64,000 bases of DNA from Paramesorhizobium endophyticum (lineage in GTDB: Bacteria > Pseudomonadota > Alphaproteobacteria > Rhizobiales > Rhizobiaceae), in the NCBI RefSeq assembly GCF_014640615.1, contig NZ_BMHH01000002.1, forward strand, positions 186,001 to 250,000. The letters are read 5' to 3'. Shown piece by piece: positions 1 to 64,000 of the stretch (positions are counted from its first letter, which is position 1; each line of letters starts with the position of its first letter). Under the pieces are notes generated by a model. It ran no database searches, was not told where the DNA came from, and saw nothing but the letters and a program-made list of their open reading frames with translations. The translations under genes were made by a program, and so were the position numbers.

Positions 1-2114
1 TCTGGGGCGGCCCTCCGGGAAGCGCGGAAGAGGATGGCGACCGGTTCATCGAAATCTGGAACCTGGTCTTCATGCAGTTCGAGCAGCTGACGAAGGAGGA
101 GCGCGTGGCGCTGCCGCGTCCGTCGATCGACACCGGCATGGGCCTCGAGCGCGTCGCCGCGGTGCTGCAGGGCGTGCATGACAATTACGACATCGACCTC
201 TTCAAGGCGCTGATCCGCGCATCGGAAGAGGCGACTGGCGTGAAGGCCGAAGGCAGCGCCCGCGCCAGCCATCGTGTCATCGCCGATCATCTGCGCGCGT
301 CGAGCTTCCTCATCGCCGATGGCGTGCTGCCGTCGAATGAGGGGCGCGGCTATGTGCTGCGCCGTATCATGCGCCGCGCGATGCGCCATGCGGAGCTTCT
401 GGGCGCGCGCGATCCCTTGATGTGGCGTCTTCTCCCCACGCTCGTCCGCGAGATGGGGCAGGCTTATCCGGAATTGGTCCGCGCCGAGGCGCTTATCTCC
501 GAAACGCTGAAGCTCGAGGAAACCCGCTTCCGCAAGACGCTGGAGCGTGGGCTCGGCCTGCTCGGTGAGGCGACCGAGAGTTTGAGCGAAGGTGCGCAGC
601 TCGACGGCGACACCGCCTTCAAGCTCTACGACACCTACGGCTTCCCGCTCGATCTGACGCAGGATGCGCTGCGCCAGCGTGGCATCGGCGTCGATGTCGA
701 AGGCTTCAACGTGGCCATGGAGCGCCAGAAGGCCGAGGCGCGCGCCAACTGGACCGGCTCCGGCGATGCGGCGACGGAAACCGTGTGGTTCTCCGTGCGA
801 GACAAGGCAGGCGCGACGGAATTCCTCGGTTATGAGACCGAAAAGGCCGAGGGCGTCATCACGGCGCTCGTCAAGGACGGCGCGGTTATCGACAGCGCCG
901 GGGAGGGCGAGACGGTTGCCGTTATCGTCAACCAGACGCCGTTTTATGGCGAATCCGGTGGCCAGGTCGGCGACACCGGCACGATTTCGGGCGAAGGCTT
1001 TACCATCGAAATCACCGACACGCAGAAGAAGGGCGACGGCGTCTTTGTCCATCTGGGTCGCGTGACGAAGGGCACCGCTGCGACCGGCGCGGCGGTGGAA
1101 CTCGCCGTCGATTCGGCGCGCCGCACCCGCATTCGCTCCAACCATTCGGCGACCCATCTCCTGCATGAGGCGCTGCGCGGCACGCTCGGCACCCATGTGG
1201 CGCAGAAGGGCTCGCTCGTCGCGCCCGAGCGGCTGCGCTTCGACTTCTCGCATCCCAAGCCGATCAGCCCTGAGGAATTGAAGCGGATCGAGGATATCGC
1301 CAATACCATCGTGCTGCAGAATTCGCCCGTGACCACGCGGCTGATGGCGGTCGATGACGCGATTGCCGAGGGCGCAATGGCTCTCTTCGGCGAAAAATAC
1401 GGCGATGAAGTCCGTGTCGTGTCGATGGGCTTGTCGGAGGACGGCCCGAAGGCGGGCAAGGCCTGGTCGACCGAGCTCTGCGGCGGCACCCATGTGCGCC
1501 GCACCGGCGATATCGGCCTGATCCGGATCGTGTCCGAAGGCGCGGTCGCGGCAGGCGTGCGCCGCATAGAGGCGCTGACCGGCGAGGGGGCCCGCCGCTA
1601 TCTCGAGGAGCAGGACGAGCGGGTAAAGGCTCTTGCTTCCGCGCTGAAGACGACCCCCGCCGAAACCCTTGACCGCGTCAACGTTTTGATCGAGGAGCGC
1701 CGCAAGCTTGAGCGGGAACTCACCGAAGCCCGCAAGAAGCTCGCGCTTGGCGGTGCGTCTTCCACCGGCGGCAATGGCGCGGAAACCGTCAACGGCGTCA
1801 ATTTCCTCGGCAAGGTGGTGACCGGCGTTTCGCCGCGCGACCTGAAGCCGCTTGCGGATGAAGGCAAGAAGCAGATCGGCTCCGGCGTGGTTCTGTTCAT
1901 CGGCGTCGGCGAGGATGGCAAGGCGAGCGCCGTGGCAGGCGTGACGGAAGATATGGTCGGCCGCTTCAGCGCCGTCGACCTCGTCCGCGCCGCCTCCGCC
2001 GCTCTCGGTGGTGCGGGCGGCGGAGGCCGTCCCGACATGGCCCAGGCGGGCGGCCCGGACGGCGCAAAGGCAGATGCCGCCGTCGAGGCGGTGAGGGCTG
2101 TGCTGGCGGGATAG
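1..2114 (+). CDS. alaS: alanine--tRNA ligase (5' end outside window)
   Basis: Class II alanyl-tRNA synthetase charges tRNA-Ala and hydrolyses mischarged Ser- and Gly-tRNA-Ala in the cytoplasm. The first complete codon is at base 3, and the frame is open from the window edge, so the catalytic N-terminus is missing. What remains is the end of the aminoacylation core ([17 protein letters not shown]) and the tRNA-recognition region. The editing domain has its zinc ligands in HSATH (1143-1157) and CGGTH (1479-1493). A charged helical stretch follows, then the Gly-rich C-Ala/DHHA1 domain (about 1800-2100). A separate editing paralogue, alaX, lies at 31481. Identification is secure. Confidence 0.97.
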
Positions 2115-2229
2115 AGGGAAGGTTGGGGGACGGGCTGTTTCTGGCGCGGTTTTCAGTTGGATGACACCGTCGGTTCTGCCCGGCGCTTCTCCCGCATGGG
2201 GATCGCGAATACTGGCCGAGGCGAATTCT

Positions 2230-2330
2230 AAAGCGCGTTGCGTTTAATCGCACCGTGCAACGCGCTTTACGCTTTTGTTTTTTAAGCATGTCTTTGCCCA
2301 AAACCGGTTCTCACTTTTGGGATATATGCT
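2230..2330 (+). repeat. RIME-like intergenic mosaic repeat, copy 1
   Basis: Two palindromes lie side by side. One is at 2230-2268 (arms AAAGCGCGTTGC and GCAACGCGCTTT). The other is at 2285-2330 and has an ACCGGTT centre between GCATGTC and an imperfect complement. A T-rich spacer joins them. This layout is typical of rhizobial intergenic mosaic elements. A second copy in the opposite orientation is at 2981-3066. The family name is from memory of the motif, not from a search. Confidence 0.7.
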
Positions 2331-2980
2331 TTATCGCAGTGATTTCGTCTTAGTCCGGCTGCGCAGCACGGAACCGTGAGGCTTTGGGATTTCTCTCAGC
2401 GATCGGCATTCCCGAGCATACGTTATGTAAATGCGCGCGCGGGGAGGTCTGCTATCGCCTCTGTAGGGCCGCGGAAAGAACCCGCCGCTTGATGATTCTA
2501 TATAACTCCCATCCAGCGAGGGTTGCCGCTTCAGGAAGTGACGGCGGCTGACGCATCGGTCGACCCGAACTCCCTCCCAAGATAGGGATTGCGCCTACAG
2601 CCCAGTGCAACAGCCGATATTAACCCGCGGGAAATATTAAAGCGCTTCGCACTCTGTCAATCCTGGAAGGCGCTTGCACCTTCTCTCGCCTGGAGTTAAG
2701 CACATTTTTGGATGCAAACCTGAGGTAGTGATAAATTTTGGCCCTAGCAGGAGCGAGATGCTTCCAGATAAGCCAACATAGGCCTTCCAAAAAGGAGTTG
2801 GAGGAAGGCTTAATTGCTGAAATCATTGAACAATGTCATCTTTGAAAGAAAGTGGCTCCCCGAGACAGACGAATCCGCGAATTACGAATACGATATTCCC
2901 CTCCATTCTACGCCACAACCCGCCGTCAAGATGCGCAAGCGCGATCGGGCGGAGAAGATTAGGCTGGCCGGTGAGCCTAA
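2331..2980. other. non-coding stretch with no recognised gene
   Basis: About 650 bases lie between the two inverted RIME-like repeats. Short open frames exist on both strands, but none has a ribosome binding site, a recognisable motif or alphaproteobacterial codon bias. The base composition looks less GC-rich than the flanking genes. It may be decayed accessory DNA. Confidence 0.5.
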
Positions 2981-3066
2981 AGCATGTCTCCCAAAAGTGG
3001 GAACCGGTTTTGGGGTAAAGACATGCGCAAAAACAAAAACTTAAAGCGTGTTCCATGAATGCGATA
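2981..3066 (-). repeat. RIME-like intergenic mosaic repeat, copy 2 (inverted)
   Basis: This is the reverse-oriented counterpart of the repeat at 2230-2330. The GCATGTC/ACCGGTT palindrome occupies 2982-3026, followed by an A-rich spacer and a degenerate remnant of the second palindrome (AAAGCGTGTT from 3043). The two copies bracket the gene-free stretch 2331-2980. Confidence 0.65.
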
Positions 3067-3119
3067 AAATGCAACACTTAAGCCCACGTTAAGAGCGCGC
3101 GCGATAGCCCTTTGCCTAG

Positions 3120-3257
3120 GAAAAGGGAGAGGTCCGGACAAAGGATCTTACCGATATCGGGGTGCACCGGTGCTACCTTACCCGGATGGTTGACGAGGGC
3201 CTGCTCGTGAAAGTGGGCTACGGTCGGTATCGCGCGGCGGTACATAAAGCGGCTTAA
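3120..3257 (+). pseudogene. winged-helix antitoxin/regulator remnant (AbiEi-like N-terminal domain)
   Basis: A 45-codon frame directly after an in-frame TAG (3117-3119) encodes a peptide with VRTKDLTDIGVHR, YLTRMVDEGLLVKVG and YGRYRAA. This spacing matches the winged helix-turn-helix found at the N-terminus of AbiEi-type antitoxins and related regulators: a recognition helix, then 'L..RMVDEGLL.KVG.GRY'. There is no start codon, no ribosome binding site and no downstream domain, so it is a fragment. The assignment rests on pattern recognition of the motif. Confidence 0.45.
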
Positions 3258-3264
3258 GGGGCCG

Positions 3265-3500
3265 TCAGCGCATCTGCCGCGAGACGGAGTTCGCTATGGC
3301 CATCAGATGCTTCAATGCTGGGTTGGAGTTGGTCGGGGACCATACGGTGCTGACCGGGAGGTCGCCCTCGGGGCAGACATTTGTTTGAACACGACCCCAG
3401 GCCACTCGATGTCAAGGGTCGATTCGCTTGAGAGGGTCAAGCCGTAGCCCATCGCTACGAGGCTCATTAAACTGTCTCGGCCGACATCGTGAATGTCGAT
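3265..3500 (-). pseudogene. LysR-family regulator, C-terminal remnant
   Basis: Read on the minus strand, this encodes part of a LysR effector-binding domain. One frame has DIHDVGRDSLMSLVAMGYGL followed by TLSSES and WPGVVFKQM. After a one-base shift near 3379 the neighbouring frame continues as GDLPVSTVWSPTNSNPALKH and ends at the stop 3267-3265. The N-terminal helix-turn-helix is absent and the frame is broken, so it cannot make a regulator. It lies tail to tail with the winged-helix scrap. Confidence 0.5.
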
Positions 3501-3789
3501 TGTACGGCTGGTCTGCCGGTGACGCGCTCCACGTCGCTGGTCACGACTTCGGCCCAGCCCTCGCGGACGGGGTAGTGAATGATCGAGCAGCGCATGAATG
3601 CGCGATAGCTGTAGCGGCCATAATCTTGACCAGCGCTTCTACATCGGCATTCAGACGCCGCTCGTTGGTATCATCCTTTGGTGGACGAGACTGGTCGAGC
3701 GGCGTCGCGACCCAGCATACGGCTGGCCCGTCGCTCCGAATATCTGCCGCGCACCAAGGGCCTGCTTAATTGACTAACGGAGACGGGAG
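3501..3789. other. decayed coding scraps, not assignable
   Basis: Several short minus-strand pieces look protein-like. Examples are IHYPVREGWAEVVTSDVERV at roughly 3510-3570 and NERRLNADVEALVKIMAATA at roughly 3600-3670. They sit in different frames with no start or binding site. I could not assign a family and treat the stretch as degraded accessory DNA between the LysR remnant and the IS3 fragment. Confidence 0.35.
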
Positions 3790-3791
3790 TA

Positions 3792-3995
3792 ACGCGGACG
3801 CCAGCCACGTTGCATGAATGGGTGAAGAAGACCGAGGTCGACACCGGCAAACGAGCAGGTTTGCCGAGTGATGTGGCCGAGAAGATGAAGGCTCTTGAGC
3901 GGGAGCACCGTGAGCTTCGTCAGGCCAACGAGATTCTGCGCAAGGCGTCCGCCTATTTCGCGATGGCGGAGCTCGACCGCCCCTTCAAACGATGA
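3792..3995 (+). pseudogene. IS3-family transposase OrfA, C-terminal part
   Basis: This is the DNA-binding half of an IS3-type transposase. The frame reads [17 protein letters not shown], then a leucine-zipper-like [20 protein letters not shown], and ends with AELDRPFKR, the standard OrfA terminus of this group. The N-terminal helix-turn-helix is lost. Its stop TGA (3993-3995) overlaps the ATG of orfB in another frame, as expected for programmed frameshifting in IS3 elements. Confidence 0.8.
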
Positions 3996-4412
3996 TCTCG
4001 TTCATCGACGAACACCGAGGCGTGTTCGGGGTCGAGCCGATCTGCAGGCTGCTGCCGATTGCCCCATCCACCTATTACGCGAATGCCGCCGAACGTGAGA
4101 ACGTGAGCCGCCTGTCGGTCCGCGCCCGCAGCGATATCGCCTTGAAGATCGAGATACGTCGTGTCTTTGAACAGAACTTCCGAGTCTATGGCGTTCGCAA
4201 GGGCTGGCGGCAATTAAAGCGGGAAGGCTTCGACGTCGCCCGCTGCACTGTTGCCCGGCTGATGAGGTCGATGAGCCTGCAGGGTATCATTCGCGGAAAG
4301 CCGATCCGCACCACGATCAGCGACAAGGGAGCGCCATGCCCGCTCGACCGGGTGAACCGCCAGTTCAAAGCCCCGGCACCCAACAGGCTGTGGGTTTCGG
4401 ATATCTTCTACA
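3992..4412 (+). pseudogene. IS3-family transposase OrfB, N-terminal part
   Basis: This is the catalytic half of an IS3 transposase. The frame opens with [20 protein letters not shown] and contains the HTH_21-like segment with FRVYGVRKGWRQLKREG and CTVARLMRSM. It reaches the start of the DDE (rve) domain at APNRLWVSD, which holds the first catalytic Asp. A group II intron begins a few codons later (4413), and the second Asp and the Glu are absent. The open frame continues to 4462 only by reading intron sequence. The protein is inactive. Confidence 0.8.
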
Positions 4413-4977
4413 GTGCGCCTCGTCCCGGATGGTCCGGGGTGCATATGACTGGAATGCGTTGAGAAAGGAGGATTTGAGGAATGCCCTGCTCCCTGCTGTG
4501 AGGGGGGCAAGAGCCCAAGCGGCGGTGACCTGTCGTCAACTGGCAGGGTGACGTAGCCCGCAGGTAAAGGGAATTGAGGCGAAGCCGTTACGCCGAGATG
4601 GTTCCCGAGGCTGTAGCACTGGAAGGTTGAGGAACACGAAGGTTAATCCGCATCCGAGGGCGGAAATGTCGCCTTCGCTTACACGGCTTAACAGGCGGAA
4701 TGCTGATGAGGTCGCCGGAGACGTATGTCGGCGGCATCCGAATGTGGGCGGACATGTAGGTCGCCTGCAGGGAGCCATGGGGAGAACACAGCCAGACCAT
4801 GGCAGCGGCATCGACTTGCGGGACGCAAGGGACAAGGACTGCGACCGGCAGCCTCACCAATACGCTGACGTCCAGTATATAACGAGGGAAGGCATGATGG
4901 AATGCCAACGAAGTATTGCTTTGCAAGGGAGTTGACTCTGATGTCCATCATGCTGGCGGAGTTCCCGTAGTAGTCCC
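4413..4977 (+). mobile_element. group II intron, 5' portion (domains I-III), intron-encoded protein missing
   Basis: The sequence starts with GTGCGCC, matching the GUGYG consensus of group II intron 5' ends, exactly where the IS3 orfB reading stops. The following roughly 560 bases have no convincing coding frame. They show features common in bacterial intron ribozyme cores, such as GAGGAACACGAAGGTTAAT and, near the end, CATCATGCTGGCGGAGTTCC and CCGTAGTAGTCC, which usually lead into the reverse transcriptase gene in domain IV. That gene and domains V-VI are absent. At about 4977 the sequence switches to a recombinase gene. Recognition is by motif memory. Confidence 0.7.
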
Positions 4978-5910
4978 CGCGAGACCTACATCGGGAAGCA
5001 CCGCTTCAACGTGTCTAGCTGGCGGAAGGGCGTAGAGAAGCCGGCGGACGAAGTCGTCGAGGTCGAGGTCGAGCCGATCATTACCGTAGAAGAGTTCGAA
5101 GAGGTCCAAGCGATCATGCGCTCGCGCAGCCCGCAACTCCGGGCGCCCCGTTTCGTAAGCGGCCCGACCTTGCTCGGCGGCGTGGCGTTCTGCGCCGATT
5201 GCTGTGGCGCTATGACGCTTCGAACGTCCGGAAAGGGAACTGAATACCGCTACTACACCTGCTGCACGGCTGCGCGGCAGGGCCCGAAGGGCTGCAAGGG
5301 CCGATCCATCCCGATGGACGAGCTGAACGACCTGGTCGTCAACAGCGTCGTTGATCGGCTCCTCAGCCCGCATTTCCTCGAAGAGGCGCTCAGCGCGCTT
5401 CTGAAACGCCGGGATGAGGCGGCGGAACGCGAGACGGGAAGGATCGTCGCGCTCAAGCGGAACGCCTTGGACGCAGAAAAGAAGCTGACGCGTCTCTACG
5501 AGGCCATCGAGGCGGGCTTGGCCGATCTGACGGATTCGAACCTCAAGGGGCGCATCGCGGAACTTAAGAGGATTCGGGATTCGGCCCAGGCGGATGTGGA
5601 GCGGGCAGAAGGTCGGCGAGGGGAGAGAATCGAAATTACCCCACAGGCCCTTCGGACGTTCGCTGCCGCAGCAAAGGACCGGATGCGGGGCGAAGATGGT
5701 TCTTTCCGGCGGAACTACATCCAGCAGCTTATGCAGCGAGCCGAGGTGGGAACCGACGAAATTCGGATAGTGGGATCGAGGGTCCGGCTCCTCCAAACGC
5801 CCGTAGCGTCTGGAAGAAAGCCTGGAGTGGAAACTGCGGCGCACGGCGTTCGCAGTTTCGATCTGAAATGGCTCCCCGGGCCGGATTCGAACCAGCGACC
5901 AACCGGTTAA
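4978..5910 (+). pseudogene. large serine recombinase, C-terminal part, reading into tRNA-Asn
   Basis: This is the C-terminal two thirds of a site-specific serine recombinase. The frame opens in the Recombinase (PF07508-like) domain (ETYIGKHRFN). It continues through the zinc ribbon with FCADCCGAMTL and YYTCCTAARQGPKGC, then a long charged coiled-coil (about 5400-5640) and a C-terminal segment around RIVGSRVRLL. The N-terminal catalytic resolvase domain with its Ser is missing, replaced by group II intron sequence at about 4977. A GTG at 5011 could start translation but no good binding site precedes it. The last 13 codons and the stop TAA (5869-5910) lie on the complement of the 3' half of tRNA-Asn. 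Confidence 0.8.
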
Positions 5911-5943
5911 CAGCCGGTTGCTCTACCGCTGAGCTACCGGGGA
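5869..5943 (-). tRNA. tRNA-Asn (anticodon GTT)
   Basis: A complete 75-base cloverleaf lies on the minus strand. The acceptor stem is TCCCCGG/CCGGGGA with discriminator G and an encoded CCA. The D-arm is AGCTCAGCGGTAGAGC, the anticodon loop CTGTTAA carries GTT, and the T-arm contains GGTTCGAATCC. Its 3' end faces the accessory stretch, the usual side for integrated elements. A recombinase frame runs into it from the other strand. Confidence 0.97.
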
Positions 5944-6092
5944 ACGGGCGCTCATTCATCAGCGATGACGGGCCTATAGCAAAAGCATTTCGTATTTGCC
6001 AAGGGGCCTTCTGCGTTTTTTTCATCTTTTTAGCCGAAACATAACAATTATATAGGTTCGAGGGACCTTGAGACCGGAACAAAGAGGAACGA

Positions 6093-6353
6093 ATGGACCA
6101 GCCGCACCCTCCCAATCGCCCCGGAAGCGCCCTAAATGCGCTGGGATGGCGTATTCCGATTCCCCGATCGCGTCTTGCGCGGCGGATTCTGGGCGGGCTG
6201 CTCGTTTGCGGCGGCCTGCTTGGCTTTCTTCCCGTGCTCGGCTTCTGGATGATTCCCCTGGGGCTCCTGGTGCTGTCACATGATTCTGCAGTCATCCGCC
6301 GCTGGCGACGTAAGCTCGAGGTGCGCTACGGGCGGAAATGGCGAAAGAAATGA
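6093..6353 (+). CDS. small inner-membrane protein, function unknown
   Basis: An 86-residue protein starts at an ATG preceded by GAGGAACGA. Residues about 30-62 form one long or two closely spaced hydrophobic segments (LGGLLVCGGLLGFLPVLGFW, then MIPLGLLVLS). Basic residues lie on either side, and the tail is very basic (RRWRRKLEVRYGRKWRKK). This resembles the PGPGW-type small transmembrane proteins of alphaproteobacteria, but the signature is incomplete and the role is not known. It stands alone between tRNA-Asn and tRNA-Cys. Confidence 0.65.
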   Translation: MDQPHPPNRPGSALNALGWRIPIPRSRLARRILGGLLVCGGLLGFLPVLGFWMIPLGLLVLSHDSAVIRRWRRKLEVRYGRKWRKK

Positions 6354-6443
6354 AATTTTTGCTTTGCCCGCAGCATCTTGGCTGGATCATGCTTGACGGG
6401 CCGAAAGTCATCACCTATTGAGCCTCACAACGCTTGTGCGGAA

Positions 6444-6517
6444 GGCCTCGTGGCGGAGTGGTTACGCAGAGGACTGCAAATCCTTGCACCCCGGTTCGAT
6501 TCCGGGCGAGGCCTCCA
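6444..6517 (+). tRNA. tRNA-Cys (anticodon GCA)
   Basis: A 74-base cloverleaf with acceptor stem GGCCTCG/CGAGGCC, discriminator T and encoded CCA (6515-6517). The anticodon stem-loop AGGACTGCAAATCCT carries GCA, and the T-arm has GGTTCGATTCC. It lies 82 bases upstream of the pcm-like gene. Confidence 0.97.
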
Positions 6518-6599
6518 ACTTAGCGTTCGCGGGTGTCCATATTATCCAGCGCGCCCTGATCCCGCGTTATTCGCGCGTGAAAAGGAAAGCCTTCGGACG

Positions 6600-7277
6600 A
6601 TGACCGCCAATTTCCAAGATCTGCGCACCAAAATGGTCGACAACCAGATCCGCACCACGGATGTGACGGATGTCGCGGTTCTCGACGCCTTCCTGAGCGT
6701 GCCGCGCGAGAAATTCGTGCCGGCTGCCTGGCGTGACCTCGCTTACATCGATGAGGACGTCTTGCTGAAGTCTGCGACAGCCGCCGGAGAGCCCGCGCGC
6801 TATCTCATGGAGCCTTCGCCCTTCGCCAAGCTCGTGCAGCTTGCCTCCATCAATCCCCGGGAGCGCGTTCTGGCGATCGGAACCGGAACCGGATACTCGG
6901 CAGCCATCCTGTCTCAACTTGCAGAGGCGGTCGTCGGTCTGGAAAGCGATTCCGATCTGGCTGCCGAAGCCACGGCGAAAGTGGCCGAACTCGGGTTTAA
7001 CAATGTCGTGATCGCAAACGCGCCGCTGCCGGAAGGCGACGCCGCCCGCGCGCCTTATGACGTCATACTTCTTGAGGGAGCCGTGGATTTCGTTCCCGAT
7101 GCGCTCTTCGCCCAACTGGCCAATGGCGGACGTCTCATTGCCGTCGAAGGGCACGGAAACGCTGGAGTCGCAAGGCTTTACGTCAAGGATGACGGCATCG
7201 TCTCCGGGCGCGCGGTTTTCAACCTGGCGGTCAAGCCGCTTCCCGGTTTCGCCCGCACGCCGGAATTCCAATTCTGA
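6600..7277 (+). CDS. protein-L-isoaspartate O-methyltransferase family protein
   Basis: A 225-residue SAM-dependent methyltransferase of the PCMT family, which repairs isoaspartyl residues in damaged proteins. The N-terminus (MVDNQIRTTDVTDVAVLDAF, VPREKFVP) and the SAM-binding loop ERVLAIGTGTGYSAAIL are typical, as is the LEGAVDFVP motif IV region. Its canonical activity is not certain: alphaproteobacteria often carry this divergent form next to tolC. The ATG follows AAAGGAAAG. tolC starts 124 bases downstream on the same strand, and this pairing is common in Hyphomicrobiales. Confidence 0.85.
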   Translation: MTANFQDLRTKMVDNQIRTTDVTDVAVLDAFLSVPREKFVPAAWRDLAYIDEDVLLKSATAAGEPARYLMEPSPFAKLVQLASINPRERVLAIGTGTGYSAAILSQLAEAVVGLESDSDLAAEATAKVAELGFNNVVIANAPLPEGDAARAPYDVILLEGAVDFVPDALFAQLANGGRLIAVEGHGNAGVARLYVKDDGIVSGRAVFNLAVKPLPGFARTPEFQF

Positions 7278-7401
7278 TATTTCGCATATGGTAACATATC
7301 TGCAACGCCGCTTAAATTGTTCGGGGGGTGGATTGGCAAAAGGGAATTTTACCGGTTATTAAGGCTTGCCCGAACCGCCCGGTTCGGTTGGCGGATTCGA
7401 C

Positions 7402-8784
7402 ATGATTCATATGAGGTTCACTGTGTTCAAAGTACGCAAGGGATGGTTGGCTGCGGTATTACTTTCGGGCACGGTTCTGACGAGCAACGCAGCCTTGGCC
7501 GAAACGCTCACGGGCGCGTTGGCCAAAGCCTACCAGTTCAATTCATCGCTCAATTCGACGCGCGCCGGCCTCCGCGCGACCGATGAGGATGTGGCGATCG
7601 CCAAGTCCGGCTATCGCCCGACCATTCAGGGCACGGGGCAATTCGCCCGCAGCCGCAACGGGCAGACCAATGCCAATGCGACGGTGGGCAGCGTCGGCAT
7701 TGAGCTGAACCAGACGCTGTTCGATGGGTTTCAGACCAAGAATAACGTTGCCGCGGCGGAAACGAATGTCTTCGCCCAGCGCGAGAACCTCCGCAACACG
7801 GAATTGAACACACTGTTCGATGCGGTTGAGGCCTATATGAACCTTTATCAGGCCCGCCAGATCGCCGTTTTGCGCGAGCGCAATCTCGCGGCGTTGAATG
7901 AGCAGGTGCGCGCCGCCAGGGCCCGTCTCGATGTCGGCGAGAACACCCGCACTGATGTGGCGCAGGCGGAAGCCTCCCGCGCCACGGCGATCGCGGATCT
8001 CAACCAGGCGCGCGCCGACGTCAAAACGGCCGAAGCGACCTATCGCCAGATCGTCGGCGCCGATCCCGGCACGCTGAAGGCTGCGCCCGTTGCGCCGAAA
8101 CTGCCGCGCTCGGTAAGCCAGGCCTTCCAGATTGCCGCTGCGTCCCACCCGGCGATACTCGCCACGAAATATGCCGTCGATTCCGCTGGCTATAATGTGA
8201 AGGCGAAGGAGGGGGCGCTGCTGCCGACCCTCGGCCTCAATGCCGAGGCCAGCAAATCCGAGACATTCGCTGGTGAGGAAAGCTTCGGCGATGGCAATTC
8301 GGCCTCCATTGGTGTGCAGGTGACCATTCCGATCTATTCGGGCGGACGGACCTCCGCCCAGGTCCGCCAATCCAAGGAAGTATTGGGTCAACGCCGCATT
8401 GAGGTCGATGTGACGCGAGACCAGGTGCGCCAGGCGGTTGCCTCGGCCTGGTCGCAGTATGAGGGTGCCCGTGCGTCCGTTGCCGCCCAGCGCGAGGCGG
8501 TCGACGCGGCCAAGCTGGCCCTGCAGGGCGTCGTCGAAGAGCGCAATGTCGGCCAGCGCACGACGCTCGACGTGTTGAATGCGCAGAACGAAGTGGTGAC
8601 GGCGCAGATCGCGCTCGCCCAGTCGGAGCGCGACATGGTGGTAGCGAGTTACGCGATTCTGCAGGCGGTCGGTCGTCTGACGGTTGGCCAGATGGGCCTG
8701 AAGGTCGCCGAGCACAGGCCGGAAGAGCATTACGAGGCCGTGAAGGACAAGTGGATCGGCCTGCGCACGCCTGACGGTCGGTAA
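7402..8784 (+). CDS. tolC: TolC-family outer membrane efflux protein (BepC-like)
   Basis: An outer-membrane channel for type I secretion and RND or ABC efflux systems. The protein is about 460 residues, with a signal peptide ending at SNAALA|ETL and two OEP repeats. The first runs from SSLNSTRAGLRATDEDVAIA to VGADPGTL. The second begins at ASHPAILATKYAVDSA and contains VTIPIYSGGRTSAQVRQS and VEERNVGQRTTLDVLNAQNE. ATG 7402 has GGCGGA upstream; ATG 7411 (MRFTVFK) is an alternative that still leaves a full signal peptide. No efflux pump genes adjoin it, so it probably serves several partners, as BepC does in Brucella. A strong terminator follows. Confidence 0.93.
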   Translation: MIHMRFTVFKVRKGWLAAVLLSGTVLTSNAALAETLTGALAKAYQFNSSLNSTRAGLRATDEDVAIAKSGYRPTIQGTGQFARSRNGQTNANATVGSVGIELNQTLFDGFQTKNNVAAAETNVFAQRENLRNTELNTLFDAVEAYMNLYQARQIAVLRERNLAALNEQVRAARARLDVGENTRTDVAQAEASRATAIADLNQARADVKTAEATYRQIVGADPGTLKAAPVAPKLPRSVSQAFQIAAASHPAILATKYAVDSAGYNVKAKEGALLPTLGLNAEASKSETFAGEESFGDGNSASIGVQVTIPIYSGGRTSAQVRQSKEVLGQRRIEVDVTRDQVRQAVASAWSQYEGARASVAAQREAVDAAKLALQGVVEERNVGQRTTLDVLNAQNEVVTAQIALAQSERDMVVASYAILQAVGRLTVGQMGLKVAEHRPEEHYEAVKDKWIGLRTPDGR

Positions 8785-8814
8785 GAGCAGGGCATTTCCC
8801 TTTTGCTACGAGAG

Positions 8815-8838
8815 CGGCGCCGCTGGGCGCCGTTTTTT
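8815..8838 (+). terminator. rho-independent terminator of tolC
   Basis: A perfect seven-base-pair GC stem (CGGCGCC, loop GCTG, GGCGCCG) is followed by six T residues, 31 bases after the tolC stop. Confidence 0.92.
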
Positions 8839-8839
8839 G

Positions 8840-9293
8840 TTGGGTCAGTGCTCGTGAAGTTGCGCGTCCCCGCAAAATCCCGCACGGCAACATAGAGGAT
8901 ACCGGCTGTGTATCCGGTAAATCGGTGTAAGGAATCTCCGGTGGTTTGGAGGTCCGATGAGCAGAGTTGCGGCTCGCTTTTGGCGTATTTCACAATTATG
9001 CGGAATCGACTGTGCACCCTGCACCCTCTTGGCTATCGCGCCCTTCGACAGGCTTGGGGTCGCGCCTCACACCACGAGGCGTGAAGGGTTGCAACGGTCG
9101 CAGAGCCCTCATCCTTGGGTGCGTAGTGGAGCGAAGCCCCGAAGTGAGGCCGCTTTTGGCACTCCATCAAAACAAAAAGCTCTCCAAGCCTTGTCCGATC
9201 CGAGCGGCGCAACATAAGCATCCATCCGTCTATCCTGTTTGGCTTGGCTAAAGGTTACCTTTATAACTTTCTCGTGGGCATGGCGGCTCATAA
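8840..9293. other. intergenic stretch with dispersed-repeat scraps
   Basis: Between the tolC terminator and 9293 there is no supported gene. A hairpin with TACCGG/CCGGTA arms lies near 8900-8920. Bases about 9040-9150 are a scrambled copy of the dispersed repeat also found at 44215-44440, with CCCTTCGACAGGCTTGGGGT and CCTCATCCTTGGGTG. A 60-codon minus-strand frame (9291-9109) has no binding site and reads through the repeat, so it is not called as a gene. Confidence 0.5.
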
Positions 9294-9423
9294 CACAGAA
9301 GTCAAACGCTGGCTCCCCGGCAAGTCGGGAAGATCACTCTGCGCGGTTTCCGCAAGGACCCGTGCTCGCAACAGGCAGCATATCCGGACTGATTTCGACC
9401 GGCCGCGCGGTTCAGATTCTGTG
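9294..9423. other. candidate structured RNA or cis-element, class unknown
   Basis: A seven-base inverted repeat CACAGAA (9294-9300) / TTCTGTG (9417-9423) closes a 130-base segment. Inside are further stems: CCCG-GCAAGT-CGGG (about 9317), GCGG-TTT-CCGC (about 9348), and ACCG/CGGT with CCGG/CCGG near 9385-9412. The layout resembles a multi-helix RNA. The minus strand has a faint likeness to a B12 riboswitch (GGTCGAAATCAGTCCGG, GCTGCC, GGGGAGCCAG), but the B12 box is not recognisable and no B12-regulated gene follows. Neither strand is certain. Confidence 0.3.
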
Positions 9424-9427
9424 CAAA

Positions 9428-9465
9428 CAAAAAGCCGTACAGGTCCGAGGCACCCGCACGGCTTT
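9428..9465 (-). terminator. rho-independent terminator of nrdJ
   Basis: On the minus strand AAAGCCGT and ACGGCTTT (9465-9458 and 9438-9431) form an eight-base-pair stem followed by a T-rich tail (CTTTTTGTTTG). It lies about 80 bases past the nrdJ stop. Confidence 0.85.
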
Positions 9466-9542
9466 AATGTCTAGACATCACGGTTATCTAGGTAGAGGAG
9501 GACAAACTATGCTGCCCTCCTCAACAAACCGCCTCAACTTGA

Positions 9543-12500
9543 TCAGCTGCAGCCGCTTGTGGCGCCGCAGGTGTCGCATTTGAGGCAGGTGCCGTTGCGG
9601 ACCATGGTGAAGTTCTGGCACTCCGAGCAACTGTCGCCGGTATAGCCCTGCATGATCGACTTGATGCGCCGGTCGGCCTCGACCTTCTTGGCCGAAGTCT
9701 GCGCTTCCGTCTTGGCGCTTGCGGCTTCGGCGGCAGCCTGGTCGGAGAAGAGCTCCGTTGCGTCCGCTTCCTCGGCGAAGCCCTGGGTGGCATTCTCTGC
9801 CGATTCCTCATAGTCGCGCTTGAAGGCGGTGGCGCCGTCGGTGACGAGGCCGAGGGCAGGGCGGGCAGCGGTGACTGACGCCTTGGTGGGGGATTTCAAT
9901 TCCGTCACATTGGAGGCTTTGGCGGGCGTGCTCTTTCCAGCCGGGGCCGCTGCCAATCCCTTGGGTTCACCGACCAGCGCGGGCTTGTAGCCACGGGTCC
10001 AGCCAGTGGAGAGGAGATTGGTCTTGCCTTCCTGGATGCCCTTGCCGACCGCCGTATTGGAGAAATCGGTGGTGTCGACATGGGCGAGGTCGTGACGGCC
10101 GAGATAGGAGACGGCCAGTTCGCGGAACACATAGTCGAGGATCGACGTCGCGTTCTTGATCGCGTCATTGCCGATGACGATGCCCGCCGGCTCGAATTTG
10201 GTGAAGGTGAAGGCCTCCACATATTCCTCCAGCGGCACGCCATATTGCAGGCCGAGCGAGATGGCGATGGCAAAATTGTTCATCATCGCGCGGAAGGCGG
10301 CGCCTTCCTTGTGCATGTCGATGAAGATTTCGCCGAGGCGCCCGTCGCCGAACTCGCCGGTACGCAAATAGACCTTGTGGCCGCCGACCACCGCCTTCTG
10401 GGTATAGCCCTGGCGGCGATTGGGGAGCTTCTCGCGCTCGCGCACTATCTTCTCGACGATCCGCTCGACGATCTTTTCGGTGACCTGCACGGCGCGGGCC
10501 GCGGCGGGAGCCTCGATCAGCGCCTCGACCGCATCGTCCTCGTCTTCCTCATCGTCGGCGATGAGGGCGCTGTTCAGCGGCTGCGACAGCTTCGAGCCGT
10601 CGCGATAGAGCGCGTTGGCCTTGAGTGCCAGCTTCCAGGACAGCATATAGGCGTTCTTGCAATCCTCGACGGTCGCCTCGTTCGGCATGTTGATCGTCTT
10701 GGAGATCGCGCCGGAGATGAAAGGCTGCGCCGCAGCCATCATGCGGATGTGGCTTTCAACCGAGAGATAGCGCTTGCCGATCTTGCCGCACGGATTGGCG
10801 CAATCGAACACCGGATAGTGCTCTTCCTTCAGGAACGGTGCGCCCTCCAGCGTCATCGCGCCGCAGACATGGATGTTCGCGGCCTCGATGTCCTTCTTGG
10901 AGAAGCCGAGGGCGGGGAGAAGCTCGAAGGAGAAATCGTCGAGCTGTTCCTGCGTGAAGCCGAACTGCTCCTTCAGCCAGTCGGCGCCGAGCGTCCACTG
11001 GTTGAAGACGAACTTGATGTCGAAGGCTGATTTCAGCGCGCCGTTCAGCGCCTCGATCTTCTCATCGGTGAAACCCTTGGCCTTGAGCGTGCCGGGATTG
11101 ATGGCCGGGGCCTGGTTCAAATTGCCATGGCCGACCGCATAGGCCTCGATCTCGGCGATCTGGCTTTCGGTGTAGCCGAGGGTACGCAGCGCTTCCGGCA
11201 CGGCGCGGTTGATGATCTTGAAATAGCCGCCGCCGGCGAGCTTCTTGAACTTCACCAGCGCGAAATCGGGTTCGATGCCTGTCGTGTCGCAATCCATGAC
11301 GAGGCCGATGGTGCCGGTCGGCGCGATGACCGAAACCTGCGCATTGCGATAGCCGTGCTTCTCACCCAGCGTGAGCGCCTTGTCCCAGGCGGCGCGGGCG
11401 TGCTCGATCAGCTTCTGGTCCGGGCATTCCGTGGCCTTGAGCGGCACGGGGTTGACGGAGAGGCCTTCATAGCCTTGGCTTTCGCCATGGGCGGCGCGGC
11501 GGTGGTTGCGGATGACGCGCAGCATGTTGGCGGCGTTCGGCTCGTAGCCGGGGAAGGTGCCGAGTTCGCCTGCCATTTCGGCTGACGTCGCATAGGAAAC
11601 GCCGGTCATGACAGCGGTGAGCGCGCCGCCGATGGCGCGGCCTTCATCCGAATCGTAGGGAATGCCCGAAATCATGAGCAGACCGCCAATATTGGCATAG
11701 CCGAGACCCAGCGTGCGATATTCATAGGAGAGGCGGGCGATTTCCTTCGACGGGAATTGCGCCATCATCACGGAGATTTCGAGCACGATCGTCCAGAGCC
11801 GCACGGTGTGCTCATAGGCTTCGATGTCGAAGGTGCCGTCCGCCTTGCGATAGGTCAGAAGATTGATGGAGGCGAGATTGCAGGCCGTGTCGTCGAGGAA
11901 CATATATTCCGAGCACGGGTTCGACGCGCGGATGGGGCCGGCGGCGGGGCAGGTGTGCCAGTCGTTCATCGTGGTGTTGAAGTGCAGGCCGGGATCGGCG
12001 GACGCCCAGGCGGCATAGCCGATCTTCTCCCAGAGGTCGCGGGCTTTCAGCGTCTTCAGCACCTTGCCGTCCTTGCGGGCGGTGAGATTCCACGTGCCGT
12101 CATTCTCCACGGCGCGCAGGAACTCGTCTTTCAGCGAGACGGAGTTGTTGGAGTTCTGGCCGGAGACGGTGAGATAGGCTTCCGAATCCCAATCCGTGTC
12201 ATAGGTGCGGAACTGGATGTCGGTATAGCCCTGCTTTGCGAACTGGATGACGCGCTTGATGTAGTTTTCCGGAACCTGGTTCCGTTTTGCGGCTTTGATC
12301 TCTCGCTTGAGCGCAGGGTTCCTGGTCGGCTCATAGCAATCGCCCCAAGACTCTTCAGAGCCGGCCTCGCAATTGACGCAGGCCTTCATGATGGCGGTCA
12401 GGTGCTGCTTGACGATCTTGGAGCCGGTGACGAGGGCGGCGACCTTCTGCTCCTCCTTCACCTTCCAGTCGATATATTCCTCGATATCGGGATGGTCGAT

Positions 12501-13352
12501 ATCGACAACCACCATTTTGGCGGCGCGGCGCGTGGTGCCGCCCGACTTGATGGCGCCCGCCGCGCGGTCGCCGATCTTGAGGAAGGACATGAGGCCCGAC
12601 GACTTGCCGCCGCCCGAGAGCTTTTCGCCTTCGCCGCGCAAATGCGAGAAATTGGAGCCGGTGCCGGAGCCATATTTGAAGAGGCGCGCCTCGCGCACCC
12701 AGAGGTCCATGATGCCGCCTTCATTGACGAGGTCGTCCTGGACGGACTGGATGAAGCAGGCATGCGGCTGCGGATGCTCGTAAGCGGATTTGGACTTGGT
12801 CAGCTTGCCGGTCTGCCAGTCGACATAATAATGGCCCTGGCCGGGGCCGTCGATGCCATAGGCCCAATGCAGGCCGGTGTTAAACCATTGCGGCGAGTTG
12901 GGCGCGACGCGCTGGGTGGCGAGCATATAGGCAAGCTCGTCGCGGAAGGCGAGGGCGTCGGCTTCCGAATCGAAATAGCCGCCCTTCCAGCCCCAATAGG
13001 TCCAGGTGCCGGCGAGGCGATCGAAGACCTGCCGCGCGTCCATTTCCGAGCCGTAGCGCTCATCCTCGGGGAGGGCGGCGAGCGCCTCTTCATCGGCCAC
13101 GGAGCGCCAGAGCCAGGAAGGAATGGCGTTCTCTTCAACCTTCTTGAGGCGCGCGGGGACGCCGGCCTTGCGGAAATATTTCTGCGCCAGCACGTCGGTC
13201 GCGACCTGGCTGAACTGGGCGGGCACGTCGATGCCTTCCAGGCGGAACACAACGGAACCGTCGGGATTCCTGATCTCACTCGTAGCCTTGCGGAAAGGGA
13301 TATCCGCATAGGCCGACTGGTTTTCCTTCGTAAAACGCCGTTCGATCTTCAT
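9543..13352 (-). CDS. nrdJ: adenosylcobalamin-dependent ribonucleotide reductase, class II
   Basis: A 1269-residue oxygen-independent ribonucleotide reductase that makes deoxyribonucleotides using adenosylcobalamin to generate the thiyl radical. The order is: an N-terminal extension, the core barrel with NSPQWFNTG and [11 protein letters not shown], the active-site stretch [10 protein letters not shown] (finger-loop Cys), [13 protein letters not shown], a Glu/Asp-rich linker (DDEEDEDD), a TSCPD-type domain (about residues 960-1110), and a C-terminal zinc finger and redox Cys cluster ([20 protein letters not shown]). The length is normal for alphaproteobacteria. It is a single-gene unit with its own terminator. 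NrdR-like boxes lie upstream at 13641 and 13899. The leader of about 290 bases holds a dispersed palindrome. Confidence 0.97.
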
Positions 13353-13517
13353 TGGTCCGATCCATCCTCGTATATATGGCGACTGGCCCGCGTCATTTCA
13401 CCTGACGCCCGGGACAGCAGCCGCGCGCCGCCGCATTCCGGCCTTGCGTTGCCGCAAAACCAAGCCCCCTTACCGCAAGCCTCAGCCGGCCCTTCCGGGC
13501 TTGCTAAACGACTTGCC

Positions 13518-13559
13518 GCATGATCCCGTTCGAAAAGTCCGCGACTTTCCGGGTCATGC
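13518..13559. repeat. GCATGATC-type palindromic element, copy 1
   Basis: A hairpin element with outer arms GCATGATCC/GGGTCATGC and inner arms GAAAAGTC/GACTTTCC, in the nrdJ leader. Related copies lie after rpsB (52117-52160) and after tsf (53223-53265). Confidence 0.7.
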
Positions 13560-13640
13560 TCTATTTGTCCGCCACCTGATTGTTTTTTGATCCCGCAACC
13601 GGGGAGTAATTACTTTATCTGGTGCCTATTGTGAATGCAA

Positions 13641-13656
13641 ACACTAAATCTTGTGT
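13641..13656. promoter_or_regulatory. NrdR box-like operator, nrdJ-proximal
   Basis: The 16-base ACACTAAATCTTGTGT fits the known NrdR box pattern (ACACwAtATaTwGTGT), with intact outer ACAC/GTGT arms. It lies 289 bases before the nrdJ ATG. NrdR is the ATP/dATP-sensing repressor of ribonucleotide reductase genes. Binding here is inferred. Confidence 0.6.
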
Positions 13657-14060
13657 TAACGCACCATCTCCCACCTCTTTAACGGCGGCCTTGGGAAGCC
13701 GCCAACCCGCCAGAAACCCGACATGAGAACCCGAACGCAAAATGCGGGAATTTCCACGCATCTTCCGTCGAAAAAGGCTCTGATGTCGGTGAAAAGCCGG
13801 CCTTCCACACGCACGGCCACGCCACAACGCAACGCTTGAAAGGCATAAAATGTGACTCGACCCTGTGCGTCAAGGGCTGGTCTGTTTCAAATTTATGAAC
13901 GCAATATCTTGTGTGTCGCGCGTGTGGATAATGGGGAGAAGGGATGGAAAAAGGGCCTTGTGGCTTGCCTGAAGCGCGAAGGCAACGCGGGGGAAAAGCC
14001 CGTTGGTTATTGATTTAGGTTAAACACAGAGTAGGGGGGACGGCCCCATTTTTTGTCCGC
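13657..14060. other. gene-free intergenic stretch upstream of nrdJ
   Basis: Apart from the distal NrdR-like box (13899-13914) I see no gene. Short minus-strand frames lack binding sites and coding bias. The stretch probably holds the nrdJ promoter region. Confidence 0.5.
13899..13914. promoter_or_regulatory. NrdR box-like operator, nrdJ-distal
   Basis: ACGCAATATCTTGTGT is a second NrdR-like palindrome with the same core (CTTGTGT) as the box at 13641. It lies 258 bases further upstream, much further than the usual three-helical-turn spacing. Confidence 0.45.
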
Positions 14061-14169
14061 CGTCATTCTCGGGCTTGTCCCGAGAATCTGCCATAGGAAA
14101 ACGGATATGCGATCACTGTCCCGACACAGTAGACCACGGTAGATTCTCGGGACGAGCCCGAGAATGACG
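14061..14169. repeat. long palindromic dispersed element, copy 1 (CTCGGGCTTGTCCCGAG type)
   Basis: A 109-base element whose ends are inverted copies of each other: CGTCATTCTCGGGCTTGTCC at the left and its near complement at 14141-14169. Each end is itself a small hairpin (CTCGGG/CCCGAG). The middle shares TCTGCCATA, a GAAAA run and ATCAC.GTCC with the 117-base copy at 46573-46689. It lies just downstream of the NUDIX gene. Confidence 0.8.
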
Positions 14170-14226
14170 CCGAGAGAAACCGTTTCAAGTTCGTTTCTGG
14201 CGAACTGCCAGCGAACAGGAAGCGTG

Positions 14227-14733
14227 CTATTCTGCCGCCATCTGGCTAGACATGCCAAAGCCGCGCAGGATGGTCTTCAGCTCCGGCTCGTCGACGCGTG
14301 CCGCCGCCTCCTCGGGGCTCATCCATTCAGCCCGCCGCTCGCCGTATTCGGGATAATCCTGTTCCTGATGCGAGAAGTGGACAGGGAATACATCGACTAT
14401 AAAGGCGCTATCGGTGTCGTGGGGGATGTCGCTCTTTTCATAGGGGTAACTGCCCACGGTCCGGGTGGCGACGGTGCCGCGTACGCCGGCCTCTTCATAA
14501 GCCTCGCGCAATGCGGCCTGCGGCAGCGTCTTGCCCACTTGTGGCCAGCCCTTCGGGATGATCCAGCGGCCCGTGCCCCGGCTGGTGATCAGCAGAACTT
14601 CTAGCCGCCCGCTATTGTCACGCCAGACGAGCGCCCCCACTTGCAGCCAGCGGCCGGTAGGCGTTCTCATCCGTTTGTCCGTCGCGACGGTGGTGGCAAG
14701 GTCGAAGTGCATGGGAAGTGTCTTTCCATTCAT
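14227..14733 (-). CDS. NUDIX hydrolase
   Basis: A NUDIX-fold pyrophosphohydrolase of about 168 residues acting on nucleoside diphosphate-X compounds; its substrate is unknown. The NUDIX helix reads GKTLPQAALREAYEEAGV, with the catalytic REAYEE intact. The first conserved Glu of the G-x5-E signature is replaced by Lys (GWPQVGK), as in the alphaproteobacterial DIPP-like branch. ATG 14733 sits right against GGGGAG. The in-frame ATG 14712 (MHFDLATT) has better spacing from GGAAAG and may be the true start. Confidence 0.85.
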   Translation of the reverse strand: MNGKTLPMHFDLATTVATDKRMRTPTGRWLQVGALVWRDNSGRLEVLLITSRGTGRWIIPKGWPQVGKTLPQAALREAYEEAGVRGTVATRTVGSYPYEKSDIPHDTDSAFIVDVFPVHFSHQEQDYPEYGERRAEWMSPEEAAARVDEPELKTILRGFGMSSQMAAE

Positions 14734-14833
14734 CTCCCCAAGATGGGTCGATTCGCTACGATAGCAACGTGCGAAATGAAAAAACTGCTAAGATTTCGTC
14801 GAAAACCCGCTTGTTTGCGGCAAAATACGCAAA

Positions 14834-15331
14834 TTATCCCCGGTGCGACTTGGCGATTGGCTCCTGATAGGTGAATCCCATGTCCCATGGGAAGTAAATC
14901 CAAGTATCCTGCGAGACTTCAGTAACGAAAGTGTCGATAAGCGGCCGGCCCAGCGGCTTGGCGTAGACTGTGGCGAAATGCGCCTTCGGCATCATCTCGC
15001 GCACCATGGCGGCCGTTTTGCCGGTGTCGGTAAGATCGTCCACTACGAGCACACCTTCGCCGCCATTTTCGAGCAAATTTCCGCCGATGCCCTTCAGAAT
15101 CTGGAGCTTACCCTGCTCGGAATAGTCGTGGTAGGAGGCGATGCAGACGGTTTCGATGAGACGGATGCCGAGTTCACGGCAAATGATGGCCGCAGGCACC
15201 AGCCCGCCGCGAGTGATCGCGACCATGGCGCGCCATTCGCGCTGGATGCCAGAAATGCGCCAAGCGAGCGCGCGCGCGTCGCGGTGAAACTGATCCCAGG
15301 AAACGGGAAAGGCTTTTTCGGGCAGGGACAT
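14834..15331 (-). CDS. gpt: xanthine-guanine phosphoribosyltransferase
   Basis: A 165-residue purine salvage enzyme that converts xanthine or guanine plus PRPP to XMP or GMP. The sequence aligns end to end with the enterobacterial Gpt pattern: [36 protein letters not shown], the PRPP loop [14 protein letters not shown], and the C-terminal [16 protein letters not shown] 15331 ([12 protein letters not shown]) has TTGGAG nine bases upstream; the longer frame to 15346 adds five residues without a site. It may be cytoplasmic or peripheral at the membrane, as in other bacteria. Confidence 0.93.
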
Positions 15332-15468
15332 CGGCGCGCACTCCAATTCAGCCGCATGGTCGGGTTGAGAGCGTCCGCATTCTCCCGGCCATGCTTTTTA
15401 AGGATGCGCTGCTGTTAAGCGGAAAAAGCCACTCGTTGCAAGCGTCCGCTGCCCGAAACGCCGGGATG

Positions 15469-16314
15469 TCAACGGGAAACCAGCGTCATCATCGGCATGT
15501 CGCTGAGGATGGACCGGGTCACGCCGCCGAAGACGAGCTCCCGCAACCGCGAATGGCTGTAGGCCCCCATGACGAGAAGGTCGATGCCGCTGCCCATCAC
15601 ATATTGCCGGATGGTTTCCTGCACCGATAATCCTTGCGAGCTCAATTGCTTGACCTCCACCTTCGCGCCGTGACGGTCGAGCGCCTCGGCAAGGGCGGTT
15701 CCGGCCACCGCATTGATCTTCTGGCTGGAGGCTTCCGGCGGATCGACCCAGATGATCTCGACCGACTTGACGGCGACGAGCAGGGGCAGGGCGTCGAATG
15801 CGGCGCGGGCCGCCTCGCGCTTGCCGTTGAAGGCGACGGCGATACGGGAAATCTCCGATGGCGCCGAAAAGGCATAGGGAACGAGAAGCACAGGCCGTCC
15901 GCTGTCAAAAACCAGCGTTTCGCTGGTATCATTCGATAGCTCCGGATCGTTGGGGTCAGGCTGACCGGCGATGATAAGGTCGGCGCGGAATGCGCTTTGC
16001 AGAATGCCATCCGAACCGTCGCTGCTATTGGCATGGACGATGCGGAATTCATGCGGCAGGTCGTACTGGCGCATTTCGACATCGAACAATTCCTGAAGCT
16101 TTTCAGCGTTTTCCTTATGGCGCGCCTCGTGGACCTCGAACATCGTTGCATCGACGAAGCCATTCGGGTCAGCGTAGACGACTGGGGAGGGGATGGCATA
16201 GATGCCAATAATATGCGCGCGGTCACTTTTTGCCGCCACAAGGGCTGCCGCGGCGACGATCCGCTTCATCTCGGCGGCGTTGCGCACATAGGCGATAAGC
16301 GTCCGGTATCCCAT
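15469..16314 (-). CDS. universal stress protein, tandem UspA domains
   Basis: A 281-residue protein with two Usp domains in tandem. The first (about residues 1-150, beginning MGYRTLIAYVRNAAEM) lacks a clear nucleotide loop. The second (about 155-281) ends with the ATP-binding signature MGAYSHSRLRELVFGGVTRS. Such proteins respond to starvation and oxidative stress. It appears monocistronic; gpt downstream is separated by 137 bases. Confidence 0.88.
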   Translation of the reverse strand: MGYRTLIAYVRNAAEMKRIVAAAALVAAKSDRAHIIGIYAIPSPVVYADPNGFVDATMFEVHEARHKENAEKLQELFDVEMRQYDLPHEFRIVHANSSDGSDGILQSAFRADLIIAGQPDPNDPELSNDTSETLVFDSGRPVLLVPYAFSAPSEISRIAVAFNGKREAARAAFDALPLLVAVKSVEIIWVDPPEASSQKINAVAGTALAEALDRHGAKVEVKQLSSQGLSVQETIRQYVMGSGIDLLVMGAYSHSRLRELVFGGVTRSILSDMPMMTLVSR

Positions 16315-16483
16315 AACGAGCCTCCTTCCGGTCTCCTGCTGCGCATTATGCTGCGTAGACGGGTCCGTCTGGCTGCAAAATGCTTATGGTCCGTTCCGTA
16401 TAACGCGCAGAAGCCTGCTGCGTTGCACCCAGTCTAGCCCACACCTCGCTTCGTCAGCCTTGAGCCAGCGCAAAGCTGGCGCG

Positions 16484-17245
16484 TCAGGCGGCCTGCTGGG
16501 CTTTCAGCTGTTCGACCATGGCCTCCACGGCGGCAACCGCTGCGGCAAGCTTTTGCTCGTCGCGTGAGCGCACCACCAGTTCGGTAGAGAACCGGCCTTC
16601 CTCATAGCGCGGATAAGATCCGATGACCGTATCGGGATGGGCGTGCTGAATGGCGCGCAGCGGCTCGCCGATGACGCCCTCGCCAAAGGGGCATGCGACC
16701 GCCCGCGAGATGAGCTTGCTGCCGGTGCGAAGCGTGGGCACCACATTATCAAGCATGGCCTGGAAAATGGAAGGGACGCCGGCCATCACATAGACATTGC
16801 CGATGGTGAAACCCGGCGCAACCGAAATGGAATTATCGATATGCTGTGCGCCGCGCGGCATCCGGGCCATGCGCATGCGCGATTCGGTGAACTCGATGTT
16901 GCGCGCGGCGTAATGGGCGCCGAGAATCTGCATCGCCATTTGGTCATGCTCGCAGGGAACTCCGAAGGCCTTCGCCACCGCATCGGCCGTGATGTCGTCA
17001 TGAGTCGGGCCTATGCCGCCGGAGGTGAAGACGTAGTCATAGGTGTTGCGCAGCGCGTTCAGCGCGTCGACAATGCTATCCTCCTCGTCGGGGACGATGC
17101 GAACCTCCTTCAGATCGATGCCGATGGTGGTCATGATATCGGCGAGATGGCCGATATTCTTGTCCTTGGTGCGGCCCGACAGAAGCTCGTCGCCTATGGC
17201 GAGCATGGCCGCGGTTATCGGCTTTTCCTGATGTCCATCCGACAT
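16484..17245 (-). CDS. CinA N-terminal (MoaB/Mog-like) domain protein
   Basis: A 253-residue protein with only the MoCF-biosynthesis/CinA-N domain: AAMLAIGDELLSGRTKDKN at the start, then VFTSGGIGPTHDDITADAVA and VMAGVPSIFQAMLD. The C-terminal nicotinamide-nucleotide deamidase domain of full CinA is absent. This stand-alone form is common in Hyphomicrobiales, and its substrate is uncertain (molybdopterin, or an ADP-ribose-type pyrophosphate). It is divergent from wrbA, with a 153-base gap. Confidence 0.85.
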   Translation of the reverse strand: MSDGHQEKPITAAMLAIGDELLSGRTKDKNIGHLADIMTTIGIDLKEVRIVPDEEDSIVDALNALRNTYDYVFTSGGIGPTHDDITADAVAKAFGVPCEHDQMAMQILGAHYAARNIEFTESRMRMARMPRGAQHIDNSISVAPGFTIGNVYVMAGVPSIFQAMLDNVVPTLRTGSKLISRAVACPFGEGVIGEPLRAIQHAHPDTVIGSYPRYEEGRFSTELVVRSRDEQKLAAAVAAVEAMVEQLKAQQAA

Positions 17246-17398
17246 GGTCTCATTCTCCGTTATCTTTGAAATATGTAAGCCGAAAATGCACCGGTGAACA
17301 GTCCGTCACCGATTGAGGCGGTTCCATTCTTTTCCAATTGCGGCACATAAAGAGGGGCCGCGACGGGCCGGCGATTTCGACCGATACGGAGATTTGAG

Positions 17399-17998
17399 AT
17401 GGCGAAGATACTCGTGCTTTATTACTCGTCCTGGGGGCATATGGAAGCGATGGCCAAGGCCGCCGCGGAAGGCGCGCGCGAGGCCGGCGCGGACGTGACG
17501 ATCAAGCGCGTGCCGGAACTTGTGCCGGAAGAGGTGGCGAAAAAGGCTCACTACAAGCTCGACCAGGAAGCGCCTGTGGCCGACCCGCTGGAGCTTGCCG
17601 ATTATGACGGCATCATTTTTGGCCTTTCGACGCGCTATGGCATGATGCCGGCGCAGATGAAGAATTTCCTCGACCAGACCGGTCCGCTCTGGGTCGAAGG
17701 CAAGCTGATCGACAAGACGGCGAGCGTGATGGCTTCGAGCGCGACGCAGCATGGCGGCGCAGAACTGGCGCTCGCTTCGGCTCAAATGTCACTGCAGCAC
17801 CACGGCATGATCATCGTGCCGCTTTCCTATGCCTATCAGGAGCAGATGGGCAATGATGTGGTGCGGGGCGGCTCGCCCTATGGCATGACCACGACCACCA
17901 ATGGCGACGGCTCGCGCTTGCCCTCCGAGCAGGAACTGGCGGGCGCGAAATTCCAGGGCAAGCGCTTTGCCGGGATCACCGCAAGGCTGCACGGGTGA
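17399..17998 (+). CDS. wrbA: NAD(P)H:quinone oxidoreductase, WrbA type
   Basis: A 199-residue flavodoxin-like FMN enzyme that reduces quinones by two electrons, protecting against redox stress. The FMN phosphate loop is [31 protein letters not shown] and [12 protein letters not shown] are standard for the family, as is the C-terminal [15 protein letters not shown]. The ATG follows ACGGAGATTTGAG. It appears to be a single-gene unit. Confidence 0.95.
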
Positions 17999-18045
17999 TA
18001 GCACCACTGCGCGCGTCGTTGTGAACACGGCGCGCGCAGCCTGGC

Positions 18046-18198
18046 CTACTTTCCGATGATGTTTGCCGCCGGGTTAGCGTGCGTATGTTCGAGACTCGCC
18101 GCGGGTGCCTGCGGATCGACGTAATAGAGGTTCAGAAACAGGAAGAAACCGACGCCGGCGACAAACAGCAGGATAATTGCAATAATGAAGATACGCAT
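18046..18198 (-). CDS. small membrane protein, unknown function
   Basis: A 50-residue protein with one N-terminal transmembrane helix (IFIIAIILLFVAGVGFFLFL) followed by a short polar tail (YYVDPQAPAASLEHTHANPA). ATG 18198 is preceded by GAAAGG at good spacing; the longer in-frame extension to 18327 shows no coding character. No family is recognised. It lies convergent with wrbA (48-base gap). Confidence 0.55.
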   Translation of the reverse strand: MRIFIIAIILLFVAGVGFFLFLNLYYVDPQAPAASLEHTHANPAANIIGK

Positions 18199-18345
18199 CG
18201 CTTGGCCTTTCTGCGCCAGCGCGGGGTAGCGGTGCGGCGGAGGCGGTTGGGAACGAGGGATGAAAACGCTTGTTCCAGCCGTTTGTTCCGCATCGCTTGG
18301 ATCGCAACCGCACTGCCAGGCCCGCAATGGCCGATAAAAGCGTTG

Positions 18346-19050
18346 CTATGAACCGAACTGCTCGATCACTTCAGCAAGATCGACATGGCCTTTGCAGGAT
18401 CCGTTGCCCGGCTGCATCTCTCCATTCTCCTGCGTGAGCGCATGGATGACGGCGGGGTCGGCCTCGATCCGCGCCCGCAGCGCGTGGAGCTTCGGCCAGC
18501 GTTGCTGGTCGGCGACTTCGTGGAAATCCAGCCAGCGCGCGACGCCAATGAGGATACCGTCTGCAAGCGTGGGACGATCCGCGACGATGAATTTCGTATC
18601 GCCGATCATTTCCTCCAGCCGGTCGTGGCGCTCGATCACCCGCTCGCAGCCCCACTCGCGCAGCATCGCCTGCATGGCGGGGTTGGGCGGGGTCATTTCC
18701 AGCGCAAACCAGAGCGGGTAGAACGCGCCCGTGAAGCCGGTGTTGATGAAAGCCATCAACTGATGCATCCGGTCCGCCTCGCGCGATAGCGGGTCGAAGC
18801 TGATCCGCCGCTCCGTATCACGCGCTTCAAGCCAGGCGGCTATTGCCATGGTCTCGGTCACGACATCGCCCTTGTCGGTAATGAGGGCGGGCGTTTCGAC
18901 GCGCGGATTGATCCGCCTGTAGGATGGCTCGCGCATCTCGCCGAGCATATCGACCCGGCAGAGCCGGTAAGGCTGCCCCAGCCATTCCATTGCTGCGACA
19001 AGTCCCATGGAGCTTCCCGCCGGGAAGCCATATATAAGGATAGGGTCCAT
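18346..19050 (-). CDS. glutathione S-transferase family protein
   Basis: A 234-residue GST-fold protein. The N-terminal thioredoxin-like half has ILIYGFPAGSSMGLVAAMEW and the glutathione-binding NPRVETPALI and VVTETMAIAAWLE. The C-terminal all-helical half ends near residue 210, and the tail contains one Cys (GNGSCKGHVDL). Start MDPILIYG at 19050 has CGGAGAACC upstream; the frame extends to 19149 without support. It is transcribed away from an HxlR regulator, which probably controls it. Confidence 0.88.
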   Translation of the reverse strand: MDPILIYGFPAGSSMGLVAAMEWLGQPYRLCRVDMLGEMREPSYRRINPRVETPALITDKGDVVTETMAIAAWLEARDTERRISFDPLSREADRMHQLMAFINTGFTGAFYPLWFALEMTPPNPAMQAMLREWGCERVIERHDRLEEMIGDTKFIVADRPTLADGILIGVARWLDFHEVADQQRWPKLHALRARIEADPAVIHALTQENGEMQPGNGSCKGHVDLAEVIEQFGS

Positions 19051-19159
19051 TGATTTGGTTCTCCGTGAGTTTTGAACATCACGCTGCGCAGCGGGGCGGA
19101 CATTAGCGGCCCGGACGCCCAAGTAAATTACGCACCTTTTTGTTACCATGGAGCGGCTT

Positions 19160-19546
19160 ATGAAAGACCTCGTCTCCCGTTGCCCGATCGAGGAAGTGAT
19201 GCAGATACTGAACGGCCGCTGGCCGACGCTGCTGATCTATTATCTGCAGGAGGGGCCGAAGCGTTTCAGCGATCTGCGGAGGGATAATCCGACGATTTCG
19301 CACAAGATGCTGACGCTCGAACTGCGCAAGCTGGAGGAGGCGGGCATTGTCCGGCGCGCCGAGTTCGATGGCTATCCGCTGCGTGTGGAATATGATCTGA
19401 CGCCCGCCGGAGAAAGGCTGGTGCCGTTGCTCAACGCTCTGGGCGACTGGTGGGAGGAGACCGATGGCGAGGAGCGGCAAGCAACCTTTACCACGCACGA
19501 GCGTGACGCCAACACAGAACACGCCGCGTCGATCGCGGGCGAGTAA
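19160..19546 (+). CDS. HxlR-family transcriptional regulator
   Basis: A 128-residue winged-helix regulator with the HxlR signature: CPIEEVMQILNGRWPTLLIY, RFSDLRRDNPTISHKMLTLE, LRKLEEAGIVRRAEF and VEYDLTPAGERLVPLL. ATG 19160 has GGAGCGGCTT before it; ATG 19148 would add four residues with no site. It is divergent from the GST gene across about 110 bases. A GTAA/TTAC pair at 19123-19146 in that gap is a possible but weak operator. Confidence 0.9.
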   Translation: MKDLVSRCPIEEVMQILNGRWPTLLIYYLQEGPKRFSDLRRDNPTISHKMLTLELRKLEEAGIVRRAEFDGYPLRVEYDLTPAGERLVPLLNALGDWWEETDGEERQATFTTHERDANTEHAASIAGE

Positions 19547-19625
19547 TCGCGCTCCCGATTGACAGTGCGGCGGCCTTTTTCGCGCTGAGAAAACGCGACA
19601 GAGTGTCAAACGCAACCCGCCGGCC

Positions 19626-19949
19626 TCGCGCTTCGGCTTCTCGACGGAGCATTCGATCTTCATGGCCCCGCGCCAGCCGGGTTGGATCAGGGATGAGCAA
19701 GGGCGCAAGAGCTGGCCGGTGGACAATACAAGATGGAAGGACCTCGCCGGACGAACTGGCTGGCGGATGGCGTGCTGAAATATCCATCGCACGGTCGGCA
19801 CGACGTTGAATCGGCTCATCCGCAACGGTTTCACCATCGGGCATGTTGAGGAGTTCGGCCCGAGTGAAGCCCAGATCGCCGCGCAGCCGGAACTCGCAGA
19901 AGAGCGGGAGCAGCCCATGTTCCTGCTCGTTGCGGCGGAACGGGCCTGA
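19626..19949 (+). pseudogene. class I SAM-dependent methyltransferase, C-terminal remnant
   Basis: A broken frame encodes the second half of a small methyltransferase: FGFSTEHSIFMAP, WIRDEQGRKSWPVDN, then KMEGPRRTNWLADGVLKY, HRTVGTTLNRLIRNGF, HVEEFGPSEAQIAAQPELAE and MFLLVAAERA with TGA at 19947-19949. One base is missing after the WPVDN codons and one extra C follows VLKY, so the frame shifts and returns. The N-terminal SAM-binding half is gone. Confidence 0.7.
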
Positions 19950-20094
19950 AGCAGGCCTTAATCTGAAGCAGAAGGGGAAATGAGCCGTTTCGCATAACAG
20001 AGAAGGGTGGTCACGCTCATCCGACGACACGCCAAAACCTGCGGAACCGCCAACTACCCGTTGCGTTCACCTCTGACCAAGACGGAGAGAAATC

Positions 20095-20463
20095 ATGGGA
20101 AAAAAACGCAAAGCGATTCCGAAGCGGATAGGTGGGTTTAAAGTGCCGAAGGCCCTGCGGCGTTCGAAAATGCTGCGCGCCCTGCTTGGCACTTCAACGG
20201 GCCGCAACCTGCTGGCCAGTGCCCTGACTGCGGGTGCCGCTGCCGCTGCCGCCGCCCTTGTGGAGGAACGGCATGAAATTGCCAAGGCCGGCAAAAAGGG
20301 ACTGAAAAAGAGCGGCAAGTCGATGGCCATTGCTACGAAGGCCATACAGAGCGCAGCGGATGCTGCTATCGAGGTAATAGGCAACACCGCTCACTCGCTG
20401 CTGCCCGAGGAGGCGTCCAAAGAAAAAAAGCTCGACGCCGGCGGGGCCGTGATAAGGCATTAA
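20095..20463 (+). CDS. hypothetical basic protein
   Basis: A 122-residue protein. It starts MGKKRKAIPKRIGGFKVPKA, with ACGGAGAGAAATC upstream of the ATG. There is an Ala-rich weakly hydrophobic stretch at about residues 40-56 (SALTAGAAAAAAALVE) and a Lys-rich amphipathic region (AKAGKKGLKKSGKSMAIATK). No catalytic motif is visible. It could be nucleic-acid or membrane associated; the function is not known. Confidence 0.6.
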   Translation: MGKKRKAIPKRIGGFKVPKALRRSKMLRALLGTSTGRNLLASALTAGAAAAAAALVEERHEIAKAGKKGLKKSGKSMAIATKAIQSAADAAIEVIGNTAHSLLPEEASKEKKLDAGGAVIRH

Positions 20464-20740
20464 GCCTTGAGCGCACGGATTCTTTGCCGGAAACGAGGAG
20501 CGGTCTTCCCGATCTCCTGGAGAAAAGCCTCGTCAGCGATACAGGCAATTCAGCCTTCGCCCGCATGAAGGCGGCGGGCAAGTTACGCGCCATCGGAGTG
20601 CTTGTGCGGAAGCATCCGAGGGCCGTGTTCGATGCGCTCTCGGCAGGTATCTGGCAAGCCGGCCGTGTCGGGGTGGACGAATTGCTCTCCGCCGTGGTTT
20701 CCAACCGTCGCCAGACAGAGCGCCAGCCGGATCCGATAGA

Positions 20741-20825
20741 TGGTGCGGACGGCGGGGGTCGAACCCGCACGGGCAAGCCCGAGGGATTTTAAGTCCCTTG
20801 CGTCTACCAGTTTCGCCACGTCCGC
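20741..20825 (-). tRNA. tRNA-Leu (anticodon TAA)
   Basis: An 85-base tRNA with a long variable arm. The acceptor stem is GCGGACG/CGTCCGC, discriminator A, with encoded CCA. The anticodon stem-loop GGGACTTAAAATCCC carries TAA, and the T-arm has GGGTTCGACCC. It reads leucine UUA and possibly UUG. Confidence 0.97.
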
Positions 20826-20932
20826 GTATCTTTTCAATCAAGCACTTAAGCGAGACAGTCAAGAGATTGTTTTGCAGCTTCACCTTGCATTCTACAAAGC
20901 GTTCTTAATCTCCAGAGCCCACTGGGGAGAGT

Positions 20933-22435
20933 TCAATCCTCCACGAAAATCTCCTCGCGCTTGCGGTTGATGCTGGGCAGGAGCACGACGATCAGAACGA
21001 TAAGCGCCAGCAGGAGCAGGCCTGCGCTGATGGGCCTCGTGATGAAGATCGTGGGGTCACCGCGCGAGATGATCATGGCGCGGCGCAAATGCTCCTCGAT
21101 CAGCGGCCCCAGCACGAAGCCGAGCAGCAGCGGGGCCGGCTCGCAATGTAGCTTCACAAGGACGTAGCCGATGAGTCCGAAGAAGGCGACCGTATAGAGG
21201 TCGAACACGTTGGAATTGACGCTGTAGACCCCGATGGACGAGAAGGCGAGGATGATCGGGAACAGCACGTAATAGGGGATCGTCAGCAGCTTCACCCAGA
21301 GGCCGATGAGCGGCAGGTTCAATACGATCAGCATCAGATTGCCGATCCACATCGAGGCGATGATGCCCCAGAACAGCGCGGGTTGCTCGGTTGCCACGTT
21401 GGGGCCGGGTACGATGCCCTGGATGATCATCGCCCCGATCATGAGGGCCATGACGGGATTTGCGGGAATGCCCAGGGTCAGCATGGGGATAAAGGAGGTC
21501 TGCGCACCCGCATTGTTGGCCGATTCCGGCCCCGCGACCCCCTCGATCGCCCCCTTGCCGAAGGTTTGGGGGGTCTTCGAGACGCGCTTTTCCACCGTAT
21601 AGGAGGCGAAGGAAGCGAGGATCGCGCCGCCGCCGGGGAGAATGCCGAGGGCTGAGCCAAGCACCGTGCCGCGCAGGATCGGCGCGAACATGCGCTTGAA
21701 ATCCTCCTTGGTCGGCATCAGGCCGGTGACTCTCTTGACCATCACCGAGCGCTCATGCTCGTTTTCGAGATTGCGCAGGATTTCGGCGACGCCGAAGACG
21801 CCCACCGCCACGGCGACGAAATTGAGGCCGTCGGAGAGGTCGCGCATGCCGAGGATGAAGCGGGGCGTGCCGGTATAAATGTCGGTGCCGACGAGGCCGA
21901 GCAGGAGGCCCAGCACGACCATGGCCAGCGCCTTGATGACAGAGCCATGGGCGAGCGCGATGGACATGATGAGGCCGACGACCATTAACGAGAAATATTC
22001 CGCCGAGCCGAATTCGAGCGCGACAGCGGTCAGTGGCGGGGCGAAGATGGCGACGAGGAAGGTCGAGACGGTGCCGGCGAAGAAGGAGCCGATGGCGGCG
22101 GTGGCGAGCGCTACCCCGGCCCGTCCGTTGCGGGCCATCTGATAGCCGTCGATAGCGGTGACGGCGGAGGAGGATTCGCCCGGCATGTTGATGAGGATCG
22201 CCGTGGTCGAGCCGCCATATTGCGCGCCGTAATAGATGCCCGCCAGCATGATGAGCGCCGATACCGGCTCCAGCTGGAAGGTGATCGGCAGCAGCATGGC
22301 GATGGTCGCCGTCGCCCCGATGCCTGGAAGCACGCCGATGAGCGTACCGAGCAGTACGCCGATCAGGCAGAAGAGCAGGTTCCACGGCGTGGCGGCGGTG
22401 GCGAAGCCGAGGGCGAGGTTGTGGAAGAGTTCCAT
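20933..22435 (-). CDS. tctA: tripartite tricarboxylate transporter, large permease TctA
   Basis: A 500-residue inner-membrane permease, the large subunit of a TTT-type secondary transporter for carboxylates. The family signatures are GVLPGIGATATIAMLLPITF, YYGAQYGGSTTAILINMPGE and, in the second half, GILPGGGAILASFASYTVEK and GAQTSFIPMLTLGIPANPV. About eleven hydrophobic segments are visible. It is the last gene of tctC-tctB-tctA on this strand, with a six-base gap to tctB. Confidence 0.95.
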   Translation of the reverse strand: MELFHNLALGFATAATPWNLLFCLIGVLLGTLIGVLPGIGATATIAMLLPITFQLEPVSALIMLAGIYYGAQYGGSTTAILINMPGESSSAVTAIDGYQMARNGRAGVALATAAIGSFFAGTVSTFLVAIFAPPLTAVALEFGSAEYFSLMVVGLIMSIALAHGSVIKALAMVVLGLLLGLVGTDIYTGTPRFILGMRDLSDGLNFVAVAVGVFGVAEILRNLENEHERSVMVKRVTGLMPTKEDFKRMFAPILRGTVLGSALGILPGGGAILASFASYTVEKRVSKTPQTFGKGAIEGVAGPESANNAGAQTSFIPMLTLGIPANPVMALMIGAMIIQGIVPGPNVATEQPALFWGIIASMWIGNLMLIVLNLPLIGLWVKLLTIPYYVLFPIILAFSSIGVYSVNSNVFDLYTVAFFGLIGYVLVKLHCEPAPLLLGFVLGPLIEEHLRRAMIISRGDPTIFITRPISAGLLLLALIVLIVVLLPSINRKREEIFVED

Positions 22436-22441
22436 GCGTAT

Positions 22442-22903
22442 TTAACCACTGATCCACGGGCCGAAACGGCGGAAGGGCAGGCCCAGCGCATAGCTGAACA
22501 CGATGACGGAAAAGAGCGTTAGGCCTGCAACGAGAATGAGGGCGAAGCCCGGCTTCATCCGGCTGGAGGCGAAGGCGGCGATGAGCCCGGTCAGGAACAC
22601 GGCGGGCACGAAGCCAAGGCCACGGATCGTCAAGCCGAAAATGATGGGAGCGGGGAGGATGAACAGCATCCCGCGCCAGGCGATAGGCCCGATGGGCTCG
22701 GCCTTATATCGCGTCGCCTGCACGAGGATGACGAGGCCAAGGACGATCAGCAGCCCCGACAGGACCAGCGGGAAATAGCCCGGGCCCATCCGGAACGCTG
22801 TTCCGAGTTCCAGCCCCAGCGCCTGCATGGCAAAAAAGGCGCCCAGCGCGATGAAGATCGCGGCGCACAGACCGTCACGGGCGTTGATGGCGATCGGTTT
22901 CAT
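22442..22903 (-). CDS. tctB: tripartite tricarboxylate transporter, small permease TctB
   Basis: A 153-residue membrane protein with four hydrophobic segments: GLCAAIFIALGAFFAMQALG, YFPLVLSGLLIVLGLVILV, GMLFILPAPIIFGLTI and the C-terminal ALILVAGLTLFSVIVFSYAL. RMGPGYFP after the first helix is the common TctB motif. ATG 22903 (MKPIAINARDG) has GAGG six bases upstream; an ATG at 22915 is in frame but less likely. It is the small permease partner of TctA. Confidence 0.9.
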   Translation of the reverse strand: MKPIAINARDGLCAAIFIALGAFFAMQALGLELGTAFRMGPGYFPLVLSGLLIVLGLVILVQATRYKAEPIGPIAWRGMLFILPAPIIFGLTIRGLGFVPAVFLTGLIAAFASSRMKPGFALILVAGLTLFSVIVFSYALGLPFRRFGPWISG

Positions 22904-22925
22904 ACTTGGCCTCATTAGCTCGACA

Positions 22926-23068
22926 CTTCCCTCCCCCTTGCGGGGAGGGTGGCCCGAAGGGTCGGGTGGGGGTGGTGACGTTTACACCATGGTCTCCAGC
23001 AGAGGCGCAAACGTCACCACCCCCATCCGCCCGCTGACGCGGGCACCTTCCCCACAAGGGGGAAGGAG
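22926..23068. repeat. large inverted dispersed repeat (CCCCCTTGCGGGGAGGGT type)
   Basis: Inverted arms at 22926-22980 and 23004-23068 contain CCCCCTTGCGGGGAGGGT, GGTGGGGGTGGTGACGTTT and their complements around a short loop. It is a common rhizobial dispersed repeat, here placed between tctC and tctB. Read through, it yields a spurious frame rich in Pro/Gly. Confidence 0.8.
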
Positions 23069-23078
23069 GGCGTTGGTG

Positions 23079-24056
23079 CTAATCCGCGTACTGCCCCGCG
23101 CCGTCGATCACCGGCTTCCACCGAGCGACTTCGGTTTCCAGCTTGGCTTTCAGCCCCTCCGGCGTCGCCTCCGCTTCTGTGGCGGGGAGGGTGCCGAGTT
23201 CGGCGAAGCGGGCGACGACGTTCTGGTCCTTCAGCGCCTTCTGCAGCGAGACGGAAAGCTTCTTCGTCACGTCATCAGGGGTGCCCTTCGGCGCGTAGAT
23301 GCCGTGCCAGATGCCGACCGTGAAATCGGGAAGGCCGGCTTCCGACGCGGGCGGCAGATCGGGCAGCACGTCGAGCTTCTTAGGCGAAGTGACGGCATAG
23401 GCCTTGATGGTGCCGGCCTGGATCTGCTTCGTCGTGTTGGTGGTCTGGTCGCACATCATGTCGACCTGCCCGCCGAGAAGGTCCGTCATCGCCGGGCCGG
23501 TGCCCTTGTAGGGAACGGTGACGAGCTGCGTCTTGATCGCGTTCATGAACATCATGCCGCACAGATGCGAGGCCGCGCCGATACCGGCATTGGCGAGCGT
23601 CACCTTGTCGGCGTTGGCCTTCACATAGTCGATGAGGCCCTTCAAATCCTTTGGCTCGAAATCCTTCTTCGCGACGATGGTCATCGGCACGTCGGTGACA
23701 AGGCCGACATAATCGAAGGCGTTGAGCGTGTCATAGGGCAGCTTGCGATAGAGTGTGGCGCTGGTCGCCATGCCGATGTGGTGAAGCAGCAGGGTGTAGC
23801 CGTCGGGGTCGGCCTTGGCCACGCGCGCCGCACCGAGCGTACCGCCCGCGCCGCCGACATTCTCCACGATGATCTGCCGGCCGAGATCCTTCGACATGGC
23901 CTCGGCGACAAGCCGCGTCACAGTGTCCGTGGGGCCGCCCGCCGAGAACGGCACCACCATGGTGATGTTGCGCTGCGGATAATCCTGCGCGCCCGCTGCC
24001 GATGCGGCGACGGTGAAAGCCGCGGCTGCCGCCACGGCTGTGAATAGATTCTTCAT
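23079..24056 (-). CDS. tctC: tripartite tricarboxylate transporter, periplasmic binding protein TctC
   Basis: A 325-residue periplasmic substrate-binding protein (Bug family). The signal peptide (MKNLFTAVAAAAAFTVAASA, cleaved near AGA|QDYP) precedes the family hallmarks ITMVVPFSAGGPTDTVTR, VENVGGAGGTLGAARVAKA and PYKGTGPAMTDLLGGQVDMM. ATG 24056 lies behind GGGGAGGACAGC; the frame to 24149 has no site. It is first in the transporter unit. Its ligand is not predictable from sequence, since Bug proteins bind varied carboxylates and amino acids. Confidence 0.93.
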   Translation of the reverse strand: MKNLFTAVAAAAAFTVAASAAGAQDYPQRNITMVVPFSAGGPTDTVTRLVAEAMSKDLGRQIIVENVGGAGGTLGAARVAKADPDGYTLLLHHIGMATSATLYRKLPYDTLNAFDYVGLVTDVPMTIVAKKDFEPKDLKGLIDYVKANADKVTLANAGIGAASHLCGMMFMNAIKTQLVTVPYKGTGPAMTDLLGGQVDMMCDQTTNTTKQIQAGTIKAYAVTSPKKLDVLPDLPPASEAGLPDFTVGIWHGIYAPKGTPDDVTKKLSVSLQKALKDQNVVARFAELGTLPATEAEATPEGLKAKLETEVARWKPVIDGAGQYAD

Positions 24057-24257
24057 GCTGTCCTCCCCAGATAAGCCTGGGCCTTGGCGATTCTCCTCCC
24101 GCCAAAAGCTCAGGCACATGGGTTGATATCGAACGGGAGAGGGCGGCAAGTGTCAAGGGGAAACGCCACCGGCATTTTCTTTCTTTCCACCATAGTATAA
24201 GCCCGATCCTTTATTATTCGTCGGATTTGGCGAAGTTCCGCACCATAGGAGGCACCC

Positions 24258-26087
24258 TTGCCCGCAGCCAGCAAAACGTCCGCCGCGACGACGAGACAGC
24301 AGCCGAAACCATGGGTCGAGGCGGCGCCGCTGCTTGTTGACGTGGCGATGGGGCGCAAGCATGCCGATCTCGTTGTGCGCAACGGGCGCCTGGTCAGTGT
24401 CTACTCGGGCGAGATCGTCGCCGGCATCGACATTGCCATCGCCGCGGGGCGCTTCGCCTATGTCGGCCATGACGCGGCGCATTGCATCGGCCCGACGACC
24501 AAGGTGGTGGATGCCGAGGGGCGCTATCTCGTGCCGGGGCTTTGCGATGCGCATATGCATGTGGAAAGCGGAATGGTGACGGTGACCGAATTCACCCGCG
24601 CCGTCATCCCGCACGGCACTACTTCCATGTTCATCGATCCGCATGAGATCGCCAATGTGCTGGGGCTTGAGGGCGTGCGGCTGATGCATGACGAGGCGCT
24701 GGCCATGCCGATCAACGTCAAGGTGCAGATGCCGAGCTGCGTTCCCTCCGCGCCGGGGCTGGAAAATGCCGGGGCGTCCATCGGGGCGGCGGAAGTCGCG
24801 GAGGCGATGACATGGCCCAACATCATTGGGCTCGGCGAGGTGATGAATTTCCCCGGCGTTGCGGGAAATGACCCGACCATGCGCGGCGTGATCGATGCGA
24901 CCGCCAGCGCGGGCAAGACCGTGGGCGGGCACTATGCCTCGCCGGAGCTTGGCCGCGCCTTCCATGGCTATGTCGCCGGCGGGCCGGAGGACGATCACGA
25001 AGGCACGCGGGTGGAGGACGCCATTGCGCGCGTCCGGCAGGGCATGCGGGCGATGCTGCGGCTCGGCTCGGCCTGGTATGACGTGGCGAGCCAGATCAAG
25101 GCGATTACGGAGCAGGGGCTCGATCCGCGCAATTTCATCCTGTGCACCGACGACAGCCATTCCGGCACGCTGGTTAATGAGGGGCATATGGACCGGGTGG
25201 TGCGCCACGCGATCCGGCAAGGGATGAAGCCAGTGACGGCGATCCAGATGGCGACACTCAACACCGCCCAGCATTTCCGCATGGAGCGGGAGATCGGATC
25301 GATCACGCCGGGACGGCTGGCGGATTTCCTCATCGTCTCCGATTTGCCGGCGCTCACCATCGAGCGGGTCTATGGGCGCGGCGTGCTGCTGGCTGAGAAG
25401 GGCAAGCTTCTGGCGAATATTCCGGCCTATGACTATCCGGCAAAGGCCAAGAACACGGTGAAGCTCGGGCGCAAGCTTTCTGCGGAGGATTTCGATATCG
25501 CCGCGCCCAAGCCAGGCAAAACAGTCACGGCGCGCGTTATAGGCGTCATCGAGAATCAAGCGCCGACGCGGGCGCTCGAGGCGGAGCTTCCCGTCATGGA
25601 CGGGATCGTGCAGATGGACCGGCGCAACGATGTCTGCCAGATCGCGCTGGTCGAGCGGCATCGGGGAACGGGCGCGGTCGTCAACGGCTTCGTTTCGGGC
25701 TTCGGCTATACGCTCGACTGCGCTCTCGCCTCGACCGTGGCGCATGACAGCCATCACATGATCGTCGTCGGCACCAACAAGGACGACATGGCCAAGGCCG
25801 CCAACCGGCTGGGTGAGGTGGGCGGCGGGGTCGTGCTCTTCTCCAAGGGCCGCGAATTGGCGCTGGTGGAGATGCCGATCGCGGGCTTGATGTCGGATGA
25901 GCGGGCCGAGAAGGTGGCCGCCAAGGCCGACAAGCTCGTCAACGCCATGCGGGCGATGGGCTGCACGCTCAACAACGCCTATATGCAGCATTCGCTGCTG
26001 GCGCTGGTGGTGATACCGGAATTGCGCATATCGGATATCGGCCTTATCGATGTCCGCACCTTCGAGAAAGTAGACCTCTTCCCATGA
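24258..26087 (+). CDS. ade: adenine deaminase
   Basis: A 609-residue amidohydrolase that converts adenine to hypoxanthine and ammonia in purine salvage. Metal-binding motifs are DAHMHVESGM, TTSMFIDPHEIANVLG and CTDDSHSGTLVNEGHMD. The C-terminal Ade-specific domain is complete (GFVSGFGYTLDCALASTVAH, LVEMPIAGLMSDE). The start is a TTG at 24258, chosen because TAGGAGG lies six bases before it. Its last four bases overlap the ilvA start, so translation is probably coupled. A tripartite transporter is divergent upstream. Confidence 0.94.
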   Translation: MPAASKTSAATTRQQPKPWVEAAPLLVDVAMGRKHADLVVRNGRLVSVYSGEIVAGIDIAIAAGRFAYVGHDAAHCIGPTTKVVDAEGRYLVPGLCDAHMHVESGMVTVTEFTRAVIPHGTTSMFIDPHEIANVLGLEGVRLMHDEALAMPINVKVQMPSCVPSAPGLENAGASIGAAEVAEAMTWPNIIGLGEVMNFPGVAGNDPTMRGVIDATASAGKTVGGHYASPELGRAFHGYVAGGPEDDHEGTRVEDAIARVRQGMRAMLRLGSAWYDVASQIKAITEQGLDPRNFILCTDDSHSGTLVNEGHMDRVVRHAIRQGMKPVTAIQMATLNTAQHFRMEREIGSITPGRLADFLIVSDLPALTIERVYGRGVLLAEKGKLLANIPAYDYPAKAKNTVKLGRKLSAEDFDIAAPKPGKTVTARVIGVIENQAPTRALEAELPVMDGIVQMDRRNDVCQIALVERHRGTGAVVNGFVSGFGYTLDCALASTVAHDSHHMIVVGTNKDDMAKAANRLGEVGGGVVLFSKGRELALVEMPIAGLMSDERAEKVAAKADKLVNAMRAMGCTLNNAYMQHSLLALVVIPELRISDIGLIDVRTFEKVDLFP

Positions 26088-27340
26088 CCGGTTTCACCAA
26101 AAGCGTAGAGCGCGCCACGGCGAAAATGCGCGCGCTGTTCCCCGAGACGCCGCTGCAAATCAACGATTACCTCTCCCGCAAATATGGCGCGGAAATCTGG
26201 CTGAAGCGCGAGGATCTCTCGCCCGTGCGCTCCTACAAGATCCGCGGCGCGTTCAATTTCATTTCCGCCGCGATCGAGGATTGCCCTGACGACACGGTCT
26301 TCGTTTGCGCCTCCGCCGGTAATCATGCGCAGGGCTTCGCCTTCGTCTGCCGCCATTTCGGACGGCGCGGCGTGGTGTTCATGCCGGTGACGACACCGCA
26401 GCAGAAGATCGACAAGACGCGCGCCTTCGGCGGCGATTTCATCGAAATCCGGCTGTTCGGCGATATTTTCGATGCCTGCTATGTCGCCGCGCAGGCCCAT
26501 GTCGCCGAAACCGGCGCAATGATGGTGCCGCCATTCGATCATGCCGAAATCATCGAGGGGCAGGCGACGGTGGCGCATGAGATTCGCAATCAATTGCCCG
26601 ATGGCAAGGAGCCGGATTTGATGATCCTGCCGGTGGGCGGCGGCGGGCTTTCGGCGGGCGTCACGCGCTATCTTGACGATCTCGGCTGGAAGACGCGCTT
26701 CCGCTTCGTGGAGCCGAAGGGCGCGCCGAGCCTCAGGCAAAGTCTGGAAGCCGGCAAGCGCGTGAAGCTTGCCCGCGTCGATAATTTTGTCGATGGCGCG
26801 GCGGTGGCCGAAATCGGCAAGGAAAATTTCAGGCTTCTCAAAGGGTTCGATCCGGAATCTGTGATTTTGATTCCGGAAAACCGCCTCTGCGGCACCATTG
26901 TCGAGATGCTGAATATCGAGGGCGTGGTGCTGGAGCCGGCGGGCGCGCTCGCCATCGACGCGCTCAAGGATTTCAAAAAGAGCGAGCTCAAGGGCAAGCG
27001 CATCGTCCTGGTGGTTTCGGGCGGCAATTTCGATTTCGAGCGCCTGCCTGACGTAAAGGAGAGGGCGCTGCGCCACGAGGGGCTGAAGAAATATTTCATC
27101 TTCCGCTTTCCCCAGCGGCCCGGCGCGCTGCGCTCCTTCCTCGACCTCCTGGGCCCCGACGACGACATCGCCCGCTTCGAGTACTTAAAGAAATCGGCGC
27201 GCAATTTCGGTTCGGTGCTCATTGGCATCGAAACGAAGGACCCTAATAATTTCAGCATTCTCAACCAGCGCTTCGAGGAGGCCGGCTGGTCCTATCAGGA
27301 CGTGACGGAGGACGAAGTGCTGGCGGATTTCATTATTTGA
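26084..27340 (+). CDS. ilvA: threonine dehydratase, single regulatory domain form
   Basis: A 418-residue PLP enzyme that deaminates threonine (or serine) to 2-oxobutanoate for isoleucine synthesis. The Schiff-base lysine lies in RSYKIRGAFNF, the phosphate loop is VGGGGLSAG, and SAGNHAQGFAF is typical. The C-terminal region (about residues 330-418, FIFRFPQRPGALRSFLDLLG) is one ACT-like domain rather than the two of enterobacterial IlvA, giving a shorter protein. The ATG overlaps the ade stop. A repeat array begins at its own TGA. Confidence 0.93.
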   Translation: MTGFTKSVERATAKMRALFPETPLQINDYLSRKYGAEIWLKREDLSPVRSYKIRGAFNFISAAIEDCPDDTVFVCASAGNHAQGFAFVCRHFGRRGVVFMPVTTPQQKIDKTRAFGGDFIEIRLFGDIFDACYVAAQAHVAETGAMMVPPFDHAEIIEGQATVAHEIRNQLPDGKEPDLMILPVGGGGLSAGVTRYLDDLGWKTRFRFVEPKGAPSLRQSLEAGKRVKLARVDNFVDGAAVAEIGKENFRLLKGFDPESVILIPENRLCGTIVEMLNIEGVVLEPAGALAIDALKDFKKSELKGKRIVLVVSGGNFDFERLPDVKERALRHEGLKKYFIFRFPQRPGALRSFLDLLGPDDDIARFEYLKKSARNFGSVLIGIETKDPNNFSILNQRFEEAGWSYQDVTEDEVLADFII

Positions 27341-27414
27341 GTAAGATAGTGAGTAGTGGGGTAGAACCTCTCTATCTCACTACTCACTATTCCCTACTCA
27401 CTATTATTCATTTG
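27338..27414. repeat. ACTCACTATTCCCT-type repeat array after ilvA
   Basis: A 13-base perfect inverted repeat ATAGTGAGTAGTG (27346-27358) / CACTACTCACTAT (27378-27390) is followed by another partial unit CTACTCACTATTA. The array starts at the ilvA stop codon (TGAGTA). A similar array abuts the GDPD stop at 48407. It may form a hairpin at the mRNA 3' end. Confidence 0.75.
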
Positions 27415-27669
27415 CATTTCCCGTCGAATACCTCCATATGACGAAGTAGGCGCTTGGGCCGGATCATCCGGCTTTCCCATAGCATGGACTTGGTTGCGTC
27501 GAAAAAGGTTCTGGAGCGTGCGGCTCTGGACACGGCAGCGCAAGTCGCGTGCGGGCATTATGCTCCAGCGCTTCGTCGTTTACCGAAAAGAAAAATAGCC
27601 TGCAGGTTGCGCCTGTTGGCTGGAATTTTGCGGGACCGGAAGCCGGTGCCCGCTCGAAAGAGATTGAGT

Positions 27670-29067
27670 TTGGAAAACACTATCGAAAATAGCGGCTTTG
27701 CCGCATTGGGCATCACGGGCGTCCTGCTGAAGGCTGTCGAGAGCGCCGGCATGAGCGCGCCGAAGCCGATTCAGGAACAGTCGATCCCGGCGCAGATTGA
27801 AGGCCGCGACATTCTCGGCATTGCGCAGACCGGTTCCGGCAAGACGGCGGCATTCAGCCTGCCGATCCTCGTCAAGATCATCGGCTTGGGCGACAAGCGC
27901 AAAGGCAAGACCGCGCGCGCGCTGATCCTCGCCCCGACGCGCGAACTGGCCGTGCAGATCGAAGAGACGATCCGCACGCTGTCGAAGGGCTCGCATGTCT
28001 CCACGGCGCTTATACTCGGCGGCGTGTCGCGCCTTTCGCAGATCAGGCGGATGCAACCGGGCGTCGATGTGCTCATCGCCACGCCGGGCCGGTTGACCGA
28101 TCTGGTGCGCGAGAATGCCGTCGACCTCTCCGAAACGCGCTGGCTGGTGCTCGACGAGGCCGACCGGATGCTGGACATGGGCTTCATCAATGATGTGAAG
28201 CGCATCGCCAAGGCAACGCATAAGGACCGCCAGACGGCGCTGTTCTCGGCCACCATGCCGCAGGAAATCGCGTCGCTCGCAGCGAGCCTGCTGCGGGAAC
28301 CGGTTCGCGTCGAGGTTGCGCCGCAGGGCACGACCGCGTCAGAAATCACGCAGGTTCTGCATCCCGTGCAGACCAAGGACAAGAAGCGCGTGCTTTCGGG
28401 CATGCTGACGGACCAGTCCATGGCCTCGGTCATCGTCTTCACCCGCACCAAGCATGGTGCGGATGCGGTGACCCGTAATCTGGAGCGCGACGGCTATGAT
28501 GTTGCCGCCATCCATGGCAACAAGTCGCAGAATGCGCGCCAGCGTGCCCTCAACGGCTTCAAGGATGGCTCCGTGCGCATTCTCGTCGCCACCGATATCG
28601 CCGCGCGCGGCATCGATGTTGTCGGCATCAGCCATGTGGTCAATTACGACCTGCCGGACGAGCCGGAAAGCTATGTGCACCGCATCGGCCGCACAGGCCG
28701 CAACGGTGCTTCCGGAGCTGCGATTACGCTTTATGATCCGGGTGCCGAACATGCCAAGCTGAAGGCGGTGGAGCGGGTGATCCGCATGAAGCTGCCGGTC
28801 AAGGACGCGCCGGCTCCGGTCGGCCCGCTGCCGGTGAAGCCGAGGGCGGAAAAGCCGGAAGCCGCCACCGAGCGTCCCGCCGGAAACCGCAACAAGCCGA
28901 AAGGCGGCCAGCGCTCCGGCCAGCGCAACCATGCCAGCCCCCAGGGCGAGCGCCGCGAGGCGATCTGGTCCAATGACGGTTCTGCGCGTGACGGTGCCGA
29001 GCGCGATGGGCAGAAAAAGAAGCCCTTCCGCCGCAGAAAGCGCCCGGCTGGGGCGAGAGCGGCTTAA
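27670..29067 (+). CDS. DEAD-box ATP-dependent RNA helicase (RhlE-like)
   Basis: A 465-residue helicase remodelling RNA in ribosome assembly or decay. All motifs are present: Q motif PIQEQSIPAQ, Walker A AQTGSGKTAAF, PTRELAVQ, TPGRL, VLDEADRMLDMGF, SAT, FTRTKHGAD, TDIAARGIDV and HRIGRTGR. The last 90 residues are basic and low complexity, likely RNA-binding (KKKPFRRRKRPAG). The start is TTG 27670 (LENTIENSGF) with AAAGAGA upstream. An ATG at 27454 would add 72 residues with no family similarity, so that stretch is probably a long leader, as in cold-shock helicases. Confidence 0.93.
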   Translation: MENTIENSGFAALGITGVLLKAVESAGMSAPKPIQEQSIPAQIEGRDILGIAQTGSGKTAAFSLPILVKIIGLGDKRKGKTARALILAPTRELAVQIEETIRTLSKGSHVSTALILGGVSRLSQIRRMQPGVDVLIATPGRLTDLVRENAVDLSETRWLVLDEADRMLDMGFINDVKRIAKATHKDRQTALFSATMPQEIASLAASLLREPVRVEVAPQGTTASEITQVLHPVQTKDKKRVLSGMLTDQSMASVIVFTRTKHGADAVTRNLERDGYDVAAIHGNKSQNARQRALNGFKDGSVRILVATDIAARGIDVVGISHVVNYDLPDEPESYVHRIGRTGRNGASGAAITLYDPGAEHAKLKAVERVIRMKLPVKDAPAPVGPLPVKPRAEKPEAATERPAGNRNKPKGGQRSGQRNHASPQGERREAIWSNDGSARDGAERDGQKKKPFRRRKRPAGARAA

Positions 29068-29462
29068 GCCGCCTTCTCGATTTCACGCTTGGCGGCCCGG
29101 ACCAGGAAACCGGACCGGGTCAGCCCATGCTTGTTGGCGTAGTCATCGATCTGCTGAAGTATATCTTCATTCAGCGTGATGTTGACGCGCACCGCCTTGG
29201 GCGCTCCGACCTTGAGCGGCACAAGGAATGCCACGGCCTCCCTATTGTCGGGATCGGCCATGATGGCTTCCAGGCTGGAGGGCTCGGGGATGGTTTCGCC
29301 ATCCTCGGTCATTCCCTCGACATGGAAAGCCAGGGCTTCCTCTGCATTTGCCCGCGCTTCGTCCAAATCCCTGCCGGCCGTTACGAGGCCGGGAAAATCC
29401 GGGAAGTGGACGCCGTAATCGCTGCTGGGTTCTTTGTGAATCAATCCGACATAGTTTCGCAT
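29064..29462 (-). CDS. hicB: HicB-family antitoxin
   Basis: A 132-residue antitoxin. The N-terminal RNase-H-like HicB fold (YVGLIHKEPSSDYGVHFPDF, GLVTAGRDLDEARANAEEAL) is followed by a C-terminal ribbon-helix-helix DNA-binding segment (VRVNITLNEDILQQIDDYAN, LTRSGFLVRAAKREIEKAA). It neutralises HicA and represses its own operon. It lies six bases after hicA. Its stop overlaps the helicase stop by four bases, tail to tail. Confidence 0.93.
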   Translation of the reverse strand: MRNYVGLIHKEPSSDYGVHFPDFPGLVTAGRDLDEARANAEEALAFHVEGMTEDGETIPEPSSLEAIMADPDNREAVAFLVPLKVGAPKAVRVNITLNEDILQQIDDYANKHGLTRSGFLVRAAKREIEKAA

Positions 29463-29468
29463 GGTCGT

Positions 29469-29657
29469 CTACCTTAATTTCAGCCCGGATTGCTTTTCGA
29501 TGCTCTTGCGGGTGCCGATGGGGACATCCCGTTCCGGGTGAGGGACAGTTACGCGGCCCGGCTTTACAGGATGCTTGAACTGAACGTGGCTCCCCTTTTG
29601 AGCGACGATCCGCCATCCGTCCCGTTCCAGCGATCTGATAATCTCCGCGCTTTTCAT
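29469..29657 (-). CDS. hicA: HicA-family mRNA interferase toxin
   Basis: A 62-residue toxin with the dsRBD-like HicA fold. It opens MKSAEIIRSLERDGWRIVAQ, and the catalytic His lies in KGSHVQFKHP. The family tail VTVPHPERDVPIGTRKSIEK follows. ATG 29657 is taken because the family starts here; the frame to 29693 adds 12 odd residues. In the usual hicA-hicB order it would be the first gene of a self-regulated module that cleaves mRNA under stress. Confidence 0.93.
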   Translation of the reverse strand: MKSAEIIRSLERDGWRIVAQKGSHVQFKHPVKPGRVTVPHPERDVPIGTRKSIEKQSGLKLR

Positions 29658-29712
29658 GTGTGTATTAATACACATTATTGCGCAGCATATCAATTACTGG
29701 GGGGCAAGATTT

Positions 29713-30189
29713 TCAGTGAAGCCAGTGCAGGATCACGGCATCGAGGCTGTATGGCCCGGAACCGCCCGTGACGATGACGATCAGCATGATGGCGTATAGG
29801 GTCTCGGGCAGATAAAGCCAGTCATCGAGTCGGTCGGCTTCGTCGATGGGCTTGTAGATTTCGACCCGCTGCCTGCCTGTCAGTGCGACGGCGACGAGGA
29901 TGACGACGAGCAGGCCGAGCGCGGCGAGCGGGGTCAAGAAACCGATTGCAACAGCCATGCCGGCCATGAATTCAACGAGCGGCACCCACCATTGGTTAAA
30001 GCCTATCCAGGGAATGCCGCATCGCTTCAATTCCTCGACAAAGGTGATATGCCGCTGTGGATTGAAGAGCTTGTGATAGCCGCAGAACGCGAAAAACAGG
30101 CCGGTGGCGACGCGATTGAGAGTAAGCGCGATGTCGGCTCCGCCGAGGCCTTTGAATAATATATCCGCCACTATATTGTCTATGGACAT
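29713..30189 (-). CDS. DoxX-family membrane protein
   Basis: A 158-residue inner-membrane protein with about four helices: ALTLNRVATGLFFAFCGYHK, WVPLVEFMAGMAVAIGFLT, ALGLLVVILVAVALTG and the C-terminal YLPETLYAIMLIVIVTGGSG. Its sequence and pattern fit DoxX/SURF4-like proteins, sometimes linked to thiosulfate or redox-stress functions. No partner gene is adjacent, and the role is unknown. Confidence 0.8.
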   Translation of the reverse strand: MSIDNIVADILFKGLGGADIALTLNRVATGLFFAFCGYHKLFNPQRHITFVEELKRCGIPWIGFNQWWVPLVEFMAGMAVAIGFLTPLAALGLLVVILVAVALTGRQRVEIYKPIDEADRLDDWLYLPETLYAIMLIVIVTGGSGPYSLDAVILHWLH

Positions 30190-30444
30190 TCTGGCGTTTC
30201 CGAATAGGCGTCATATTTCCGGATTTATCTATGAATGCGCTATATATGGAATTTATATTGCGATCGTTTGGGTTATTATTTCACAGTGCTCCACGATTGC
30301 GTGATCGTTCCGGGCGTTTCGCCTCACCGGCGCTTCGTGGAAAAACTTGCCTGTGTTCCCTCGCAATTTGAGTATCAGGTGCTTGATTGACATCCATCCA
30401 GCCAATAGTTTCGCGGCCAACGATAATGGTGCGAGGCATTTGCG
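30190..30444. other. divergent intergenic region doxX/cysK
   Basis: This 255-base AT-rich region lies between divergent genes and must carry both promoters. No clear operator, RNA or small gene is seen. Confidence 0.5.
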
Positions 30445-31476
30445 ATGCTGGATACGGTGATCGACGCGATCGGGAACACGCCGCTGATAAGGCTAAAAAA
30501 GGCTTCCGAAATCACCGGCTGTGAGATCTGGGGCAAGGCGGAGTTCCTGAACCCCGGCCAGTCGGTCAAGGATCGCGCGGCGCTCTATATCATCCGCGAC
30601 GCGGAGCGTAAGGGCTTGCTGAAACCCGGCGGCGTCATCGTCGAGGGGACGGCGGGCAATACCGGCATCGGCCTTACCATGGTGGCGAAGGCGCTCGGCT
30701 ACCGCACGGTCATCGTTATTCCCGAGACGCAGGCGCAGGAGAAGAAGGACGCGCTGCGGCTGCTGGGCGCCGAGCTTATCGAAGTGCCGGCGGTCCCTTA
30801 CAAGAATCCCAACAATTATGTGCGCTTGTCGGGCCGTCTCGCCGAGCAACTGGCGAAGACCGAGCCGAACGGCGCGATCTGGGCCAACCAGTTCGACAAT
30901 CAGGTGAACCGTCAGGCGCATATCGAGACGACCGCCGAGGAAATCTGGCGCGATACTGATGGCAAGGTGGATGGTTTCATTTGCGCGGTCGGCTCCGGCG
31001 GCACGCTCGCGGGCGTCGGCCTTGGGCTGAAGGCGAAGAACCCCGGCATCAAGATCGGGCTTGCGGACCCGCATGGCGCGGCGCTCTATTCCTGGTACAC
31101 GGATGGCGAGCTGAAGGCAGAGGGCAGTTCGACCACCGAGGGAATCGGGCAGGGGCGCATCACCGCCAATCTCGACGGTTTCACGCCGGATTTCGCCTAT
31201 CGCATCGGGGATGCCGAGGCGCTGGAGATTATCTTCGATCTTGTGCAGGAGGAGGGCCTGTGCCTGGGCGGCTCGTCCGGCATCAACATCGCCGGGGCGA
31301 TCCGGCTTGCGCGCGATCTGGGGCCGAGCCACACCATCGTCACCGTGCTCTGCGACTATGGCAACCGCTACCAGTCGAAAATGTTCAATCCAGATTTCCT
31401 GCGTTCCAAGGACCTGCCCGTTCCGGTATGGCTTGAAAGGAAGGCCGACATTTCCATTCCCTATGAGGCTGTGTGA
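30445..31476 (+). CDS. cysK: cysteine synthase (O-acetylserine sulfhydrylase)
   Basis: A 343-residue PLP enzyme joining O-acetylserine and sulfide to make cysteine. PLP lysine 42 is in NPGQSVKDRAA, the phosphate loop is CAVGSGGTLAGVG, and the substrate loop reads GTAGNTGIGLTM. An Ala replaces the Ser of the classical TSGNTG, as in the longer rhizobial branch. The C-terminus (DFLRSKDLPVPVWLERKADI) is about 30 residues longer than enteric CysK. alaX follows after four bases and sseA after 31 more, suggesting a sulfur and amino-acid quality-control operon. Confidence 0.93.
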   Translation: MLDTVIDAIGNTPLIRLKKASEITGCEIWGKAEFLNPGQSVKDRAALYIIRDAERKGLLKPGGVIVEGTAGNTGIGLTMVAKALGYRTVIVIPETQAQEKKDALRLLGAELIEVPAVPYKNPNNYVRLSGRLAEQLAKTEPNGAIWANQFDNQVNRQAHIETTAEEIWRDTDGKVDGFICAVGSGGTLAGVGLGLKAKNPGIKIGLADPHGAALYSWYTDGELKAEGSSTTEGIGQGRITANLDGFTPDFAYRIGDAEALEIIFDLVQEEGLCLGGSSGINIAGAIRLARDLGPSHTIVTVLCDYGNRYQSKMFNPDFLRSKDLPVPVWLERKADISIPYEAV

Positions 31477-31480
31477 CCCG

Positions 31481-32218
31481 ATGGCTTATGAGACGAAAGC
31501 GCTGTTCCGTGACGATGCCTATCTGGCGAAGGCCGAAGGAACCGTCATCGGTGTCAATGAGCGCGGCGGCATCCTCCTCGACGCCACGAACTTCTATGCC
31601 ACATCGGGTGGCCAGCCTGGCGACACCGGCCATTTCGAGCGCGCCGATGGCTCGCGCATTGACATTGCCGCGACTGTAACGGGCGAGACCAAGAGCGAGA
31701 TCATCCATATTCCCGCCGAGGGGCAGGCGCTGCCGGCGGCGGGCGAGAAGCTGATCCTCCATATCGACTGGCCGCGCCGCTACCGCCTGATGCGAATGCA
31801 TACGGCCTGCCATCTGCTTTCCGTGATCTGCCCGTTTCCGATTACCGGCGCCGCCGTGGGCGAGGAGGAAAGCCGGGTCGATTTCGACCTGCCCGACCCG
31901 TCCTATACGCGCGAGAACGTGACGGAGCGGCTTATGGAAATGGTGCGCGCCAATGCGCCGATTTCTACTCGCTGGATCAGCGATGATGAGCTGGCTGCCA
32001 ATCCGGGGCTGGTGAAGTCGAAAAATGTCCGTCCGCCCATGGGCAGCGGCCGGATACGGCTCGTTCTTATCGGTGAGGATGGAACAATCGATTCGCAGCC
32101 CTGCGGCGGCACCCATGTGGTGGCGACGGAGGAAGTCGGCGAAATCCATATCGGCAAGATCGAGAAGAAAGGCCGGGAAAACCGCCGCTTCCGCATCCGG
32201 TTCGGGGCGCTGGTTTAG
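31481..32218 (+). CDS. alanyl-tRNA editing protein AlaX
   Basis: A 245-residue free-standing editing domain that deacylates Ser- or Gly-tRNA-Ala in trans. It has the same zinc motifs as the AlaRS editing domain (MHTACHLL and QPCGGTHVV), and a GGQPGDTGHF loop near the start. ATG 31481 lies four bases after the cysK stop. An overlapping frame into cysK is an artefact. Sitting behind cysteine synthase may link it to amino-acid supply, but that is inference. Confidence 0.92.
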   Translation: MAYETKALFRDDAYLAKAEGTVIGVNERGGILLDATNFYATSGGQPGDTGHFERADGSRIDIAATVTGETKSEIIHIPAEGQALPAAGEKLILHIDWPRRYRLMRMHTACHLLSVICPFPITGAAVGEEESRVDFDLPDPSYTRENVTERLMEMVRANAPISTRWISDDELAANPGLVKSKNVRPPMGSGRIRLVLIGEDGTIDSQPCGGTHVVATEEVGEIHIGKIEKKGRENRRFRIRFGALV

Positions 32219-32249
32219 CCGCATTGAAATGGTCAGCAAGGAGAATGAG

Positions 32250-33104
32250 ATGAGCAACAAAAGCCCCTTCGTCGTTTCAGCCGATTGGCTGGAAGAGCAT
32301 CTGAGCGAGCCCGGCCTCTCCATTCTCGATGCCTCCTGGTATCTGCCGGGGCAGAACCGGGATCCGCGCGCCGAATATGACGCGGCGCATATTTCCGGCG
32401 CAATTTTCTATGATCAGGACAAGATTGCCGATCATTCCTCGGGCCTGCCGCATACCATTCCCTCGGCAGAGGACTTCGTCCGTGAAGCAAGCGCCATGGG
32501 GCTGACGGTGGACGATACGATCGTCGTTTATGACGGGCCGGGCATGTATACCGCGCCGCGCGTCTGGTTTCTGCTCCGGATCATGGGAGCGAAGAAGGTC
32601 TTCGTGCTCGATGGCGGCTTCGACCGCTGGAAGCGGGAAGGGCGGCCCGTCACGGCTGACGTGACGAAGATCGCGCCCTCGACCTTCAGCGCCAGCCTCG
32701 ATCTGTCGCGCGTGGCGAGCTTTGAGAAGATGCTGCAGATCGTCGAGGACGGCTCGGTGCAGATCGCCGATGCGCGCGCGCCGGGCCGGTTCAGCGGCGA
32801 GGAGGCGGAGCCCCGCGCGGGCATGCGGTCCGGCCATATGCCGGGCGCGCGCAATGTGCCGGTCGCGAGCCTGTCCAAGGATGGCGAGCTGAAGAATCTG
32901 GACGAGTTGAAGGAGATATTCGACGAAGCCGGTGTGGATCTCGCAAAGCCTGTCGTGACGAGTTGCGGCTCGGGCGTGACGGCGGCGGTGATTACTCTGG
33001 CGCTGGAATCGCTCGGTCACAAGGGCAATTTCCTTTATGACGGCTCGTGGAGCGAGTGGGGCGGTCGGCCCGACACGCCAATCGAGACGGGCAAGGCGGC
33101 TTAG
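32250..33104 (+). CDS. sseA: 3-mercaptopyruvate sulfurtransferase
   Basis: A 284-residue two-domain rhodanese. The inactive N-terminal domain has ILDASWYLPGQNRDPRAEY, AAHISGAIFYD and DGGFDRWKREGRPVT. The active C-terminal domain carries catalytic Cys239 in TSCGSGVTAAV, the CG[ST]GVT loop typical of mercaptopyruvate specificity. It moves sulfur from mercaptopyruvate to thiophilic acceptors. ATG 32250 has AAGGAGAATGAG upstream; an earlier ATG at 32229 is weaker. It is third in the cysK-alaX-sseA-GNAT run. Confidence 0.93.
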   Translation: MSNKSPFVVSADWLEEHLSEPGLSILDASWYLPGQNRDPRAEYDAAHISGAIFYDQDKIADHSSGLPHTIPSAEDFVREASAMGLTVDDTIVVYDGPGMYTAPRVWFLLRIMGAKKVFVLDGGFDRWKREGRPVTADVTKIAPSTFSASLDLSRVASFEKMLQIVEDGSVQIADARAPGRFSGEEAEPRAGMRSGHMPGARNVPVASLSKDGELKNLDELKEIFDEAGVDLAKPVVTSCGSGVTAAVITLALESLGHKGNFLYDGSWSEWGGRPDTPIETGKAA

Positions 33105-33106
33105 GG

Positions 33107-33637
33107 ATGGCCGAGGAGCAGAAAAAGCTGGTCGCGCGGATCACGCATCTGGAAATGACCGAGCGCAGCACGCCCACCGTGCCGCCTCCCTCCGGTATGA
33201 AGCTCGCGATCATGCGGGCTTCCAATATCCCCGTGCATTATTACCGCTATCTCTATGAGCAGGTTGGAAAGCCGCATCACTGGATGATGCGCCGCAAACA
33301 GAGCGATGCGGAGCTTTCCGAGGCGATCAATGCCAGGGCCGCCGAAATCCACGTGCTCCATGTGGATGGCTGCCCGGCTGGCTTTGCCGAGTTCGATCTG
33401 GCGCGGTTGCCGGATGAAGCGGAAATCCTCTATTTCGGCCTCGTTCCCGACTATCAGGGACGAGGTCTCGGAAGCTTCTTCCTCGCCGAAATGATCGCCG
33501 CGGCCTGGTGGCATGGGCCGAAGAAGGTGACGATCCACACCAATTCCCTCGACAGCCCTCGCGCGCTCCAACTCTACCAAAGAATGGGCTTCGTGCCCGT
33601 CGGCTGGTCGGAGGAGGAAGTGGAGGCTTGGGAATAG
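33107..33637 (+). CDS. GNAT-family N-acetyltransferase
   Basis: A 176-residue acetyltransferase. The acetyl-CoA loop is GLVPDYQGRGLGSFFLAEMI (motif A, R/Q-x-x-G-x-G). The C-terminal HTNSLDSPRALQLYQRMGF is motif B, and an N-terminal segment reads YYRYLYEQVGKPHHWMMRR. It starts two bases after the sseA stop, so it is probably cotranscribed. The substrate is unknown. Confidence 0.88.
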   Translation: MAEEQKKLVARITHLEMTERSTPTVPPPSGMKLAIMRASNIPVHYYRYLYEQVGKPHHWMMRRKQSDAELSEAINARAAEIHVLHVDGCPAGFAEFDLARLPDEAEILYFGLVPDYQGRGLGSFFLAEMIAAAWWHGPKKVTIHTNSLDSPRALQLYQRMGFVPVGWSEEEVEAWE

Positions 33638-33640
33638 GGG

Positions 33641-34432
33641 TCAGGCCGACGCGTCCCGCTCGCCTTCCCCCGCCTGCCGGGGAAGCAGGTGGTAGGCGGG
33701 GTTCTCCTCGCCATCGTCGTAAACGACACAATTGCGCCCCCGCTTCTTGGCGCGGTAGAGGCATTTATCCGCCCGGCTCAAGACCTGCGAATTCGACTCA
33801 TGCTTGGGCGCCATGGCGCAGCCGATGCTGATCGTCAGCGGATGGATCTGGTTTGACGCCGTATAAAGCGGCGTGTTCTCGACCTCGGCGCGCACCCGCT
33901 CCGCCAGGCGCAAGGCGGTTTCCCGCGAAGCGCCGGGCAGGTAGATGCAGAATTCCTCTCCGCCGATCCGGCCCACGATATCGCCCTTGCGGGTGGCGTT
34001 CTGCAAGGCGAATGCGATGATCTTCAAGGCCCGGTCGCCCACGGCATGGCCATAGGTATCGTTGATCGCCTTGAAATGGTCGGCGTCGATGGCCAACGCC
34101 GCGCCGGTTTCCACGCGCGCGCGGCTGATCTTCATGGCCTCGAAGAAGGAGCCGCGATTGAGCAGCCCCGTCATGTCGTCGATCCGCGATTTTGCCTGCA
34201 ATTGCTGATGCGCCAGCTTCAATTCATGCAGCGCCACCTTCAGCTTGTGATTCTGAACATAGGTGTAGAGCGCATTGGGAAAGGCGGTCACGGCGGGGAG
34301 GGCCGCTGTCATGACGAGCGGAAAAAGCGTTATCTCGCCTCCGGCCCACCACAGGACGGCGACGCAAACCAGCTCACAAAAGACAATGACGGCCAAAGTC
34401 GTCACAAACGCCTTCAGCAAAGCGGATTTCAT
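33641..34432 (-). CDS. diguanylate cyclase (membrane GGDEF protein)
   Basis: A 263-residue protein with two N-terminal transmembrane helices (LLKAFVTTLAVIVFCELVCV, WAGGEITLFPLVMTAALPAV), a short coiled linker (ALHELKLAHQQLQAKS) and a GGDEF domain. DDMTGLLNRGSFFEAM opens the domain. The active site is GRIGGEEF, so it should synthesise c-di-GMP. RKGD five residues before it is the inhibitory I-site. ATG 34432 follows GGGACGGAAAAGC; the longer frame to 34552 is unsupported. Its 3' end is convergent with the GNAT gene, three bases apart. Confidence 0.9.
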   Translation of the reverse strand: MKSALLKAFVTTLAVIVFCELVCVAVLWWAGGEITLFPLVMTAALPAVTAFPNALYTYVQNHKLKVALHELKLAHQQLQAKSRIDDMTGLLNRGSFFEAMKISRARVETGAALAIDADHFKAINDTYGHAVGDRALKIIAFALQNATRKGDIVGRIGGEEFCIYLPGASRETALRLAERVRAEVENTPLYTASNQIHPLTISIGCAMAPKHESNSQVLSRADKCLYRAKKRGRNCVVYDDGEENPAYHLLPRQAGEGERDASA

Positions 34433-34643
34433 GCTTTTCCGTCCCCCAGAGATACATCCGCCGCTCATATAGGGAAGCGCTGGTGAACCCTCCATGAACG
34501 GGGAATAAACGGTTTGTTCAGGTAAAATTCCAAAGGCGGCCATGGCTCGCAAAAAGCGGAACCAAATGCACCGGGCGACGTTCCCTTCACGTCAATCAAT
34601 CCGGACGGCGGGCTTCTTTTTAACGGCAAGGAGGAATTTGGTC

Positions 34644-35147
34644 ATGGGCTTCTTTTCGAAGGATATCCATTCCATGGACGATCTTTTCGTCCACACCATG
34701 CGCGACATGTATTACGCCGAGCAGCAGATTGCCAAGGCGCTTCCCCAGATGATGGAAAAGACGCAGAATGCCGAGCTCCGGATGGGCTTTGAAAAGCACC
34801 TGAACGAAACGAAGAACCAGATCAAGCGTCTGGAGGAGGCGTTCGAGCTTTATGGAGTGGAAGCGAAGGGCGTCAATTGTCCGGCGATAGACGGCATCAT
34901 CGAGGAAACCAACGAGATTGCCGGCGAGGTGGACGATCCGACTGTGATGGACGCGGCGCTGATCGCGGCGGCGCAGGCCGTCGAGCACTATGAAATCACC
35001 CGTTATGGCACGCTGATCGCCTGGGCCAAGGAACTGGGCCGCGGGGATTGCGCGGCGCTCTTCGAGCAAAACTTGAAGGAAGAAAAGGCGACCGACCAGA
35101 AGCTGACCGCGCTCGCTGAAAGCAACATCAATCGCAAGGCGGCTTGA
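34644..35147 (+). CDS. ferritin-like DUF892 (YciE/YciF) protein
   Basis: A 167-residue four-helix-bundle protein. Metal-ligand residues appear in LFVHTMRDMYYAEQQIAKAL, FEKHLNETKNQIKRLEE, AAAQAVEHYEITRYGTLIAW and FEQNLKEEKATDQKL, spaced as in YciE/YciF. Such proteins are induced by envelope or osmotic stress. ATG 34644 has a strong AAGGAGGAATTTGGTC. It is a single-gene unit. Confidence 0.9.
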   Translation: MGFFSKDIHSMDDLFVHTMRDMYYAEQQIAKALPQMMEKTQNAELRMGFEKHLNETKNQIKRLEEAFELYGVEAKGVNCPAIDGIIEETNEIAGEVDDPTVMDAALIAAAQAVEHYEITRYGTLIAWAKELGRGDCAALFEQNLKEEKATDQKLTALAESNINRKAA

Positions 35148-35255
35148 TGGGCAAGCGCGGACCTATAACAGGGTCGCGAACGTCTAAATCGTCATAAGTG
35201 GGGCAGGGAGCGAGAGCTTCCTGTCCTTTTTGCGTATAATTCCGGCTTTATCGAC

Positions 35256-36242
35256 TTAACTTCCCGTGGCCTCGCTTTCCTTCGTGCACATATCGGCAAT
35301 GCCGCGAACCTCCGGGCTTTCCGTTGACATCCGGTTCTCGAACAGTTCGTCGAATAACTTGGCCTGATCCAGCTTCGCGGTAACGCAGGCGCAGAAGCGG
35401 TGGCAGAGTTGCCCGTTATTGGTCATCTGGCAGCTTTGCTCGCAGGTTTGCACGAACCGCGCGTGCTGGTCGGCCATCGATGGGGGGAGTAGCTGGGCGA
35501 TGAGGAAGACGCAGGCGATGAGTATTGGTTGGTGCGTGAGGTAGAAGGCGAGGCTGTGCCCGCCGATGAAGGTGAGCGGGCGGTCGAGAAGAGGGAAGCC
35601 GGTGCCGTTCTGCAGGATCGGCATCAACTGGAAGCGCTGGAAGATCCGCGCCAGCGCCATGCCTCCCAACACCGCGCCAAACCATGGAAACAGCGGCACA
35701 TAATCATTGGAGCGCGGGAATATGGTCGAGAGCCCGACCCACCAGAGGGCAGGGTGGTCGAAAAGGGACGATTGATAATAGAAGGGCAGGGCGACGAATA
35801 CCGCCGCGCAAAGGACGATGACCGGGATCGGCAGCCACAGAAATAGCAGCCCCAGCAGGCTCGCCAGCGCGATCTGGTGCAGGATGCCGAAGAAGATGAA
35901 GCTGCCGGGAATCATATACCAGGTGACGAGCGTGATGGCGAACGCCGCGCCTGCGATCTGCGCAAGCCGGATGCCGAAAGACCTCCAGCGTATCCCCTTG
36001 CCATGCGCCAGCACGAGGCTGAAGCCGACAAGGATGAGGAAGCTAGACGCGATCATGCGCGCGAAGAGTTTCCAGCCGCCATGCCCCGTGGTTCCGGGGT
36101 CGAGATAGCCGAAGAACTCGAAATCCCACCCCGTATGGTAGATCGCCATCGCGAGCAGGGCGATGCCGCGCGTGATATCGATCCGGGCAAGGCGCGGTTT
36201 CGTTGCTGGGCGGGAGTCGGCGGCGGTCTGTTCAAGCTGCAT
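35256..36242 (-). CDS. DUF1624/heparan-glucosaminide acetyltransferase-like membrane protein
   Basis: A 328-residue inner-membrane protein with seven to eight helices. It begins RIDITRGIALLAMAIYHTGW, the conserved acyltransferase opening with a key His, and continues with DRPLTFIGGHSLAFYLTHQP. Family members transfer acetyl groups to sugars across membranes; the bacterial substrate is unknown. After the last helix (about residue 255) comes a soluble tail of about 75 residues with six cysteines (TCEQSC, LCHRFCAC, MC), which I do not recognise as a domain. Confidence 0.8.
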   Translation of the reverse strand: MQLEQTAADSRPATKPRLARIDITRGIALLAMAIYHTGWDFEFFGYLDPGTTGHGGWKLFARMIASSFLILVGFSLVLAHGKGIRWRSFGIRLAQIAGAAFAITLVTWYMIPGSFIFFGILHQIALASLLGLLFLWLPIPVIVLCAAVFVALPFYYQSSLFDHPALWWVGLSTIFPRSNDYVPLFPWFGAVLGGMALARIFQRFQLMPILQNGTGFPLLDRPLTFIGGHSLAFYLTHQPILIACVFLIAQLLPPSMADQHARFVQTCEQSCQMTNNGQLCHRFCACVTAKLDQAKLFDELFENRMSTESPEVRGIADMCTKESEATGS

Positions 36243-36365
36243 GGAGAATTCCGCGGAAGGGGCCGAAAAGCGGGTTGCGTGTTCACTGAAAACGCCTGAA
36301 TGTCCTCTTTACTTCAAGGCCGCGCGGCGGTCAAAAACCGCTTTGTCAGAGAGGAGAGGGCATCA

Positions 36366-37181
36366 GTGTTTTTCGCTGTGTCGAAGATATTCTGGCTCTT
36401 CGCCCAGCCGGTAACCTTGCTTCTTGTGGGACTGCTGGTGTCTATACTGGCGATCGCTCTCGGCTATCGACGCCTCGCGCTCGCATTCTCGGGTATTACG
36501 GCGATCTTCCTCCTTCTTGCAGGGTTCACGACCTTGGGCAGTATCATGCTCCAACCGCTTGAAGACAGGTTCCCGCCGCGCCCCGCGCTGCCGGAACGGA
36601 TCGACGGCGTCGTCGTGCTTGGCGGCTATATGGAGGGTGAGGTCAACGCATCCCGCGGCGGCCATGAGGTAAACAGGGCGGCCGACCGCGTCATCGAGAC
36701 GATGCGCCTGGCGCGGCTTTATCCGGAAGCGCGCATCGTCGTGTCCGGCGGCGAGGGGACATTTTTTGACGCCTCCGTAGCTGACGCCATCAGCACTCGG
36801 GCGCTTTTCAGCGATTTCGGACTGACCGGAGACAGGTTCTTCTTTGAGGAGCAATCGCGCAATACCCTTGAAAATGCCGTCTACTCCCGCGATGTGGTCA
36901 AGCCGAAACCGGGCGAAACCTGGCTACTCGTCACCTCCGCATTTCACATGCCGCGCTCCGTCGGATGCTTCCGGCAGGCCGGCTTTCCCGTGATCGCATG
37001 GCCGGTCGATTATTCGACCCGCACCGATACGCGCTTCACCTTCGATCTGCAGAATCCCTCGCGAAATCTGACGCGCGTAGCCGTCGCAATGCGGGAATGG
37101 CTGGGCCTTGCGGCATATTGGCTCAGTGGCAAGATTGGTGAAGTGCTCCCTGCACCCGGCGGAGCTTCTGTCGTAGGCTGA
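36366..37181 (+). CDS. YdcF/ElyC-family (DUF218) envelope protein
   Basis: A 271-residue membrane protein. Two N-terminal helices (PVTLLLVGLLVSILAIALGY, LAFSGITAIFLLLAGF) precede a DUF218 domain with IDGVVVLGG, ARIVVSGGEG, EEQSRNTLENA and WLLVTSAFHMPRSVGCFRQ. DUF218 proteins such as ElyC affect peptidoglycan and envelope polysaccharide metabolism. GTG 36366 has GAGAGGAGAGGG upstream; ATG 36300 would add 22 residues with no site. Confidence 0.85.
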   Translation: MFFAVSKIFWLFAQPVTLLLVGLLVSILAIALGYRRLALAFSGITAIFLLLAGFTTLGSIMLQPLEDRFPPRPALPERIDGVVVLGGYMEGEVNASRGGHEVNRAADRVIETMRLARLYPEARIVVSGGEGTFFDASVADAISTRALFSDFGLTGDRFFFEEQSRNTLENAVYSRDVVKPKPGETWLLVTSAFHMPRSVGCFRQAGFPVIAWPVDYSTRTDTRFTFDLQNPSRNLTRVAVAMREWLGLAAYWLSGKIGEVLPAPGGASVVG

Positions 37182-37258
37182 TAAGCGAAGGTCGGCATTG
37201 GACTTCGCATTTTCCCCGGTGTGGTCCATCTTCTCCTGAACTGATATAGTGGACCGGC

Positions 37259-38654
<1,396 letters not shown>

Positions 38655-38659
<5 letters not shown>

Positions 38660-38754
38660 GAAAAGGGCAGATACTGAGAAAAGGGCAGATATATTGTTCA
38701 TTCGAGCATACTCCCCTATTCCCTTATTCCCATACTCCCTTTATTGCCCGTGCC
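38655..38754. repeat. direct repeat plus ATTCCCTTATTCCC run after sdaA
   Basis: The 18-base unit CTGAGAAAAGGGCAGATA occurs twice in tandem (38655-38672 and 38673-38690, with TGA of sdaA in the first). A pyrimidine-rich run ACTCCCCTATTCCCTTATTC follows. It resembles the stop-associated arrays at 27338 and 48329, but without a clear palindrome. Confidence 0.6.
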
Positions 38755-39192
38755 ATGCCACTTCACATCGTAAAGCTCTGCGTCGGATGCGACAGCATTG
38801 AGGATCTTGCCGCGTGGATCGATTTCCGCCTGGAAGAGAAGCGCGCCGCCGGCGAATTGCCGGAACAGTTCCACACCACCCGGATGGTGCCCAAGCGCAT
38901 TGACGAGCTTCTCGACGGCGGTTCGCTCTATTGGGTGATTAAAGGCAACATCCAGTGCCGCCAACGGCTCACCGATATCCGACCCTTCACGGACACGGAC
39001 GGTATCCAGCGCTGCCATCTGGTGCTGGAGCCTAGGCTTGTTCTCACCGAATGGCAGCCGCGCCGGGCATTTCAGGGATGGCGGTATCTCAAGGAAAACG
39101 AAATTCCCGCCGATGTTACAAACGGCGTGAAGGGCCGCGTCGCTTTGCCGGTGGAATTGCGCCAGGAACTGGCGGCGCTGGGATTACTGTAG
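38755..39192 (+). CDS. DUF1489 family protein
   Basis: A 145-residue protein of a family confined to alphaproteobacteria, with HIVKLCVGCDSIEDLAAWID, HTTRMVPKRIDELLDGGSLY, VIKGNIQCRQRL and AFQGWRYLKENEIPAD. Two cysteines near the N-terminus form C-V-G-C. There are no membrane segments. The function is unknown. ATG 38755 fits the family start; the frame into the repeat upstream is not coding. Confidence 0.85.
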   Translation: MPLHIVKLCVGCDSIEDLAAWIDFRLEEKRAAGELPEQFHTTRMVPKRIDELLDGGSLYWVIKGNIQCRQRLTDIRPFTDTDGIQRCHLVLEPRLVLTEWQPRRAFQGWRYLKENEIPADVTNGVKGRVALPVELRQELAALGLL

Positions 39193-39215
39193 AAGATAAG
39201 AGGGGGTCGCCCAAC

Positions 39216-39485
39216 TCAATGAAAACGAAGCCGGATCGCCTTCATCCCGCGCGGGTCGGATGTGTGCAAATGGACCGGTGCGAAGGGCAGGGAGGCCCGG
39301 CGCGAGCGTGCCGCGTGGCAGATGAGCAGCGCCACGAGATCGCGCGTGGTCAGCGTCGATCCGCCCCGTTTCAAATCGGCCAGGCGAACGGCGGCCTGAT
39401 GCAGCGCCTGCATGTTGAGCAGGGACGTCGCCTCCACCTTTGAATGCGCACTCTGGATTCCAGTGATCTTCTGCTTTTTCGGCAT
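39216..39485 (-). CDS. hypothetical protein
   Basis: An 89-residue soluble basic protein. It begins MPKKQKITGIQSAHSKVEAT and contains LHQAAVRLADLKRGGSTLTT and RDLVALLICHAARSRRAS. AGAGGG lies seven bases before the ATG. It is downstream of and codirectional with the D-Ala-D-Ala carboxypeptidase gene (76-base gap). No family is recognised. Confidence 0.5.
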   Translation of the reverse strand: MPKKQKITGIQSAHSKVEATSLLNMQALHQAAVRLADLKRGGSTLTTRDLVALLICHAARSRRASLPFAPVHLHTSDPRGMKAIRLRFH

Positions 39486-39561
39486 GGAAAAACCCTCTAC
39501 TGAGAACTATTGCGGGTTTTGGTAAACAATGACTGGACGACGGGGCGCCCAATCAAGATTT

Positions 39562-40938
39562 TTACTGGGCGATCGCGTAGCAGCTGAAATCTTTCCGCTT
39601 CAGGACGGCGCAGGCTTTCGAGGCTGCGGTCTGGGTTTCGAAGCCGACGAAACGGGCGCGGTAGAAGGTTTTCGATTTCTGCTCGAAGGTTTCCGTGCGG
39701 GCCGTCACGGCGGCGAGCGTCGATCCGGCTTCAGCAGCGGCCTTGGCGAGCATCGCCTGCGCCTGTTCCGAGCTCGGCAGCGAGCCGATCTGGATTGCCC
39801 ATCCGCCGGCGGCGCGGGCAGAGGCGGTGGTGACCGGGTCGACATGCGCCGGCACGGCTTGAGGCTTGGCGATGGAGGCCACCGCAACGGCTGCGGCAGG
39901 CCGCGGCGTGGGGGCTGCGAGCGCCGTGACCACTTCGTCATCCGCATCGCCCTGGCCGTACGCTTCTTCTGTTTCGACGCGCGCTACCGGAACCGGCGCT
40001 TCTTCCGCCTCAGGCAGGCTCACAGGCGTGACGGGCGCAACCTCCATCGGCGTTTCCTGCCGCGCGGCCAGCAGCGGCTCGCCGCCACGGCGCGATGCCT
40101 GCGGCACATATTTCGCGAGGAGAGCGGTCATATGCGCGTCGCGGGCGCCGCCGCTTTTGCCGCCCATCACCACCGCGACAACCTTGCGCCCGTCGACCTT
40201 GACTGAAGACACGAGATTATAGCCGGAATCGCGCGTATAGCCGGTCTTGATGCCGTCCACGCCCTCGACCTTGCCGAGCAGGCGATTGTGGCCCCGGATG
40301 GTGCGGCCCTTGTAAACGAAGCTTCGTGCGGAGAAATAAGCGAACTCGCGCGGGAAATGCTCGCGTAGTGCGATGCCGAGAATGGCCATGTCGCGCGCGG
40401 TGGAGCGCTGCGCCCGGTCGGGCAGACCGGAAGCATTGCGGAACTGGGTGTCTCTCATGCCGAGCCGGCGGGCCTTGGCGGTCATCATCTGCGCGAATCG
40501 CGCTTCCGAGCCGCCGAGATATTCGCCGATCACGGCGGCGGCGTCGTTGGCGGAACGAGTGATGAGACCGAGTATGGCGTCTTCCGCGCGGATCGTCTGG
40601 CCGGGTTTGAGGCCCAACTTCGTCGGCGGGCGCGCCGCGGCATAGGCGGAAACGGGCATCTGCGTGTTCTTGTTGACGCGCCCGGCCTGCATCGCCTCGA
40701 ACAGCATGTAGAGCGTCATCATCTTGGTCAGCGAAGCGGGGTAGCGCGCGGCATCCGCATTGGCGGAAAAAAGCGTTTTTCCCGTATTCGCATCGACGAC
40801 GATCGCGGCGTATTTGCCGGAATCGGCCTGGGCGGGAGGGACGCTTGCCGTGGAGCAACCGGTAATGACTGTGAACGCCAGGATGGCCTGCGCCGCTTTC
40901 GTGAAAACGGAGGCGGCTTGACGGAACGCTGTACGCAC
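39562..40938 (-). CDS. D-alanyl-D-alanine carboxypeptidase with C-terminal SPOR domain
   Basis: A 458-residue penicillin-binding protein of peptidase family S11 that trims the terminal D-Ala of peptidoglycan stem peptides. The catalytic motifs are SLTK (residues 69-72), SAN and KTG (GIKTGYT). A long Pro/Ala/Glu-rich linker leads to a C-terminal SPOR domain (about 380-458, GGWAIQIGSLPSSEQAQAML), which binds denuded septal glycan. The signal sequence ends in VITGC, a lipobox with Cys28, so the protein may be lipid-anchored; cleavage at AQA|DSG is the alternative. Confidence 0.92.
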   Translation of the reverse strand: MRTAFRQAASVFTKAAQAILAFTVITGCSTASVPPAQADSGKYAAIVVDANTGKTLFSANADAARYPASLTKMMTLYMLFEAMQAGRVNKNTQMPVSAYAAARPPTKLGLKPGQTIRAEDAILGLITRSANDAAAVIGEYLGGSEARFAQMMTAKARRLGMRDTQFRNASGLPDRAQRSTARDMAILGIALREHFPREFAYFSARSFVYKGRTIRGHNRLLGKVEGVDGIKTGYTRDSGYNLVSSVKVDGRKVVAVVMGGKSGGARDAHMTALLAKYVPQASRRGGEPLLAARQETPMEVAPVTPVSLPEAEEAPVPVARVETEEAYGQGDADDEVVTALAAPTPRPAAAVAVASIAKPQAVPAHVDPVTTASARAAGGWAIQIGSLPSSEQAQAMLAKAAAEAGSTLAAVTARTETFEQKSKTFYRARFVGFETQTAASKACAVLKRKDFSCYAIAQ

Positions 40939-41333
40939 GATGACTACCTGCCTGGTATGCTTGTGGTTGGGTGCGCGCTACGAACGCGCCACATGATTTT
41001 CCCGACCCTATCGGCCATAGCGTTACCAATCCGTTTATGGTAACCGCCCTGTTCATTTTTTCGTGGGGATTTCATAAAAAATTTATTAAGATTTTCGCTC
41101 AGCGCCTTTGGATGGCGTTGCCGGGGTCTTGGAAATCCGTGAGGCGGGACCCCATATAGAATCTGGAAATCTTCCCCCATTTCTTGCAACTGTTTCTTTC
41201 GTTTTCCGTGTTATGATTTGAATTCGGAAGTGAAGTTGCAACTGCCAAACGAGGGCTTAAAATCAGCGTGCCGCACCCTACATTATGGAGCAGCGCTTGA
41301 GCACAGGTCCTGACCCTAGGTGTTTTAAAGACA
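40939..41333. other. divergent intergenic region, no gene seen
   Basis: These 395 bases separate the carboxypeptidase gene and clpS, which point away from each other. They contain AT-rich stretches (about 41040-41100 and 41160-41220) that could hold promoters. I found no structured RNA, repeat family member or coding frame that I trust. Confidence 0.5.
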
Positions 41334-41687
41334 ATGATCCGTTTCGAATTGATCATGCAGAGCGATGAAGGCGGGAGCGGCAGCACTGTTGGCCGTGGCA
41401 CCGCCGTCATCACGCGTACGAAGCCGAAAGCCAAGAAGCCGAGCCTTTATCGGGTTCTCCTGATCAATGACGATTATACGCCCATGGAATTCGTGATCCA
41501 TGTGCTGGAGCGCTTCTTCCAGAAGAACAGGGACGATGCCACCCGCATCATGCTCCATGTTCACAATCATGGCGTTGGCGAATGCGGGGTCTTTACTTAC
41601 GAGGTCGCGGAGACCAAGGTAACGCAGGTTATGGATTTCGCCCGCCAACACGAGCATCCGCTGCAATGCGTGATGGAGAAAAAGTGA
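41334..41687 (+). CDS. clpS: ATP-dependent Clp protease adaptor ClpS
   Basis: A 117-residue adaptor that binds N-degron substrates and delivers them to ClpA. The core has [40 protein letters not shown] and [20 protein letters not shown]. The hydrophobic pocket residues (NDD, His in LHVHNHG) are intact. The flexible N-terminus is long and basic ([11 protein letters not shown]). ATG 41334 is used; ATG 41355 is possible. clpA follows after six bases. Confidence 0.96.
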
Positions 41688-41693
41688 GGTCGC

Positions 41694-44141
41694 ATGCCAT
41701 CATTCTCCCCAAGCCTTGAAAGGGCGCTCCACCAGGCCCTGACAATCGCTAACGAACGGCATCATGAATATGCGACGCTGGAGCATCTTCTGCTGGCCCT
41801 GATCGACGATCAGGACGCCGGTGCGGTGATGCGAGCCTGCAATGTCGACATGGAGCATCTGCGGCGTACGGTCACCGAATATGTCGACCGCGAGCTCGAC
41901 AATCTCGTGACGGGTTATGACGAGGATTCGAAGCCCACGGCGGCGTTCCAGCGTGTCATCCAGCGGGCGGTTATTCACGTTCAATCCTCGAACCGCGAGG
42001 AAGTGACGGGCGCGAACGTACTAGTCGCCATCTTTGCCGAGCGCGAGAGCCATGCCGCCTATTTCCTGCAGGAACAGCAGATGACCCGCTACGACGCGGT
42101 CAACTACATCTCGCATGGCATTTCCAAGCGTCCCGGCGCTGCGGAAACCCGTGGCCCGCGCGGCGCGGAGGCCAATGGCGAGGAGCATCCGACGCAGGAG
42201 CAGGACGACAATTCCAAGAAGAAGCAGGACGCGCTGACCGCCTATTGCGTCAATCTGAACGAAAAGGCGAAGGCAGGGCGTATCGACCCGCTGATCGGGC
42301 GGGATTCCGAAATCAACCGCACCATCCAGGTTCTGTGCCGCCGCTCCAAGAACAACCCGCTCTATGTGGGCGATCCCGGTGTCGGCAAGACGGCGATAGC
42401 CGAGGGCCTCGCCAAGCGCATCGTCGAGGGTGACGTCCCCAACGTGCTTCTCAACGCTGTCATCTTCGCGCTCGACATGGGCACGTTGCTGGCCGGCACC
42501 CGCTATCGCGGCGATTTCGAGGAGCGTTTGAAGCAGGTGGTGAAGGAGCTGGAGGATTACCCCGGCGCAGTCCTGTTCATCGATGAGATTCACACCGTCA
42601 TCGGCGCGGGCGCGACCTCGGGCGGGGCGATGGATGCATCCAACCTTCTGAAGCCGGCGCTCTCCTCCGGCGCGATCCGCTGCATCGGATCGACCACCTA
42701 CAAGGAGTTCCGCCAGTTCTTCGAGAAGGATCGGGCGCTGGTGCGCCGCTTCCAGAAGATCGACGTCAACGAGCCGTCGATCCCCGACGCGATCGAGATC
42801 ATGAAGGGCCTCAAGCCCTATTTCGAGGACTTCCACAAGGTGAAATACACCGTGGAGGCGATCAAGTCGGCGGTGGAGCTTTCGGCCCGCTATATCAACG
42901 ACCGCAAGCTGCCGGACAAGGCGATCGATGTGATCGACGAGACGGGCGCGAGCCAGATGCTACTGCCGGAGTCGAAGCGCAAGAAGACCATCGGCGTCAA
43001 GGAGATCGAGGCGACCGTCGCCACCATGGCGCGCATCCCGCCGAAATCCGTCTCCAAGGATGACGAGGAGGTGCTCTCCAACCTCGAGGCCGAGCTGAAG
43101 CGCGTCGTCTATGGGCAGGATCTTGCCATCGAGGCGCTCTCTGCGGCGATCAAGCTCGCCCGCGCCGGGCTGCGCGAGCCGGACAAGCCCATCGGCAGCT
43201 ATCTGTTCTCCGGCCCCACCGGCGTAGGCAAGACGGAAGTCGCCAAGCAACTTGCAAGTTCGCTCGGCGTGGAACTGCTACGCTTCGACATGTCGGAATA
43301 TATGGAGCGCCATACCGTCTCGCGGCTCATCGGCGCGCCTCCGGGCTATGTCGGCTTCGACCAGGGCGGCTTGTTGACCGATGGCGTGGACCAGCATCCG
43401 CATTGCGTGCTGCTGCTCGACGAGATCGAGAAGGCGCATCCGGACCTGTTCAACATACTGTTGCAGGTGATGGACCATGGCAAGCTGACCGATCATAATG
43501 GCAAGCAGATCGATTTCCGCAATGTCATCCTGATCATGACGACCAATGCGGGCGCGGCGGATATGGCGAAGGCAGCCATTGGCTTCGGCTCGTCGCGGCG
43601 CGATGGCGACGACATGGAAGCGATCAACCGGCTGTTCACGCCGGAATTCCGCAACCGTCTCGATGCCATCATTCCGTTCGGTCCGCTGCCCGTTCCGGTC
43701 ATTCATCAGGTGGTCCAGAAATTCGTTCTGCAGCTCGAGGCGCAGCTTGCCGACCGCGGCGTGACCTTCCAGCTGACCGACGAAGCCATCGCCTGGCTTG
43801 CCGACAAGGGATATGACGAGCGCATGGGCGCACGGCCTCTGGCTCGCGTCATCCAGGAGCACATCAAGAAGCCACTGGCGGATGAGGTGCTGTTCGGCAA
43901 GCTCAAGAATGGCGGCACGGTCCGCGTTACCGTCGGCGAAAAGGACGGCGTGTCCACGCTGCTCCTCGAAAGCATAGCGGACGAAGTGCCGGTCAAGCCG
44001 AAGAAGGATATTCCCGCAGAGAAGAAGCCTGCGGCGAAGAAGCGGACAGCGGCGAAAAAGGCCGAGCCTGAAAAGGTGGTCGCTGCGGACAAACCCGCGC
44101 CACGCGCCAAGGCTTCGGTGCCGAAGGTGCCGCGGAAGTAA
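41694..44141 (+). CDS. clpA: ATP-dependent Clp protease ATP-binding subunit ClpA
   Basis: An 815-residue AAA+ unfoldase for ClpP. The N-domain ([20 protein letters not shown]) binds ClpS. AAA-1 has Walker [14 protein letters not shown] and Walker [18 protein letters not shown]-2 has [14 protein letters not shown] and [12 protein letters not shown]. The ClpP-contact loop reads IGFGS. An extra Lys/Ala/Pro-rich tail of about 45 residues ([19 protein letters not shown]) follows the last domain and makes the protein longer than enterobacterial ClpA. A terminator follows. Confidence 0.97.
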
Positions 44142-44162
44142 GCTGGGTTGTATTGAGACATG

Positions 44163-44192
44163 AAAAAGCCGCCCTTCGGGGGCGGCTTTTTT
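44163..44192 (+). terminator. rho-independent terminator of clpSA
   Basis: A strong hairpin AAAAGCCGCC/GGCGGCTTTT with loop CTTCGGG ends in a T run (CTTTTTTGT), 21 bases past the clpA stop. Confidence 0.95.
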
Positions 44193-44214
44193 GTGGCCTT
44201 AGAGCGGTTCATGA

Positions 44215-44440
44215 TTTGAGGAAGCGCCAAGCGCCCTCGTGGTTCGAGGCTCCCCTTCGCTCGTTCGCACGCTCACAGCTTCGGGTCGCACCTCACCATG
44301 AGGGCTACTGGAGCGCCGTCACCCCTTTCACCGCTTTCCGAGGTGCCCACGCCCTTCACCCTCATCCTGAGGTGCTCGTGGAGCGCAGCGGAACGAGCCT
44401 CGAAGGGCGAGGGTGAAGGGATCGCCCTTGGCGCTGTTCT
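44215..44440. repeat. dispersed repeat cluster (CCTCATCCTGAGGTGCTCGTGG type)
   Basis: The stretch is built from GC-rich repeat units found widely in Hyphomicrobiales: CTTCGAGGCT-like arms, CCCTCATCCTGAGGTGCTCG (about 44360) and GAGCGCAGCGGAACGAGCCT. Partial copies recur at 9040-9150 and 45107-45165. There is no gene. Confidence 0.7.
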
Positions 44441-44455
44441 CCTGCAAACGACCCG

Positions 44456-45070
44456 TCACCCCCGCTTCACGCTCGCCAGCCCAACCGCAGCCGCAAAATA
44501 GAACGAGCCTGTCAACCGGTTCCGCACCAGCCCGCGCGATGCCAGCAGGCCGCGCAGGCGGTCGGCGAGGAGCGCCCAGCAGGAATCGAAGGTGAGGGCG
44601 ACGGTGAGGAACGACACCGACAGGAGGATAAGCTGCGGCACGATCGGCGCATCCGGAGAGACGAACTGCGGAAAGAACGCGCCGTAGAACAAGAGGGTCT
44701 TCGGGTTCGCCGACGACACCAGGAAGCCGCGCCAGAAGATCGAGCGCACTGAGCGCGGCTCCGGCTTGATCTGGGTGAGATCTATGCCCGGTGCGCGCCA
44801 CGCCTGGAAACCGAGATAGACGAGATAGGCGACGCCGATCCAGCGCACCCATTCGAACAGCTCGCCCGCCAGCGCGAGCAGTCCGGTCATGCCAAGAACA
44901 GTGAGAGCGAGCTGTGGAACCATGGCAGCGGTGGTGCCCAGAACGGTGATCAGGCCGAACTTGCGCCCATAGGCGACGGAGTTTGCCGTGATCAGCGCGA
45001 CATTCGGCCCCGGCATGAGAGCGAGCGCCACGGTGGCAGCCAGAAAGCCCAGATATAGTTCAGTCGACAC
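44456..45070 (-). CDS. LysE-family amino-acid exporter
   Basis: A 204-residue membrane exporter with about six helices. The LysE/RhtB signatures are ALMPGPNVALITANSVAYGR near the N-terminus, GVAYLVYLGFQAWR, and FWRGFLVSSANPKTLLFYGA in the middle. The substrate is unknown; the family exports lysine, threonine or homoserine lactone. The start is GTG 45070 with CGGAGGAAATC. The frame runs on to 45337 only because the upstream repeat happens to be open. Confidence 0.9.
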   Translation of the reverse strand: MSTELYLGFLAATVALALMPGPNVALITANSVAYGRKFGLITVLGTTAAMVPQLALTVLGMTGLLALAGELFEWVRWIGVAYLVYLGFQAWRAPGIDLTQIKPEPRSVRSIFWRGFLVSSANPKTLLFYGAFFPQFVSPDAPIVPQLILLSVSFLTVALTFDSCWALLADRLRGLLASRGLVRNRLTGSFYFAAAVGLASVKRG

Positions 45071-45106
45071 GATTTCCTCCGTTCCATTCACGAAATCCAA
45101 GTGGTG

Positions 45107-45340
45107 CAAAGCGCCCTCGTCCTTCGAGGCTCCCCTTCGACAAGTTTGGGGTGAGGGCCGCGGGAGCGTCGAGGATTGCCCCTCACCCTTACCCTCTCCC
45201 CGTGAATTACGGGGAGAGGGGGACATGAATGTTTTCGCCTTATCTTTCTGCCAGGTGCAGGGGACAGGAAAAGGCGGTAACGCAAATGCCCCCTCGCCCC
45301 GCGTGCGGGGAGAGGGTAAGGGTGAGGGGCATTCCACTGT
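45107..45340. repeat. dispersed repeat cluster (CCCTCACCCTTACCCTCTCCCC type)
   Basis: Two inverted units, CCCTTACCCTCTCCCCGTG (about 45184) and GGGGAGAGGGTAAGGGTGAG (about 45309), enclose a 100-base spacer with the palindrome-like CCAGGTGCAGGGGACAGG. The left flank (45107-45165) repeats the TTCGAGGCTCCCCTTCG unit also seen near 44240. This is a common proteobacterial dispersed repeat. It lies in the divergent gap between lysE and azlC. Confidence 0.75.
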
Positions 45341-45468
45341 GCGTTTTTAGAGCACACAGTTGGTTCCGTGTGGAGATTGCTGTAGCACGGAAAGACGCAA
45401 GCATAAACCAGCAAAGCCCAGTCCCGATACACTTGCCGATGACGGCGGGGTAGTCTACTTGGCGGCTC
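45341..45468. other. promoter region upstream of azlC, nothing specific seen
   Basis: The remaining part of the lysE/azlC gap carries no repeat or gene that I can identify. Confidence 0.4.
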
Positions 45469-46218
45469 ATGCACGACCATCTTTCCGAGTCCGTTCCAGA
45501 TTTCGCTACCCGCTTCAGCTGGTTCCTGCGCGGCGCGTCACGGATCGCCAGCGTCCCCGCCGTGCTGCTGATGAGTTCTTTCGTCGGCTTTGCCGGGCTC
45601 GCCATCGAAAGCGGCATGACGATGGCGCAGACCGTGTTCATGACGCTGGTCATCTGGGCGCTCCCGGGAAAGGTGGTGCTGATCGGCGCGGTGGCATCGG
45701 GAGCGACATTACCGGCGGCGGCGCTTGCCGTGGCGCTCTCTTCGGTGCGGCTGATGCCGATGGTCGTGTCGCTGCTACCGGAATTGCAGGGGCCGCGCAC
45801 CCGGCGCATCACGCTGCTGTTCCTGTCCCATTTCGTCGCGGTCACCGCATGGGTGATGGCAATGGAAGAGCTGCGCAAGATCCCGCGCGACCTGCGCACC
45901 AGCTATTTCGCCGGCATCGGCATGGTGCTTGTCGGCACCAACGCGCTGATCGTCGCCATCGTCTACATGCTTTCGGCGAGCTTCCCGCCCATCGTCTTCG
46001 CGGCCTTGTTCATGCTGACGCCGATGTATTTCCTGACCTCGCTCTGGCGCTCGACGCGCGAAAAGGCGGGTAATGTGGCGATGGTCGCTGGACTTGTCCT
46101 GTTCCCGATCTTCCACGGCATCGCGCCCGGCTATGACCTGCTGCTGACCGGCATTGTGGGTGGCATCGCGGCCTTCATGTTCCACCGTATCCAACACAGC
46201 CGCATGGAGGCGAAATGA
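45469..46218 (+). CDS. AzlC-family branched-chain amino-acid exporter subunit
   Basis: A 249-residue inner-membrane protein, the large subunit of an AzlCD/LIV-E type exporter. The hydrophobic pattern and SFVGFAGLAIESGMTMAQTV, LSSVRLMPMVVSLLPELQG and TPMYFLTSLW match AzlC. It overlaps azlD by four bases (ATGA), so the two subunits are coupled. Start MHDHLSESVPDF follows GGCGGCTC. Confidence 0.88.
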   Translation: MHDHLSESVPDFATRFSWFLRGASRIASVPAVLLMSSFVGFAGLAIESGMTMAQTVFMTLVIWALPGKVVLIGAVASGATLPAAALAVALSSVRLMPMVVSLLPELQGPRTRRITLLFLSHFVAVTAWVMAMEELRKIPRDLRTSYFAGIGMVLVGTNALIVAIVYMLSASFPPIVFAALFMLTPMYFLTSLWRSTREKAGNVAMVAGLVLFPIFHGIAPGYDLLLTGIVGGIAAFMFHRIQHSRMEAK

Positions 46219-46562
46219 CCTGGGAAAGCTTTCCAGACTGGTGGTGGCCGTTCGTCTTCATCCTGCTTGCGGGATGGCTCGCAACCGATATCTGGCGTTT
46301 TCTCGGCGTGTTCGTAGGCGGCCGCATCCGCGAGGACAGCCAGGCGCTCGTGCTGGTGCGCTGCATCGCCACGGCGCTGGTCGCCGCCGTCATCGCCCAG
46401 CTTATCCTTTACCCGACCGGGGAACTCGCAAGCTCCCCGCTATGGCTGCGCGTCGGCGCGGCGGCAGTCGGCTTCGCCCTCTATCTCGCCACCGGCAAGC
46501 GCGTTTTGGTCGGCGTCGCGGTGGCGGAGATTTTGCTCGTTATAGGGTTGTTGGTTTTATAG
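46215..46562 (+). CDS. AzlD-family branched-chain amino-acid exporter small subunit
   Basis: A 115-residue protein with four hydrophobic segments (WWWPFVFILLAGWLATDIWR, ALVLVRCIATALVAAVIAQL, LWLRVGAAAVGFALYLA, VLVGVAVAEILLVIGLLVL). Its size and position after azlC fit AzlD, the partner subunit. The ATG lies inside the azlC stop overlap. Confidence 0.85.
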   Translation: MTWESFPDWWWPFVFILLAGWLATDIWRFLGVFVGGRIREDSQALVLVRCIATALVAAVIAQLILYPTGELASSPLWLRVGAAAVGFALYLATGKRVLVGVAVAEILLVIGLLVL

Positions 46563-46572
46563 CCGCTTCCTC

Positions 46573-46689
46573 CGTCATCCTCGGGCTTGTCCCGAGGATC
46601 TGCCATAAAGAAAAAGATAGGCAATCACGGTCCGGGCAGGATTCGGTGTTAAGCCACGAAAGATCCTCGGGACAAGCCCGAGGATGACG
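46573..46689. repeat. long palindromic dispersed element, copy 2 (CTCGGGCTTGTCCCGAG type)
   Basis: A 117-base element with mutually inverted ends (CGTCATCCTCGGGCTTGTCC and its complement at 46661-46689), each able to fold as CTCGGG/CCCGAG. The middle shares TCTGCCATA, AAAA-GATA-GC and ATCAC-GTCC with the copy at 14061-14169. It fills the gap between azlD and the HIT gene, which are convergent. Confidence 0.82.
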
Positions 46690-46695
46690 AAAGCG

Positions 46696-47118
46696 TTATA
46701 GCACTGCCTTGATTTTCTCCGCATTGCGCGCGAGCACGTCCGGGTCTTCCATGTTTCCGCTATGGGGCTTCAACGCCAGCCCGTCGAAGCGCGGGATGAC
46801 GTGGAAGTGCAGGTGAAACACGGACTGGCCGCCCGCCGGCTCGTTGAACTGCATGATCGTCACGCCATCGGCGGCGAATGCCTTTTTAACCGCGACGGCG
46901 ATTTTCTGTACGGCGGCGAGCAGGGGTCCAAGGGTGTGCGGCGCGGCGTCGAGCAGATTGCGCGAGGCCGCTTTCGGCACCACCAGCGTATGACCTTCTC
47001 CCTGCGGCATCACATCCATGAAGGCGACGACATGCTCGTCTTCATAGACGCGATTGGACGGGATTTCTCCACGCAGGATGCGCGCGAAGACGTTGTTGTC
47101 GTCATAGGTCTCACTCAT
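46696..47118 (-). CDS. HIT-family nucleotide hydrolase
   Basis: A 140-residue histidine-triad protein (HINT/HIT branch) that hydrolyses or transfers nucleotides. The catalytic triad is HLHFHVIPR. VFARILRGEIPSNRVYEDEH at the N-terminus and HTLVVPK are standard. It follows the DUF482 gene without a gap, so it is probably the last gene of the RidA-GDPD-DUF482-HIT run. Confidence 0.92.
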   Translation of the reverse strand: MSETYDDNNVFARILRGEIPSNRVYEDEHVVAFMDVMPQGEGHTLVVPKAASRNLLDAAPHTLGPLLAAVQKIAVAVKKAFAADGVTIMQFNEPAGGQSVFHLHFHVIPRFDGLALKPHSGNMEDPDVLARNAEKIKAVL

Positions 47119-48315
47119 TCATAGCTCCTCTTGATTCTTCTTGAACGGCGTGTGCTCGCGCAGGGCTTCGTTCAGTTGTTCGATTTCACGGCGCTCGCGG
47201 CTCAGATAATCCTCGACCGCACGGCGGAAACCCTCATGCGCGATGTAATGGGCCGAATGGGTCGTGACGGGCACATAGCCGCGCGCCAGCTTGTGCTCGC
47301 CCTGCGCGCCGGCCTCCACCACCTTGATGCCCTTTGCGATGGCGAAGTCGATGGCTTGGTGGTAGCAGACCTCGAAATGCAGGAAGGGATGATCCTCGAC
47401 GCAACCCCAATGCCGCCCGAAAAGACGGTCCTCGCCGATGAAGTTGATGGCCCCGGCGATATAGCGCCCATCGCGCTTCGCCATGACGAGGAGGATGTCA
47501 TCGGCCATCCGCTCGCCGATCAGCGCGTAGAATTCGCGGTTGAGATAGGGGCGGCCCCATTTGCGGCTGCCGGTGTCCATATAGAAGGTAAAAAACTGGT
47601 CCCACACGGCTTCGGTCAGGTCGCTTCCCGTCAGCCAGTCTATGGTGATGCCGGGGCTCAGCGCCTCGCGCCGTTCGCGTTTCAGCGCCTTGCGCTTGCG
47701 TGAGGCGAGCGTTTCGAGAAAATCCTCATAGTCCGAATAGCCTTCGTTGATGAAATGGAACTGCTGGTCGGTGCGGTGCAGGAAACCTGCTTCAGTCAGC
47801 GTGGGCAGCTCGTTTTCGAGCAGGAAGGTGACGTGAGCCGAGGACACGCCGTGCTCGACGGTCAGCTGGCGAATCCCGGCGGCGAGAGCCAGCCGTACGG
47901 CTTGCGGCTCGAACGCTGCATTAACGAGAAGGCGCGGGCCGGTGGCGGGCGTGAACGGCACTGCGATCTGATATTTCGGATAATATTCGCCGCCCGCGCG
48001 CTCGAAGGCGTCGGCCCAGCCATGGTCGAAGACATATTCGCCCTGGCTGTGGCCCTTGAGATAGCAGGGAACCGCGCCCAGAAGCCGGCCTTCATCATCC
48101 TGCAGCCGCAAATGCCGGGGCAGCCAGCCGGTGGCGGGCGCGACGCAACCGGAATCTTCCATGGCACTCAGAAAATCATATGAAATGAAGGGGTTATAGC
48201 CTTTTTCTTCCCTGGAGGTTCCGGAAAGGCTATCCCATTCCTCGCGCGTAAAGGCGGAAAGACCGTCGCAAACGGCTAAGGTAAAACCGCGCTCGTTTTG
48301 CTCCCGTCCGTTCAA
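47119..48315 (-). CDS. DUF482 (FemAB/GNAT-like) acyltransferase
   Basis: A 398-residue protein of the peptidogalycan biosysnthesis/recognition (DUF482) family, a double GNAT-like fold. Typical segments are NPFISYDFLSAMEDSGCVAP, KGHSQGEYVFDHGWADAFER, YYPKYQIAVPFTPATGPRLL, RKRKALKRERREAL, FYMDTGSRKWGRPYLNREFY and GAQGEHKLARGYVPVTTHSA. The substrate is unknown. It directly adjoins the HIT gene; a repeat array lies upstream. Confidence 0.88.
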   Translation of the reverse strand: MNGREQNERGFTLAVCDGLSAFTREEWDSLSGTSREEKGYNPFISYDFLSAMEDSGCVAPATGWLPRHLRLQDDEGRLLGAVPCYLKGHSQGEYVFDHGWADAFERAGGEYYPKYQIAVPFTPATGPRLLVNAAFEPQAVRLALAAGIRQLTVEHGVSSAHVTFLLENELPTLTEAGFLHRTDQQFHFINEGYSDYEDFLETLASRKRKALKRERREALSPGITIDWLTGSDLTEAVWDQFFTFYMDTGSRKWGRPYLNREFYALIGERMADDILLVMAKRDGRYIAGAINFIGEDRLFGRHWGCVEDHPFLHFEVCYHQAIDFAIAKGIKVVEAGAQGEHKLARGYVPVTTHSAHYIAHEGFRRAVEDYLSRERREIEQLNEALREHTPFKKNQEEL

Positions 48316-48328
48316 TTGCCGTACCTCG

Positions 48329-48412
48329 GTGAGTAGTGAGATAGTGATCAGTGAGATAGTGAATAAGGCAAAATCCTATACTACTCACTATCTCACTATT
48401 CCCTACTCACTC
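48329..48412. repeat. ACTCACTATTCCCT-type repeat array at the GDPD stop
   Basis: GTGAGTAGTGAGATAGTG (48329-48346) and GTGAGATAGTGAATA form inverted pairs with CTACTCACTATCTCACTATT (48381-48400), followed by CCCTACTCACTC. On the minus strand the array begins at the GDPD stop (TGAGTA), exactly like the array after ilvA at 27338. Confidence 0.75.
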
Positions 48413-49123
48413 TTTTGGATCAAACCCCTCGAACGTAATCTGATCCGCGAACAGATAGCTCTGGGCCTTTTGCGCCTGGTTTCGGACGGTCCAGGTGATG
48501 ACCGGCATGTTCAGCTTTTCCCGAACGAAGATGACGAACGGGTTGGGCAGATGGTGAACATTATAGGAAACGAAGGCGAGTTCATGCGCCAGCATGGAGA
48601 AATGCGCCTCGATATCCTTCGTTTTCACCCTCTCTGCTGTCAGCCCGCCCGGGATGCCCGGCGCATCGGCCGGGAAGCGCCGCACGAGATGATGGTCGAA
48701 GGACATGATGGCGGCGTGGCCCTGATAGCCGTCCAGCTCCCGCGCCACCGCCGCGACGAGCCCGTCATCCCGCCCGGCAATGCCCTTGAGCTCGATAATG
48801 ACAGGCACGCGGCCCGCGATCAGCGCCAGCGCTTCACTCAAGGTGGGCACACGGTCTTCCGTCCCGCCGATGGCGAGCGCACAGGCATCCGCGCCGGTCA
48901 GCTCATGGATATGGCCGCCCCGTCCCGTCAGCCGCTTCAAATCTTCGTCGTGAAAGACCACAGGAACGCCGTCCGCGGAGAGATGCACGTCACACTCGAT
49001 GGCGAAACCTGCCTTTGCCGCGCGGTCAAAGGCCGGGAGCGTGTTCTCCCAGCATTTGTCGTTGAGATCATGCAGGCCGCGATGGGCGATGGGGCGCTTC
49101 GTCAGCCAGTCGAGATTGGCCAT
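48407..49123 (-). CDS. glycerophosphodiester phosphodiesterase family protein
   Basis: A 238-residue GDPD with the TIM-barrel motifs RPIAHRGLHDLNDKCWENTL, AIECDVHLSADGVPVVFHDE and VPVIIELKG, plus a C-terminal MPVITWTVRN. It hydrolyses glycerophosphodiesters to glycerol-3-phosphate and an alcohol. There is no signal peptide, so it is cytoplasmic. ridA lies two bases upstream. Its stop codon lies inside the repeat array. Confidence 0.92.
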   Translation of the reverse strand: MANLDWLTKRPIAHRGLHDLNDKCWENTLPAFDRAAKAGFAIECDVHLSADGVPVVFHDEDLKRLTGRGGHIHELTGADACALAIGGTEDRVPTLSEALALIAGRVPVIIELKGIAGRDDGLVAAVARELDGYQGHAAIMSFDHHLVRRFPADAPGIPGGLTAERVKTKDIEAHFSMLAHELAFVSYNVHHLPNPFVIFVREKLNMPVITWTVRNQAQKAQSYLFADQITFEGFDPKE

Positions 49124-49125
49124 GA

Positions 49126-49590
49126 TCAGGCGACCTCGATGATTGCTTCGACCTCGACCGGCGCGTTGAAGGGCAGGGAGGCCATGCCCACAGCGGAGCG
49201 CGCATGACGCCCGGCATCGCCAAGGACGGCAACGAAGAGATCGGACGCGCCATTGGCGACGAGGTGCTGCTCGACGAAATCCGGCGTCGAGGCGACGAAG
49301 ATGGTGATCTTGACGATGCGCTTGATGCGGGCGAGGTCGCCCAGCGCCGCCTTGGCCTGCGCCAGCACGTTGATCGCCGCCGCGCGCGCCGCTTCCTGCC
49401 CTTGCGTCACCGTCAGTTCGCCGCCCAGCAACCCCTCATGTACGAGCTTGCCATTGATGAGTGGCAATTGCCCTGACGTGAAGAGAAGCGTGCCGGACTG
49501 GGAATAAGGCACGTAATTGGCGACCGGGGCCACTGCTTCGGGGATGATGATGCCGAGGCTCGCAAGCCGTGTTTCGATGGTTTCGCTCAT
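49126..49590 (-). CDS. RidA-family protein
   Basis: A 154-residue RidA/YjgF-like protein that removes reactive enamine/imine intermediates. The segments LLFTSGQLPL and RSAVGMASLPFNAPVEVEAI carry the conserved Arg and the family C-terminus. It is longer than the 130-residue RidA core, as in the broader RidA subfamilies. ATG 49590 has AAGGAGCATTTCA; the frame to 49668 is unsupported. It is probably cotranscribed with GDPD, DUF482 and HIT. Confidence 0.9.
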   Translation of the reverse strand: MSETIETRLASLGIIIPEAVAPVANYVPYSQSGTLLFTSGQLPLINGKLVHEGLLGGELTVTQGQEAARAAAINVLAQAKAALGDLARIKRIVKITIFVASTPDFVEQHLVANGASDLFVAVLGDAGRHARSAVGMASLPFNAPVEVEAIIEVA

Positions 49591-49711
49591 TGAAATGCTC
49601 CTTTCCGGCATAGGGCCAGAATCGATGGAAGTTGGGGGAGGTTGCGATTTTTGCCTCGCTTCCGCCACGAGTTTTTTTATGATGCGGCGACAAAGAAACG
49701 GAGAATCTTTA

Positions 49712-50548
49712 ATGCGTTCGAAAAGTGTTCTGGCCGCCGCCAGCCTGGCTGGTTTTGCGTTTGCTCCGTTTCAGGCGGCCGCCGCGAGCCCTGTCGCGCT
49801 TGTTCCTCACCGTGCTGTTTATGATCTCCAGCTGGACAAGGCTGACGACAAGTCGGGCATTGCCGGGCTGACCGGTCGCATGGTCTATGAGTTCAACGGC
49901 TCGGCCTGCGAGGGTTATACCACCAATTTCCGTTTTGTGACCCGCATCGACATGGACGAGGCGCCGCCGCGCCTGACCGACCAGCAGACGACGACCTATG
50001 AGTCGGGCGACGGCAAGCAGTTCAACTTCGTCAACAAGACATTTATCGACAAGGAATTGAGCAAGGAAGTCCGCGGCGAGGCCAAGCTGACGCCTGATAC
50101 AACCGAGGTTTCGCTGACCAAGCCGGAATCGAAGAAAGTCATGCTGGAGCGTTCGCAATTCCCGACGCATCACATGGAAGAGTTGATTTCCAAGGCCGAG
50201 GCGGGCGAAGCGTTCTACCAGGCCACTATGTTCGACGGCTCGGAGGATGCGGACCGGGTGTCGGATACGACCGTCGTGGTGGGCAAGCCGGAAAACGCCA
50301 TCGACGCCGACGAGGCCAAGGCGATGGGCAAACTCGCCAGTGAAAAGGTCTGGCCGGTCAATATCGCCTATTTCGACGACAAGGAAAACCAGGAAGGCCT
50401 GCCGGTCTATCGCATCGATTTCAAGCTTTACCGCAACGGCATCACCCGCGACCTGAAGATGGATTACGGTGATTTCTCCATCAAGGGAACGCTTGTGGAC
50501 CTGAAGCTGTTCGACCAGCCGAGAAACGCGAATGATTGCAAGAAGTAA
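49712..50548 (+). CDS. eipB: EipB-like periplasmic envelope-integrity protein (DUF1849)
   Basis: A 278-residue periplasmic protein that matches the Brucella envelope-integrity factor EipB (DUF1849), a beta-spiral protein held by one disulfide. The signal peptide ends near AAAA|SPVAL. VPHRAVYDLQL, CEGYTTNFRFVTRIDMDEA, VYRIDFKLYRNGITRDLKMD and the tail NANDCKK are present. The two cysteines, residues 66 and 276, correspond to the known disulfide pair. ATG 49712 follows ACGGAGAATC. It is divergent from ridA. Confidence 0.88.
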   Translation: MRSKSVLAAASLAGFAFAPFQAAAASPVALVPHRAVYDLQLDKADDKSGIAGLTGRMVYEFNGSACEGYTTNFRFVTRIDMDEAPPRLTDQQTTTYESGDGKQFNFVNKTFIDKELSKEVRGEAKLTPDTTEVSLTKPESKKVMLERSQFPTHHMEELISKAEAGEAFYQATMFDGSEDADRVSDTTVVVGKPENAIDADEAKAMGKLASEKVWPVNIAYFDDKENQEGLPVYRIDFKLYRNGITRDLKMDYGDFSIKGTLVDLKLFDQPRNANDCKK

Positions 50549-50722
50549 GTCGGCATCTTCATACCCCTTGCCTGCGGCGAGGTGAGGGGATGTTCTAATA
50601 TCGAAAATATTGTTTATACCTCACCAGAATTTTACTGGCTGATATCATTGGCATAATGGAATAATACCATAGATAAAGTGTGCTTCGCTTTCTTTGATCC
50701 TCCTACTCGAAGGAGATAGTTC

Positions 50723-51103
50723 ATGAATGTATCAGCGAAAGGCACGGCAGAGGGTGTGTCAGGCACCGGTAATGGCCGTATCCATCACGCCATTTATATC
50801 ACACTCAAGGATAAAAGCCCTGCCGCAGTCCAGAAGCAGCTGGAGCTTGGGGAGAAATTTCTCTCCAATCATCCAGGCGAGCTTTCCTTCTTCCCCACGG
50901 TGCTGGCGCACAATCTGACGCGCCACAAGCAGGTGGCCTATCTCTTCAACGAAGACGATTTCGACGTGGCCTTCATCATGGTCTTTGCCGATCGCCAGTC
51001 GCATGACGCCTATCAGGTGTCCGACGCGCATGTGAACCACTTCATCCCGCAGAGTAATCCGAACTGGGTGAAGATCCGCGTGTTCGATTCGGTGGAGGTG
51101 TGA
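50723..51103 (+). CDS. stress-responsive Dabb-domain protein
   Basis: A 126-residue soluble protein with a dimeric alpha/beta barrel domain: HHAIYITLKDKSPAAVQKQL, FFPTVLAHNLTRHKQVAYLF, FDVAFIMVFADRQSHDAYQV and HVNHFIPQSNPNWVKIRVFD. Enzymatic role unknown. GAAGGAGATAGTTC precedes the ATG. It stands alone between eipB and rpsB. Confidence 0.8.
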   Translation: MNVSAKGTAEGVSGTGNGRIHHAIYITLKDKSPAAVQKQLELGEKFLSNHPGELSFFPTVLAHNLTRHKQVAYLFNEDDFDVAFIMVFADRQSHDAYQVSDAHVNHFIPQSNPNWVKIRVFDSVEV

Positions 51104-51240
51104 GGTCAAGGGGAATAGGGCAGTCAGGCAGTATGTTCGGCGCTTGCCTTCACTGGCTTGCGGCGTCATATCCTCCCTTACTCCCCGCTATTGCATTTCT
51201 CCTCCTTTTCCGATAACAGCCGCAGCATTCCACACACGGG

Positions 51241-51310
51241 GTTGGGCCTGATGCCGGGAGAAATCCGGTGCGGGCCTCCGGTGGCGAGCAATCGCCTCTT
51301 CCCGTGGAGG
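51241..51310 (+). promoter_or_regulatory. candidate structured leader of rpsB
   Basis: Between 51241 and 51310 several stems can form: GGCC/GGGCC around CCGGGAGAAATCCGG, GGCGA-GCAA-TCGCC (51282-51295) and CCTCC/GGAGG (about 51275 and 51306). They end 24 bases before the rpsB ATG. Autoregulatory leaders bound by S2 are known in other bacteria, but this one is inferred from structure only. Confidence 0.4.
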
Positions 51311-51333
51311 TTCAACCGGAAAAGGAAAAGACA

Positions 51334-52116
51334 ATGGCATTGCCTGATTTCAGCATGCGCCAGCTACTCGAGGCTGGTGTTCACTTCGGCCACCAGACCC
51401 ATCGCTGGAACCCGAAGATGGCACCTTACATTTATGGCGACCGCAATAACATTCACATCATTGATCTGGCCCAGACCGTTCCGCTGCTGCATCAGGCGCT
51501 GAAGGTGGTTTCGGATACCGTTGCTCGTGGCGGCCGCGTGCTCTTCGTCGGCACCAAGCGCCAGGCTTCGGAGATCATCGCCGATGCGGCGCAGCGTTCG
51601 GCTCAGTACTACGTCAACGCCCGCTGGCTCGGCGGCATGCTGACGAACTGGAAGACCATTTCCAATTCGATCCAGCGCCTGCGTAAGCTCGATGAAATCC
51701 TCGCCGGCGAGGCCCAGGGTTTCACCAAGAAGGAGCGCCTGAACCTCGATCGCGAGCGCGAGAAGCTGCATCGCGCGCTGGGCGGCATCCGTGACATGGG
51801 CTCGACCCCGGACCTGATGTTCATCATCGACACCAACAAGGAATCGATTGCCATTCAGGAAGCCAAGCGTCTCGGCATCCCGGTCGTTGCCATCATCGAC
51901 TCCAATTGCGATCCCGATCAGATCGACTATCCGATCCCGGGCAATGACGATGCTTCGCGCGCGATCTCGCTCTATTGCGACCTGATCGCCCGTGCCGCTC
52001 TCGACGGCATTGCCCGTCAGCAGGGCGCGTTCGGCATGGATATCGGCGCTCAGGCCGAAACGCCGATCGAGCCCGCGCTGGAGACCCCCACGGAAGACGG
52101 TCAGGCTTCGGCCTGA
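51334..52116 (+). CDS. rpsB: 30S ribosomal protein S2
   Basis: A 260-residue small-subunit ribosomal protein. All family blocks are present ([89 protein letters not shown]), with an alphaproteobacterial C-terminal extension. The ATG follows GGAAAAGGAAAAGACA. It begins the rpsB-tsf-pyrH-frr run. Confidence 0.98.
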
Positions 52117-52160
52117 GCATCACGTCGAAAAGTTGCAGGACTTTTCGTATAAGGTCATGC
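52117..52160. repeat. GCATGATC-type palindromic element, copy 2
   Basis: GCATCACG...GGTCATGC arms enclose a hairpin GAAAAGTTGCAGGACTTTTC directly after the rpsB stop. Copies are at 13518-13559 and 53223-53265. It may act as a stem-loop between rpsB and tsf. Confidence 0.65.
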
Positions 52161-52285
52161 GACTAAGGGTGGCTTCATACACCCGTCATCGCGGGTAAAT
52201 AGTTTTTAAATAGCTTCGGTGCTTCGTGCACCGGCAATGTGGGCATACCGGCGACGGTATGCCTTCGCTTTCATGAGAGGCGATA
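52161..52285 (+). promoter_or_regulatory. hairpins in the tsf leader
   Basis: Two stable stem-loops precede tsf: CGGTGC-TTC-GTGCACCG (about 52219) and GGCATACC-GGCGAC-GGTATGCC (about 52243). They could modulate the ratio of EF-Ts to S2, but no T run makes them classical terminators. Confidence 0.4.
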
Positions 52286-53209
52286 ATGAGCGTTTCAGCA
52301 TCCCAGGTAAAAGAACTTCGTGAACTCTCCGGCGCAGGCATGATGGACTGCAAGACCGCGCTGGCCGAGACCAATGGCGACATGGAAGCCGCCATGGACT
52401 GGCTGCGCAAGAAGGGCATCGCCAAGGCGGACAAGAAGGCGGGCCGCACTGCTGCCGAAGGTCTGATCGGCGTTGCCTCGTCCGGCGCCAAGGCCGTCGT
52501 CGTCGAGGTGAATTCCGAGACCGACTTCGTGGCCCGCAACGACGCCTTCCAGGATCTCGTCCGGAACGTCGCAGCGGTGGCGCTGACGACCGACGGCACG
52601 ACGGATGCGGTTGCCGCCGCCACCTATCCCGGCACGTCCAAGACGGTTGCCGACGCGGTGAAGGATGCCGTCGCCACCATCGGCGAGAACATCAATTTCC
52701 GCCGCTCGGCCGCGCTCGGCGTCGCGCAGGGCGCGGTCGCGACCTATGTGCATAACGGCGTCTCCGACGGTCTCGGCAAGATGGGCGTCCTCGTCGCCAT
52801 CGAGACATCAGGCAATGCCGAAGCGGCGCAGGCTTTCGGCCGTCAGGTCGCGATGCATGTCGCGGCGACGAACCCGCTCGCCCTGACGCCGGCTGAGCTC
52901 GACGCGGCTGTCGTGGAGCGCGAAAGGGCGATCTTCTCCGATCAGGCCCGCCAGTCCGGCAAGCCGGAGAACATTATCGAGAAGATGGTCGAAGGTCGTA
53001 TTCGCAAGTTCTACGAGGAAGTTGTGCTTCTTTCCCAGGCTTTCGTTCTCAATCCGGACCTGACCGTCGAAGCCGCGCTCAAGGAAGCGGAAAAGACCAT
53101 CGGCGCTCCGGCCAAGATCACCGGCTTCGTGCGCTTTGCCCTGGGCGAAGGCATCGAGAAGGAAGAGAGCGACTTTGCGGCGGAAGTCGCCGCTGCGGTC
53201 AAGAAGTAA
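52286..53209 (+). CDS. tsf: translation elongation factor Ts
   Basis: A 307-residue guanine-nucleotide exchange factor for EF-Tu. The N-terminal UBA-like domain ([20 protein letters not shown]) is followed by the EF-Tu contact [15 protein letters not shown], the core with [11 protein letters not shown], and the C-terminal module with [19 protein letters not shown]. The ATG follows GAGAGGCGATA. Confidence 0.98.
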
Positions 53210-53222
53210 TAGTTTATTAGTC

Positions 53223-53265
53223 GCATGATCTTATCCAAAAAGTCTGCAACTTTTTGGGATCATGC
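53223..53265. repeat. GCATGATC-type palindromic element, copy 3
   Basis: The near-perfect palindrome GCATGATC...GATCATGC with inner AAAAAGTCTGCAACTTTTT lies 13 bases after the tsf stop. Only 106 bases separate it from pyrH. A second hairpin GGGCATCGCG/CGCGGTGCCC (about 53291-53315) follows. Confidence 0.7.
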
Positions 53266-53371
53266 TTTTAAATTCCCGTGAGTTCGGAGGGCATCGCGTG
53301 ACATCGCGGTGCCCTTCGTGTATCCGGAACCCAATTCAAGAAATCAAGCCCACGGGAAAAGAGGGGATATC

Positions 53372-54091
53372 ATGTCAGGCGCACCCATCTATAAACGTGT
53401 CCTGTTGAAGGCCTCGGGCGAGGCGCTGATGGGAAATCAGGGCTTCGGGATCGATGTTTCGGTCGCCGACCGCATCGCCGCCGATATTGCCGAGGCGAGG
53501 GCGCTTGGCGTGGAGGTCGGCGTTGTCATCGGCGGCGGCAATATTTTCCGCGGGCTGGCGGTTGCCTCCAAGGGCGGGGATCGCGTCACCGGCGACCATA
53601 TGGGCATGCTTGCCACCGTCATCAATTCGCTGGCGCTGCGCACGTCGCTTTCTAAAATCGGCGTCGATAGCGTCGTGCTTTCGGCCATCGCCATGCCCGA
53701 AATCTGCGAGAGCTTCTCCCAGCGTCAGGCAACCGCCTATATGGATCAGGGCAAGGTCGTGATCTTCGCCGGCGGCACGGGCAATCCCTTCTTCACGACC
53801 GATTCTGCTGCGGCGCTTCGCGCAGCCGAAATCGGCGCGGACGCGCTTTTCAAGGGGACGCAGGTGGACGGGATTTATTCCGCCGACCCCAAGCACCATC
53901 CCGATGCCGAGCGTTATGAGCGGCTGACGCATAAACAGGTGCTCGACCGGGGGCTGGCGGTGATGGATACTGCCGCGGTTGCCCTTGCGCGGGAGAACAA
54001 CATTCCGATAATTGTCTATTCCATTCACGAAGAGGGCGGTTTCGCCAAGATTCTACTTGGCAATGGACATTGCACCGTAGTTTCCGATTAA
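53372..54091 (+). CDS. pyrH: UMP kinase
   Basis: A 239-residue bacterial UMP kinase of the amino-acid kinase fold, hexameric and regulated by GTP and UTP. It contains [64 protein letters not shown] and [17 protein letters not shown] 53372 has AGAGGGGATATC; a GTG at 53309 is only an upstream open frame. frr follows 28 bases later. Confidence 0.97.
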
Positions 54092-54119
54092 GAGCGCATT
54101 GAAGGGAGAAAAAGAACAA

Positions 54120-54680
54120 ATGAGCGACGCTCTGGACCTCAATGACATCAAGCGCCGTATGGAAGGCGCCATTCAGGCTTTCAAGCACGATCTCGGTGGC
54201 TTGCGCACGGGCCGTGCTTCCGCCAGCCTGCTGGAGCCGATCACGATAACCGCCTATGGCTCGGAGATGCCGATAAACCAGGTGGCCAATATCTCGGTGC
54301 CTGAGCCGCGCATGCTTTCCGTGTCTGTCTGGGATAAGTCGATGGTCGGCGCGGTCGAGCGCGCGATCCGCGATTCCGGCCTTGGCCTCAATCCGATCAC
54401 CGATGGCACGACGCTGCGCATTCCGCTGCCGGAACTCAACGAGCAGCGCCGCAAGGAACTGGTCAAGATCGCCCATCAATATGCCGAGCAGGCCCGCGTC
54501 GCCGCTCGCCATGTGCGCCGCGACGGCATGGACCAGCTGAAAAAGCTGGAGAAGGACGGCGATATCAGTCAGGATGACAGCCGCGTGCTCTCCGAAAAGG
54601 TACAGAAGCTGACCGACGATACCATTTCGGAGCTGGACAAGATGCTGGCTACCAAGGAAGCGGAGATCATGCAGGTCTGA
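54120..54680 (+). CDS. frr: ribosome recycling factor
   Basis: A 186-residue factor that splits post-termination ribosomes with EF-G. The three-helix bundle is clear: [65 protein letters not shown] and [22 protein letters not shown] 54120 is preceded by GAAGGGAGAAAAAGAACAA. uppS follows after 41 bases. Confidence 0.97.
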
Positions 54681-54721
54681 TCCTGCCTGTTCCGGGCTTC
54701 TGAATTTCGAACGGGGGAGCG

Positions 54722-55459
54722 ATGCCCATATCCAATCCGCGCCATATCGCCATCATCATGGATGGCAATGGTCGCTGGGCGAAGGCAAGGGGACTGCCGC
54801 GCACCGCCGGACACAAGGCGGGCATGGAAGCCTTGCGCGAGATCGTCAACAAGGCCGGCGAGATCGAGCTGGGCTGGCTGACGCTCTTTGCCTTCTCCTC
54901 GGAGAATTGGTCGCGCCCGCAGAGCGAGGTCAGCGAGCTGATGGGGCTGCTGAAGTTCTTCATCCGCCGCGACCTTGCCGATCTGCACCGCAAGAATGTA
55001 CGTGTGCGGATCATCGGCGAGCGCGAGGGGCTGGCGGCGGATATTCTCGGCCTGCTCGAGGAAGCCGAAGCGCTGACGCTGGGCAATACCGGCCTCAACC
55101 TCGTCATCGCCTTCAACTACGGCGCGCGCGATGAAATCGCGCGGGCGACGCGGGCGCTGGCGGAGGATGTCGCGGCGGGCAGGCTCGCCCCATCGGCAAT
55201 CACGCCGGAAGCGATTGCCGCCAGGCTCGATACGGCGGATATCCCTGATCCGGATCTCATCATCCGCACCAGCGGCGAGATGAGGCTTTCCAATTTCCTG
55301 CTCTGGCAGGCCGCCTATTCGGAATTCCTGTTCGTGCCGTGTTTCTGGCCGGATTTCAAGCCCGCCAATCTGGTCGACGCCATCGAGACGTTCCAGGCGC
55401 GGGAACGCCGCTTCGGCGGCATCGAGCCGCGGGTTCCCGCGCAGGATATCGCGCTCTAA
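54722..55459 (+). CDS. uppS: (di-trans,poly-cis)-undecaprenyl-diphosphate synthase
   Basis: A 245-residue cis-prenyltransferase making undecaprenyl-PP, the lipid carrier for peptidoglycan and polysaccharides. [17 protein letters not shown] carries the catalytic Asp. [48 protein letters not shown] and [14 protein letters not shown] are all conserved. The ATG follows GGGGGAGCG. cdsA is 31 bases downstream. Confidence 0.97.
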
Positions 55460-55490
55460 GCTGCCTGCGGCTCAGCGGAAAAGGTCTTCC

Positions 55491-56303
55491 ATGTCCAATC
55501 TTCAGACCCGCATCGTGACGGCGATCATCCTGGGTGTTGTCACGCTTCTCATTACCTGGGTCGGCGGGACATGGTTCACGCTGCTCGCCATCGCCATCGG
55601 TGCGGCGGTCTATCACGAATGGGTATCCCTGACGGCGGTGTGCCAGACGGTGCTTTCCCGCGTGTTCGGATGGATATGGCTGGCGCTCATCGCCGCATTC
55701 CTCCTCTGGGACGGGCGCGCATTGCCCGCGATCGGCCTTCTTCTGCTCGGCGCGGTGCTGATGGCGATTCTTGCCTGGAAGAGCGGGAAGGCGTGGGCTC
55801 CAACGGGCCTGCTTTATGCTGGTCTTCCCGCGATCTCACTATCCCTCTTGCGCGGCGATGAGCCCTTCGGATTCGGCGCGATCGTTTTCCTCTTCGCCGT
55901 GGTATGGGCGACCGATATCGCCGCCTATTTCACCGGACGCGCCATAGGGGGGCCGAAGCTCGCGCCGCGATTCTCGCCCAACAAGACCTGGTCCGGCGCG
56001 ATCGGTGGCGCGGTGGCGGGCGTTGCGGCGGGCGTCCTCGCCGTCATGGTGATGATGCCGCCGGAGGGCTTTCTCGTGCCTTTGCTGGCGCTCGCGCTCT
56101 CTGTGGTCTCACAAATGGGCGATCTTGCCGAATCTTGGGTCAAACGCGTATTCGGTTTCAAGGATTCGGGTCGGCTTCTGCCGGGCCATGGCGGATTCAT
56201 GGATCGCGTCGACGGGCTTGTCGCGGCTGCCGTGCTCCTGTACCTCATTGGGGCGATTTTCGCCGAGCCGGATGTGCCATCCGCCATCTTCTTCGGAATG
56301 TAG
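55491..56303 (+). CDS. cdsA: phosphatidate cytidylyltransferase
   Basis: A 270-residue integral membrane enzyme making CDP-diacylglycerol from phosphatidic acid and CTP. About seven helices are visible. The CDS signature S-x3-KR-x4-KD-x5-PGHGG-x3-DR-x-D is exact: SWVKRVFGFKD, then LLPGHGGFMDRVDG. NKTWSGAIGGAVAGV is also typical. It supplies phospholipid precursors alongside uppS. Confidence 0.95.
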   Translation: MSNLQTRIVTAIILGVVTLLITWVGGTWFTLLAIAIGAAVYHEWVSLTAVCQTVLSRVFGWIWLALIAAFLLWDGRALPAIGLLLLGAVLMAILAWKSGKAWAPTGLLYAGLPAISLSLLRGDEPFGFGAIVFLFAVVWATDIAAYFTGRAIGGPKLAPRFSPNKTWSGAIGGAVAGVAAGVLAVMVMMPPEGFLVPLLALALSVVSQMGDLAESWVKRVFGFKDSGRLLPGHGGFMDRVDGLVAAAVLLYLIGAIFAEPDVPSAIFFGM

Positions 56304-56369
56304 GCTGCGGCAGCACAAATAGTTATAATGGCGGCCCGGACATGCGGGATGCCTCGCCAGGAGAATAAA

Positions 56370-57509
56370 TTGGGAGATTTGGTTTCATATCTTTTCGGCA
56401 GCGACAGCCTGCTTATCGGAACGCTGGTTCCGTTTCTTTGTGTGCTGACGGTCGTCGTCTTCGTCCATGAGATGGGGCACTATCTCGTCGGGCGGTGGTG
56501 CGGCATCGGCGTCAAGGCGTTTTCGGTGGGATTCGGCCCAGAACTGATTGGTTTCACTGACCGAAAGGGCACGCGCTGGAAACTTTCGGCGATTCCGCTC
56601 GGCGGCTATGTCAAATTCGTCGGTGACGAGAGTGTTGCCAGTTCGCCATCGGAAGCGGCGGAGCAGGGGCTGAGCGAGGCCGAAAGGGCCGTGGCCTTTC
56701 ACACACAGCCCGCATGGAAGCGCGCGGCGACCGTCTTCGCCGGCCCAGCCTTCAATATTCTCCTGACGATCGTGATTCTGTCCGTGTTCCTGGGCCTTTA
56801 CGGGCGCGTGGTGGCCGACCCCATGGTGGCCGAGGTGCGCCCCGGCAGCCCGGCGGCGGTAGCCGGTTTCGAGCCAGGCGACCGATTCTTGACGGTCGAT
56901 GGCGAGAAGGTCGACACATTCTCCGATGTGCAGCGCTACGTCTCGATCCGCGCGGGCGACCCGATTCGCTTCACCGTGGAGCGGGGCGGCAAGGAAATAC
57001 CCCTCACCGCCACCCCGGAAATGCTCGAGCAGACCGACCCACTCGGCAACAAGGTGAAGGTCGGCGTCATCGGCGTCGTCAATAATGAGGCGCTCGGCAA
57101 GTTCCGGGTGATCGAGTACGGCCCGGTCGAATCGGTCAAGCAGGCGGTGCTGGAAACCGGCTTCATCATCGGGCGGACGGGTGAATTCTTCACGCGATTC
57201 TTCGCGGGCCGCGAGGACAAGTGCCAGTTGGGTGGCCCCGTGAAAATCGCCACAATGGCGGGCGAGGCGGCGAGTCGCGGCTTTTCCTGGCTGGTGCAGC
57301 TGACGGCCATGCTGTCGATCGGCATCGGCCTGCTTAACCTTTTTCCGCTTCCGCCTCTTGATGGCGGCCATCTGGTCTTTTATGCCGCTGAAGCGGTGCT
57401 GCGTCGGCCCGTGCCTGTCGCTGTGCAGGAAATCTTCTTCAGGGTGGGATTCCTCACCGTGATGGGTTTCATGGCATTTGTTCTGTTCAACGACATTTTC
57501 GTCTGTTGA
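56370..57509 (+). CDS. rseP: RseP-family site-2 intramembrane metalloprotease
   Basis: A 379-residue zinc protease of the inner membrane (peptidase M50B) that cleaves anti-sigma factors and remnant signal peptides. VVVFVHEMGHYLVGRWCG is the first helix with HExxH; the second motif is LLNLFPLPPLDGGHLVFYA. One PDZ domain (VAEVRPGSPAAVAGFEPGDR) is seen rather than the two of E. coli. The start is TTG 56370, chosen for CCAGGAGAATAAA just before it; ATG 56328 lacks a site. bamA follows. Confidence 0.95.
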   Translation: MGDLVSYLFGSDSLLIGTLVPFLCVLTVVVFVHEMGHYLVGRWCGIGVKAFSVGFGPELIGFTDRKGTRWKLSAIPLGGYVKFVGDESVASSPSEAAEQGLSEAERAVAFHTQPAWKRAATVFAGPAFNILLTIVILSVFLGLYGRVVADPMVAEVRPGSPAAVAGFEPGDRFLTVDGEKVDTFSDVQRYVSIRAGDPIRFTVERGGKEIPLTATPEMLEQTDPLGNKVKVGVIGVVNNEALGKFRVIEYGPVESVKQAVLETGFIIGRTGEFFTRFFAGREDKCQLGGPVKIATMAGEAASRGFSWLVQLTAMLSIGIGLLNLFPLPPLDGGHLVFYAAEAVLRRPVPVAVQEIFFRVGFLTVMGFMAFVLFNDIFVC

Positions 57510-57744
57510 GGCAAAGGCCCAATAAGGGTAAAAGGAGAGGGGGAAATTTCAGGAAAACGGTAAGGAATGTTTACTAAATTGGTTCACGGCGTGGCGCGGA
57601 TGTCACGCATTGGGGCCAAGTAAACGGAAATTGACCGTGACGCTTGCTTGTATGAAAAAACCAGTTATTACGGTGGTTTGAGTTAAGCGCTTTTTTCTGG
57701 GATATCGCCCCGGGGACAACGAGAAACAAAGGTTCAGAAGGCCA
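57510..57744. other. bamA leader/intergenic region
   Basis: These 235 bases between rseP and bamA contain a moderately AT-rich part (57560-57700) suited to an internal promoter. No operator or RNA was recognised. Confidence 0.4.
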
Positions 57745-60129
57745 ATGACGGCAAGTTCGAAATTCTTTGGCGCCGCCTCCGCGATCGCCATGCAAGTGGC
57801 TCTTGCGGCCTCGGGTTCAACCGCTGTTTCCCTGATTGCGTTCGATGCCGCCGAGGCGGCGGTCGTCAGCCGAATCGAGGTTCGCGGCAACAAGCGCGTC
57901 GATGCGGCGACGATCCGTGACAATATCGGTATTCAGCCGGGCAAGTCCTTCTCGACCAATGATATAGACGAGGCGATCAAGCGCCTCTTCGCCATGGGCC
58001 TGTTCTCTGACGTGCAGATCAAGCAAGTCGGCAGCGCGCTGGTCGTCAGTGTCAGCGAGTACTCCGTCGTCAATAATGTCCTGTTCCAGGGTAACAAGAA
58101 GATCAAGGATCCGCAGCTCGCTGCCGCCGTGCAGCTGAAGGCGCGCGAGCCATTCGATCCCGCCAAGATGGAAGCGGACCGGCAGGGGATTCTTGATGCC
58201 TACCGTCGCATCGGTCGTAGTGATGCGACGGTCAATGCTCGCACCATCGATCTGGGTGAGGGGCGCGTCAATGTGGTCTATGAGATCAACGAGGGTGATC
58301 GCACCAAGATCGCGGCCATCAATTTCGTCGGCAACGAGGCGTTTGGTTCTCGCCGCCTGCGCGATGTCATTTCCACCAAGCGCACCAATCCACTGTCTTG
58401 GCTGACGCGCGGCGACGTGTATGACGAAGACAAGCTGCGCGCTGACGAAGAAGCGCTGCGCCGCTTCTATTACAATCGCGGCTATGCCGATTTCCGTGTC
58501 GTTTCGTCGAATGCGGTTCTCGACCCCGCGACGAACGAGTACACGGTCACTGTCACGGTCGATGAAGGTCAGAAATACACCTTCGGCGATGTGCAGGTGG
58601 AGAGCTCCATTCCGGGTATCGACATCCAGACGCTGCGTGGCGATATCAAGACTCAGCCAGGCGATGTTTACAGCGCCAAGAACATCGAGACTTCGGTTAT
58701 CGATATCACTGAGGCTGTGGCCGGTAGGGGTTATCCCTTTGCCAAGGTCGAGCCGCGTGGCGATCGTGATTTCCAGAATCATACGATCTCGGTGGTCTAT
58801 AGCATCGAGGAAGGCGTGCGTGCCTATGTCGAGCGGATCGAGATTCGCGGCAATGAGAAGACGCGCGACTACGTCATCCGTCGTGAATTCGATCTGAGCG
58901 AGGGTGATGCGTTCAACCAGGTCATGATCCAGCGCGCCAAGCGTCGCCTGGATGCGCTCGACTTCTTCCAGTCGGTCAACATCTCGACCGTGCCCGGCTC
59001 CGCGCCGGATCAGGTCGTGCTGGTGGTCGATGTGGTCGAGAAGCCTACGGGCGAGTTCTCGGTCGGTGGCGGCTATACCACCGGCGGCGAGACCCCAGGT
59101 GTGTCGGTCGAAGCGTCGATCACGGAGCGCAACTTCCTCGGTCGCGGTCAGTATGTCCGCATCGGCGCGGGCGGCGGTCAGGATGATGCTCGTAACTACT
59201 CCTTCTCCTTCACCGAGCCTTATTTCCTCGGACAGCGTATCTCTGCGGGCTTCGATGTCTTCCGCAAGACATACTCGCTGAAGGATCGCTACGATGTCGA
59301 GCAGACGGGCGGTACGATCCGTTTCGGCCTGCCGATCACCGACAATTTCTCCGCCGGCGTTGCCTACAACTATGTGCAGGAGAAGTATGAGCTCGACGAT
59401 TACGTTTTGGGTACGGATGGCAAGCCGGACTATAACAAAGTTGCTCCTGCCATTGTCGAGGCGGCGGAAGAGAGCCCGTGGATCAAGTCGTCGATCAGCT
59501 ATTCGCTGACCTATAATTCCATCGACGATGTCAAGAATCCGCATGACGGCATCTTTGCCCGCTTCAATCAGGAATATGCGGGTCTGGGTGGCGATGCGAA
59601 ATATCTGAAGTCCACGGTCAAGGCCAGCTACTACAAGACGCTGTCGCAAGAGGCCGATATTGTCGGTCTGTTGAGCGCCGGTGGCGGCTATATTCATGCC
59701 TTCGATGATGACGGCGCGCGCATATTCGATATGTTCAAGAACAATTCGGATATCATCCGCGGCTTCAAATATAACGGCATCGGCGCGTTCCAGCGTTCCG
59801 GCAATGGCGAGCGTTACTATCTCGGCGGCACGACCTATATGAACGCCACCGCGGAAGTGCAGTTCCCGATGCCGGTCGTTCCGGAGAGCCTCGGTATTCG
59901 TGGTGCGGTCTTCGCCGATGCGGCGACCCTCTACGGCACCGAGTATGAGCCGGGTCCGGGGCAGAACGCGGTTGAAGGCGATGGCAGTGCGCTGCGCGCC
60001 TCGGCGGGTATCAGCTTGATGTGGGCGTCGCCCTTCGGTCCGTTGCGCTTCGACTATGCGTGGCCGATCAAGAAGGAAGACACCGACAAGGTGCAGAACT
60101 TCAATTTCGGCATTTCGAGCAAGTTCTGA
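57745..60129 (+). CDS. bamA: outer membrane protein assembly factor BamA
   Basis: A 794-residue Omp85 protein, the core of the machine that inserts beta-barrel proteins. The signal peptide covers about residues 1-38. Five POTRA domains follow, beginning SRIEVRGNKRVDAATIRDNI and continuing through YVERIEIRGNEKTRDYVIRR. The C-terminal 16-strand barrel contains the lid-lock motif region GIGAFQRSGNGERYYLGGTT and ends SPFGPLRFDYAWPIKKE, with terminal Phe (GISSKF). lpxD lies 51 bases downstream. Confidence 0.97.
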   Translation: MTASSKFFGAASAIAMQVALAASGSTAVSLIAFDAAEAAVVSRIEVRGNKRVDAATIRDNIGIQPGKSFSTNDIDEAIKRLFAMGLFSDVQIKQVGSALVVSVSEYSVVNNVLFQGNKKIKDPQLAAAVQLKAREPFDPAKMEADRQGILDAYRRIGRSDATVNARTIDLGEGRVNVVYEINEGDRTKIAAINFVGNEAFGSRRLRDVISTKRTNPLSWLTRGDVYDEDKLRADEEALRRFYYNRGYADFRVVSSNAVLDPATNEYTVTVTVDEGQKYTFGDVQVESSIPGIDIQTLRGDIKTQPGDVYSAKNIETSVIDITEAVAGRGYPFAKVEPRGDRDFQNHTISVVYSIEEGVRAYVERIEIRGNEKTRDYVIRREFDLSEGDAFNQVMIQRAKRRLDALDFFQSVNISTVPGSAPDQVVLVVDVVEKPTGEFSVGGGYTTGGETPGVSVEASITERNFLGRGQYVRIGAGGGQDDARNYSFSFTEPYFLGQRISAGFDVFRKTYSLKDRYDVEQTGGTIRFGLPITDNFSAGVAYNYVQEKYELDDYVLGTDGKPDYNKVAPAIVEAAEESPWIKSSISYSLTYNSIDDVKNPHDGIFARFNQEYAGLGGDAKYLKSTVKASYYKTLSQEADIVGLLSAGGGYIHAFDDDGARIFDMFKNNSDIIRGFKYNGIGAFQRSGNGERYYLGGTTYMNATAEVQFPMPVVPESLGIRGAVFADAATLYGTEYEPGPGQNAVEGDGSALRASAGISLMWASPFGPLRFDYAWPIKKEDTDKVQNFNFGISSKF

Positions 60130-60141
60130 TAGATTTGCCTT

Positions 60142-60168
60142 TCTCCCGGGGCTAATAGTCCCGGGAGA
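60142..60168 (+). promoter_or_regulatory. intercistronic hairpin covering the lpxD ribosome binding site
   Basis: TCTCCCGGG (60142-60150) pairs with CCCGGGAGA (60160-60168) around a nine-base loop. No T run follows, so it is not a terminator. The GGGAGA arm is also the only Shine-Dalgarno-like sequence for lpxD at 60181. Confidence 0.6.
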
Positions 60169-60180
60169 GAAAGTGTGTTG

Positions 60181-61236
60181 ATGGCAGATCCTGTTTTCTT
60201 TACGCCGTCGCGTCAGTTGACAATCGGCGACATCGCCGAGTTTACCGGTGCGAGGCTGCTTGATGCGGCGCTTGGCAGCCGTGTTGTCGCGCGCCTTGCA
60301 TCGCTTGGCGATTCCGATGTCGATGCGCTCGTTTTTCTTGAGGGCAAGAAGAATACGGGAAACCTCGCGAGCCTCAAGGCGGCGGGCGTGCTTTGCACCG
60401 ACGAACTGCAGCACCATATACCTTCGGGCATCGCTGTTCTTCTGACACGGACTCCACACCGGGATTTTTCCTCGGTGGGGCGGATGCTGTTTCCGTCTTC
60501 CGCGCGCCCGGAGCCGTGGATCGGCGAAACCGGCATCTCGAAGAACGCGAGCATTCATCCGAGCGCCGAGATTGAGCCGGGGGCCACCGTCGAGGCAGGC
60601 GCTGTTGTTGGAAAAGGCGTGGCGATCGGGGCAGGGACTATCATTTCCGCCACCGCCGTTATCGGCGCGAATTGCCAGATCGGGCGCGACAGTTACATCG
60701 GCCCCGGCGTTTCCGTGCAATATGCTTATATCGGCAATCGCGTCCAGCTTCATCCTGGCGTCCGCATCGGGCAGGATGGCTTTGGCTATGTGCCCGGTCC
60801 GCGCGGCGTGGAGAAGGTGCCTCAACTCGGTCGCGTCATTATCCAGGATGATGTCGAGATCGGCGCGAACACCACGATCGATCGCGGCGCGCTTGCCGAT
60901 ACCGTGATCGGCGAGGGCACCAAGATCGATAATCTCGTGCAGATCGCGCATAATGTGCGCATCGGGCGTCATTGTCTCATCGCGGCCCATACCGGCATTT
61001 CCGGCAGCGTCAGCATCGGCGACATGACCATGCTCGGCGGCCGCGTTGGGATTGCCGACCATCTCAAAATTGGCTCGCGCGTGCAGATCGCGGCGGCCAG
61101 CGGGGTGATGAACGATATTCCGGATGGCGAGAAATGGGGCGGAATGCCTGCGCGCCCATTCAAGCAATGGTTCCGGGAAGTCGCAGCGCTCCGCAGTATA
61201 GGACAGCCAAAGAAGGAGAGATCTTCGGATGAATGA
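60181..61236 (+). CDS. lpxD: UDP-3-O-(3-hydroxyacyl)glucosamine N-acyltransferase
   Basis: A 351-residue left-handed beta-helix acyltransferase adding the second acyl chain in lipid A synthesis. The N-terminal uridine-binding domain ([28 protein letters not shown]) precedes about ten hexapeptide coils ([20 protein letters not shown]). [40 protein letters not shown] and the catalytic-His region QIAHNVRIG are present. ATG 60181 is chosen over GTG 60175. It overlaps fabZ by eight bases. Confidence 0.96.
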
Positions 61237-61699
61237 GACCGGGCGCGCCAGTTTGAATGCAGCCGATATCCAGAAGCTGCTGGTGACCTTGCCGCATCGT
61301 TATCCGTTCCTGCTGATCGATCGCATCGTCGATATCGACGGCGACCAGTCGGCGACGGGCATCAAGAATGTCACGATCAACGAGCCGCATTTCACCGGCC
61401 ATTTCCCTGGTAACCCCATCATGCCCGGCGTGTTGATCATCGAGGCCATGGCTCAGACCGCCGGCGCGATTTCCATCATGCAGCGCGGCGCGGACAAGCC
61501 GGGTGTGGTCTATTTCCTCACCATCGACAATGCGAAATTCCGCCGTCCGGTCGTTCCCGGCGACCGGATGCTGATTCATGTCAAGAAATTGAAGCAGCGC
61601 GCCAATATATCACGATTTGCATGCACCGCGGAGGTGGACGGCACCCTCGTGGCCGAGGCCGAAGTGGCCGCAATGATCGGCGTGGCCGAAGAAAAGTAG
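61229..61699 (+). CDS. fabZ: 3-hydroxyacyl-[acyl-carrier-protein] dehydratase FabZ
   Basis: A 156-residue hot-dog-fold dehydratase of fatty-acid synthesis. The catalytic His and Glu lie in [37 protein letters not shown] and [12 protein letters not shown] are standard. Sitting between lpxD and lpxA it balances flux of 3-hydroxyacyl-ACP between phospholipids and lipid A. The start overlaps the lpxD end, so translation is coupled. Confidence 0.97.
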
Positions 61700-61709
61700 T
61701 CATCCCATT

Positions 61710-62537
61710 ATGAAAGAAACTTTCATTCACCCGACGGCCCTGATCGAAAAAGGCGTGGAGCTCGGCCTGGGCGTCACCGTCGGGCCGTTCTGCCATGTCC
61801 AGGCGGGCGCGGTCATCGGCGACAATACGGAATTGATGAGCCATGTGGTGGTGACCGACGCCACGACGCTGGGCGCGGGGTCGAAGGTCTATCCCCACGC
61901 TATCCTTGGCTGCGATCCGCAGAACGGCAAGCACAAGGGCGGCCCGACCACGCTCACCATCGGGCGCAATTGCACGATCCGCGAGGGCGTCACCATGCAT
62001 CGCGGCTCCGATTCGAGCCGTGGCTATACCTCGGTCGGCGATAATTGCTCGTTTCTGGCCTATGCACATGTCGCCCATGATTGCGATGTCGGCAATCACG
62101 TTACCTTTTCCAACAATGTGATGATCGGTGGTCATTGCGTCATCGGCGACAATGTCATCATCGGCGGGGGCGGAGCGGTTCATCAGTTCTGCCGCGTCGG
62201 CCATCATGCCTTCGTCGGCGGTCTAGCGGCGCTCGTTACCGATCTCATCCCCTATGGCATGGCGATCGGTGTTCATGCGCATCTGGGTGGGCTCAACATT
62301 ATCGGCATGAAGCGTTCCGGCTTACCGCGCGCGGAAATCCACAATCTCCGCCGTGCGTCGCGCATGTTGTTCGACCGTTCGAAGCCGCTTCGCGAGCGCG
62401 CCAATGATGTTCTGGCTGTCATGCCAGATTCGCCGGCTGTCGCCGATCTGATTTCCTTCATCACGGTCGATACCAAGCGCGCCTATTGCACGCCGCCCAT
62501 CGGTGCCGCTTTCGGCGGCCATCGCGACGAGGATTGA
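61710..62537 (+). CDS. lpxA: UDP-N-acetylglucosamine O-acyltransferase
   Basis: A 275-residue beta-helix acyltransferase for the first lipid A step. Hexapeptide repeats start at IHPTALIEKGVELGLGVTVG. HRGSDSSRGYTSVGDN, the catalytic-His segment YAHVAHDCDVGNHVTFSNNV and GGAVHQFCRVGHHAFVGGLA are conserved. The helical C-terminus starts near residue 195. fabZ is ten bases upstream; the lpxI start is one base after its stop. Confidence 0.97.
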   Translation: MKETFIHPTALIEKGVELGLGVTVGPFCHVQAGAVIGDNTELMSHVVVTDATTLGAGSKVYPHAILGCDPQNGKHKGGPTTLTIGRNCTIREGVTMHRGSDSSRGYTSVGDNCSFLAYAHVAHDCDVGNHVTFSNNVMIGGHCVIGDNVIIGGGGAVHQFCRVGHHAFVGGLAALVTDLIPYGMAIGVHAHLGGLNIIGMKRSGLPRAEIHNLRRASRMLFDRSKPLRERANDVLAVMPDSPAVADLISFITVDTKRAYCTPPIGAAFGGHRDED

Positions 62538-62538
62538 A

Positions 62539-63399
62539 TTGACGTCCGGCGCTGACAAAGTAGGGCGCACCGCCATCATCGCCGGCAGCGGCGTGTTGCC
62601 GGTGCGGGTCGCGGAAGATCTTGAGAAGCAGGGCCGTCCGCCGCTTCTCATCCCGCTCAAGGGTGACGCCGACCCCTCGCTTTACCGCTATGAGCACACG
62701 GAAATCTCCATGGTGGAATTCCGCAAGCTGATCCGCGCGCTGAAGGCCGGCGGAGTGCGCAATGTGATACTGGCGGGTGGTGTCAGCAGCCGTCCGCACT
62801 TCTCCGATCTGCGGATCGACGGGCCGACGCTTGCCGCCATCCCCCGCATCCTCGGCGCGCTCGGCAAGGGCGACGATGCGCTGCTGCGCGCCTTTATTGG
62901 GCTGGTCGAATCCTACGGCTTCAAGGTCGTCGGCGCGCATGAGATCGTGCCCGATTTGCTGGCGCCTGCGGCCAGGTCACTGACCGGCAAAAAGCCCGGC
63001 AAGGACGACTGGCGCAATATCGAACTGGCCCGGGAAGCCGCGCGCATGATCGGCGCACTCGATGTAGGGCAGGGCGCTGTTGCTGTGGGCGGACGTGTCG
63101 TGGCGCTTGAGGGGGCCGAAGGCACCGACGCCATGCTGGAGCGCATCGCCCAGATGAGAGCGGCGCGGCGGATTCCGCAAAAGGGCGGCGCGCTTGTCAA
63201 ATGCGCCAAGCCGACGCAAGATGAGCGCGCCGACCTGCCGACCATCGGGCTTTCGACGATCGAGAACGCCGCCCAAGCAGGGCTCTCCGGCATCGCGATC
63301 GAGGCCGGGAAGACCTTCATCCTCGGCGTCGGCGAGACGGTGGCGGCAGCCAATGCGAAGGGACTTTTCATAGAAACGTTCGATTCCAAACCGGGTTAG
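62539..63399 (+). CDS. lpxI: UDP-2,3-diacylglucosamine pyrophosphatase LpxI
   Basis: A 286-residue DUF1009 protein that hydrolyses UDP-2,3-diacylglucosamine to lipid X, the alphaproteobacterial alternative to LpxH. It contains TAIIAGSGVLPVRVAEDLEK, VRNVILAGGVSSRPHFSDLR, VVGAHEIVPDLLAPA, GGALVKCAKPTQDERADLPT and GLSTIENAAQAGLSGIAIEA. The start is TTG 62539, with GAGGATTGAA before it and one base after the lpxA stop. An in-frame ATG 62503 inside lpxA is unlikely. Confidence 0.94.
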   Translation: MTSGADKVGRTAIIAGSGVLPVRVAEDLEKQGRPPLLIPLKGDADPSLYRYEHTEISMVEFRKLIRALKAGGVRNVILAGGVSSRPHFSDLRIDGPTLAAIPRILGALGKGDDALLRAFIGLVESYGFKVVGAHEIVPDLLAPAARSLTGKKPGKDDWRNIELAREAARMIGALDVGQGAVAVGGRVVALEGAEGTDAMLERIAQMRAARRIPQKGGALVKCAKPTQDERADLPTIGLSTIENAAQAGLSGIAIEAGKTFILGVGETVAAANAKGLFIETFDSKPG

Positions 63400-63411
63400 G
63401 TGGAAAAACCG

Positions 63412-64000
63412 ATGGGCCGCAAGCTGCCGCTGAAGATCGCAATCGTCGCCGGGGAGGAATCGGGGGATATTGTCGGCGCCGATCTGATCGACGCGCTGCG
63501 CGGACGCACGGACCGTCTCGTCAATCTCGTCGGTGTCGGAGGCAGCCATTTGCAGGCGCGCGGCCTCAAAAGCCTGTTCGACCCGGCTGAAATTTCTATC
63601 ATGGGCTTGAGTGCCGTTCTCAAGAATTTGCCCAGATTGCTCTGGCGCATCCGGCAGACCGCAAATGCTGTCATCGCAGCCAAGCCCGATTGTCTTGTTG
63701 TCATCGACAGCCCGGATTTCACGCACCGGGTCGCGAAGAAGGTCCGGGCGGCGGATCCCTCCATTCCCATCATCAAATATGTCGCACCCACTGTCTGGGC
63801 ATGGCGGCCGCAGCGGGCGAGAGCCATGCGCGCCTATGTTGACCATGTGCTGACGATCCTGCCCTTCGAGGTCGGGGTATTGCAACTTCTCGGAGGACCG
63901 GCAGCGACTTATGCGGGGCATCGCCTGGCCAGCTACCAGCCGATCCTCGACGTACGGGCCGCACGGGCGCGCCGGGAGAAATCCCTGTCGAAGGATGGAG
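63412..64000 (+). CDS. lpxB: lipid-A-disaccharide synthase (3' end outside window)
   Basis: The first 196 codons of a GT19 glycosyltransferase joining lipid X and UDP-diacylglucosamine. LKIAIVAGEESGDIVGADLI, GLSAVLKNLPRLLWRIRQTA, VVIDSPDFTHRVAKKVR and IIKYVAPTVWAWRPQRARAM are diagnostic. The frame stays open to the window end. ATG 63412 has AGGTGG upstream; GTG 63400, next to the lpxI stop, is an alternative four codons earlier. Confidence 0.96.
   Translation, partial: MGRKLPLKIAIVAGEESGDIVGADLIDALRGRTDRLVNLVGVGGSHLQARGLKSLFDPAEISIMGLSAVLKNLPRLLWRIRQTANAVIAAKPDCLVVIDSPDFTHRVAKKVRAADPSIPIIKYVAPTVWAWRPQRARAMRAYVDHVLTILPFEVGVLQLLGGPAATYAGHRLASYQPILDVRAARARREKSLSKDG

Follow-up and report, generated by a model that had tools for sequence, protein, structure and literature searches.

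In the window, a 64,000-nucleotide stretch of a Paramesorhizobium endophyticum contig, the 3' part of an int gene, which encodes a large serine recombinase, runs into the antisense strand of a tRNA-Asn gene (Table 1). The open frame, 4990-5907, crosses into the tRNA at TGG 5869-5871, the complement of the tRNA's 3' CCA, and reads WLPGPDSNQRPTG before the TAA, with all coordinates of the original prediction for this junction proving correct. The gene is a 5'-truncated pseudogene in which serine recombinase homology begins abruptly at about position 4978, and it has 93%, 88%, and 66% identity to the intact genes of homologous loci L001, L002, and L003, respectively. As the same 10 bp, TGGCTCCCCG, are found at both ends of the remnant, at 2853 as well as at the tRNA, about 3 kb of an element are left as an insertion at the tRNA-Asn 3' end.

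The window element is decayed and without conjugation genes. A repeat-like sequence (about 2982-3104) has inserted into the tail remnant at its far end, and the 540-bp dispersed repeat, which has a second copy of 96% identity at G000:C46:9357-9900, may, judged by eye, be group II intron-like. A dispersed repeat of the form aagcatgtct...aaaaccggttct-like is also present at 2285-2325, downstream of alaS, with a related form within the tail remnant at about 2982-3030. The left flank of the window is not conserved next to tRNA-Asn in relatives whose site is empty.

Table 1. Features of the element remnant and its tRNA target, in window coordinates
Feature	Position	Strand	Remarks
tRNA-Asn (GTT)	5869-5943	-	attB target; ARAGORN and Rfam
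Large serine recombinase gene, 3' part	4978-5910	+	Zinc-ribbon region onwards; catalytic domain absent
TAA stop	5908-5910	+	From tRNA antisense strand when integrated; overlaps complement of anticodon
attL core region, TGGCTCCCCG	5869-5878	+	Common to attR; boundary and codon phase the same in 55/56 loci
attR core region, TGGCTCCCCG	2853-2862	+	Opposite end of 3-kb element remnant
Native Int C-terminal tail remnant (WLPETDESANYEYDIPLHSTPQPAVKMRKRDRAEKIRLAGEPK ... EKGEVRTKDLTDIGVHRCYLTRMVDEGLLVKVGYGRYRAAVHKAA-stop)	2853-3257	+	Segments 60-76% identical to intact tails
In-frame GTG	5827-5829	+	14 codons upstream of TGG, preceded by GGA; read from sequence
IS3-family orfA/orfB fragment	3810-4462	+	Inserted in element
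ALIL frameshift pseudoknot of IS3-family fragment	3950-4066		
Dispersed repeat, 540 bp	4440-4979	+	Adjoins and truncates recombinase gene

To place this junction among its relatives, a uniform table was generated over all fetched loci, giving 56 distinct homologous loci that adjoin an antisense tRNA. The TGG of the tRNA is in codon phase 0 in 55 of these, and the remaining locus, L138, has a broken gene adjoining tRNA-Trp. The in-phase loci are at tRNA-Arg (19 ccg and 10 acg), tRNA-Asn (six, the window included), and tRNA-Ser (20, with cga, gct, and tga among the targets). The L002 and L003 proteins contain Resolvase (PF00239), Recombinase (PF07508), and Zn_ribbon_recom (PF13408) domains, all above curated cut-offs, which, along with site-specific integration through a short core at tRNA-Asn, -Arg, or -Ser, marks the family as large serine recombinases. 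The original prediction had offered two readings of the junction, a native terminus or a by-product of truncation. As intact L001, L002, L003, and L259 have the same junction, a truncation artifact is ruled out as its source and the native arrangement is borne out. Among phage records there is one close match, MT839362, again with Int joined to tRNA-Asn, and no relative of the fusion query was found in viral contigs.

The residues that follow the TGG codon vary with the target. In the Arg group, 29 of 29 frames stop within the tRNA, as do five of six in the Asn group, and the replacement tail at tRNA-Arg and most tRNA-Asn loci is 4 to 21 residues long. At 15 of the 20 tRNA-Ser loci, the frame runs through the whole tRNA into the host chromosome, and a stop ahead of the TGG is seen in only 1 of 55 genes (L172). 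Two plasmid copies at non-tRNA sites have further endings, WRAIC-stop in Enterobacter pKPC_CAV1176, a plasmid that also has trbBCEJLFGI, and WRTTMASKPTAAR-stop in Brevundimonas. Because of the tRNA-Ser read-through and these plasmid ends, the integrated Int end is whatever the target supplies, and the tRNA-borne stop is not the design feature once proposed. At L001, a metagenome-assembled genome, the adjacent tRNA-Asn (6880-6955) is divergent (TGGCTCCCGGAGTAG...) and an unusual target, and Int therefore stops after WLPE. An Arg-group element relative with trb genes, floR, and tet(G) (L263, 23880-47834 of NZ_CP011661.1) is present at a non-tRNA site of an Enterobacter hormaechei KPC plasmid; its attR reads WCAAPGEDDNYVYSIAL-stop and its Int end is WRAIC-stop.

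An intact relative of the window remnant has both element ends on one contig, L002 and L012, 59 kb apart, with genes for TrbI, CagX/TrbG, a TrbE-like protein, and a relaxase between them; by its gene content, it is a 59-kb integrative conjugative element. Its two sides share TGGCTC, comprising the CCA complement and the first acceptor bases, before they diverge, which puts the crossover in or before TGGCTC. Most matches to the window tRNA begin at or before the TGG, indicating that CCA is normally encoded by the tRNA-Asn genes of the family when they are empty. From the position of the crossover it therefore follows that Int writes the end of the tRNA, and that the end of Int is written in turn by the tRNA or the host. 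L005 alone has an inverted repeat in attP, centered at TGGC/T, above the 95% level of shuffled sequences; elsewhere it is weak. Just past attR in L012 is a strong folded hairpin, which an automated terminator scan did not flag and which is plausibly the displaced tRNA terminator.

The native end of the gene is found at attR, the far end of the element. In the tRNA-Asn group, the attR frame that holds the TGG remains open for up to ~100 codons, encoding a basic linker and then ...KGEVRTKDLTDIGVPRCYLARICEEGLLVKVGYGRHRAA (long-tail set L012, L013, L016, L019, L056-L059, L114, and L115). These tails are homologous and open from the core onward, while the host flanks before the TGG differ. Over the first ~12 codons, the three codon positions differ about equally (0.28/0.25/0.31), the pattern that a DNA recognition half-site would give, so conservation there is uninformative about protein. 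Farther along, the aligned tails differ at codon positions 1/2/3 by 0.27/0.21/0.65 (codons 30 to 60) and 0.26/0.14/0.59 (codon 60 on). From codon 28 to the end, pN/pS is 0.25 in frame but 1.44 and 2.39 when the other two frames are read, and pN is less than pS in 28 of 28 pairs. These substitution patterns argue that the long tail is real protein, a domain under purifying selection. No ATG, GTG, or TTG occurs before codons 60 to 79 of the tail in L012, L058, and L059, and no upstream start codon is common to the integrated long tails. A conserved frame without a usable conserved start when integrated would, in the circle, be either the Int C terminus or the product of an internal Int start. 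The original prediction had named as a counterexample a native stop well before the tRNA; what we find is a native stop beyond the crossover, at attR.

An AlphaFold model of the long tail gives a winged helix, with pLDDT of 92 to 95 over residues 51 to 98. The tail scores 24.7 bits against Pfam AbiEi_4 (PF13338), just under the cut-off of 25, and a PDB fold search finds AbiEi 6y8q with a probability of 0.99 but an E value of 0.1; because of these two values, the AbiEi family name is insecure. The long tail consists of a linker followed by a winged-helix domain similar to that of AbiEi, and it ends directly after the wing, at about 100 amino acids, without the full length of AbiEi. On contig G005:C24 (M. 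ventifaucium), attR-type tails occur at 18778, 35057, and 41333 (L016, L019, and L010), all within 23 kb, which suggests repeated or tandem integration.

In the Arg and Ser groups, the same frame at attR carries WRAAPGEDDNYVYAIAL and then a stop, for a tail of about 17 to 22 amino acids. These attR ends were located by the tail motif; their identity to the tRNA 3' end is too short for recognition, and a scan at the edges of conserved blocks was unsuccessful. We read 49 distinct short tails, 33 of which end at IAL-stop, and tRNA-Ser elements carry versions such as WRAATDSDDHYAYAIALQNDA-stop (L195). Codons 8 to 16 have entropies of 0.27/0.19/0.76 at codon positions 1/2/3, an apparent coding constraint inflated by the collection of these tails through protein similarity. 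The short tail GEDDNYVYAIAL is only partly like the host tmRNA tag ANDNYAEARLAA, and a role as degradation tag is a lead only. Just past the native tail stop, an opposite-sense sequence like a tRNA 3' end (GGTTCGAATCCCGC...) is present in L177 (6160-6195), L178 (5067-5105), and L186 (~905-935), possibly the attachment site of another element. Directly upstream of int in L143 (5235-5983), L144 (5229-5977), and L146 (5274-5980) is a gene pair resembling a toxin-antitoxin module (DUF6516 plus an HTH protein, or Phd/VapC).

Three natural junctions join Int to a tail, all partial or decayed, and no complete, undecayed Int-plus-tail gene was found among the loci examined. In L005, the Int C terminus is joined to a different tail, GVRNFDLK-WLPGLIETANYELPIPLETTPQPTIKIRKRDRERAERTRLAGGPK, which matches window 2841-2981; L005/L010 looks like an element-element junction. 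In L177, on Agrobacterium tumefaciens pAtCG920, Int is joined directly to the short tail, GVPSFVRK-WRAAPGEDDNYVYAIALL-stop, and its Sinorhizobium meliloti relative at tRNA-Arg reads GVPSFVRK-WRTRQDSNL-stop. In L258, Int is again joined directly to the short tail, with one internal stop. Both these junctions and the homologous frame open across the crossover into the attR tails place attP within the integrase gene. We take the sequence to show, with a confidence of roughly 80%, that attP is within the 3' portion of the int coding sequence and that each integration exchanges the Int C terminus.

With this anatomy, integration joins the int-side half of the gene to the tRNA body, such that the tRNA antisense strand or the host DNA beyond it gives the last residues and the stop; the native 3' end of int remains at attR without its own start codon. 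The Arg and Ser groups lose about 17 to 22 amino acids, and the Asn group loses about 100, including the winged-helix domain. A long Int with catalytic domain, zinc ribbon, linker, and tail would be made in the circle and drive attP x attB recombination, whereas in the integrated state only the short Int would be made. For the Asn group, loss of the domain might then make integration effectively one-way, or excision dependent on another factor, and excision would rebuild the Int-tail fusion and end the switched state. The original prediction thus stands in that C terminus and stop depend on the attachment site, but its view that Int is full length only when integrated is reversed, as the integrase would have its own tail only in the excised circle.

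Whether tail loss has a function is less clear than the anatomy; that it acts as a functional switch has, in our estimate, a little under an even chance. Because selection maintains a domain in the Asn group that would be part of a translatable gene in the excised form alone, we judge a state switch there more likely than not; for the other groups, we prefer a by-product that is tolerated. More tentative is the proposal that the serine integrase has its own on/off tail: integration would take the tail off the very enzyme that catalyzed it, and whether the DNA is excised or integrated would then determine integrase direction or stability with no separate factor. The same caution applies to its form in the circle, where Int might be fused to the winged helix (Asn) or end in an SsrA-like short tail (Arg and Ser).

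A neutral exchange, in which attP overlaps a dispensable 3' end of int and the residues after the W codon are immaterial, is a serious though somewhat doubtful alternative. It would account for the arbitrary integrated C termini, with stops in the tRNA, past it, or in plasmid genes, and for the large overlap of the short tail with the attP half-site. The last 21 amino acids of phiC31 Int are nonessential (PMC5737554), and an Int that loses a short tail may thus be unaffected; in the short-tail groups, a by-product is as likely as a switch, and the swap may be neutral. It does not account for the purifying selection on ~70 Asn-group tail codons past the half-site, which lack a start codon when integrated, nor for the rarity of genes like L172 that stop before the TGG.

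It is unlikely that the winged-helix tail is instead a separate small protein, such as a directionality or regulatory factor, made in the circle from an internal GTG of int. An in-frame GTG with GGA upstream occurs in Asn-group sequences, that of the window being a possible start for such a protein, and winged-helix proteins are known as directionality factors (RdfS, PMC11963761). However, the corresponding codon is GTA in those Arg-group sequences that were read, and the GTG is within the Int coding sequence, so the fusion would be made regardless. That the tRNA gives Int a functional C terminus and stop, completing it only upon integration, agrees with the stops inside tRNA-Arg and most tRNA-Asn genes but is already refuted as a general rule by the tRNA-Ser read-through, the plasmid copies at non-tRNA sites, and the conserved tail at attR, and is very improbable as the original prediction framed it. 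Just as improbable is an unrelated antitoxin-like gene fragment at attR by chance, suggested by the AbiEi_4 similarity, since every long arm starts in frame at the core, the tail is short of full AbiEi length, and L005 joins a tail to Int.

The large serine recombinases of phages and integrative conjugative elements (phiC31, Bxb1, and LI) have the same Resolvase, Recombinase, and Zn-ribbon domains and a short core, and, to our knowledge, attP is outside int in those that are well studied. In integration-dependent immunity, an altered C terminus changes the behavior of a repressor protein, the excised form of which ends in a protease degradation tag. In mycobacteriophages BPs and Brujita and their relatives (see PMC4557955), attP is likewise in a coding gene whose C terminus is altered, the protein there being the repressor, whereas here attP is in int and the integrase is altered. 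The "suicidal" SSV-type tyrosine integrases of Archaea (SSV1, pTN3, and pT26-2; PMC8371274) also have attP in the integrase gene, which is split on integration, and the same review terms self-disrupting recombinases exclusively archaeal. In contrast, the present enzyme is a bacterial serine recombinase, with serine recombinase domains only and no tyrosine recombinase Phage_integr_3; it loses only its last 17 to 100 amino acids, keeps its catalytic, recombinase, and zinc-ribbon domains together, and receives a new end from the host tRNA.

A possible parallel is int1 of plasmid pPDL2 of Sphingobium, with attP placed at its 3' end (PMC3516476). In engineered C-terminal fusions of integrases to RDFs (PMC5737554), an extra C-terminal domain on a serine integrase can shift direction preference; those fusions are man-made and permanent, whereas the putative fusion here is natural and would exist only in the excised state, and its tail may or may not be an RDF. 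No description of this arrangement in a serine integrase was found in the literature searched, which was largely open access.

For this recombinase family, annotated C termini are host DNA, as in S. meliloti WQP05272.1, which ends inside tRNA-Arg, and a search for the native tail is a way to locate these elements at both their ends. DNA engineering makes wide use of serine integrases, and how the natural ones keep integration one-way is a central question. If the proposed switch is true, a crossover that severs a conserved domain from the integrase would give bacteria a self-contained control of direction that is encoded in the DNA.
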